Origin: a virus | IMG/VR virus record: IMGVR_UViG_3300020205_004822 | Coordinates: 1 to 34,077 of that record | DNA: 34,077 bases | Reading direction: 5' to 3' (one strand) | Part shown: positions 1 to 34,077 of the stretch, one piece after another | How positions within the stretch are numbered: the stretch's first letter is position 1 | Layout of the letters: each line of letters starts with the position of its first letter | Notes under the pieces: model-generated | Told to the model about the DNA's origin: nothing | Databases searched by the model: none | The model's input: the letters and a program-made list of their open reading frames with translations, nothing else | Program-made: the position numbers and the translations under genes

Positions 1-185
1 CCGTCCACACCGAGGCCGTCAGCTATTTGACGGCCCACATCCTCTCAACCCGCGTCATGCAGATCGGCCTTCAGGTCGGCTCACAATCCGGTCAGCCCTT
101 GGGCTCCGTGTTAGCGGCCAGCCTTTACGGCCAGGAGTACGAGCGCCTCAAAGGCACTCTGCCCATCTCAGGCTTTGCGCTGTAG
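1..185 (+). CDS. C-terminal end of a head-tail connector-type protein (partial)
   Basis: The reading frame is open from the window edge to TAG at 183-185 and gives about 60 residues, so the start lies outside the window. The segment reads as an amphipathic helix (VSYLTAHILS) followed by a G/S-rich linker and the short motif YGQEYERLK. This pattern, a helical 'YLTAHLL' segment and a terminal 'YGQxY' motif, is what I remember of small head-tail adaptor proteins of the DUF4054/gp6-like type. Position supports this, since the next genes are neck and tail-completion genes. It ends 2 bases before the next ATG, so it belongs to the same operon. The family assignment is inference from a short fragment. 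Confidence 0.5.
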   Translation, partial: VHTEAVSYLTAHILSTRVMQIGLQVGSQSGQPLGSVLAASLYGQEYERLKGTLPISGFAL

Positions 186-187
186 TT

Positions 188-592
188 ATGACCATCCCCG
201 TCGCTGTTGTTGCTAACTACGCCCCTTGGGGTAACGCGCAACTGGCGTTCGAGGTTGGCGGCACAACTATCAGCACAGACGCCACGACCGGCAACAGGGT
301 GCAATCCACCGAGCTCGTCGAATACCTAGCTGCACTCGACCTCCAAGCCCCGGCCTGGAACGGGCAGCCAGGTGTGGACAACTCAACCTACGCCTGCACC
401 GGTCGGCTGCTCAGCCCTGCTCGCCTTGATCCTCGGATCACCAACGGCAGCCAGGCCGAGGCCATCATCAACGGCTACCACGGCCGTTTCGAGCTCGTTT
501 TCGATCTCGCGATGGACAACGCGGTTTACCGCGACATCCGTCAGTCCATCCAAGGCACATTCCGCGTCATTGGAGGACCCACTGGTGGCTAA
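188..592 (+). CDS. Hypothetical neck / head-completion protein
   Basis: A 134-residue protein with ATG two bases after the preceding stop and no membrane segment or recognisable catalytic motif. It is rich in small and polar residues with alternating hydrophobics, suggesting a mainly beta fold, and it ends in a Gly-rich tail. Between a connector-like gene and a gp10-like gene, the usual occupant is a head-closure (stopper) or neck protein, so that is the contextual guess. I do not recognise the sequence itself. Its last bases carry the GGAGG ribosome-binding site (572-576) and the overlapping GTG start of the next gene. Confidence 0.6.
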   Translation: MTIPVAVVANYAPWGNAQLAFEVGGTTISTDATTGNRVQSTELVEYLAALDLQAPAWNGQPGVDNSTYACTGRLLSPARLDPRITNGSQAEAIINGYHGRFELVFDLAMDNAVYRDIRQSIQGTFRVIGGPTGG

Positions 593-956
593 CCGACCCC
601 TAGACGCCCAGCTCAAAGCCGCTACCGCGAAAGCGACCCAGCAGCTTTCCCGCTGGCTCGACACCCGCTTCACCGCGGAAATCTCCGCACCCAAGTGGGA
701 CTACCCCACCCCACCGCAGGTGCGCGACATCGTGGACACCGGCCGCCTCCGCGCCAGCCAGACACGCACCGTCAACTCCGACGGTTCCGTGACCTTCACC
801 TGGCCGGTCGAATACGCCACCCAAGTCCACGAGGGCGGAGTCAGCCTCACCGGCCTCCGCTTCCCCGGTCGTCCCTGGACCAAAACCCCCCTCGAGGAGG
901 CCCCGGCCCAGTTCGACCGTTTCCTGCGCAACGCCCTAAGCGCTGAGCAGCGATGA
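585..956 (+). CDS. HK97 gp10-like tail-completion / minor neck protein
   Basis: A 123-residue product. I chose GTG 585 because a perfect GGAGG at 572-576 lies 8 bases upstream and the start overlaps the previous stop by a few bases; an upstream ATG at 372 would lie deep inside the neighbouring gene in another frame. The product begins with a helical, Ala/Lys-rich segment and then has the motif 'WPVEYATQVHEGG', recalling the 'YAxxVExG' core of HK97-gp10-like proteins that join head and tail, followed by 'RPWTKTPLEE' near the C-terminus where that family often has 'RPFLxPAl'. Tail-completion is inferred from this pattern plus gene order. The stop overlaps the next start as ATGA. Confidence 0.6.
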   Translation: MANRPLDAQLKAATAKATQQLSRWLDTRFTAEISAPKWDYPTPPQVRDIVDTGRLRASQTRTVNSDGSVTFTWPVEYATQVHEGGVSLTGLRFPGRPWTKTPLEEAPAQFDRFLRNALSAEQR

Positions 957-1426
957 CGATCTCCACCGCCTGCCCCAGTGTCCTCTCCCTGAGGACCACC
1001 ATCGAGCGCTACATCCTCGACCTTTACTTGGCCGATGGCGTAACGCTCCGCCCCCAGGCCGACTGGCCTGGGTACTACACCCTGCCGACCGGCAGCCGCA
1101 TCCCCGCGGTCTACGTCGTCGGCGCGGCCATGGTGCCATCCGACTGGGCAGTCACCGGCATCGAGTGCACCCTCACCGATGTCCCCGAGATCGCCTCTCC
1201 CGGCTCCGTTGGAGCCATCGTGTCCTACGAGCGCTGGTCAGTTCGTTTCACGAACTACGGCGCGCGCACCGGCACAAACATGGGCACCACGCTGCTGGAC
1301 ATCAGCCGCCGCCTGGCCCGTGCATTCCCTCGGGACAATGCCACCTACATGTCCCGGACTGAGGCCACCTACGAGGCCTTGACAGTGTCCATCCTGGGCG
1401 CTGTTTTGAACCCCCCGATCCCCTAA
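953..1426 (+). CDS. Putative tail terminator protein
   Basis: A 157-residue protein whose ATG overlaps the previous stop (ATGA at 953-956), the typical translational coupling of a morphogenesis operon. It has no signal peptide, membrane span or catalytic motif. Lying directly upstream of the major tail protein and downstream of a gp10-like gene, it is where lambda-type phages encode the tail terminator (gpU-like) that caps the tube. The central 'ERWSVRFTNYGARTG' and the following helical 'LLDISRRLARAFP' agree with the alpha/beta layout of such proteins. The assignment is mainly positional; the sequence itself is not diagnostic to me. Confidence 0.5.
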   Translation: MTISTACPSVLSLRTTIERYILDLYLADGVTLRPQADWPGYYTLPTGSRIPAVYVVGAAMVPSDWAVTGIECTLTDVPEIASPGSVGAIVSYERWSVRFTNYGARTGTNMGTTLLDISRRLARAFPRDNATYMSRTEATYEALTVSILGAVLNPPIP

Positions 1427-1438
1427 GGAGTTTCCACC

Positions 1439-2449
1439 ATGGCTGATTACGCCATCGGGCTGTCGTTCCACAAGGCTCACCGGACCCTCGTCCGCGCCGT
1501 GGATTTGACCCCACCCTGCCGCTACTACGCAACCCGCGACACCGCAGGTTTGATCACGCTGCCCGTACTCGACACAGGTGCTGCCTACGTCGAACTGCAG
1601 GGCATCACCAACACCACGTTTGCCATCAACGACAACAACCAGGAGTTCCGCCTCCTGGGTGACGAAGGTTGGATGGACAGCGTCATCACCGGTTCGTCGG
1701 TGCAGGCGTCGGTGACCGCGTACTTCCTGAAGGACGCTGAGATCCCCGCCGGCCAAAACTGCCCCCAGTTCCGCGGTGACTACGAAGAGGGCTTTGCCCT
1801 CATCGAAAAAGCCCGCTACAACAAGAACTTCGAGATCTACATCGAGTTCCTGAAAGAGCTGGGTCAAACCGAAGGCACCACCGGCAACTACACCTACGAC
1901 TTCACCGGCTTCAACGCCGTGATCTCGAACTACAACGAGAACATCACAGCCGAAGGCCTCACCGAGGTCTCCTTCGACCTGATGTCGCGCGGTCGCCCGG
2001 TCTTCGGCCGCTATGTGGCTGGTGCTACCCCGCTAGCTTTCGGCGGCGTTCAGAGCAGCCTGCTGTTCACCGCTCCTGCCTCAGGTACTCGCCGGTACGC
2101 CACCGTGCCTGCTGCCAACGCTTCTGCGGTGGTAGTAAGCGCCGACCTGACGGTCACCTACACCAGCGACGGCACCGCTGCCCTGACCCAGCTATCCCTG
2201 GGCCAAACCGACGGCGGCGGTTTCCGCCTCGAAGTCGCCGACACCGGCGTCCTGGTTCCGGCCACCGTCACCTTGGCGTCCAACGTGGTGACCATCAACC
2301 CGAGCACCAACCTGACCGCTGCGACCATCTACCGCCTCAGCGTCACCGACGGCGCTATCAAGCAGGCAATCGATGGCAGCGGCGCTGCATCGGCCTCGGG
2401 TGTGCGCACGGCCCTCGAGGGCTTCGAGACCCTCTTCCGTACGGCCTAA
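1439..2449 (+). CDS. Major tail (tube) protein with C-terminal Ig-like domain
   Basis: A 336-residue protein translated from ATG 1439 with a strong AAGGAG ribosome-binding site at 1425-1430. The first ~200 residues look like a tail-tube domain ('MDSVITGSSVQASVTAYFLKD', then alternating beta segments). The last ~120 residues form a separate module with the hallmarks of an SbsA-type bacterial Ig-like domain (Big_5): 'LTVTYTSDGTA', 'VVTINPSTNLTAATIY' and a final '..VTDGAIKQAIDGSG'. Extra Ig-like domains on major tail proteins are known from lambda gpV and decorate the outside of the tube. A consensus terminator follows directly, as expected for the most abundant tail protein. The position before the chaperone frameshift pair and tape measure is the canonical order. 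Confidence 0.85.
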   Translation: MADYAIGLSFHKAHRTLVRAVDLTPPCRYYATRDTAGLITLPVLDTGAAYVELQGITNTTFAINDNNQEFRLLGDEGWMDSVITGSSVQASVTAYFLKDAEIPAGQNCPQFRGDYEEGFALIEKARYNKNFEIYIEFLKELGQTEGTTGNYTYDFTGFNAVISNYNENITAEGLTEVSFDLMSRGRPVFGRYVAGATPLAFGGVQSSLLFTAPASGTRRYATVPAANASAVVVSADLTVTYTSDGTAALTQLSLGQTDGGGFRLEVADTGVLVPATVTLASNVVTINPSTNLTAATIYRLSVTDGAIKQAIDGSGAASASGVRTALEGFETLFRTA

Positions 2450-2483
2450 GGGTCAGACTGAGAACGAGCCAACACTCACTTCA

Positions 2484-2505
2484 CCCCGCACCTGCGGGGT
2501 TTTTT
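2484..2505 (+). terminator. Rho-independent terminator after the major tail gene
   Basis: CCCCGC (2484-2489) pairs with GCGGGG (2494-2499) around an ACCT loop and is followed at once by six T (2500-2505). It sits 34 bases after the major tail gene and probably raises the ratio of tube protein to the downstream chaperone and tape-measure products through partial termination. Confidence 0.9.
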
Positions 2506-2512
2506 CTTACCT

Positions 2513-2740
2513 ATGCAACACGACCTGTTGATGGACGCCGCCCACACGGTATTCGCAGTCAACTGCGTTGTAGAAGACACCACCCTTCACTGCGGTGCCT
2601 TGTACATGGAACCCCAGATCCCGTTCAAGTCTATACGCCTAGCGTATGAAGCTGCTAGCGTAATGGTTGAACTACCCGATGAGCTTCTGAACCAACCCGA
2701 GCCTTTCAGGTTCTGGTCAATCGAGCTCCCCCTTTGCTGA
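2513..2740 (+). CDS. Small hypothetical protein upstream of the tail chaperone
   Basis: A 75-residue protein starting at ATG 2513, just after the terminator, with its stop overlapping the next gene (TGATG at 2738-2742). It is acidic and has no membrane segment or recognised motif. Codon use in the first part includes A/T-ending codons unlike the flanking genes. Some siphoviruses carry a small gene between tube and chaperone, but I do not recognise a family and assign no function. The tight coupling to the chaperone gene supports real translation. Confidence 0.6.
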   Translation: MQHDLLMDAAHTVFAVNCVVEDTTLHCGALYMEPQIPFKSIRLAYEAASVMVELPDELLNQPEPFRFWSIELPLC

Positions 2741-3276
2741 TGTCGAAGTACGCATCTTTACTGTTCTCCCCCGAGGAGTACCACCAGATCGGCCCTTTCC
2801 GCTTCCCCATCTATCACGATCTGGTACCGGGTGAAGCCAAAGGCATCGAAACCATCGGGCGTAAGCAGTCCAAATCGACGTTCCGCTCCATCAAGCTGGC
2901 GCAACGCATCGCCAAGGACAAGGACATCACCACCAAGGAGGCCATCGAGCTCCTGAGCGCCTCTGAAAACTCCGACCTCCTCTACGACTACGCCACCGAG
3001 CTCGAGGATCTACAGCGCGAATCCATCGGCGCCGTCGAGCAACAGGTCGCCCTGGTGACGCTGTTCATGCGCTACCGCGCCGAAGCCAAGCTGCCCAAAT
3101 CCAAGGACTGGCAGAAGCTCGAAGACTGGACCGAAGAGGACACCGAGGCCATCCCCACCAAGCTCATGGAAGAGGTCTTCCAACTGATCACCTGGGAGCG
3201 TGACGGCTGGCCGAGCGCGGAGGGAAACGAGCCGGAAGCGGAGCCGGAGTTCAGCCCACCCCAGATCAAATCCTGA
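2740..3276 (+). CDS. Tail assembly chaperone, short form (gpG-like)
   Basis: A 178-residue, highly charged, helical, soluble protein from ATG 2740, overlapping the previous stop as TGATG; a TTG two codons upstream is a less likely start. Lambda-type phages place two overlapping chaperone frames between the tube and the tape-measure gene; the short product coats the hydrophobic tape measure during assembly. The C-terminal stretch is very rich in Glu and Pro, as in other gpG proteins just before their shift site. The heptamer G GGA AAC lies in the correct phase at 3222-3228, 46 bases before the TGA. Gene order and the frameshift signal together make this assignment strong although sequence similarity is not obvious. 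Confidence 0.85.
   Translation: MSKYASLLFSPEEYHQIGPFRFPIYHDLVPGEAKGIETIGRKQSKSTFRSIKLAQRIAKDKDITTKEAIELLSASENSDLLYDYATELEDLQRESIGAVEQQVALVTLFMRYRAEAKLPKSKDWQKLEDWTEEDTEAIPTKLMEEVFQLITWERDGWPSAEGNEPEAEPEFSPPQIKS
3222..3228 (+). other. Programmed -1 ribosomal frameshift site (G GGA AAC)
   Basis: The heptamer GGGAAAC is read in the chaperone frame as (GA)G GGA AAC, exactly the X XXY YYZ phase needed for simultaneous P- and A-site slippage by -1. Lambda uses the near-identical GGGAAAG in the same gene pair. The -1 frame is open from 3204 through 3701, so slippage produces a fusion protein. Confidence 0.85.
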
Positions 3277-3701
3277 AGGAGGCGGAGGACACCCTCCGCG
3301 CTCCCCTAACCGACTGGGACGCCCTGTATTTTCGAGTGCGGGCGTCCGCCGTGGGCGGCGACTTCACCCCTGAGCGCTTCGTTCGCACCCCGGTCAGCAC
3401 CATCCGCTGGCTGCTGCGCCAGATCGACGACGACGAGCGCGGCCGCATGAACCTGGGCAGCCTGAGCACGGCGAAGATGACATCGATTCTCATTCAGATC
3501 GCCCACGGCTTCTCCGGTTCCAAACGCTCCGCCCCCAAGACAGCCCCCCGCGACTTCCTACCCTTCCCCGACTGGAAACCGAGCGCGGCCATCGCCGAAG
3601 GCCCAACAGCCCCCACGAAGTTCATCCTCACCGAGCTCGTGCGCACGCGGCGGCTACCGCTGCACGTTTACGCAGCACTTGCACAGGGCAGTGACAGCTA
3701 G
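3222..3701 (+). CDS. Tail assembly chaperone C-terminal extension (gpT part of gpGT fusion)
   Basis: This -1 frame is made as the C-terminal half of a fusion that begins at 2740. After slippage at 3222-3228 about 157 residues are added, giving a gpGT-like protein of roughly 320 residues. The extension continues 'RAGSGAGVQPTPDQI', then 'LTDWDALYFRVRASAVGG', and ends at TAG 3699-3701. Read alone, the frame could start only at GTG 3336, which has no ribosome-binding site and would discard the well-formed coding sequence upstream of it. In lambda the T domain recruits tube subunits to the tape measure-chaperone complex. The direct evidence is the overlapping open frame and the slippery heptamer; the role comes from the family. 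Confidence 0.8.
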   Translation, partial: GKRAGSGAGVQPTPDQILKEAEDTLRAPLTDWDALYFRVRASAVGGDFTPERFVRTPVSTIRWLLRQIDDDERGRMNLGSLSTAKMTSILIQIAHGFSGSKRSAPKTAPRDFLPFPDWKPSAAIAEGPTAPTKFILTELVRTRRLPLHVYAALAQGSDS

Positions 3702-3731
3702 CCTTAGCATACGGATAGCGCATAGCGGGCT

Positions 3732-6700
3732 GTGTCAGATTTTCGGCTCAAGGTAATAGCGGAGACTCAGACAGCTGAGCGCAACCTTAAGCAGGTAGGA
3801 GAGGTTGCGGATAAAGCTACGAAGCCGCGCAGTTTAGACATAAAAGTACCAAATCTATTCGAGGTAACAAAAAGTTTTCAGACGATAGAACGTGATGTAA
3901 AGTCAGCTGCTAATACCATAAATACGTTTTACAAAGTAGCTAAAGCGCTCCCCAATAACTTTGGGATGACCGCCAACGCAATCGAAAACGTAGGCAAGGG
4001 GGCGGCTAAAAGCGCAATATCGCTAAACAATAACAACACAGCGGCGAAGATATTCAGTAACACACTAAAAGGTGCCACTGGTGCCGCCGGGCAACTCGTA
4101 ACAACCCTAGCAAAAGTTGGTCTCGCCACCTTTGCTATTAAAGAGACCGTAGGAGTGCTACAAGCAGCCTTCAACGGCTTCTTCAACAACACCATCGGCC
4201 GCGAAATCAAACTCCGCGAGACGATCCTCAAGACCCAAACCACCCTCGCCTCCACCAACAAAGTCTTCAAGGACGGCAAGGAGATCACCGATCCCTACCA
4301 GAAGATCGTCACCCTCACTGGCGCCGTCCAGAAAAACATCGACTCCATCCGAGAGCGATCAATCGCCCTAGCCGGTGTCACCTCCAACGATGTCATCGAG
4401 GTCTTCGGGATGGTGGCCTCCCAGGTTGGCCAGATCGGTGGCGGCCTCAAAGAAGCCGAAGACCTAGCCATCAACTTCGCCGCCGCCCTTGGCACATTTG
4501 GCATCCCCCTCTACCAGGCCCGGCAGGAGATCGGCTCCATCCTGCGCGGCGACATCACCACCGACTCGTACCTCGCCAAATCGCTGGGCATCACCAACGA
4601 GGACATCGCCAAGGCCAAAACTCAAACAGGCGGTGTCGTTAAGTTTCTTGAAGAGCGCCTAGCTGCCGCTGTCGCCGGCCAAAAGATCGCCGCCCTGGGC
4701 TTTGCTGGCGTTGTTTCGAACATCAAAGACCTCGGTGAGCTCGTCGGCCAGTACTTCGGCCGCGGCATGCTCCAGCCTTTGCTGAACTCATTAACCGCAG
4801 TATTCGAAACGCTGTTTCGCATACGCACTCAGATCTTTGATATTGCCTCAAAAGCTGGTGAAACTGTCGGTCGCGTAAGCACACTCGTAGTCGGACTGAC
4901 AGCCGGCCGCACCGGTGTGGGCAAAGGCGTGGATGCAAGCGCAGCAGCCTCGGCCGCCTCAGATGTGGCCAACAAAGCCTTCACCGAGATCCAAAGCGTC
5001 GCTCAGCGCACCGTGGGTGCGATTGCAGTAGTCATTGCATCGTTAAAGCCTACGGCGCTTATACTTGCCGATGCCTTTAGCAACGTAGTGGAGGCTTTTG
5101 TACAAATTAAAGTTGGCTCGTTTGAGGCGCTAGCTTCAGCTTTAGCGAATGTAGCGAGAGCCGCGTCGTTAATTGTTCCGATATTCGCTGGCATATTCAA
5201 TCTATACGCGCGCTTCTTAAACACGCCAATCGTCCAATACTTTGCCGAGGTCGCTACCGTCCTTGCATTACTCAAACGTGCTGGCCTAGACGCAGCTACT
5301 TCACTCGTATTGTTCGGCAAGTTTATTATTAGTTCGGTTATCCCCGCTTTAGGCGTTTTTGGCACCGCCGCCGGTGTCGTAATAGGAGCAATCGCAGGTA
5401 TAGGAATAGCCATAGGTCAACTTGTACTAATACTAGCTGGGCTAGCTTCCGCACTTGTTACGCCTGCAGCTGCTATTCCTGCTGTAGCAGCAGGGTTTCA
5501 GGCGTTAGCCGCAAGCCTAGCTAATGTAGGTAACCAAGCAGTCGGGGCTAATACTAAACTAGCCAATTTTGGTAAAGGCTTAACTGCTTTAGGCGCTACA
5601 GCTAAAGCAGCCGGTATGGCTCTTTTAGGCTCACTTGGCTGGATAGTAGCGTTTCAAGTAGGTATCGCAGTTGTCGTAGATGCTGTTGGGCGTTTTCAAC
5701 GTGTACAAGAAGACCAAAAATCTAGCGCTAGAGCCGCTGAAGCCCTGCGCCGCCTCCAGACGACCTATAAAGACGTAAAAGATACAACCGATAGTGCAAC
5801 GAAAGCAGCGCGTGATTTTGAGCTAGCCATTGTAAACGCACAATATGATCGCGGGCTAGATGCGCTAGAAAAAGTACGTGAAAGAATAAATCAAATTCGT
5901 TATGAGCTCAAGCCCGGTATACAAAGCTGGGGAGAGTTTTGGGCAGCAGCATCAGGCGAAGAAATGGGCAAATTCGGGGCGCGTGCACAAGCCGAGCTAA
6001 GCGCGTTAGCCGCCGAAGAAGCTAAGATCAAAGCTGGCCTTAGAGCTGTTGATGCGCAGCGCGACCGCCAACTAGGCGAGGAAAACGTCAAGCTTATCGC
6101 CCAAAAGCGCGTCGACCTTGCCAAAGAGCTTGCCGAGCTCGAGCGCCAACAGCAAAGCGACCTCTTCCAGCAGCGCCAGACCCTCGCCCAGAAGGAAGTC
6201 GAGATTTTCCGCGCCGCCGGCGAGCTCCGCATCTTCCAGATGGAGCAGGCCAACGCCAAGCTCATCGAGGGCGAAGAAGGCGCCTCGCGCACCGCTCTCG
6301 AGGCCCTCAACAACTACCTCTCGGTGCGCGAGAACGGCGAGCTCGAGATCGAAGCCGCCAAGAAGGACATCGTCATCGAGGTGAACAACCTTGAAAAAGC
6401 AATCGCCGACTACCGCTTCGAGAACGAGAAGAAGATCGCCGAGATCCGCAAGCGCGCGGGCCAGAACGATATGGCCATGGCCGATGCCCGCCGCCAGGCG
6501 GAGGGGCAACGGCCGCCGGTAGCTGGCGGGGGTGCATTCGACACAGGACTGCGCACCGGGCCCAGCAACGTAATCGGAGGTAGCGCGCCTTACCACCAGG
6601 ATTTGTCATTTGGTCCGGGAGTAGATCTACGTCAGCAGCGCAAGCTAATGGTAGATCTGGCCAAGTCCTACGACAATATGGGGCGCAAGATAGTACTTAG

Positions 6701-8789
6701 CAATGCGGGGGTACACGGTAGAGTATTCCCGCTTAACGGCACCGTAGAACAACAAAACAAATTCATTACAGATGCGCAAGCTGCGCACCGTAATCGACCA
6801 GGCGGTGGCCGCACTGCCATTGATTTCTACGCCCCTAATAAAGATGATCCAAAAGGCATAGAGGGTCGTTCAGTCGAGAACGCCGCTATGTATGCTCCCC
6901 AAGTTGTAGGGGGCAAAACAAACTATTTTGCAGGTGGAGCAAATGGTGCGGGTGTAGAAATAACTAAAGAGGGACAAAGCATCCTTAAGCTGATTCATGG
7001 ACGTACAGACATAAAGCTGCCCCAGGGAGGCAATGTACCCGGAGCTTCCACACTCGCCACCCGCCCCGCTGCAACCCCCACCCCCGCCCTGCAGTCCTAC
7101 GACGTCGGCGCCCCTGGTATCGAGGCCGTTACAGCCTCCATGCAGAAGCTGAGCTCCGCCTTTGAGCGCCAGCGTCAGCTAGCAGAAGATCTCACAAATG
7201 CCCAAAGCGTAGCCGCATTCGAGAGGATTGCCAAAGAGGCCTTCCCAGAGGTGCAGATAGAGAACTACCTAGATTCTCTAGCAGAAGCCGAACTAACATA
7301 CGACGCAATTACAAGTGCAGCAGCGGGCGCCTTTAACCCAGAACTCTCTGCCTTAGCCATAAGAACTAATGTAGAAATTACTAGGTCTAACACAGAACTA
7401 GCACAGATCATAGAGGAAACGTCTAAACGCGAAAAGCTATCAGAAGCTGAAAAGAAAAAACTTATAGATCAAACAACAGCAGCACAAGCTAAGTACGTAG
7501 ACGGTTTACGACAGGCCCAGGCTATTCAAGCGTCAACCTTAGTTACCCAGCGAGCCGGCTCCTTTGTAGCCCAGCTAAAAGAAGAAACAGCAGCCATTTA
7601 CGACAACCTAGAATTACTCAAAATCCGCACCCAACGTCAATTTGAAGGCGTAGATCCCGCAATAGTCGCCGGGCAAGAAGCACTATTGCTGCTCGAACGC
7701 CAGATAAAAATTGAAACAAATCTGGTAAACGAGGCACTTGGTGTCCAGGTCACTAGGCGTAGTGATTTGCAGAAAGAGATAGCCACAGCCTCCGCCAATG
7801 CCCTCCCTGCCCTGCAAAAACAACTGGATGAAGCGCTTGCCGAGATCGCCAGGCTAGAGGGTAAACGCACAGACATCCAAGCCGGTGGCTTCGACCAAGC
7901 CAACGCCATCAACGCCCGGAACGCAGCCGAGACCGAGCCCGGTGCCAAGCTCCGCGCCTTCATCGGCGATGCCAGGCGTGAGCTCGCCGACCTCGAGGCC
8001 GTAGCCGTTCGCGTCTCACAAAGCATTGGCGACGCCATAGGCAATTCCCTCGCCAACGGCATCACCGGCCTAATCGAAGGCACGATAAGCGCCAAAGAAG
8101 TATTTGCCGATTTCCTAAAAGACATTGGCCAGATTCTCCTTAAGGAGGCCACCAAGATGATCGCTGTTTATATAGCCATCGGCATCGCCAAGATATTCGC
8201 CGGCCTGAGCAGCGGTGGCAACTCAGCTGCCAAGCTCGGCTCCAACCCCAACGTGGCCGCTTACTCCCCCTTACCCGCAGGGGCCAACGGCGCCACTTTC
8301 GCCAACGGCATCGCCACCTTCGCCAGGGGCGGCACCTTCACCAACTCCATAGTCAGCTCCCCCACCCTGTTCAAGTTCGCCGACGGCGGCGCCATGCGCA
8401 CCGGCTTGATGGGCGAGGCCGGCCCCGAGGCAATCATGCCCCTCAAGCGTGGCCCCGACGGCCGGCTGGGAGTCGACGCCAGCGGCATGGCCGTGCCTTA
8501 CCAGCGCTCAGCTGCAGCAGCCACGCCACCGGCCACGGAGGTGCCCTACCAGCGCAGCGGGCCAGTGCCGGCCGTACCGTACTTAAAGTCCGCAGGAGGC
8601 GCAGCTGGCGACAACATGAATGCCCCCATCGACGTGAAGTTTGAGACAGTGCGGATTGGCGGCGTCGATTACGTCACCCGCGACGAAGCCGAGCAAATTG
8701 GCCGGGAGTCTGCGCAACGCGGCGCCGACCTCGCTCATAAGCGCTACCGCAACAGCCCAAGCGCCAGGCGCGCAGCGGGGTTTAGCTGA
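3732..8789 (+). CDS. Tail tape measure protein
   Basis: A 1685-residue protein starting at GTG 3732 that sets tail length; the size predicts a tail of roughly 250 nm by the usual rule of about 0.15 nm per residue. The N-terminal third is helical. Hydrophobic blocks lie near residues 125-150 and densely between 475 and 650, with another near 1475-1495; these are typical of tape measures that enter the host membrane. Long charged coiled coils occupy about 690-920 and 1200-1420. The C-terminus carries the classic motif 'GLMGEAGPEAIMPL'. Residues about 990-1105 look like a degenerate M23-type beta domain. Codon use is patchy: A/T-rich blocks alternate with G/C-rich blocks, suggesting a recombinant history. 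The gene ends as TGATG, coupled to the next. Confidence 0.95.
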   Translation: MSDFRLKVIAETQTAERNLKQVGEVADKATKPRSLDIKVPNLFEVTKSFQTIERDVKSAANTINTFYKVAKALPNNFGMTANAIENVGKGAAKSAISLNNNNTAAKIFSNTLKGATGAAGQLVTTLAKVGLATFAIKETVGVLQAAFNGFFNNTIGREIKLRETILKTQTTLASTNKVFKDGKEITDPYQKIVTLTGAVQKNIDSIRERSIALAGVTSNDVIEVFGMVASQVGQIGGGLKEAEDLAINFAAALGTFGIPLYQARQEIGSILRGDITTDSYLAKSLGITNEDIAKAKTQTGGVVKFLEERLAAAVAGQKIAALGFAGVVSNIKDLGELVGQYFGRGMLQPLLNSLTAVFETLFRIRTQIFDIASKAGETVGRVSTLVVGLTAGRTGVGKGVDASAAASAASDVANKAFTEIQSVAQRTVGAIAVVIASLKPTALILADAFSNVVEAFVQIKVGSFEALASALANVARAASLIVPIFAGIFNLYARFLNTPIVQYFAEVATVLALLKRAGLDAATSLVLFGKFIISSVIPALGVFGTAAGVVIGAIAGIGIAIGQLVLILAGLASALVTPAAAIPAVAAGFQALAASLANVGNQAVGANTKLANFGKGLTALGATAKAAGMALLGSLGWIVAFQVGIAVVVDAVGRFQRVQEDQKSSARAAEALRRLQTTYKDVKDTTDSATKAARDFELAIVNAQYDRGLDALEKVRERINQIRYELKPGIQSWGEFWAAASGEEMGKFGARAQAELSALAAEEAKIKAGLRAVDAQRDRQLGEENVKLIAQKRVDLAKELAELERQQQSDLFQQRQTLAQKEVEIFRAAGELRIFQMEQANAKLIEGEEGASRTALEALNNYLSVRENGELEIEAAKKDIVIEVNNLEKAIADYRFENEKKIAEIRKRAGQNDMAMADARRQAEGQRPPVAGGGAFDTGLRTGPSNVIGGSAPYHQDLSFGPGVDLRQQRKLMVDLAKSYDNMGRKIVLSNAGVHGRVFPLNGTVEQQNKFITDAQAAHRNRPGGGRTAIDFYAPNKDDPKGIEGRSVENAAMYAPQVVGGKTNYFAGGANGAGVEITKEGQSILKLIHGRTDIKLPQGGNVPGASTLATRPAATPTPALQSYDVGAPGIEAVTASMQKLSSAFERQRQLAEDLTNAQSVAAFERIAKEAFPEVQIENYLDSLAEAELTYDAITSAAAGAFNPELSALAIRTNVEITRSNTELAQIIEETSKREKLSEAEKKKLIDQTTAAQAKYVDGLRQAQAIQASTLVTQRAGSFVAQLKEETAAIYDNLELLKIRTQRQFEGVDPAIVAGQEALLLLERQIKIETNLVNEALGVQVTRRSDLQKEIATASANALPALQKQLDEALAEIARLEGKRTDIQAGGFDQANAINARNAAETEPGAKLRAFIGDARRELADLEAVAVRVSQSIGDAIGNSLANGITGLIEGTISAKEVFADFLKDIGQILLKEATKMIAVYIAIGIAKIFAGLSSGGNSAAKLGSNPNVAAYSPLPAGANGATFANGIATFARGGTFTNSIVSSPTLFKFADGGAMRTGLMGEAGPEAIMPLKRGPDGRLGVDASGMAVPYQRSAAAATPPATEVPYQRSGPVPAVPYLKSAGGAAGDNMNAPIDVKFETVRIGGVDYVTRDEAEQIGRESAQRGADLAHKRYRNSPSARRAAGFS

Positions 8790-9256
8790 TGAACGCCTGC
8801 AATTTTCTACGTTTCAAGCGCCGTGATGGCACCTACACCGACTGGCTAGCGCAGAACTACTTCATTGGCCAAGTCATCACTTACAACGCGCTGCAATATC
8901 CATATCTCCCCGTTGCTGTCGCGACCAACAGCAGCACCCGTGGCGGCGACCGATCGGAAGCAACGATCGGCGCTGCTCTGTCGGCACTCAGCCTGAACAT
9001 CTTTACCGAGGCCGCCAAAGAGCGATGGCTGCTTGAGGTAAAAACCGTCACCGTCAACCGCGTCGATCAATCGCTTGGCCCCATGCTCACACTCGAATAC
9101 TGGGCATCGCTGAAGGTCCAGCACGACAGCAAAGAGCCCGTTGTGGCGCTGCAGTTAGCAAGCCCGCTCGATGCGGTACGCGCTCCTGGCGGCCGAGTGC
9201 TCTCACAGCGGTTGGTTGGTGCATTGCCCACCAATGGCAACCTGACGATGCAGTGA
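8789..9256 (+). CDS. Minor tail protein, gpL / DUF1833-like
   Basis: A 155-residue protein starting at ATG 8789 in a TGATG overlap with the tape measure. The middle contains a beta-rich segment, and the C-terminal half has 'VVALQLASPLDAVRAPGG', which resembles the 'xLxSPLDxxxxxxP' core of gpL/DUF1833 proteins that sit below the tape measure in the tail tip. Unlike lambda gpL it lacks a cluster of cysteines for an iron-sulfur site; only one Cys (residue 4) is present. The order tape measure, L-like, K-like, J-like matches the lambda tip module. The name is supported by motif and order together. Confidence 0.7.
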   Translation: MNACNFLRFKRRDGTYTDWLAQNYFIGQVITYNALQYPYLPVAVATNSSTRGGDRSEATIGAALSALSLNIFTEAAKERWLLEVKTVTVNRVDQSLGPMLTLEYWASLKVQHDSKEPVVALQLASPLDAVRAPGGRVLSQRLVGALPTNGNLTMQ

Positions 9257-9660
9257 TGGCTGATTGGATTCGCTGGGTAAACGCCAAACTGCCGCACATC
9301 ACCGGCGCTGACCCTGACGACGGCATCGGCATCGACTGCCTTGTGATGGCGACCAAGGTGCGCCGAGACGCCGGCCTAGACACACCGCCACTCGACCCGC
9401 ACTGGTTTGATCTAGCAGCAGAAGGGCGATGGGCTGCGCTCCGCGGCGAGTGGAACCGCTTATGCGAGCCCTGCGACCTGGAACGATACGCATTAGTGTT
9501 GCACTTACAGCCTGGCGGAATGATGGGCGTTGGCGTGGTGATTGACGACGGCGTGCTGATTGTTCACCATCGCCGGGGCGCCCATTGGTTGCCGATGGAC
9601 GTTGCTACCCGAACAATGCACCCCCTTGAATTTTGGAGGCCCAAAAATGCTGCCATCTGA
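9256..9660 (+). CDS. NlpC/P60-like tail tip protein (gpK-like), probably catalytically altered
   Basis: A 134-residue protein from ATG 9256 (TGATG overlap; the GTG one codon upstream is less likely). It occupies the place of lambda gpK, whose NlpC/P60 domain cleaves peptidoglycan stems. The expected nucleophile region is present as 'DDGIGIDCLVMATKV' (Cys at about residue 34). In the second half 'GVGVVIDDGVLIVHH' aligns with the family pattern 'HxxIYLGDGxxxHH', but the catalytic His at its first position is Gly here. Either another His serves or the domain is now only structural. The gene overlaps the start of the next gene by 14 bases, and its last codons contain that gene's GGAGG ribosome-binding site. 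Confidence 0.65.
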   Translation: MADWIRWVNAKLPHITGADPDDGIGIDCLVMATKVRRDAGLDTPPLDPHWFDLAAEGRWAALRGEWNRLCEPCDLERYALVLHLQPGGMMGVGVVIDDGVLIVHHRRGAHWLPMDVATRTMHPLEFWRPKNAAI

Positions 9661-12600
9661 TCGCTACGTAGCAGACCTGCTGGGCCTGTCGGAAGAGCAG
9701 TACGAGTTCTGGAAGGACGAAGTACGCAAGCGCTCAGCAGAAGGCCCGCAGCCGGCGGTGGTGTGTGGACTAGAGACAGCCGTAATCATTTCAATTGTCC
9801 TGACAGTTCTGTCAATTGGATTCCAGCTGATCAGCTTATTGCTGATGCCAAAAGCCAGGACGCCTGGCAGGTTAGAAGCCGGCAATCAAAACGGCCAGTC
9901 ACAGAACAGCCTGCAATCGTTTGCGCCGCGAGCCGGTTTCAACTCAACGCAATCAGTAGCAGCGCTAGGCGAACCAATACCAGTTGTTTACGCTCACCGC
10001 GAAACCATCGGTGGCGTCACCTACGGGGGCATCAGGCTCAACACTTCCCTGCTGTGGTCGCAGATCATCAGCCTGGGTGGATCGCAAATGCTGCGCGCAG
10101 TGTTCATGCTGGCCGAGGGCCCTGTTGCGAGCATCGACCCAGACGGCTTCGCCATTGGTGATAGCAGCATCAGCGTCTACGACTTAGGTAGTGCCCAGGC
10201 AAACGAGATCGGCGGCCGCCTCACGATCTACTACCGCAACAACGGTGGACGCATCGTCGCGGCTGATCGCATCCTCGGGCGCGCTGCTGCGACAGATCCT
10301 GGCAACTCGATGAGAGCCGGCGCTACTGATGTATTTCAGGTGCCATCAGTAAACAATGTTCTGCGGCCTGATTTTTGCTCTACAGCTAAACCAGCAACCA
10401 GCACGATATTCGGCGTCTACAGCTTAATCGGCAACGATTTAGGTTTCAAACTCAGTCCCTTGGTAAAGCCGCAGGTGCAGGCAGCGCTTGTGCCAAATGG
10501 CAAAAAGGGCGATGGTCGCGTGGTGTGCAATATCCAGAATACGGCAGTTGTTGAACGCGCTAAGTTCGCTGCGTATTTTTCAACGAGATCAGGTATCACG
10601 GCTGGTACGTTCAACGAAGTAAACGGGAGCGTCACCTATCGCCTGCTGCCCAGCAGTGACTTTGAAACTATTTTCACGCACAGCGAAACAGGCGAAACCT
10701 GGGGAAGCTCAAAGTCTTTCGTAAGCCTTGACGCTTTAAGCATTGGGCACGGCATCGACGAAGCCGACGTAATGGCCGCCCTTACGGTAAGCACGCCTAG
10801 CGTAAACTCAACCACAAAAACGGTCTCAATTAACGCAGACGTAAATACAGACATTATTTCAAGCTTGTATGGGAATACAAATCACGACAGCCATCAAATA
10901 CAGTGGCTCGCCACAATTCAAAGCACCTCAGAAGACGTCACCTTTGAAACCACAATAACCGCAGCAGTAACCGTGGGCACTGGCGGGATGCCCCGCCCCG
11001 TCACAGTCACGATCAGCGGAGACCCTGAGTTTCCAGCGGCCCAGGTCCTAACCAGCCCCAACAGGCTCAGGGCCGTGCTGACGTTCGAGTACGAAGAGAT
11101 GGACTCCTATAGCGAGTCCGCTGATGATGCAGCATCTTCAATCGCTAATCGACAGACGGCATGGGACGACGCGATTGTAGTTGGTGATCTTTATAAGATC
11201 GGCTCAGCACTTGCTGTATGCACAGCTAGGACACCATCCAATGAGGTGTTCCGCTCCGACGCAGACCTTGGAACCGCCGGCAGCGGCCAGGGCATCGACG
11301 CAACATTCAGGATCGTGCGGGCCGGCAGCGCTGCGACCACAACTGTTACGAACCTGGAGCTTCCCGGCACAACCTACGCAGCGCGAAGGACCGCTACCAG
11401 CGGCCCGCACATTATGCGAGTTGCAATCGCAAGCGGCGCCACTGAAAAGGAATGCCGCATTATCGAGTTTGGCTTCAGGTCCAGTCTCGGTATCAGGTAC
11501 GGTGGCCTGCTGCGATTCCGCTCAACGCTAACTTATGCCGATACTGACGGCCGGGCTTGTCTCAACAAAGCTGGCAATATCGTTAGACGCGGCAACACTC
11601 TTAAAGTAGACAACTACCAAAGTGGTCAGGTAACAGGGTCTGAAGAGCGCTATTCCTTCTATCGCGTTTCCTACAAAAAGCAATCAGAGACAGCGTTCAT
11701 TCCGCTCAATCAGATATTCGGCTTTGTTGGTGTTGAGCAACAGTCAATGTTCAACTACCTGCGGCTTGAATTTCCGTCGCAAGACTCTTGGGAGTGGACG
11801 ATCGAACCGCTCAGCGGCTGGGAGATCCGCAATGTAGTAACAGACGCAACCCTGTACGTAGTGGACTCTCGAATGTCTGGTGTGATCACGCTTGAGACCG
11901 CCACAGGAGGCAGGACAGTCAAGGCAACATTCAACGGCCTTGCCATCACTCGCAACCAATCCACGTTCAAGTTGCAACAGACCGACCGCGAGAACATCGG
12001 CACCCCACACCCTGACACCGACAACAACTACGCCGACGCCTGGGGAAAGCTGGCCGAAGCGTTCGTTTACCAAGAGATCACATCCAGCGCCACGCAACCC
12101 GAGCACGAAATCGTCTACATAAACGAGATCGTTGAAAACGCCACCGCGCCCTTATACGACGGCATTGCGCTAATTGGCGTCAACGTCGCGTCCGCCTTTG
12201 AGTGGCAGCAGTTCAGCCAGCTGTCGCCCTATGTGACCGGCGGCACTGAAGTACGGCGGCTGCTCAACAGCATGAGCCAAGGCCCATCGCACTTGCTGCC
12301 AGACCTAGCGCTAGATCGGCTGACCAATGCAAAGTACGGCCCCGAGAACGTCTCTGACGATCAGATCAAGCTCGGCAACTTCACGATAGCTGCGCAGTGG
12401 TGCTACGACCGCAAATACTTCTTCGATGGTGGCGTGATCATCAACCAGGAGCCGCCGCGCCAGTGGATCGCTGACCACGCGGGCTTCATGCTGCTCGACT
12501 TCCGCGAGGTGAACGGCCAATTCGACCTAGTGCCGTTCATCACATTCGAGCCTGTCAGCCACGCAGCTTTGTTCACCGCCGGCAACATCGCCGAGGGCAC

Positions 12601-13300
12601 CTTCAAATTTGAAACCATTCCCCTCGAAGACAGGCAGGCATCCCAGATCAGCGTCAAGTGGAGGCAGGAGCGCAGCTCTATCAACCCCGCCAACCCCGGC
12701 ATGTTCCCTCAGGTAAAGGAAGTGCTGGTGAGAGAGGTCTCGCCCTATGGCGACGAGACGCTGCCGATCGAGCCCATAGACATGAGCGCGTTCTGCACCA
12801 ACGAAAACCACGCCATCGACGTTGCGAAATTCACCCTGCGGATGCGGCGGCTGCGTGATCACGCGATCAGCTTTGAAACCACCTACGACGGACTGGAGGG
12901 GCTCACCACCGGCGTAGGGCCCGGTGACATGATCCGCGTGGCGATGGACGCCACCGCCTACGACGAGTTCAACAACGGCGCAGTGCTAGGTGATGGCACG
13001 GTGGTGAGTTCGCAGCCGCTCAGCGACGGCACCTACGACGTGGTGAGCTGGAACGGCACTGGCGACGTGGACGACGCAGCGACCCTCACGATCTCAAGCG
13101 GCATCGGCTCCCCCGCAGGGGTGATCTTCACGGTGAAGCGCACCACCACCGAGGTTCGCAGCTACCAGATTTCCAAGATTTCGCCAACCGATGACGGCGC
13201 TTATGCCATCGAGGCCCTCCACATGCCAACCAACGCAAACGGATTGATGCTGGCGGTAGCAGACTGGGGTAGCGCCGCGGCATGGGTGATTCAGCGATGA
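9647..13300 (+). CDS. Tail tip attachment / central tail protein (gpJ-like)
   Basis: A 1217-residue protein. I chose ATG 9647 because GGAGG lies at 9635-9639; the longer reading to 9560 would run inside the gpK-like gene. Residues 43-67 form one strongly hydrophobic helix, a feature seen in several gpJ-like proteins and possibly used on contact with the host envelope. After it comes 'ALGEPIPVVYAHRETIGG', the 'xPIPVxYGxxxxGG' signature near the N-terminus of J-like hub proteins. The rest is beta-rich with repeated Ser/Thr/Gly segments, as expected for a trimeric hub with fibronectin-like appendages. It follows L- and K-like genes, so a role at the distal end of the tail in host recognition is well supported. 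The stop overlaps the next start (ATGA). Confidence 0.85.
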   Translation: MLPSDRYVADLLGLSEEQYEFWKDEVRKRSAEGPQPAVVCGLETAVIISIVLTVLSIGFQLISLLLMPKARTPGRLEAGNQNGQSQNSLQSFAPRAGFNSTQSVAALGEPIPVVYAHRETIGGVTYGGIRLNTSLLWSQIISLGGSQMLRAVFMLAEGPVASIDPDGFAIGDSSISVYDLGSAQANEIGGRLTIYYRNNGGRIVAADRILGRAAATDPGNSMRAGATDVFQVPSVNNVLRPDFCSTAKPATSTIFGVYSLIGNDLGFKLSPLVKPQVQAALVPNGKKGDGRVVCNIQNTAVVERAKFAAYFSTRSGITAGTFNEVNGSVTYRLLPSSDFETIFTHSETGETWGSSKSFVSLDALSIGHGIDEADVMAALTVSTPSVNSTTKTVSINADVNTDIISSLYGNTNHDSHQIQWLATIQSTSEDVTFETTITAAVTVGTGGMPRPVTVTISGDPEFPAAQVLTSPNRLRAVLTFEYEEMDSYSESADDAASSIANRQTAWDDAIVVGDLYKIGSALAVCTARTPSNEVFRSDADLGTAGSGQGIDATFRIVRAGSAATTTVTNLELPGTTYAARRTATSGPHIMRVAIASGATEKECRIIEFGFRSSLGIRYGGLLRFRSTLTYADTDGRACLNKAGNIVRRGNTLKVDNYQSGQVTGSEERYSFYRVSYKKQSETAFIPLNQIFGFVGVEQQSMFNYLRLEFPSQDSWEWTIEPLSGWEIRNVVTDATLYVVDSRMSGVITLETATGGRTVKATFNGLAITRNQSTFKLQQTDRENIGTPHPDTDNNYADAWGKLAEAFVYQEITSSATQPEHEIVYINEIVENATAPLYDGIALIGVNVASAFEWQQFSQLSPYVTGGTEVRRLLNSMSQGPSHLLPDLALDRLTNAKYGPENVSDDQIKLGNFTIAAQWCYDRKYFFDGGVIINQEPPRQWIADHAGFMLLDFREVNGQFDLVPFITFEPVSHAALFTAGNIAEGTFKFETIPLEDRQASQISVKWRQERSSINPANPGMFPQVKEVLVREVSPYGDETLPIEPIDMSAFCTNENHAIDVAKFTLRMRRLRDHAISFETTYDGLEGLTTGVGPGDMIRVAMDATAYDEFNNGAVLGDGTVVSSQPLSDGTYDVVSWNGTGDVDDAATLTISSGIGSPAGVIFTVKRTTTEVRSYQISKISPTDDGAYAIEALHMPTNANGLMLAVADWGSAAAWVIQR

Positions 13301-13686
13301 CGGTCCAATTCCCGGCGATTCAACCTACCGCTCACGAGTTCGGTGAGCCGACCTGGCCGGTAACAGAACGGCGATCGCAAAGCGGTGTGCGCTCAGTGCG
13401 GCAGTGGGGAGACCGGGCAAGCGATGCCCCCATGACTCTGACATTCGACAACATCACCCAGTCGTCCTATGCGCTGATCAAGGCAGCGCACACCGCAGCA
13501 AACGGACCCGTCAATGACGTGGCCTTTCCCGCGATCGTTGGCAAGAATCTCGACGATGTGGATCTACTCAACCCTGGTCCGGGGCTACGGTGGTTCTTCG
13601 CTGGACCGCCTGAAGGCAGCAGGGCAAAAGGTGGCAAGCGAATCAGCTGCCGTTGCACATTCCGCGCCGAGCTTAGAATGGAATAA
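13297..13686 (+). CDS. Small tail protein of unknown function
   Basis: A 129-residue protein. ATG 13297 forms an ATGA overlap with the gpJ-like stop; ATG 13282 in the same frame would overlap further and is less likely. The sequence is beta-rich: 'TVERR'-like N-terminal strands, then 'MTLTFDNITQSSYALIKAAH', a central 'PGLRWFFAGPP' and a final 'RISCRCTFRAELRME'. This layout is reminiscent of lambda gpM-like minor tail proteins, but the resemblance is weak and the gene lies after, not before, the J-like gene. It probably joins the tip to the fibre module. Function is unassigned. Confidence 0.6.
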   Translation: MTVQFPAIQPTAHEFGEPTWPVTERRSQSGVRSVRQWGDRASDAPMTLTFDNITQSSYALIKAAHTAANGPVNDVAFPAIVGKNLDDVDLLNPGPGLRWFFAGPPEGSRAKGGKRISCRCTFRAELRME

Positions 13687-13700
13687 AAGCTCCCCCTCAA

Positions 13701-14096
13701 ATGGCAGTCGCAAACGGCGTACACGGAGAGGTCCGCTTTGGCGGACGAAAGATCGCCAAGGTAACCAGCGCGAGCTTTGACACTACACGCGAGATCTTAG
13801 ATACCACTGGAATCGGAGAAATGGACGACGAGTTTGCTTATGGAAAACGCAATACATCTGGTTCGGCGACTCTTTTGTACAAAACAGATGATGAAGCAAC
13901 TCGAGACTTAATGAACAGAATTTTTGACGATAACGAGTCGCCAGATAACCTAGAGCTTATCCTTTACAAAGGCGGAAGCAAGGCTGTCTCTGGTTCAGCT
14001 TTAATAAGTTCCCTCGGGTTGGGTATGAGTGTCAACGAAAACACAAGCGTAAACGTTGCCTTTGTTTTTAGCGGAAAGCCTTCCCGCTTGATCTAA
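13701..14096 (+). CDS. Tail-tube-like structural protein (second copy class)
   Basis: A 131-residue protein from ATG 13701 without a clear Shine-Dalgarno sequence. The pattern is that of a phage tail-tube fold: 'TSASFDTTREILDTTGIGE' near the start, 'SGSATLLYKTDDEATRDLM' in the middle, and a C-terminal strand pair ending 'VAFVFSGKPSRLI'. A major tail protein is already present at 1439-2449, so this is a tube-like subunit within the tip/fibre module, perhaps a ring or baseplate-hub component. The gene is visibly more A/T-rich than its neighbours, which may indicate separate acquisition. Its stop overlaps the next start (TAATG). Confidence 0.6.
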   Translation: MAVANGVHGEVRFGGRKIAKVTSASFDTTREILDTTGIGEMDDEFAYGKRNTSGSATLLYKTDDEATRDLMNRIFDDNESPDNLELILYKGGSKAVSGSALISSLGLGMSVNENTSVNVAFVFSGKPSRLI

Positions 14097-15223
14097 TGGC
14101 AATCCTTGGCTACGAAGGGACCGTTGAGCTGAGCCGCGAGTGGGCGTCACCCACTGCGCTGGCCGACGAACGGCTGCAGCGAGGTACGTCACCATCGCTG
14201 GACCTGAGCAACCTGGCATTCCAGTCAGGCGACGATGTGCTGCTGGTGAGCCTTCGAGGCGTACCGCTTGGGATCGGCCTCGGGGGCGCTGCGCCCTGCC
14301 CTGATGGCCATGCGTTCTGGCCTGACGACACTACAGCCATAGGCCCAGCGCTGGCGGCACGGACCACCGGTGGTGGATTCTGGAGCACCAACACAGCGCT
14401 GCCGTTCTGGGAGAGCGTCACCACCACCGGTCTGCAGCAAACCGCCAGGGCCTACATCCACCGCGATGAAATGAACGATGTGCGCTTCTACTCCACCGAG
14501 CTGGACGCAATCAACGGTGGCGCTCAGAATCTGATCCCACTGCGCAACGTTTCTCCAGGGCCAATGCTGATTTTGCCGGGCAGGTCTGCCGGAGCCGATC
14601 TTGTATTGACCACTTTGAGCGGCAACGACTTGACGACGCTGAGCGGCGGTTTGCTGGTTAGGCAAGGCAACGAGATTGCTTACGCAATCGCGGCGCTGGC
14701 ACTACTGCAGTCGATCGCCGATATTGACATCCCCGAGGGCGAGCAGCCCGCGGAAAACCTGGCGCCGGTGCCGCAAATCCTGACCGACACGGCCGCAAAC
14801 GCAGATGCACGCGGCTGGTTGCTGCAGTGTGATCTAACAAGCTGGGTTTTTGAGACAGACGTAGCTCAGCTAGACGAGACCGCAATTGGACAAGATTTCG
14901 GGGAGTCAGCAAAAGGTCTGCTCCGTGGTGCTGGTAACTTCAATGCCAACCTTAACTATGACTTTATAGCTGGTTCAAATAGCAGCGTTGGGATGCTGCG
15001 TCTTGTCATGCTCACAGGTCAAGGTAGCAAGGCTAGGGCAAAATTCCGAATTGCCGACCAGCGCACTTCCAGCTCACCTGCCATACGAGAACTTTTGTAT
15101 TATGAAACAGATATTTTACTGAACAAAACTACTGTAAATACCCAAGCTGATGACATTATTCGTTTAAGCGCGGATTTCGTTGCCACCGGCCGGGTGCAGC
15201 TGGTTACCGAAACCGGCAGTTAA
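14096..15223 (+). CDS. Tail structural protein, possibly tube-like at its C-terminus
   Basis: A 375-residue protein starting at ATG 14096, overlapping the previous TAA. The N-terminal ~230 residues are beta- and Gly/Thr-rich without a motif I know. From about residue 235 on, 'GWLLQCDLTSWVFETDVAQLD' followed by 'GLLRGAGNFNANLNYDF' and alternating strands resemble the tube-like fold of the preceding gene, so the two may form related rings. It lies between the gpJ-like tip and the large fibre, suggesting a fibre-attachment or distal-tail role (inference). The second half is more A/T-rich than the first, with a sharp change near 14830. Confidence 0.6.
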   Translation: MAILGYEGTVELSREWASPTALADERLQRGTSPSLDLSNLAFQSGDDVLLVSLRGVPLGIGLGGAAPCPDGHAFWPDDTTAIGPALAARTTGGGFWSTNTALPFWESVTTTGLQQTARAYIHRDEMNDVRFYSTELDAINGGAQNLIPLRNVSPGPMLILPGRSAGADLVLTTLSGNDLTTLSGGLLVRQGNEIAYAIAALALLQSIADIDIPEGEQPAENLAPVPQILTDTAANADARGWLLQCDLTSWVFETDVAQLDETAIGQDFGESAKGLLRGAGNFNANLNYDFIAGSNSSVGMLRLVMLTGQGSKARAKFRIADQRTSSSPAIRELLYYETDILLNKTTVNTQADDIIRLSADFVATGRVQLVTETGS

Positions 15224-15264
15224 AAAGACTGATAGACTCAGTTTAGCTGTAGAGCAGTTCGGAG

Positions 15265-18200
15265 ATGAGTCAGCTTCAACGAGCAGGGCAAAGCGGGGCG
15301 TTGGATGTGGCAACCAGCCAGGCTGCCGCAAAAGAGCAGCTGGCAACCCTAGTCGACATGGTGCGGCAGCTCGGCGGCAAGACCGAGACCGGCCCCGGAG
15401 CGGTGATCAACGATCCACTTTCGGCGCCCTACGTTCTTCACGTAAATCCATATACAGGCGAAGATACCTTTGTTGGCGGTAGCTACAGCACAAGCGGCAG
15501 CGCAACGGAGCGGATTGAGCTGCAGCGGCTTGAGTGCGGATACACGCAAGCTAGGCCATTCAAAACAATCAACCGGGCAATCATCGAAGCGGGAATTATT
15601 ACCGCCAAGACGTACTACGCCAGTCCGCTAGGCAACAATGACCTCGTAAGCATCGTGCTGGCGCCCGGCGCTGCGACTGTGCTCAACGGAGCCGGAGATG
15701 TGTCAGTGCCCGAGTGGGCCAGTGGTACGAACCCCTCAGATGCCCAGCTTCAAGCATTTAACCCCCAGGCCACTGGAGGCGTTCTTCTGCCCAGGGGCTG
15801 CAGTGTGGTGGCGGTGTCAAGCGACCTCCGCAAGACCATCATCCGCCCCGCTTTTGTGCCGGCATCGGCGGACGAAGCCAGCAACGCCAGCAACCGCCGC
15901 AGCATTTTCAAGGTAACCGGAACGGGCTACTACTGGGGACTGACCTTCATGGACAAGGTGGGCCTAAGTAGCTCTCACCACCTGTTGCATTGTTTTGAGT
16001 TCGCCAGTCGATCCGAGCTTGATGAGTTTTACGCCAAGATTCGCCAAGCTTTCGGAGGCGCCAACAACACCGGAGGCATTGATTTGGCCTTGGCGGTCTC
16101 ACGCTTACCCGAGTACGAGATCGTTGGCCCTAGGCCAGCATCAGGCGGCCAGACAATTGATACAGACACCACCACCAGCGCCAGCCCCTACATCTTCAAC
16201 TGCAGCATCCGCAGCAACTTCGGGCTATGCGGTGTCTACGCCGATGGCAATAAGGCCGACGGATTCAAGTCGATGGTTCTGGCGCAATTCACAGGCGTTA
16301 GTATGCAGCGCGACCTTAGCTGCTGGCAGAAATACGTCTCTACCCAAAGTCCGGCTTGGGGTACCTATTTCACCAACTACGCGGACTACATCAGCAGTGA
16401 TCCCGATTCCGTGCGGATGCACACCGCACGGCGTTCGTTTCACATACGCGCTGTCAACGGCGCAATCATGCAGGAGGTGTCCGTTTTTGCAATTGGCCAG
16501 GGCATTCACCACTGGGTACAAACTGGTGGTGAGCTAACAGTCACCAACAGCAACAGCAATTTTGGCGGCTGTGGGGCACTGGCCGAAGGGTATCAACAAA
16601 GGCCCTTCATCTCTGATGCCAGCTGGAATGTCGGCTCGCTGCGAGTTGCTACCAACCTAGCTGAGAAGCGCAATAACATTCGCAAAGTCTTTCTCGGCAC
16701 GATTGCCGCGGGCGTCGCTAACACTGCCACGACAGTCCAGCTAGACGTACCACTGCAGGACAGCGTGACCCGTCCGGGTGTACCGAGCCTGCTGGATCGA
16801 GACGGCTACTCCCTTCCCGTCAATTCTTACGTCTGGGTCGAGAACACCCGAGGCCTTGATTACCGAGCCCAGCTGACCTCTAACGGATGGAGCAGCGGGA
16901 CTCCGGATATGGTCCGGGTGGCAACGGCATTCGTCAATCAGGATGGCATCGTCCCTGGCGCTCCAATCATCAACAGCCAAGGCATTAACACGGGTCAAGT
17001 GTGGCCCGTGCTCGCGGGTGCCCGCATCTATGTCCGCCGCCTGCAGGATGCCCGCACCACCGATGAACGACGCTTTTCGCTGCGTTGTAACAACACCACG
17101 GCTCTATCCCGCACACCATTGCGTGACTACGTGCTGCAAACAACCCCTGGTAGCGGTGGTGTTTCTAGCCTGATCCCTGACGATGCGGTGCTAGTTGTGG
17201 CCGGTGCCACAACGGTAGCGTCCGTTGGTGGCGGCGTAGCCCGCTCCGCGTCTGTTGAGCTGCGGCGTGGTAATGCGCCCAACACCTGGAGCAGTGGCAC
17301 TATCTACCGGCCGGGTGACGTGGTTAGGTATGACAGCAAATCCTTTGCCTGCACGACTAAGAATAACGATACGACGTTCACTTCATCAAATTGGGGCGAA
17401 ATTTATGTCCACATGGCCGAAAGTTTCAAGCCAGAGGACTTTTGGAAGAATGCGCAGCCTGCCATTCTGTTTGATAACGACAGTGACAGTAATGACAACA
17501 CGCTGACCTGCGGCTACGACCTCGCGACAGCTTGGGTTACGGACAGCAAGATTCAGAGCCAATACCGCACGGCTACTGACTACCGAGGTTTGCATTCACT
17601 ATTGACGAGCCTAGGTTTCAGCAGCGCAAATGCTCACACGATTCTGCTCCCAAGAACCTCTACTTCCCGAGAGCGCAATCCTGCTACTGCCTTGGATGGC
17701 ATTTCTGCTCCCAGCGGAGCGGCGATAGCCTGGAATAACTGGGCAGTTGAGTTTCGCCGACCCAGCAACATCCGCTTGTTTGGCCATGCCTACGAATGGT
17801 CCGGTTTCTTAAATTACACTAAGTCACTGCCTGAATACCAGAGGGAACTGTCACCACTTAACAAGTTCAGCTACTATTTCACCAACCAAAATGGTGGCCG
17901 TGTTTACGGTAGTGGCTTCAATGAGGAAGGCTTCCTCGTCACGCCGCAGGGTTTGCAGGATCTTGCAACCGGCAGCGAGGTTTCAGTAGAAAGTATTGGC
18001 GATAGCAATGTGCCGATTGATGAAATCAGCTTCCCGACGTTTTATGACGAGATCACGGCAAACAAGCTAATCGTAAATACTGAACTCAACCTTGGCAGCG
18101 CGGTGGTGCGTGGCACCCCCAGCTGGGAGGCGGGGGTTTTGCCGTTGGCCAACACAGAAGCTCCCGGCATTGTTGAGCTGGCAAACAACGCAGAGGCGCT

Positions 18201-18825
18201 GGCACGATTGCGCAGCGACCTAGCGCTTACTCCCGCCTCGATTGATGCAACCGTCAACCTGTTGCTGGCGGCCATTGCAGCCGTACTACCTGATCAGACA
18301 GGTAAAGCGGGCCAGTCTCTTCAGACCAATGGAACAACGGTCTTATGGGCTCCTGGGGTAAGCCCTGGCGCCGTCATTTACTGGCCGACGTCCCTAGTGC
18401 CGACTGGCTGGCTTAAGGCCAATGGAGCGGCAATCTCTCGCTCGGTCTATTCAGCTCTATTTGCCGTAATTGGTACAACGTATGGAGCTGGAGATGGCAG
18501 TACAACATTTAACGTGCCCGACTACCGCGGTGAGTTCCTAAGAGCCTGGGACGACGGACGAGGAATAGACGCTTCACGCGCACTTGGCTCAATGCAAACA
18601 CAAAGCTATCAAAGTCACGATCACCCTATTACTGACCCTGGGCACGTTCATGCCTATTCGAAGCCTGTGGCAGGAGCAGCGCAAGAAGACAGCACAGTAG
18701 ATAACTATATTTACCAGCAAACTGCTAACACTGTATCGGCTACGACCGGGATAACGGTGACCGCCAGCGGCGGCACCGAAACCCGCCCCCGCAACGTTGC
18801 TGTCTTAGTCCTTATCAAATTCTAA
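15265..18825 (+). CDS. Tail fibre with cyanophage-type N-terminus and C-terminal tail-collar domain
   Basis: An 1186-residue receptor-binding fibre starting at ATG 15265; GGAG directly abuts the start, so spacing is unusual, but no better start is visible. Residues about 50-110 contain 'VNPYTGEDTFVGGSY' and 'RPFKTINRAIIEAGIIT', which I recall from structural proteins of T4-like cyanophages; this part leads into a parallel beta-helix (pectate-lyase-like) region. The C-terminal ~150 residues are a phage tail-collar domain ('GWLKANGAAISRSVYSALF', 'NVPDYRGEFLRAWDDG'). The following 'QSHDHPITDPGHVHAY' is a His-rich metal-binding tract as in other collar-type fibre tips. The ORF fills the site expected for host-range determination. 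The N-terminal similarity implies exchange between sipho- and myo-type cyanophages. Confidence 0.85.
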   Translation: MSQLQRAGQSGALDVATSQAAAKEQLATLVDMVRQLGGKTETGPGAVINDPLSAPYVLHVNPYTGEDTFVGGSYSTSGSATERIELQRLECGYTQARPFKTINRAIIEAGIITAKTYYASPLGNNDLVSIVLAPGAATVLNGAGDVSVPEWASGTNPSDAQLQAFNPQATGGVLLPRGCSVVAVSSDLRKTIIRPAFVPASADEASNASNRRSIFKVTGTGYYWGLTFMDKVGLSSSHHLLHCFEFASRSELDEFYAKIRQAFGGANNTGGIDLALAVSRLPEYEIVGPRPASGGQTIDTDTTTSASPYIFNCSIRSNFGLCGVYADGNKADGFKSMVLAQFTGVSMQRDLSCWQKYVSTQSPAWGTYFTNYADYISSDPDSVRMHTARRSFHIRAVNGAIMQEVSVFAIGQGIHHWVQTGGELTVTNSNSNFGGCGALAEGYQQRPFISDASWNVGSLRVATNLAEKRNNIRKVFLGTIAAGVANTATTVQLDVPLQDSVTRPGVPSLLDRDGYSLPVNSYVWVENTRGLDYRAQLTSNGWSSGTPDMVRVATAFVNQDGIVPGAPIINSQGINTGQVWPVLAGARIYVRRLQDARTTDERRFSLRCNNTTALSRTPLRDYVLQTTPGSGGVSSLIPDDAVLVVAGATTVASVGGGVARSASVELRRGNAPNTWSSGTIYRPGDVVRYDSKSFACTTKNNDTTFTSSNWGEIYVHMAESFKPEDFWKNAQPAILFDNDSDSNDNTLTCGYDLATAWVTDSKIQSQYRTATDYRGLHSLLTSLGFSSANAHTILLPRTSTSRERNPATALDGISAPSGAAIAWNNWAVEFRRPSNIRLFGHAYEWSGFLNYTKSLPEYQRELSPLNKFSYYFTNQNGGRVYGSGFNEEGFLVTPQGLQDLATGSEVSVESIGDSNVPIDEISFPTFYDEITANKLIVNTELNLGSAVVRGTPSWEAGVLPLANTEAPGIVELANNAEALARLRSDLALTPASIDATVNLLLAAIAAVLPDQTGKAGQSLQTNGTTVLWAPGVSPGAVIYWPTSLVPTGWLKANGAAISRSVYSALFAVIGTTYGAGDGSTTFNVPDYRGEFLRAWDDGRGIDASRALGSMQTQSYQSHDHPITDPGHVHAYSKPVAGAAQEDSTVDNYIYQQTANTVSATTGITVTASGGTETRPRNVAVLVLIKF

Positions 18826-18828
18826 ATC

Positions 18829-19143
18829 ATGAAAATCTTTCACTACCACCCCGAAACCGGCGTTTATCTAGGCACAGGCGAAGCTGATGAATCGCCGCTG
18901 GAGCCTGGTGTGTGGCTTGTGCCAGCGCACGCCACTGATGTAGAACCCCCCAAGGCGCGGGCCGGCAAGCAGCGAGTGTGGATTGCTGGCGCCTGGACGT
19001 TACAACCCATTCCCGAGCCCGAACCTGTACCAGAGCCCATAGCACCCCCAGCCTCTGAGCCACCACTTGATTTGACTCCGGCTGAGAAGCTGGCATCAAT
19101 TGGTCTATCGGTAGCGGATTTGCGTCAGTTACTGCTTGACTAA
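18829..19143 (+). CDS. Small tail-fibre-associated protein (assembly chaperone candidate)
   Basis: A 104-residue protein four bases after the fibre stop. It has an N-terminal 'MKIFHYHPETGVYLGTG' module like those found in fibre assembly proteins, a Pro/Glu-rich linker (repeated PEP), and a C-terminal helix 'TPAEKLASIGLSVADLRQLL'. That last motif recurs at the C-termini of many small fibre-linked phage proteins. Position after the collar-domain fibre fits a tail-fibre assembly chaperone or fibre cap. The function is inferred from context and architecture; there is no catalytic motif. Confidence 0.65.
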   Translation: MKIFHYHPETGVYLGTGEADESPLEPGVWLVPAHATDVEPPKARAGKQRVWIAGAWTLQPIPEPEPVPEPIAPPASEPPLDLTPAEKLASIGLSVADLRQLLLD

Positions 19144-19160
19144 GCCGAGCCCGAGGCAGC

Positions 19161-19196
19161 TCAGGACGGTAAGACGCCCCTAAGCGGTCAGGACGG
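19161..19196 (+). repeat. Two short direct repeats TCAGGACGG in the intergenic space
   Basis: TCAGGACGG occurs at 19161-19169 and 19188-19196, 27 bases apart, within the 83-base gap between the fibre-associated gene and the lysis genes. It could be a protein-binding site or simply slippage; no promoter or terminator is evident beside it. Confidence 0.35.
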
Positions 19197-19226
19197 GTAG
19201 GATTGCAAGGTAGCCCTTCTCCCGCG

Positions 19227-19496
19227 ATGCTCGAAATCTTAGCGGCAGTGGCGGGGGCTTCAATCAGCGTTGCCGCGCTGGGCGTCATGGGGTTCGGCAA
19301 GCGCAACGACGAGGCTAGGGATGCGGTGATACGGCTGACGGCCAGCGTAGAGCACATTGCCACGCAGCTTGAAGTGATCCATGCAGATATGCGCGAAGCC
19401 AACCGCGAAACCTTTGGCCGCCTTAACTCAGTCGAACAGCGTGTCAGCAAACTAGAAGCCGCCCCCCTCTGGGACGGCAGCAACAAGCGCCCATGA
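19227..19496 (+). CDS. Membrane-anchored coiled-coil protein, holin-associated (XhlA-like)
   Basis: An 89-residue protein; ATG 19227 is preferred over an in-frame TTG 24 bases upstream because it starts directly with the hydrophobic segment. Residues 2-23 (LEILAAVAGASISVAALGVMGF) form a single membrane helix with an N-out topology likely. Residues 30-75 form an amphipathic heptad-repeat helix ending in 'RLNSVEQRVSKLE'. This architecture, one membrane helix plus a coiled coil, is that of XhlA-type haemolysin proteins and of small lysis accessory proteins. The stop overlaps the next gene (ATGA), which encodes a two-helix membrane protein, so the pair probably acts together at lysis. Confidence 0.6.
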   Translation: MLEILAAVAGASISVAALGVMGFGKRNDEARDAVIRLTASVEHIATQLEVIHADMREANRETFGRLNSVEQRVSKLEAAPLWDGSNKRP

Positions 19497-19699
19497 CCAC
19501 CACATCCACCGAGCGCAGCTACCTGATCCGCTGTTTGGTGGCGCTGCTAGCAACTGGCATAACCATCGGTGGCATCGACCTAGCGGTGTGCCGAGTCCGC
19601 ACCCCAGCCAACTGCGACCCACAATCATCCGCCGTTTATGCTGCGGTAGGTGCAGCCGCCGGCTGGATCGGCGGCCTGCTCGTCCCCACTAAGCCATGA
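19493..19699 (+). CDS. Putative holin
   Basis: A 68-residue protein from ATG 19493 in an ATGA overlap. Two hydrophobic helices are visible, about residues 9-28 and 46-64, separated by a short Cys-containing loop (VCRVRTPANC) that could form a disulfide in the periplasm. Small size, two transmembrane helices, a charged N-terminus and position next to a coiled-coil lysis accessory and close to the endolysin support a class II-type holin. No sequence family is recognised; the call rests on architecture and context. Confidence 0.6.
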   Translation: MTTTSTERSYLIRCLVALLATGITIGGIDLAVCRVRTPANCDPQSSAVYAAVGAAAGWIGGLLVPTKP

Positions 19700-19977
19700 A
19701 CAGCATCTTCCGTACCATCGCACTAGAGCTGGGACGCACCCTGCTCAAGCTCGCCGTTGATCGCGCCCTCCGCAAAGAGCTGCCCGCGATCTTCGCCAAG
19801 CTCGACATCGAGCTGCCTTTCATGCTGATGAGCAACGCCAAACCGCTTGAGGTGCAGGCAGTAGTGACCGACGTAATCGAGGAGAAGATCGGCGGCCGTG
19901 CAACCGCTACCCAAGTCAGCGCCGTCTTGGGCCTGTACGACCCCGTTAGAGCCGCAATCCGCAACATCAGGCGGTGA
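19696..19977 (+). CDS. Small hypothetical protein at the end of the lysis cluster
   Basis: A 93-residue protein that starts at ATG 19696 inside the previous stop (ATGA). It is an alpha-helical protein with basic N- and C-termini, a central 'ELPAIFAKLDIELPFML' and no convincing membrane helix. The gene is the last of the + strand structural/lysis block and ends 18 bases from the convergent endolysin stop. A spanin or anti-holin role is conceivable from position, but I see no signal peptide or lipobox, so no function is assigned. Confidence 0.55.
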   Translation: MNSIFRTIALELGRTLLKLAVDRALRKELPAIFAKLDIELPFMLMSNAKPLEVQAVVTDVIEEKIGGRATATQVSAVLGLYDPVRAAIRNIRR

Positions 19978-19995
19978 CTCCCGCCCAGCGCGCTG

Positions 19996-21144
19996 TCAAT
20001 ACGTCCACTCCGTATAAGGCCTAACCCCGCCACCCGGCACAAACCCACCGCCATTGCGCGTGTCCAGGTGGATAAACCCCCGATGGCGCCCATCACCCAG
20101 GCCACCGGTCCACCGAGGACGTATCCACTGATAAAAGGCCTCCAGTGGCTTGTCGGTGGGGTACACATCAAACGCCTCCCCTCCCACATGACGGGACCCC
20201 GGCACCCCACCCACTTGCTGATTGATAGGCTCGGGCCTGTACCAACTCGTCACACCCAGCGGTCGTCCCCACGCATCTCGAAGGCGTTGAAACTCCTGCG
20301 CCGTCTTAACTAACCGAGAGCGTACTGCCGCCCCCGCCGGCGGAATCCTGCGTTTATCCCACTGCACGATTTCCCCCACGGTCAAGTTAGGCGTCACGAG
20401 AGCGTCGAAGTTGTTCCAATCGAGCGCAGCTGCAGGCTCGGGGCTACCCTCCTCTGCTACGCGCTGCCAGTGCGGCTCCCAGATGTACCAAGTCCCCGCC
20501 CCATGCGCGAGTTCCACCTTCGCATGTGCATCCGCCGCGACCTCGGTGTAGGCAGCTACGCCATACTCCTTACCTGCCGGCACCTGCAGCACCTCCTTCT
20601 CCCCGAGCTCGGCAGCCTGCTTGGGGCTTTTCTTCAGCACGGTGGCCTGCCTCGCCGCTATGCGCAGCCCTTCGGGCTTAGACGCATGAGACTCAATTTG
20701 AGACGGCCGCGTCACGCTTGGCGCTTCTTTCTGCATCAGCGCAATCAACTTTTCAGCATAAGCCGGGTCAGTCGCGTATCCCTCTTTGACCAGCTGGTGC
20801 GCCGCAGCCCCTCGGTTCGCAGCGTTATTGACCCCCTTGTAACTCTTGAAGTCCTTGTACCAGCGTGTCACCAGATACGACACGCATGCACCGAGGTCGG
20901 CGAAGTCCATGAACTCCGCTTCGATATGCACGCGAGCACCATTGATGAACTCCGTCGTCATCTGCGGAGTTCCCTCGCCTTTGATCCCGAAGTAGTTGTT
21001 TTTCCCGCTGGTGTGCTTACCCCACCCGGATTCGAGCGCCCACTGGGCGGCCACCAGATCCGGGTAGCGCGCTCCCGCGGCTGTGGCCGCGCTCGATACC
21101 CCTGCCCAGGTGTTTTCGTAGCTCCGAGGACGGGAAGCGGCCAT
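19996..21144 (-). CDS. Modular endolysin: glucosaminidase plus M15 peptidase
   Basis: A 382-residue lysis enzyme with two catalytic domains. Residues about 8-135 are a glucosaminidase (GH73-type) domain with 'ALESGWGKH' carrying the likely catalytic Glu and 'NNYFGIKG' after it; it cuts the glycan strand. A linker of about 100 residues includes a short SH3-like beta segment (about 155-215). Residues about 265-375 form a peptidase M15_3 (D,D-carboxypeptidase-type) domain with 'SRHVGGEAFDVY' (metal ligands His and Asp) and 'HLD' near the C-terminus. There is no signal peptide, so release depends on the holin. Unusually the gene is on the minus strand, convergent with the putative holin block and downstream of the replication genes, so holin and endolysin are not co-transcribed. 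Confidence 0.9.
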   Translation of the reverse strand: MAASRPRSYENTWAGVSSAATAAGARYPDLVAAQWALESGWGKHTSGKNNYFGIKGEGTPQMTTEFINGARVHIEAEFMDFADLGACVSYLVTRWYKDFKSYKGVNNAANRGAAAHQLVKEGYATDPAYAEKLIALMQKEAPSVTRPSQIESHASKPEGLRIAARQATVLKKSPKQAAELGEKEVLQVPAGKEYGVAAYTEVAADAHAKVELAHGAGTWYIWEPHWQRVAEEGSPEPAAALDWNNFDALVTPNLTVGEIVQWDKRRIPPAGAAVRSRLVKTAQEFQRLRDAWGRPLGVTSWYRPEPINQQVGGVPGSRHVGGEAFDVYPTDKPLEAFYQWIRPRWTGGLGDGRHRGFIHLDTRNGGGFVPGGGVRPYTEWTY

Positions 21145-21168
21145 GTGAAACGAGCGACTACCTAGAGC

Positions 21169-21396
21169 TTACCCGATCCTGTTGTTAACGGCTTTCCAGT
21201 ATTTATCATCAGCTTTCTTCTCCCAATTATCGTGCTGCGCTATGCGCGCACTTCTCCTCGCTTTCTTCTTTCCCAAATTCCAGTCATAAAAAAACTGGGC
21301 ATCCTCCACCAAACGATGAAGGAGCCCATTAGGAAGACGACCGGCGAGCTGCGCCAGGCGGGCCAACAACCGAGAGCGCACCTCGGCATCCGTCAT
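21169..21396 (-). CDS. Small basic hypothetical protein
   Basis: A 75-residue, strongly basic protein between the AbrB and endolysin genes. Its ATG overlaps the AbrB stop by one base (TAATG on the minus strand), implying coupled translation. It has an N-terminal Leu/Arg-rich helix (RSRLLARLAQLAGRL) and a C-terminal Lys/Arg-rich part (GKKKARRSARIAQ), so nucleic-acid binding is possible. I recognise no family. The tight coupling to the AbrB-like regulator is the only functional clue. Confidence 0.6.
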   Translation of the reverse strand: MTDAEVRSRLLARLAQLAGRLPNGLLHRLVEDAQFFYDWNLGKKKARRSARIAQHDNWEKKADDKYWKAVNNRIG

Positions 21397-21773
21397 TAAC
21401 CGACGCGCACGCTGCCGTTAACGACGCAGGCGGGCTCACTGCCCTGTGGCACCAAGCGAATTTCGTCCTCGCTAATCACAATATCGAGCACGTCACCGGG
21501 CTCAACACCGAATTTCTGCGAATAGGTCTTGCCGATCAGGATGACACCGGTCTTGTGAACCGTGGTCTCAAACTGCGCAGCTTTACCTGGGCGCCTTCCG
21601 ACTTTAATAGCCACACCTTTTGCCTCAAGCAGCGCTTGGTACAACTGCTTAGACATGATGCGTTCTTTGCCGCTAGCGGCCACACGGGTGTAGCCGGTTT
21701 CGCGCGCTAACTCTGATTGATCCATTTCGCTGTTTGCCTTGACAAACGCAACCAGTTCTTGACCTGTGAGCAT
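21396..21773 (-). CDS. Cyanobacterial-type AbrB-like transcription factor (cyAbrB)
   Basis: A 125-residue protein; I chose ATG 21773 because the product then starts 'MLTGQELVAFVK', as host cyAbrB proteins do, while a longer frame would run into the polymerase gene. The N-terminal half shows the cyAbrB pattern: 'LTGxxLxxxVK', 'SELARETGYTRV', 'LYQALLEAKG'. The C-terminal half is the cyAbrB AbrB domain: 'VHKTGVILIGKTYSQKFGV', 'EPGDVLDIVI', 'DEIRLVP'. In cyanobacteria such proteins control carbon and nitrogen metabolism genes and act as global regulators. A phage copy could redirect host metabolism or time phage genes (inference). It is co-oriented with polymerase and endolysin, 40 bases after the polymerase stop. 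It is the best evidence for a cyanobacterial host. Confidence 0.85.
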   Translation of the reverse strand: MLTGQELVAFVKANSEMDQSELARETGYTRVAASGKERIMSKQLYQALLEAKGVAIKVGRRPGKAAQFETTVHKTGVILIGKTYSQKFGVEPGDVLDIVISEDEIRLVPQGSEPACVVNGSVRVG

Positions 21774-21813
21774 TGGAGTAAAAACGCTACTAGGGCAGTG
21801 TACACCCTTTTCA

Positions 21814-23763
21814 TTACTTCGCGTCTGCCCAAGTGGTACCAAACGAAGCTTCCGCCACAATAGGAACCAGCTTGCAGATCACACCCCCCGCCGTCTCCAT
21901 GCAGTGCTTGAGCCTACCTGTCCACTTCTCTACGAATTCTTCCTCAACTTCTAGTACAATTTCATCGTGCACCATAGATATTAAAAAAGCCTCCGCAACT
22001 CTAGCAGCTTTAATTTCCTTCCACAGCATAGCTATAGCTATCTTAGCTATATCACCCGCGGTACCCTGAACCTGGGTGTTGATCCGCGTTGTGTATTTAT
22101 CGTTAAACCCCGTCAACATGCGCCGCCTACCATACCTAGTAAACACCGCTTTAGTGGTCTTATTGCCCTCTTCTGTCTGCCAATCATACAGCTTAGGATA
22201 AGCGCTACGGAAGCCCTGCACGATACCCTTGGCCTCCTCCAACTCCATATCTATCCCGTACTGAGCTACAGCTTGCTTACGCAAAGTAGCTGGGCCCGCC
22301 CCATACAGCAATCCAAAATTAGCCACCTTAGCTGATTGCCTTTGCGCCTTATTCACATCACCTATATCTATACCAGCCATGAGCGCCGCGGTCTCGGTGT
22401 GCAAGTCTCGCCCCGCTTTGTAAGCCTCGAGCATGCGTTTCTCCCCCGAGAGCTCAGCCGCTACCCTCAACTCCACCTGGCTAAAGTCAGCAACCACCAA
22501 CGTGTAGCCCTCCCGAGCACGGAATAATCTCCGAAAGTCCGCGCTGCGAGGCACTTGCTGCAGATTCGGAGAAGCCGCGGACATCCGCCCAGTCTCGGTC
22601 CCCATCTGTCTGTAGCCGCAGTGAATGCGCCCATCCGGCCCCACTGATTCCCTCAACTTCTCAATGTGCGACACCCGTGTGATCGCAGTCTTCCACTCCA
22701 GATACAACGCAATCAGCTCATATTCGCTCTTTAGAAAAGCCAACAAGTTCTGATCCAAACTCGGTGCTCCCTTTTCGTCCGGCGGCAACAGTATTCCTGC
22801 CTGCTCAAACCGCTCCGCCATCTGCTTAGGCGACCTCGGGTTAAACCCCTTGTACACCTTCGTCCCCAGCCTCACCGCGCCCGAGTCCTTCTCCCTCGTA
22901 TTGAACTCCCCGCCCTCATCGCGCGGCAACCACGCGAGCGGATCATCCGGATTCTCCTGACGAATCGCCGCATCCAACTCCCCGAGAAACTTCGTCTTAA
23001 GAGTCTCAGCATTGTCTCGCAATGAGACTTCAAGCTCCACGGCAGCCGGATCATCAAACCCGAACCCATTCCACTGCATAAACGCAATCGGGCGCAGCGC
23101 CAGCATCTCCAGGCAGAACACGTCCCACAGGGTCACCGAGGGCGACACCTCTTGCCGCTGCAGCGCTTCCATCAGCTTCGGAGCCAACCGCGGTAGGCAT
23201 GCCGCATCTCGCGCCGCGTACCGCAGCATCTCTCCGGTGAGCTCCCCGCCCCAATCAGCCTTTTGCAGCTCTTTGGCGAGCTCCACGTTCAGCACCCGGC
23301 TCACGATGCTACCGAGGTCGTTCTTCGCGCCGGTGCCGTTGTTCACGATCTTGGCGGCCACCATGGTGTCAAAAAGCGGCCCCCCGAGCTCGACGCCTTC
23401 CCCCTTCAGGAAGTTCAAATCGAACGCCGCGTTCTGCAGCACCTTGCGCGCCGGCCCCCGCAGCAGTTCGCGCAGCTCACGCAGGCCCGGCCTCTGCCAA
23501 TCCACCTGGCGCTCTTCACCCTCCCGCCAGGCGGCCAGATCCACCACGAGGGCGTAGTCGCACGATGCGACTTGAATGAGACGCACGCGATTCACCAGCG
23601 GATCGAGCCCCGTGGTCTCCGTATCCACGCCCAGCGCCACCCCTGCTTCCCCGAGCTCGGCTAAGCGCCTCTGCAGCAGCTCCACCTGGTGGGGCCCCGC
23701 GATGAAGTCGAAATCGACATTGTCCAGAGCCTGCTTGTGTTGCAGTGTTTCAGTCGACGGCAT
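21814..23763 (-). CDS. Family A DNA polymerase with 3'-5' exonuclease
   Basis: A 649-residue replicative polymerase. The exonuclease domain has Exo I 'DTETTG' at about 47, Exo II 'NAAFDLNFLK', and Exo III 'YAARDAACL'. The polymerase domain has motif A 'DFSQVELR' at about 425, motif B 'RQSAKVANFGLLYG' at about 475, and motif C 'MVHDEIVLEV' at about 600. All catalytic carboxylates are present, so it should both polymerise and proofread. There is no 5'-3' exonuclease domain, as usual in phages. The residue aligned with E. coli 762 is Phe. ATG 23763 is the natural start. The AT-rich 3' half shows more A/T-ending codons than the 5' half. It acts with the primase-helicase and ssDNA-binding protein encoded nearby. 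Confidence 0.95.
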   Translation of the reverse strand: MPSTETLQHKQALDNVDFDFIAGPHQVELLQRRLAELGEAGVALGVDTETTGLDPLVNRVRLIQVASCDYALVVDLAAWREGEERQVDWQRPGLRELRELLRGPARKVLQNAAFDLNFLKGEGVELGGPLFDTMVAAKIVNNGTGAKNDLGSIVSRVLNVELAKELQKADWGGELTGEMLRYAARDAACLPRLAPKLMEALQRQEVSPSVTLWDVFCLEMLALRPIAFMQWNGFGFDDPAAVELEVSLRDNAETLKTKFLGELDAAIRQENPDDPLAWLPRDEGGEFNTREKDSGAVRLGTKVYKGFNPRSPKQMAERFEQAGILLPPDEKGAPSLDQNLLAFLKSEYELIALYLEWKTAITRVSHIEKLRESVGPDGRIHCGYRQMGTETGRMSAASPNLQQVPRSADFRRLFRAREGYTLVVADFSQVELRVAAELSGEKRMLEAYKAGRDLHTETAALMAGIDIGDVNKAQRQSAKVANFGLLYGAGPATLRKQAVAQYGIDMELEEAKGIVQGFRSAYPKLYDWQTEEGNKTTKAVFTRYGRRRMLTGFNDKYTTRINTQVQGTAGDIAKIAIAMLWKEIKAARVAEAFLISMVHDEIVLEVEEEFVEKWTGRLKHCMETAGGVICKLVPIVAEASFGTTWADAK

Positions 23764-23786
23764 AATTGCTTAAACGCATTAAGTGG

Positions 23787-23972
23787 ATGGACAAGCTCTC
23801 CCTCAGCTTTGCGCAAGAGACAGCAATAAGACAGATAGATGACTGTACAAATATAGCAGAACTTAAAGCCTTAGCGAAAACCTTGATGAAGTCTCACTTT
23901 GAGTCTCGGTCTTTCATCGCGCAACTAATGCTGCGCGAATTACCAAACATCAAAGACGTCAAGCTCCCTTGA
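23787..23972 (+). CDS. Small helical protein, NblA-like candidate, on the opposite strand
   Basis: A 61-residue + strand ORF between two minus-strand genes; ATG 23787 is preferred to TTG 23766. It fits precisely in the gap, ending 6 bases before the primase stop. The product begins 'MDKLSLSFAQETAIRQID' and continues as a second helix 'LMKSHFESRSFIAQLML'. NblA, the small adaptor that triggers phycobilisome breakdown and is found in several freshwater cyanophages, has the order 'LSLEQQFxIR', a short turn, and 'LYxQMxxRExMxxxFLK'. The likeness is in pattern, not clear identity. Codon use is AT-rich relative to its neighbours. It is probably a real gene; the function is a hypothesis. Confidence 0.5.
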   Translation: MDKLSLSFAQETAIRQIDDCTNIAELKALAKTLMKSHFESRSFIAQLMLRELPNIKDVKLP

Positions 23973-23977
23973 CCGGC

Positions 23978-26674
23978 TCACCAATTATCCGGGTAGTCCT
24001 CCGCCTCCCAGCAGGGGGTCACCTCCTCGGGCTCTGCGCGCGCGGGCGCGCGTGTAGTGCCTGTGGGGATGTCCTTTGTCCGAACCACCTCCAAATCGCT
24101 GTCGTGCACTGGATTCGTAGTTCGGACAGATTTTGGCGTGTCCGAACCGGCAGCCACCTCAACCGCTAAAGCAGCGTCGTCCTCGGTGACAACCTCTTCG
24201 GTTCGGACAACTTGCTCTTCGCCCTCGGTGTTGTCCGAACTAGATCCCTTGCGCTGGAAGAACTCTGGTAGGGGTTCGGACAAAGGACACGATTTTAGAG
24301 ACAACGCACGCGAGGTTCTGTAGATCAGAAAGGCTCGACCCTTGGTGTTGGGCACCCGCTCACTGACCATCAACCCGTCCTCCACCCACCTATCCAGCCA
24401 CCTCCCCACGGTCTTCTGCGATGGCACCCGAGCACGGTCTCCACGCGCCCCCTGCATCAGCCCCAGGAGCTGCCGCCACACTTCTTCCCTAGTCAGCCCC
24501 ACCCGAGCTCGTTCCGCCGCCTCCTGGGCCTTGCAGCCCTGCTTGACGATGTCGAGCACCTGGGTGAATGGATCAGCGTCCCCCTGTCCGTCGTCCTCCA
24601 TGCGCACCGTCGGGGTGTAGTCGTCCACCGAGTACGCGAAGTTCTCGTCACGCGACACCTTCAGCAGATCCCCTTCCCGGCCAGCGCGGCTCTTCTTGAT
24701 CTGAATCATCCGCACCGAGGCCGGGTTAGTGCCGCGTTCCCGCAGCGCCTCGCGCTCCTCGTCCTTGAGCTTGCGCAGATGCCACTGCTCGTCGACGGCG
24801 TTGATCAGGTAGCGGTTGCCCCGCACCTCCCCGTTGGCGTTGTCGTGGTGAATCCAGATGATCGAGCAGGCCGGGAAGCCGTCCTCCGCCGGGCTGCCGT
24901 TCGCTTCGTTGTACCAGTAGAGCGGGGTCGCAAAAGCCTTCTCGATCTCCGAGACCTGCATGCGACTCGAGCACGAGCCAATCGAGTCGACGATCACCAG
25001 CACCGGCTTGTATTGCCGCACCCAATCTGCAAACTCCCGCATGTGGTTGAGCTGAAAGCCCCGAATCACACGGAAGTTGGGGTCCGCCGGGTCGATGTCG
25101 TTGTCCTGCAGGTCCCGCTTCAGCTTCGCCAGCGTCTGGTCCGACTGAATCCAGAGCACCGGCCCCTGCACCACATTCACATCGATGCCCCGCACCCTCA
25201 TGGGGCGCCCGCTGAGCACCGCCTTGGCCAGGCCCATGCACGCTGAGGTCTTGCCCACCCCGCCGGAGGCGTGCATGATCACCTGCCCCGGCCTGACCAG
25301 CAGGTTGGGAATCACATAGTTCTGGTCGTCAACTTCGTCAAACCACCGACCAGCGGAGTTTTGAGCATCCGCCGACTTCTTGTAGCGGTACTCCCCGAGG
25401 GCGGACTCACAGTCCTTGCCGTTCATCCGCCGGCCGGTCTCCGCGGCCAGCTGCGCCATGCGATCCGAGCGCACCGACGGGTTCCGCTCGTTGTCGTAGA
25501 TCCGCCCCAGCTCCTCGAAGAACTCCACCGAGGACATCCGCACCTGCGGCACCTCTTTCTGCACCTGCGCCCGCGCGTCCTCGGGGTAGTTGAAGCCGAG
25601 CTTCCCAGCTATCTCCGCCACATACCGCTCGAGGTCGGGCCCCTGCGGCCGCTCCGCATACAGATCCCCCACGGTGGTCTTGTGGACGAAATCAAGGACG
25701 TCACCACCCACACCGCACGCTTTGCAGTCCCAACACCCCGTCGTCATGGAGTACTGAAAGCTGGTACCACTTTTCCCGCCGTGCCAGGGGCAGCCGCTCA
25801 TGCCCTGCGGGTTGTCCCCGGTGCGCTCCCTCCAGCCGTACTTGCCAAACGTCGGGTGATTGAACACCAAATCCACCAACCGAGGGCGCAGCATTTTCTG
25901 CACCTCCTCTTTGAAGAACCAGCCGCGGATCTGCCGGCTGGGGATCGCCGTCTCCCCGAGCTCGGCGTCCAACGCCTTCTGATCCGCGTCGCTGAGCCAC
26001 TGCACTGGCTTGCGGAAGCTGCGCAGCACATCGAGCACCCACTCGGGCACCAACGCGACTTCGCCCTCGTTGTAGTTGAGCCACTGGTAGGGCTTCTTGG
26101 TATCCGGATGGGGGCTGCCCGGCACCACGCTCTGGCACTGGTTGAATCGCAGCACTACCTCCTCGTAGGGCTGCTCCGCGGTCGCTTCGCCCTGCTTCGT
26201 GTGGCGCTCGACGTCGCTGTGGCCCAGCCGCCACACGCCGTCCTGTCGCAAGATCAGCGTCTTGACGTGGCGCAGCTCGGCAACCAGCGAGGCCGGAACC
26301 CTGTACAGCAGCTGCCGGCGTCCCGGCTTACCCGAAGTCCACGACATGGTGCGCTCTTCGCCGTAGGCGTCGTACCCGCCCCCCGCCGTTTCTTCGTAGC
26401 GCGTGTCGGCCGCAGGCCCATCGATGTCGAGAGCGATGAGCCCACCGCTGAACTCACCGGTGACCACCCCGAGCCCGTGGTAGCCCGAGTTCGCCTTATA
26501 GGCCTGCTCGCACAGGTCGCGGCTGAGCGGTTTGGTGCTCCACTCCTTGACAAAGGTCGCTTTGCCGGCTACTGGAACAAACGTCCACCAATCGGGAAAG
26601 ACGTTCTTCCGCAACAACTCGATGGCTCGACCTTTGAGTTGGTCCGAACCATTTGCAATTGACGTTTTTTCCAT
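23978..26674 (-). CDS. Primase-helicase fusion (PrimPol, zinc finger, RepA-like ATPase)
   Basis: An 898-residue replication protein from ATG 26674 (an in-frame TTG lies 15 bases upstream). Residues 1-220 resemble the bifunctional primase/polymerase fold: 'LIALDIDG' (metal-binding Asp pair, ~82), 'TSGKPGRRQLLYRVP', then 'QSVVPGSPHPDTKKPYQWL'. Residues about 290-325 carry a DnaG-like CHC2 zinc module ('GCPWHGG' and 'CWDCKACG'). Residues about 465-640 are a RecA/RepA-type ATPase with Walker A 'GGVGKT', Walker B 'LVIVDSIGS' and 'IIWIHHDNANGEVRGN'. The C-terminus has a winged-helix-like segment near 750 and a long acidic, low-complexity tail. It would prime and unwind at the fork. The divergent region upstream shared with the ssDNA-binding gene implies common control. 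Confidence 0.85.
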   Translation of the reverse strand: MEKTSIANGSDQLKGRAIELLRKNVFPDWWTFVPVAGKATFVKEWSTKPLSRDLCEQAYKANSGYHGLGVVTGEFSGGLIALDIDGPAADTRYEETAGGGYDAYGEERTMSWTSGKPGRRQLLYRVPASLVAELRHVKTLILRQDGVWRLGHSDVERHTKQGEATAEQPYEEVVLRFNQCQSVVPGSPHPDTKKPYQWLNYNEGEVALVPEWVLDVLRSFRKPVQWLSDADQKALDAELGETAIPSRQIRGWFFKEEVQKMLRPRLVDLVFNHPTFGKYGWRERTGDNPQGMSGCPWHGGKSGTSFQYSMTTGCWDCKACGVGGDVLDFVHKTTVGDLYAERPQGPDLERYVAEIAGKLGFNYPEDARAQVQKEVPQVRMSSVEFFEELGRIYDNERNPSVRSDRMAQLAAETGRRMNGKDCESALGEYRYKKSADAQNSAGRWFDEVDDQNYVIPNLLVRPGQVIMHASGGVGKTSACMGLAKAVLSGRPMRVRGIDVNVVQGPVLWIQSDQTLAKLKRDLQDNDIDPADPNFRVIRGFQLNHMREFADWVRQYKPVLVIVDSIGSCSSRMQVSEIEKAFATPLYWYNEANGSPAEDGFPACSIIWIHHDNANGEVRGNRYLINAVDEQWHLRKLKDEEREALRERGTNPASVRMIQIKKSRAGREGDLLKVSRDENFAYSVDDYTPTVRMEDDGQGDADPFTQVLDIVKQGCKAQEAAERARVGLTREEVWRQLLGLMQGARGDRARVPSQKTVGRWLDRWVEDGLMVSERVPNTKGRAFLIYRTSRALSLKSCPLSEPLPEFFQRKGSSSDNTEGEEQVVRTEEVVTEDDAALAVEVAAGSDTPKSVRTTNPVHDSDLEVVRTKDIPTGTTRAPARAEPEEVTPCWEAEDYPDNW

Positions 26675-26702
26675 TACTGTTTGGGGCAACTGAAGACCAC
26701 AT

Positions 26703-26732
26703 AGCCCTCCGCCGACCAGCGGGGGGCTTTTT
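26703..26732 (+). terminator. Strong + strand terminator in the divergent control region
   Basis: AGCCCTCCGC (26703-26712) pairs with GCGGGGGGCT (26719-26728), ten pairs with one G.U, around a CGACCA loop, and five T follow (26728-26732). Its T-tract side shows it works on the + strand, although no + strand gene lies directly upstream; it may block antisense transcription coming out of the replication block. Confidence 0.75.
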
Positions 26733-26785
26733 ATTGGCCGTGTTTCACCGTAACCGGCCCGCTTAAACGCTGCAACTCGTCCGCG

Positions 26786-26803
26786 TGAGTCTCAGTAGAC
26801 TCA
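26786..26803. promoter_or_regulatory. Perfect palindrome, likely operator (TGAGTCT-N4-AGACTCA)
   Basis: TGAGTCT (26786-26792) and AGACTCA (26797-26803) are perfect inverted copies around CAGT, 28 bases before the -35 box of the ssDNA-binding protein promoter and about 110 bases from the primase start. The half site is the reverse complement of the TGAGACTC-type repeats at 30897-30943, so one regulator may act at both places. Confidence 0.6.
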
Positions 26804-26831
26804 TTGATTCCTGCGAGTTTGCCCGTCGACC

Positions 26832-26860
26832 TTGACAGTGCGCCCCTACTTGTGTAGGAT
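26832..26860 (+). promoter_or_regulatory. Sigma-70-type promoter for the ssDNA-binding protein operon
   Basis: A perfect -35 box TTGACA (26832-26837) is followed after exactly 17 bases by TAGGAT (26855-26860), four of six matches to TATAAT. A start site near 26867 would give a leader of about 60 bases before ATG 26929. It should be readable by the host housekeeping RNA polymerase. Confidence 0.75.
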
Positions 26861-26928
26861 CAGCATGCGAGACCGAGCTAACGCTCTGGTTTCCGGCACT
26901 ACATCCACTACATACGGGATCGCGCCAC

Positions 26929-27468
26929 ATGTCAGTTTCTGACTTTCTCTCAGCCTCCGCCATTGAGGAAATCTCGAAAGAGTCCTCCGGCTCCGGCCGC
27001 TACCTGTCCCCCTCCAAGATCGACGGAGAGGTTCGCGTCCGCTTCTTCGGCGCCGGCATCACCGGTTTCGAAGCCTGGACCGACGACAACAAGCCTGTCC
27101 GCTGGGAAACCAAGCCAGAGGAGTTACCCGCAAACATCCGGCAGCAGGAGGGTTTCCAGACCCTCAAGCGTTTCGTAGCCGGGCTGGTCTACGACTACAG
27201 CGCCAACGACTTCAAGATCCTCCAGATCACTCAGAAGACGTTGATGGACCAACTGTTCAAGTTCATCAAAGACGAGGACTACGGCGACCCCACCGCCTAT
27301 GACATCAAGATCGGCAAAACCGGTGAAGGCAAAAAGACCGAGTACACCTTGGTCGCCGCCCCACCGAAGGCCGTCAAAGCGGATCTCCAAGCCCGCTACG
27401 ACGAGCTGACCTGCGATCTCTCCCGTCTCTTTGATGGCGACGACCCGTTCGCTGCACCGGCCGCCTGA
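26929..27468 (+). CDS. Single-stranded DNA-binding protein
   Basis: A 179-residue protein starting at ATG 26929 behind a consensus-like promoter. It has an N-terminal helical 'MSVSDFLSASAIEEI', a beta-rich core ('GEVRVRFFGAGITGFEAW', 'VAGLVYDYSANDFKILQIT', 'YDIKIGKTGEGKKTEYTLV') typical of the phage OB-fold ssDNA-binding proteins often annotated in cyanophages and T4-like phages, and a C-terminal 'LSRLFDGDDPFAAPAA'. The acidic DDPF tip recalls the protein-recruiting tail of bacterial SSB. It should coat unwound DNA and recruit the polymerase and primase-helicase encoded across the divergent promoter. A terminator follows directly, so this abundant protein may be expressed partly on its own. 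Confidence 0.75.
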   Translation: MSVSDFLSASAIEEISKESSGSGRYLSPSKIDGEVRVRFFGAGITGFEAWTDDNKPVRWETKPEELPANIRQQEGFQTLKRFVAGLVYDYSANDFKILQITQKTLMDQLFKFIKDEDYGDPTAYDIKIGKTGEGKKTEYTLVAAPPKAVKADLQARYDELTCDLSRLFDGDDPFAAPAA

Positions 27469-27481
27469 CCGCCAAGTCCGC

Positions 27482-27507
27482 GGGGGGTCTAACCACCCCC
27501 CTTTTTT
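27482..27507 (+). terminator. Rho-independent terminator after the ssDNA-binding gene
   Basis: GGGGGGT (27482-27488) pairs perfectly with ACCCCCC (27495-27501) around CTAACC, followed by six T (27502-27507). It lies 13 bases after the stop codon. Confidence 0.9.
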
Positions 27508-27516
27508 ACGCACCTG

Positions 27517-27750
27517 ATGGACACCACAAAACTGCTCGGCCGCAACATCCGCTTTCACCTGTTCCGCACCGAAGCCACGCTCAAGGACGTAGCTGACGCC
27601 GCAGGCATGTCCACCTACTCGCTGGGGCGCATGGCCAGCGGCAAAACCAGGCTGATCGACCCCAACGTTCTCGTCGATCTCATGCGCGTCTTCAAGTGCG
27701 ACGCCAACGCCCTACTCCTCCCCATCGATGGCGTCCCTTATGACGGCTAG
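27517..27750 (+). CDS. Cro/CI-type helix-turn-helix regulator
   Basis: A 77-residue protein from ATG 27517, ten bases after the terminator T-tract. Almost the whole length is one XRE-type helix-turn-helix domain: 'LLGRNIRFHLFRTEATLKD', the recognition region 'VADAAGMSTYSLGRMASG', and 'LIDPNVLVDLMRVFKCDAN', with the typical hydrophobic core and a final Leu-rich helix. With no oligomerisation or cleavage domain it is Cro-like rather than CI-like. It may bind the palindrome at 26786-26803, which lies upstream, but that is inference. Its stop overlaps the next gene. It is probably read through the preceding terminator or from a weak promoter I cannot see. Confidence 0.8.
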   Translation: MDTTKLLGRNIRFHLFRTEATLKDVADAAGMSTYSLGRMASGKTRLIDPNVLVDLMRVFKCDANALLLPIDGVPYDG

Positions 27751-28420
27751 TCGCATCCGAGGCCTCCCCAAATACGAGCCCATCCGCTCACACGCCAACG
27801 GCGATCGCAGCTACTCCACCCCGCTCGGCTCCTGCAGCTCCGTCACCACAATCCTGTCCAACACCCGCGACAGCTCCGGTCTCCAAGAGTGGCGCGAGTC
27901 CGTGGGCGAAGCCCGCGCCGACTTCATCTGCTCTCTGGCCGCCTTCCGCGGCACCCGCCACCACGACCACGTCGAGCGCTTCCTGACCGACGGCACCGAG
28001 CCCGCTTTCGACTTTCTCAACACTCCCTACTGGAACAGCAGCCGCAACTTCCTGCGCCGCATCGACAAGCCGCTCGTGATGGAGGGTGCCATTTATCACC
28101 CCCTCCGCTACGCCGGCACGTTCGACTGCATCGCGTACATGGATGACGATGGCGAGCAGCCCACCTTGCTCGACTGGAAGACAGCGGACAAGGTGCGCAA
28201 CCCAGCCAAGATGTACGAGTATTCGCTGCAGGTTGCCGCTTACACCGCCGCCGCCAACTACGTCTACAAGGCCCAAGGGCTCAACATCACCCGAGCGCTA
28301 ATCGTCGTCGCCATCCCCGACGAAACTCCGCAGATCGAGGAGCTCAGCCCCCGCAAGCTGACCCAGTACATGCAGCACTTCGAAGCCCGCATCAAACGAT
28401 TCACCCGAGCACGCGGATGA
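27740..28420 (+). CDS. PD-(D/E)XK exonuclease (RecB/Cas4-like)
   Basis: A 226-residue nuclease; ATG 27740 overlaps the regulator stop by 11 bases, and ATG 27728 is an alternative start. The catalytic motifs are in order: a Glu-containing 'MEGAIYHPLRYAGTFD' (active-site Asp about 127), 'LLDWKTADK' (D-x-K about 145), then 'SLQVAAYTAAA' with the QxxAY motif typical of RecB-family and phage exonucleases. There is no iron-sulfur cysteine cluster, unlike Cas4 or AddB. In phages such enzymes resect DNA ends for recombination or replication; placement two genes after the ssDNA-binding protein fits that job. The stop overlaps the next start by four bases. Confidence 0.85.
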   Translation: MTASRIRGLPKYEPIRSHANGDRSYSTPLGSCSSVTTILSNTRDSSGLQEWRESVGEARADFICSLAAFRGTRHHDHVERFLTDGTEPAFDFLNTPYWNSSRNFLRRIDKPLVMEGAIYHPLRYAGTFDCIAYMDDDGEQPTLLDWKTADKVRNPAKMYEYSLQVAAYTAAANYVYKAQGLNITRALIVVAIPDETPQIEELSPRKLTQYMQHFEARIKRFTRARG

Positions 28421-28806
28421 ACAAAACAACTCCCGTCCACTCTTTTGTCAGCAACGTCATCGGCGGCGCCTTGCTTTACCAACGCGCCCACGCCCTAGGC
28501 ATCGCCACCACCGAGCTTGAAAACCCCGACAGCGCCGCCACCCTCGAGCTCTACAACGAACTCACCACCGAGCTAGGCCTCAACTTCGACCACGCCAGCC
28601 ACCACGTCTTGGCGAGCATGGCCCACCTTCTTTGCGAGGACTCGATGATGGCCGCCAGCCAAAAGCAGCTAGCTCGGATGATCTGGGAAGTCCTCGGCGA
28701 TCCTACGAACAACGGCACCGAACCTCCCGCCGTCTACAGCGACGCCGCCAAGGCTGTCTACGCCTGGATGCTCGTCTTCATCCACCCCACCTTTATGCAC
28801 CCCTGA
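28417..28806 (+). CDS. Hypothetical protein downstream of the exonuclease
   Basis: A 129-residue, mainly helical, acidic protein translated from an ATGA overlap. Helical blocks include 'TLELYNELTTELGLNFDHA' and 'SQKQLARMIWEVLG'. I see no membrane segment, catalytic motif or known family. Its place between the exonuclease and the nucleotide kinase suggests a role in DNA metabolism, but nothing in the sequence demonstrates that. It ends two bases before the kinase ATG. Confidence 0.6.
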   Translation: MNKTTPVHSFVSNVIGGALLYQRAHALGIATTELENPDSAATLELYNELTTELGLNFDHASHHVLASMAHLLCEDSMMAASQKQLARMIWEVLGDPTNNGTEPPAVYSDAAKAVYAWMLVFIHPTFMHP

Positions 28807-28808
28807 TC

Positions 28809-29405
28809 ATGCTCATCGGCATCTACTCCCCCGCTGCCGGCTCTGGTAAATCCACCATTGCCGACTACCTGATCACGCAGCACGGCTTCACCCGCCTCAG
28901 CTTCGCCGAGCCGCTCAAGGACATGATCCGCGTGCTGCTCGAGAACTTCGGCTACACCCCGGCCGATGCGCACCACATGACGCACATCAGCAAGCACTCT
29001 CCCATCCCCGAGATCGATCCCCGTATCGACGCCCGCCATCTGCTGCGTACCATCGGCACCGAATGGGGCCGCACTTGCGTCCACCCGGACGTCTGGCTGC
29101 GTTGCTGGTCCGCGCGCTATTTGAACCTAATCGCCAGCAGCCTGCACAACGTGGTCGTCGACGACATGCGCTTCCTGAACGAAGCCACTCACATCGACAT
29201 GTACGGCGGCGAACTCTGGTGCATCAACCGCCCCGGCACCGAGCGCGACACCACCCACGCCTCCGAAGGCGGCCTCGACGACCTCGACAACGACCCTTTT
29301 CTGAGCTTCACGCAAGTTATCGACAATGATGGAACGCTGGAAGATCTCTACAGCGCCGTCGATGTCATTCTCGGCGCCGTCCCTACCTCAACTCCCACCA
29401 TCTAG
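28809..29405 (+). CDS. Deoxynucleoside monophosphate kinase
   Basis: A 198-residue P-loop kinase from ATG 28809. It opens 'MLIGIYSPAAGSGKSTIADYL', a P-loop with GKST, then 'FTRLSFAEPLKDMIRVLL', a substrate-binding 'FAxPLK' motif shared by T4 gp1-like dNMP kinases, 'RHLLRTIGTEWGR' and 'NVVVDDMRFLNEA', which is the DxRFxNE signature of the same family. It phosphorylates dNMPs to dNDPs for phage DNA synthesis. An upstream in-frame extension in the same reading frame crosses the previous gene and is not likely to be translated. The stop overlaps the following GTG. Confidence 0.85.
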   Translation: MLIGIYSPAAGSGKSTIADYLITQHGFTRLSFAEPLKDMIRVLLENFGYTPADAHHMTHISKHSPIPEIDPRIDARHLLRTIGTEWGRTCVHPDVWLRCWSARYLNLIASSLHNVVVDDMRFLNEATHIDMYGGELWCINRPGTERDTTHASEGGLDDLDNDPFLSFTQVIDNDGTLEDLYSAVDVILGAVPTSTPTI

Positions 29406-29647
29406 TGGACAAAGCCCTACTCACGGTTCTCCCCCAGTACCTGCGTCTGACCTCCAGTGCCACGGTCGAAACCATCCGGCGTAACCCCCTCACCTCGGGC
29501 TACGCCACCACCTACTTCGAGCTTGCCCGCGCCTGCGGCACCCACCACGCCCGAGCCTGGCTGCTCGGCTCGATCATCCGCGACTTCCACGGCGCTGCTC
29601 TCTCCCACGGAGCTGGGCAGCTTGATCAACAGCACCTGGAGCAGTGA
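29405..29647 (+). CDS. Small hypothetical protein
   Basis: An 80-residue protein starting at GTG 29405, whose G is the last base of the kinase TAG. The codon pattern is strongly C/G-ending as in neighbouring real genes. The sequence has a helical core (TYFELARACGTHHARAWLL) and ends in a Gln/His-rich tail. No domain is recognised. The 83 bases before the sigma gene contain either non-coding sequence or a further short frame. Confidence 0.5.
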   Translation: MDKALLTVLPQYLRLTSSATVETIRRNPLTSGYATTYFELARACGTHHARAWLLGSIIRDFHGAALSHGAGQLDQQHLEQ

Positions 29648-29726
29648 GCGCACTCTTTCTGCCAACCTGTACACCGTGATCTACGCCGCTCTCGAGTTGG
29701 CCCTGTCCCGTCTCCCGGCGCCCTGA
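29622..29726 (+). CDS. Possible very short ORF ahead of the sigma gene
   Basis: A 34-codon frame from TTG 29622 to TGA 29724-29726, overlapping the end of the previous gene and ending three bases before the sigma gene ATG. GGAG at 29609-29612 is well spaced for the TTG. The peptide would be 'LINSTWSSERTLSANLY' followed by a hydrophobic helix 'TVIYAALELALSRLPAP'. It could couple translation into the sigma gene. The start codon is weak and the evidence thin. Confidence 0.25.
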   Translation: MINSTWSSERTLSANLYTVIYAALELALSRLPAP

Positions 29727-29729
29727 CCC

Positions 29730-30620
29730 ATGGCGGACAACGTCACGCATTACCTCAACGACATTGCGCGGCACCCAATCCTGTCGCGGGAAGCGCAGCT
29801 CCGCCACGCGCGCCGCATCCAAGCCTGGATCAAATACACACCACCCGGCGGCACCAAGCCCGACCGCCACGCGGCTCCCAACCACATCACCCGCGCCGGC
29901 CGCCGCTCCCTCGACGTCATGGTGCGCACCAACCTGCGCCTCGTCGTCCACATCGCCAAGCGTTACCAGAACCGCGGCCTGGACATCAACGACCTCATCC
30001 AAGAGGGCAGCATCGGCCTGATCCGCGGCATCGAGCTGTTCGACCCCACCCGCGGCTACGCCTTCAGCACCTACAGCTACTGGTGGGTGCGCCAGTCGAT
30101 CACCCGCGCCCTGTACAACAACGCCCGCCTGATCCGCCTACCGATCAACGCGCAAGAGACGCTGTTTAAGATCCGCCGCTACATCAACGAGTACATGGTG
30201 CACAACGGCTGCGCCCCCTCCCTGGAGCTGATCTCCACCGCCCTGGACCTGTCCATCGTCCGGATCACCGACACCCTGGCCAACTGCGCCACCACCGAGT
30301 GCGTCTCCCTCGACGGCCTCAGCGCCACCACCGAAAGCATGCTGTCCGAAGTGCTGACTCACCCCGAGCCTTCGCTGAGCGAGTGCCCCGAAGCCTGCCT
30401 GCTGTCCACCGAACGCGACGCGCTGCTGCTCGATGCGCTCGAGCGGCTGTCCGCCGAGGAGGCCTACGTTGTGCGCACGCTGCTACTCCACGGCGGCACC
30501 CTGCAGCAGCTCTCCACCGAGCTCGACATGTCCCGCCACCGGGTCAGCGCGGTGTACAAGCAAGCACTGCAGCGCCTCCGCAGCGAGCTCAGCTGGAGCC
30601 ACGAGATGTTCGCCGACTAG
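29730..30620 (+). CDS. Phage-encoded sigma-70 family RNA polymerase sigma factor
   Basis: A 296-residue sigma factor with region 1.2 ('VTHYLNDIARHPILSREAQL'), a complete region 2 ('NLRLVVHIAKRYQNRGLD', 'DLIQEGSIGLIRGIELFD', 'FSTYSYWWVRQSITRAL', 'NARLIRLP') nearly identical to host primary-type sigmas, a region 3 (about 155-200), and region 4 (about 230-285). The -10 recognition part is strongly conserved. In the -35 recognition helix, 'MSRHRVSAVYKQALQRLR', the residues aligned to E. coli E585, R588 and Q589 are His, Ser and Ala, so -35 specificity may differ. A short insert (GGTKPDRHAAPN) lies between regions 1.2 and 2.1. It sits directly upstream of a promoter-like repeat array and probably redirects host polymerase to late phage genes. 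Confidence 0.9.
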   Translation: MADNVTHYLNDIARHPILSREAQLRHARRIQAWIKYTPPGGTKPDRHAAPNHITRAGRRSLDVMVRTNLRLVVHIAKRYQNRGLDINDLIQEGSIGLIRGIELFDPTRGYAFSTYSYWWVRQSITRALYNNARLIRLPINAQETLFKIRRYINEYMVHNGCAPSLELISTALDLSIVRITDTLANCATTECVSLDGLSATTESMLSEVLTHPEPSLSECPEACLLSTERDALLLDALERLSAEEAYVVRTLLLHGGTLQQLSTELDMSRHRVSAVYKQALQRLRSELSWSHEMFAD

Positions 30621-30622
30621 CC

Positions 30623-30793
30623 ATGGCCCTCGACCCGATCCGCCCGCTGCGCTTCTACGAGATCTGGATGCTGAAGTTCCTGTCTCGCAGCCCGCGCATC
30701 CACCAGATCATCGTGGAGCAGGAAGCGCTGCCCCTCTCCCCCGGCTCCCCCGAGGCCGTGGCGTATTTGGATGCCTGCTACCGGGCAAAGTAG
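30623..30793 (+). CDS. Short protein following the sigma gene
   Basis: A 56-residue ORF (ATG 30623 to TAG 30791-30793) two bases after the sigma stop. It is translated as 'MALDPIRPLRFYEIWMLKF', a basic amphipathic helix, and ends 'PEAVAYLDACYRAK'. High G/C third positions and tight coupling support a real gene. It could be a small partner or regulator of the sigma factor, but that is only positional inference. Confidence 0.55.
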   Translation: MALDPIRPLRFYEIWMLKFLSRSPRIHQIIVEQEALPLSPGSPEAVAYLDACYRAK

Positions 30794-30806
30794 AGAGGGT
30801 TGGATA

Positions 30807-30840
30807 TAGCGGAATAGCGCTACATATACTTACATTTTTT
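30807..30840 (+). terminator. Weak terminator candidate after the sigma operon
   Basis: TAGCG (30807-30811) pairs with CGCTA (30818-30822) around GAATAG; six T follow at 30835-30840, but 12 bases after the stem. The short stem and late T-run make this a low-efficiency candidate. Confidence 0.35.
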
Positions 30841-30896
30841 CTGCCCTGGTGGACATGCCGTACGCATGTGTCCCAGTCGCACCGGTCTCACAGGGT

Positions 30897-30943
30897 TGAG
30901 ATTCTTGAGACTCCAGCCATCTCGGTGAGACTCATGAGACTTA
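30897..30943. repeat. Cluster of TGAGACTC-type repeats (iteron/operator-like)
   Basis: Four direct copies of an 8-base motif lie in 47 bases: TGAGATTC at 30897, TGAGACTC at 30906, TGAGACTC at 30926 and TGAGACTT at 30935. They form two pairs with 9-base spacing inside each pair and 29 bases between pairs; an inverted GGTCTCA lies just before at 30884-30890. The array precedes the first promoter-like element (TTGACG 30954). Its half site matches the palindrome at 26786-26803. Confidence 0.65.
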
Positions 30944-30953
30944 GCTGGGAGGC

Positions 30954-30984
30954 TTGACGTCTGCGGCCGGCCATGCAATGCTGG
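30954..30984 (+). promoter_or_regulatory. Promoter-like element, copy 1 of 3
   Basis: TTGACG (30954-30959), 13 bases, then ATGCAATGCTGG (30973-30984). Read as a sigma-70 promoter, the -10 would be AATGCT (30977-30982) preceded by an extended -10 CATGC, with a 17-base spacer. The hairpin CGCGCA/TGCGCG (30989-31005) follows. This is the most divergent of the three copies. Confidence 0.5.
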
Positions 30985-31042
30985 CTCACGCGCACATGAT
31001 GCGCGGTTCTGTCTTAGGTCCGCGCGACTCGCTGCGGGTTGC

Positions 31043-31087
31043 TTGACAGATCGCCGGAGCGTATGCAATGCTGGATTCATCGAAACG
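31043..31087 (+). promoter_or_regulatory. Promoter-like element, copy 2 of 3
   Basis: TTGACA (31043-31048) is followed by TATGC (31062-31066) and AATGCT (31067-31072), an extended -10 with an 18-base spacer. The downstream bases GGATTCATCGAAACGG are shared with copy 3, so identity to copy 3 over about 45 bases is complete except for one GC/CG swap. A transcript would start near 31079. Confidence 0.6.
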
Positions 31088-31133
31088 GCTACCGACTCGC
31101 GAGGCGTCGCCCATGGGGCGGGTCTTCCTCGGT

Positions 31134-31167
31134 AGGGGTTTCGATCCCCTCGGTTCTTCCCGAGGGG
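31134..31167 (+). other. Two mutually exclusive hairpins (attenuator-like)
   Basis: AGGGG (31134-31138) can pair with CCCCT (31146-31150) around a 7-base loop. The same CCCCT, extended to CCCCTCGG (31146-31153), can instead pair perfectly with CCGAGGGG (31160-31167). The two stems cannot coexist. The second stem ends exactly at the -35 box of promoter copy 3 (TTGACA 31168). No T-tract follows, so classic termination is not evident. Confidence 0.45.
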
Positions 31168-31212
31168 TTGACAGATCCGCGGAGCGTATGCAATGCTGGA
31201 TTCATCGAAACG
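31168..31212 (+). promoter_or_regulatory. Promoter-like element, copy 3 of 3, probable promoter of the ncRNA
   Basis: TTGACA (31168-31173), an 18-base spacer, TATGC (31187-31191) and AATGCT (31192-31197), then the conserved GGATTCATCGAAACGG. Transcription would begin near 31204, just ahead of the structured region. The last bases lead into hairpins CGGG/CCCG (31211-31222) and TACCAC/GTGGTA (near 31232-31247). Confidence 0.6.
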
Positions 31213-32023
31213 GGTTAGCCCGATTCGACCTTACCACGCTCGTGGTAGCACCTTGACAATTTAATAGTAGAGCGCCCAGAAACTATCGCTGCGCGCTGAT
31301 TGTCTGCCCGGACGCTTAACGCAGAAATGCGGTGTACGGAAGGCAGACATGTTGTGCCCAAGCGGTCGATCCGTTAGGTGCTCTGCTATTAAATAGTTTG
31401 GCAAGTGAAATAGGCTCGCCAGAACATTGACAATTCAGTTAGTTAGTTACACTTTGCAGAAGTGTGGTGACGTTGCGACAGCTGCAACCTCTCAGATAGT
31501 GCGGGCTCCGCCCATACTGCAAGCATAGTGTGCCTAGTTGACATAATAGCTTCCGCTATAGTATTGCTACCGGTAAGGTTACCGGGTGACATAGCATCAC
31601 TATCAGTATTGCGTAAGATGTGAAACTTAGGGAGCAACCTAGCTCCTACCGTATAGCCTTAGTGACTATATGGTGACAATGTAGCCGAATCACAGTAGGC
31701 CTTAGCATTGATCGAAGTTACGATTCACTATAGATAGGGCGTAGACTAGCAACTACGTCAGCCGTGGGCGTTCTATTTATAGCGTAGCCTAGACAATCTC
31801 TGGATAGACACTCTTCAATCACATCACAACCCTTGCTTGTTAGGTTACTCATACCTAGCAGTTCAACGGAGTTGTTTCCTGGTACATATGTCTTTAGCGG
31901 CATGTAACTTAGCTGGGTTAGTGGTAACACCCTACAGCTCGTTATTCCCCCGCACAGGAAACACAAAACAATCCATCTCCCCCAAAAGTTCCCCCTGGCG
32001 CACTGCGTCCGGGGGTCTTTTGG
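31204..32023 (+). ncRNA. Candidate large structured non-coding RNA (about 0.8 kb)
   Basis: No credible protein gene lies here, and the DNA is visibly more AT-rich than its flanks. Complementary segments are unusually long. 31259-31276 pairs with 31377-31394 over 18 uninterrupted pairs (two G.U), closing a multi-branched domain with arms 31302-31308/31342-31348 and CGCA-GAAA-TGCG (31320-31331, GNRA loop). ATACTG 31514-31519 and ATAGTG 31525-31530 pair with 31604-31609 and 31598-31603, a 12-pair helix with a 5-base bulge enclosing hairpins at 31546-31559 and 31570-31585. Further stems: 31648-31656/31666-31674 (9 pairs), 31728-31737/31773-31782 (10), 31838-31845/31853-31860 (8), 31911-31915/31935-31939 with an inner GUAA loop. 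It ends at a strong terminator. Length and phage setting recall GOLLD and ROOL RNAs. The start site and strand are inferred; other classes are possible. Confidence 0.6.
31982..32023 (+). terminator. Long hairpin terminator ending the non-coding region
   Basis: CCAAAAG (31982-31988) pairs with CTTTTGG (32017-32023), CCCCC (31991-31995) with GGGGG (32011-32015), and GG/CGC with GCG/CC inside, leaving an ACT loop. With A-tract and T-tract on opposite sides it can work in both directions. It would define the 3' end of the RNA above and separate it from the genes that follow. Confidence 0.8.
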
Positions 32024-32027
32024 CTGA

Positions 32028-32065
32028 GGTGCTTTGCACCTTCATCCACCCAAGCTGTGATCAGC
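32028..32065 (+). promoter_or_regulatory. Repeated 5' leader element, copy 1
   Basis: A hairpin GGTGC-TTT-GCACC (32028-32040) is followed directly by a 25-base box (32041-32065: TTCATCCACCC, AAGCTG, TGATCA, GC) that ends at ATG 32066. The same arrangement occurs at 33131-33168. No Shine-Dalgarno sequence is visible, so the element may itself control translation or RNA processing. Confidence 0.6.
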
Positions 32066-32284
32066 ATGACCCAACCCCGCTACGGCAATCGCCGGGCTGA
32101 CTGCCCCGGCTATCTGGAGTTCATATGGCGGCTGCCCTCAACGGCGCCCCACCCTCAAGCCATCGCCTACATCACCGAGGACGAGGGCTTCTACTACGGC
32201 TGCTATGGCACCCAAGTTGTCAGCGGCTCCACCGTCGCTGACGTCAAAGCAGCCCTGTTCCCTTTACTGGATGCCGGCCAATGA
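32066..32284 (+). CDS. Small hypothetical protein behind leader copy 1
   Basis: A 72-residue protein; ATG 32066 immediately follows the conserved leader box, while a GTG three codons upstream lies inside the box. The sequence is of mixed alpha/beta type ('ECPGYLEF'-like start, 'AIAYITEDEGFYYGCYGTQ', then a helix 'TVADVKAALFPLLD'). I recognise no domain. It starts a run of overlapping small genes typical of early phage operons. The ATGA overlap with the next gene implies coupled translation. Confidence 0.6.
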   Translation: MTQPRYGNRRADCPGYLEFIWRLPSTAPHPQAIAYITEDEGFYYGCYGTQVVSGSTVADVKAALFPLLDAGQ

Positions 32285-32520
32285 TCCAAGGTCACGCCAC
32301 CGCCGAGCACTTTGCTCGCTGGGAGTCCCATGCCAAAACGCTGGACCAATACTCCCTCCGCTACATCGTCAAGGACTGCCACCAGGCCGCCGCCGGTATG
32401 CGCGGCTGGAATCCCTCCCGTGAGGGCTATTACCTGGATCAAGCCGCCACCTATGGCATGGAGCTCACGCTCCGCAATCGCACCCTCCCCGCCGGACTGC
32501 GAGTCCGCCTTGCCGCATGA
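32281..32520 (+). CDS. Small hypothetical protein
   Basis: A 79-residue protein starting in an ATGA overlap at 32281. It is a helical protein with 'FARWESHAKTLDQYSLRYI' and 'HQAAAGMRGWNPSREGYYLD', the latter resembling segments of uncharacterised conserved phage proteins that carry 'aaxxMRgWNPxxegyYxDqaaTYxxEl'. No enzyme motif is visible. It is co-translated with its neighbours; function unknown. Confidence 0.65.
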   Translation: MIQGHATAEHFARWESHAKTLDQYSLRYIVKDCHQAAAGMRGWNPSREGYYLDQAATYGMELTLRNRTLPAGLRVRLAA

Positions 32521-32876
32521 CTGCCCACAACCATGCCATCGCCGCCTTCCTATGGAGTGAGGGCAGCGAACCTGGCACTCGCATCAGCAACGACCTTCAA
32601 ATGCGCATAGCGCAGGACTGGGACCGCTTCCGCGATGCCGCGGAGGATCTCGGCTTCGATGCGGTCGAGCACCGCGCCAGAGCCATTCACCCCAGCGAGG
32701 GCGATGAATGGGACTACGCCGCCCATGATTTCATCCTGACCCGCAACCATCTCGGCGCGGGCTTCTGGGATGGCGACTGGCACGAGCCCTGGGGCGAGCG
32801 CCTCACCGCCCTGGCGCATACCTTCCCCCAAATCGAGTCCTACCTCGACGACAACGACACCCGGCAGCTGTACTGA
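32517..32876 (+). CDS. Conserved phage protein of unknown function
   Basis: A 119-residue acidic protein from an ATGA overlap at 32517. The C-terminal half has 'AAHDFILTRNHLGAGFWDG' followed by a 'GERLTALAHTFPQIESYLDD' segment. This 'HDFxLTRNxxGxGFWD' pattern is common in small proteins of unrelated phages, where it is annotated only as hypothetical. It has no membrane segment and no nuclease or protease signature. It is likely a host-takeover or early protein, judging only by its operon of small overlapping genes. Confidence 0.7.
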   Translation: MTAHNHAIAAFLWSEGSEPGTRISNDLQMRIAQDWDRFRDAAEDLGFDAVEHRARAIHPSEGDEWDYAAHDFILTRNHLGAGFWDGDWHEPWGERLTALAHTFPQIESYLDDNDTRQLY

Positions 32877-32879
32877 ACC

Positions 32880-33092
32880 ATGCAAAATCTAGGCCGCATC
32901 ACTAATCACCACTTGGTGATCTCTGACTCTGAGCAAAACGATTTGGTCAATGCTCTGGCGTTTTTTCACGCCATCTTTGACCCCGCTCGCGATGTTCCGA
33001 CCATCGACCTCATTAGATCGTGGCGGGACGTTGCCAGCGAGACCAACCTGCGCCACGTCGACGAACTAGCCACCCGCATCGCCCAACTCTGA
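32880..33092 (+). CDS. Small hypothetical protein
   Basis: A 70-residue protein from ATG 32880, three bases after the preceding stop. It is mainly helical, with 'DLVNALAFFHAIFDPARD' and 'SWRDVASETNLRHVDELAT'. No family is recognised. It is the last gene before a hairpin and the second leader element, so it closes the first small-gene cluster. Confidence 0.55.
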   Translation: MQNLGRITNHHLVISDSEQNDLVNALAFFHAIFDPARDVPTIDLIRSWRDVASETNLRHVDELATRIAQL

Positions 33093-33102
33093 AGCACCCC
33101 CG

Positions 33103-33126
33103 GAGCCGTTCCCCTGCGGTCGGCTC
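33103..33126 (+). terminator. Hairpin between the two small-gene clusters
   Basis: GAGCCG (33103-33108) pairs with CGGCTC (33121-33126) around a 12-base loop. No proper T-tract follows, so this is a structural hairpin or a weak terminator. It precedes leader copy 2 as the strong terminator precedes copy 1. Confidence 0.35.
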
Positions 33127-33130
33127 TCTG

Positions 33131-33168
33131 GGCGCCTCGCGCCTTCATCCACCCAAGCTGTGATCAGC
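33131..33168 (+). promoter_or_regulatory. Repeated 5' leader element, copy 2
   Basis: A hairpin GGCGC-CTC-GCGCC (33131-33143) is followed by the same 25-base box as copy 1 (33144-33168), one base before ATG 33170. The stem differs from copy 1 at the middle pair (C-G against T-A), a compensatory change, and the loop differs too, whereas the box is identical. This points to selection on RNA structure plus a conserved box. Confidence 0.6.
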
Positions 33169-33169
33169 T

Positions 33170-33883
33170 ATGCCAAACCCCAACGGACGGGTCCTCTACG
33201 AGGGTCCGTCGATGCTTGATGGCGCTCCGATTGTGGTGATCGCCACCGGCTTCGCCGAAGACTCCGCCAACGACAAGACCGGCGGGATGATCCAAACCTG
33301 GATCTTGCGCGCCGACCTCCCGCCGCACCACGCCTTCAAGTCCCCCGAGGGCGCCTCTGTCTGCGGCGACTGCCCCCACCGCCTCAACCGCACCTGTTAC
33401 GTCCGCTGGTACACGGCGCCCCTCGCTGTCTGGAACTGCTGGCACCACGGCGCGGGCTACGCCCCGGCCACCACGGCCGACTTCGACGGCTTCGACCTAC
33501 GCCTCGGCTCCGCCGGCGATCCGGCCGCCGTCCCCCGCTGGATCTGGGAAGCGATCCTCCCCCGAGTCCGCAAGCGCACCGGCTACACCCACCAATGGCG
33601 CCGCGGCGTAGGCGCCTGGCTCCGCGGCACGGTGCAAGCCAGCTGCGACTCTCTCCCCGACCTGGCGGAAGCCCGCACCACCGGCTGGCGCACCTTCACG
33701 GTCCTACCGCTGGGCGAAGACGACCCGGCCGGCACCATCCACTGCGCCGCCTCCACCGAGCGCGGCAACAAAACCAACTGCGCCACCTGCGGCCTGTGCG
33801 ACGGCGCCTCCGCTGACGTCGCCATCTGGGCCCACGGCGCCAGCGCCGCCCGCGTCCAACCCTCCACCCCCGCCCTCGCATGA
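33170..33883 (+). CDS. Conserved phage protein with cysteine clusters (possible zinc binding)
   Basis: A 237-residue protein from ATG 33170. The N-terminus 'VLYEGPSMLDGAPIVVIAT' with 'NDKTGGMIQTWIL' is a motif I associate with a widespread family of uncharacterised phage proteins (labelled DUF7227 in some databases, from memory). A first cysteine set is 'SVCGDCPHR..CYV' (about 63-76), and a second is 'NCATCGLCDG' (about 206-215), together enough for one or two zinc sites. In other phages it usually lies among early or replication genes. There is no catalytic triad I can name. It starts right after leader copy 2 and overlaps the next gene (ATGA). Confidence 0.7.
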   Translation: MPNPNGRVLYEGPSMLDGAPIVVIATGFAEDSANDKTGGMIQTWILRADLPPHHAFKSPEGASVCGDCPHRLNRTCYVRWYTAPLAVWNCWHHGAGYAPATTADFDGFDLRLGSAGDPAAVPRWIWEAILPRVRKRTGYTHQWRRGVGAWLRGTVQASCDSLPDLAEARTTGWRTFTVLPLGEDDPAGTIHCAASTERGNKTNCATCGLCDGASADVAIWAHGASAARVQPSTPALA

Positions 33884-34023
33884 ACCGCTACTTCGTCCTC
33901 GGCCTCGCCTTCGGCCTCACCCTGGGCGCCGCCCTGATCATGAGCGCCCGCCCTTCGGCGCCAACGGCGGTGCCCTCCGCCCTAGCTGACCACCGCACCC
34001 TTACCCAGTTCCCCGGCCCATGA
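33880..34023 (+). CDS. Very small membrane protein
   Basis: A 47-residue ORF from ATG 33880 to TGA 34021-34023, overlapping genes on both sides (ATGA at each end). It opens with 'MNRYFVLGLAFGLTLG', a single hydrophobic helix of about 20 residues ending 'AALIMSARP', followed by a Pro/Ala/Thr-rich tail. It could be a small inner-membrane protein or carry an uncleaved signal anchor. Translational coupling at both ends supports expression. Confidence 0.5.
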   Translation: MNRYFVLGLAFGLTLGAALIMSARPSAPTAVPSALADHRTLTQFPGP

Positions 34024-34077
34024 GCACCCGCATCCAGGTCGACTTCGTCGAGCCCGCGCCCAACATCGCGCCCAACA
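34020..34077 (+). CDS. Start of a further early gene (partial)
   Basis: The frame opens at ATG 34020, overlapping the previous stop as ATGA, and runs off the window. Only 'MSTRIQVDFVEPAPNIAPN' is visible, too short to identify. The coupling shows that the small-gene operon continues past the edge. Confidence 0.5.
   Translation, partial: MSTRIQVDFVEPAPNIAPN

Follow-up and report, generated by a model that had tools for sequence, protein, structure and literature searches.

Organization of the locus

The DNA analyzed here, referred to as the window, comprises the whole of the IMG/VR virus record IMGVR_UViG_3300020205_004822 (positions 1-34,077; 34,077 nucleotides). The window phage is siphovirus-like and a relative of picocyanobacterial phages, and its genes include those for tape measure, tail, DNA polymerase A, primase and endolysin proteins. 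A sigma factor gene lies directly upstream of an array of promoter-like elements and of the RNA region, with the following features:

29730-30620, + strand: gene for a phage sigma-70-family factor of 296 aa (Pfam Sigma70_r2/r4/r1_2, PHROG 351)
30954-30982, + strand: promoter-like element P1 (TTGAC-N-TGCAATGCT), identified by motif scan; the homologous stretch is conserved in relatives
31043-31072, + strand: promoter-like element P2, within a 46-nt direct repeat shared with P3 (96% identical)
31082-31144, + strand: strong hairpin of the predicted fold, located in the P2 leader ahead of P3
31168-31197, + strand: promoter-like element P3, within the other copy of the 46-nt repeat and closest to the RNA
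31205-32023, + strand: class A large structured non-coding RNA, with putative ends, assigned from fold z-score, lack of a conserved frame and covariation
31982-32023, + strand: strong intrinsic terminator with a GC hairpin enclosed by CCAAAAG..CTTTTGG; it belongs to a block that almost all relatives conserve
32057-32284, + strand: ORF of the first small gene past the RNA, which opens a rightward gene series

The GC content of the RNA region (31204-32023) is 0.47-0.52, compared with 0.60-0.73 on both sides. In a relative, G003 (the contig of locus L005), the sigma gene is followed on one strand by the RNA, small genes, and then terminase, portal and head genes; judged by this order, the RNA appears to come first in the late transcript, a rightward unit leading toward packaging and head genes. 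A promoter array had been proposed in the original prediction, and the repeats at 31043 and 31168, together with the third element at 30954, agree with it. In the scanned DNA of the window genome and G003, no clear promoter of this type turned up besides P1-P3, and no promoter-like site was predicted between the terminator and the window end.

Several smaller elements accompany the array. Upstream of P1, GAGACTC / TGAGACTCATGAGACT repeats, which are conserved in relatives, cluster at 30900-30950 and represent possible activator binding sites. Relatives carry a comparable hairpin (CAGCCGCCCCGCGGAG...CTCCCCGCGGCTG) at the place of 31082-31144; given its very high predicted stability, the window hairpin is perhaps a separate small RNA. 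Downstream of the RNA, the leader at 32028-32060, before the first gene, recurs with 88% identity at about 33128-33160, before the gene at 33170.

Fold and coding potential of the class A RNA

The predicted fold energy of the + strand is -291 kcal/mol, compared with -243 +/- 8 kcal/mol for 20 dinucleotide-preserving shuffles (z = -6.1); the z-score of the - strand is -3.7. No credible ORF was found in 31204-32023, where the longest stop-to-stop run on the + strand is 61 codons. Comparison of the window with a homologous locus, L128, likewise revealed no conserved protein frame, since the alignment is equally good in every frame of either strand and stops interrupt each of them. The RNA was divided into three domains:

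31247-31435, + strand: Domain I, closed by an 18-pair helix around inner stems, delimited by comparison with locus L333
31438-31686, + strand: Domain II, the multi-branched core, conserved in L128 and described by a 250-column model, R1
31704-31962, + strand: Domain III, variable, delimited by the L128 alignment and the fold

Domain I, flanked on either side by a copy of the TTGACAATT repeat (31253 and 31427), contains an inner GNRA hairpin (31320-31331). Domain III retains a conserved hairpin at 31841-31857, which reads TAGGTTACTCATACCTA in the window and TGGGTTACTCATACCCA in L128. The 18-pair inverted repeat and its flanking TTGACAATT copies might suggest a mobile element; this reading was rejected, since the arrangement recurs in L333 with compensatory changes in the pairs.

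Homologues and covariation

Relatives were gathered by a sigma-based search, and further members were added through scans for the terminator and for a downstream protein. Class A comprises four records (the window, L128, L329 and L333), with no homologue spanning all domains. Pattern scans for further class A members returned only L128/L159 and three chance hits.

The L128 core is 76% identical to that of the window over 31406-31703. All 87 consensus pairs are kept there (82-87 across analyses), 12 of them through double changes; none of 500 shuffles scored as high, and slid alignments yielded 0-1 double changes. When the two cores were folded separately, they had 61 pairs in common, compared with a null mean of 8 and maximum of 36 (n = 200). 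The core model R1 also matches L329 (E 1e-12). A search with the L128 sigma factor led to L333, a more distantly related phage that contains Domain I, in which 41 pairs are kept, 12 show double changes and none is broken, with 0-1 double changes in slid controls; because plain MAFFT misplaced the 3' strand of Domain I, these counts come from a block-anchored alignment made by hand along the structure, which leans toward structure. The GAAA hairpin of the window corresponds in L333 to one with a GCAA loop and an altered stem.

These comparisons bear on most of the structural claims of the original prediction. The proposed AT-rich stretch of about 0.8 kb without a credible ORF is confirmed by the GC and ORF checks. 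Its 18-pair helix (31259-31276/31377-31394) exists, with two G-U pairs, and is backed by covariation with L333, while the proposed GAAA loop (31324-31327) is of the GNRA type and is replaced by GCAA in L333; the strong terminator likewise appears at 31982-32023 in the predicted fold. The proposed 12-pair bulged helix (31514-31530/31598-31609) fared differently: its strands are complementary in the window, but it shows no double changes, three of the 12 pairs are disrupted in L128, and the covariation-backed core fold is a competing structure. The wider proposal, a large, ornate non-coding RNA, perhaps of a new class, with the promoter array driving its expression, is supported. Covariation was found in two independent homologue comparisons, the core with L128 and Domain I with L333; no single frame is conserved between the window and L128; and promoters and terminator are present. 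A covariation-backed fold without a conserved frame is what characterizes large structured non-coding RNAs in general.

Exchange of RNA classes at a conserved locus

Approximately 40 relatives keep the flanks of the locus, at up to 99% DNA identity, while their interiors differ. The DNA of relatives is similar up to the last promoter (31214) and becomes similar again at 31968, and the interior cannot be aligned. L002 illustrates this pattern: its sigma factor is 96% identical to that of the window, yet the interiors are not alignable, the window carrying class A and L002 class B. Based on BLAST and nhmmer, the interiors were divided into at least seven mutually unalignable classes of structured RNA of about 0.4-0.8 kb, designated A-G, with perhaps an eighth, H; BLAST joins no classes over most of their length. 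The core model of class A matched none of the other classes, so that at this sensitivity its fold is not common to them. Class B shows covariation of its own, with double changes in 30 of 120 pairs, compared with a mean of 10 in shuffles.

Some classes are mosaics. Classes B, F and G have a 5' domain and a 3' hairpin in common, and a 60-nt 3' element is common to C, D, E and F. On the tree of sigma proteins, the class labels require at least 17 changes, where the minimum is 7. Identical sigma proteins occur with class B and with class E, and the sigma factor of L319 is 98% identical to that of L128, but L319 carries class D instead of A. Since the flanks are kept while the classes are reassorted relative to the sigma tree, whole RNAs have been exchanged, and recombination within the conserved flanks is the presumed route. 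That the locus holds a structured RNA and is swappable we regard as very likely.

A DNA search of isolated phages with the RNAs of the window, class D and class E gave no match, and as far as INPHARED was searched it contains no isolate with the cassette. Isolates with a related sigma factor, namely S-CBS1, S-CBS3, KBS-S-2A and S-LBS1, have no such gap after the sigma gene, and the RNA is therefore not essential to all such phages.

Alternative 3' ends

The terminator at 31982-32023 looks bidirectional in the predicted fold. Six records (L004, L015, L034, L035, L040 and L167) end in a tRNA-like 3' module rather than a terminator, consisting of an acceptor-like stem, which shows compensating changes where it varies, and a T-arm whose loop reads TTCAA[AG]T, around an odd middle. 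An example is the following:

L004:7890-8010: tRNA-like module of L004

The two kinds of end exclude each other, as 36 of 36 terminator loci lack the module and 6 of 6 module loci lack the terminator. A defined 3' end therefore seems to be under selection, reached through termination or perhaps tRNA-type processing. As tRNA or tmRNA, the 3' modules were not found by ARAGORN, and the Rfam tRNA model gave nothing above its cut-off at them. In bacterial genomes, the terminator pattern had no match, and the pattern of the tRNA-like core matched only where no T-arm was nearby. The modules resemble the MALAT1/mascRNA module and the tRNA-like domain of tmRNA in joining a 3' acceptor-like stem to a T-arm, a likeness confined to the six relatives and not extending to the window; unlike those systems, they are not recognized as tRNA, and a role in processing is only suggested.

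Two observations concern the sequences around these ends. In L015, about 55 extra bases lie within the T-arm stem of the module. The 3' flank with the terminator (31968-32060) is about 90-95% identical in DNA even where the sigma proteins are only 56% identical, which is unusual for a terminator; this flank has perhaps been homogenized by cassette exchange.

Possible function of the RNA

We lean toward a reading in which the RNA is of a new, large kind, transcribed late as a discrete, trans-acting molecule and constituting one allele of a recombining cassette; taken as a whole, it seems to us somewhat better than an even prospect. The three tandem promoters after the sigma gene would drive rightward transcription, probably late in infection, and the strong terminator would cut off an RNA of about 0.8 kb as a discrete molecule, a tRNA-like 3' module taking its place in some relatives. 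The RNA is predicted to fold into at least three domains, and recombination in the flanks would swap all of it, or single domains, for other structured RNAs. Such an abundant late RNA might serve in trans as a scaffold or binder of a host or phage machine and not as a message, and action in trans is moderately probable. Diversification could result from conflict, with competing phages or host defence, or from assembly with like molecules only. Structure conservation, the promoter-like array, the terminator, modularity and swapping are the observed elements on which this reading builds.

In the main rival reading, the RNA serves the late operon as a leader in cis and controls whether transcription continues past the terminator at 32020 into packaging and structural genes. 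The RNA does lie between a putative late promoter and a terminator, ahead of late genes as seen in G003, in the order of sigma gene, three promoters, RNA, terminator and small genes, with the terminase, portal and head genes of G003 on the same strand and no other clear promoter of the same type downstream. In the lambda pR' leader (6S RNA, tR') and the put RNA of HK022, a late regulator gene is similarly followed by a promoter, a non-coding leader, a terminator and late genes, and the lambda 6S leader occupies the start of its late transcript. Known cis antiterminator RNAs, however, are far smaller than 0.4-0.8 kb; the phage RNA is several times larger than these leaders, elaborately folded and swapped wholesale between relatives, and at least seven unalignable alleles would not be expected of a leader. 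Replacement of the terminator by a tRNA-like module in six loci also looks like the making of a 3' end and not control of read-through. Size, ornateness, wholesale allele exchange and alternative 3' modules thus argue for a discrete RNA, and position argues for a leader, which as the sole explanation we consider unlikely; the two roles could both hold in part.

A form of the trans-acting reading would make the RNA a determinant of counter-defence or superinfection specificity, each allele acting as decoy or inhibitor against a particular host defence or rival phage. Such a role would explain swapping between near-identical phages, as seen in the number of class changes, in identical sigma factors with different classes and in L128 versus L319, and the flanks are suited to homologous exchange. 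No target, complementarity or defence partner has been identified, however, and the late placement is atypical of anti-defence genes, leaving this role rather doubtful.

To return to the favoured discrete RNA, a tentative extension, possible though not what we would expect, is an "RNA serotype" locus, where, under balancing or arms-race selection, close relatives trade the entire fold of a late, discrete, large RNA whose assembly or targets are class-specific. It would be to RNA what swapped cassettes for receptor binding or anti-defence are to protein-coding genes. Should conflict lie behind the swapping, phages would seem to diversify their RNA tools much like their tail-fibre or anti-defence genes. 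The locus shows structured RNAs moving whole, as interchangeable modules, between phage lineages. With many alternative RNAs at one place behind the same promoter type, allele swaps can compare their functions.

Relationship to known RNA families

GOLLD and ROOL, large phage RNAs of known structure and no known function, are often encoded near tRNA islands and form oligomers (PMC12286853). The original prediction had named them as candidate families and called for a covariance-model search; neither this assignment nor any other known family found support. Rfam scans at gathering and permissive thresholds matched no family in the window or its relatives. In the window genome and 13 related records, neither the GOLLD (RF02032) nor the ROOL (RF03087) model gave a match at E <= 10, the ROOL result being the weaker negative since no control genome matched either. 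Although the record is that of a phage, no tRNA gene occurs at the locus in the window or in 31 related loci, and the tRNA model run directly gave only weak matches elsewhere.

A diverged GOLLD or ROOL forming an RNA-only cage would account for the phage origin, the length of 0.4-0.8 kb, the ornate fold and the variable region beside conserved parts, traits in which the window RNA does resemble these large, ornate families. The silent models and the lack of tRNA genes make it improbable, however, and the position after a sigma gene and the many interchangeable classes set the locus further apart. The at least seven classes of large RNA are absent from Rfam 15, while large phage RNAs as such are a known kind. 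In the literature searched, we found no report of a swapped RNA locus of this type, which does not prove that there is none. A decaying GC-poor spacer or degenerate gene with a chance fold, in keeping with low GC and no known family, can be set aside as highly improbable, given covariation with controls in three alignments (L128 core, class B and L333 Domain I) and no common frame from which to have decayed.

Short elements in the non-A classes

Just after the last promoter, a mini-ORF whose ATG is separated from the stop by at most one codon is kept in most of the unalignable non-A classes; the loci include L003, L010, L020, L024, L033 and L085, and the products read Met-His, Met-Arg, Met-Ser or Met-Asp. 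It was scored by script in 35 of 40 loci, compared with about 6% by chance, a count that includes one false call in the window, at an internal site, and many near-copies. Codon and stop vary while the frame is kept, and class A has no mini-ORF. This hints at ribosome contact in those non-A classes. A second element, GCAA-(hairpin)-GGCTCTGC, recurs near the RNA 3' end in most non-A classes, sometimes twice.
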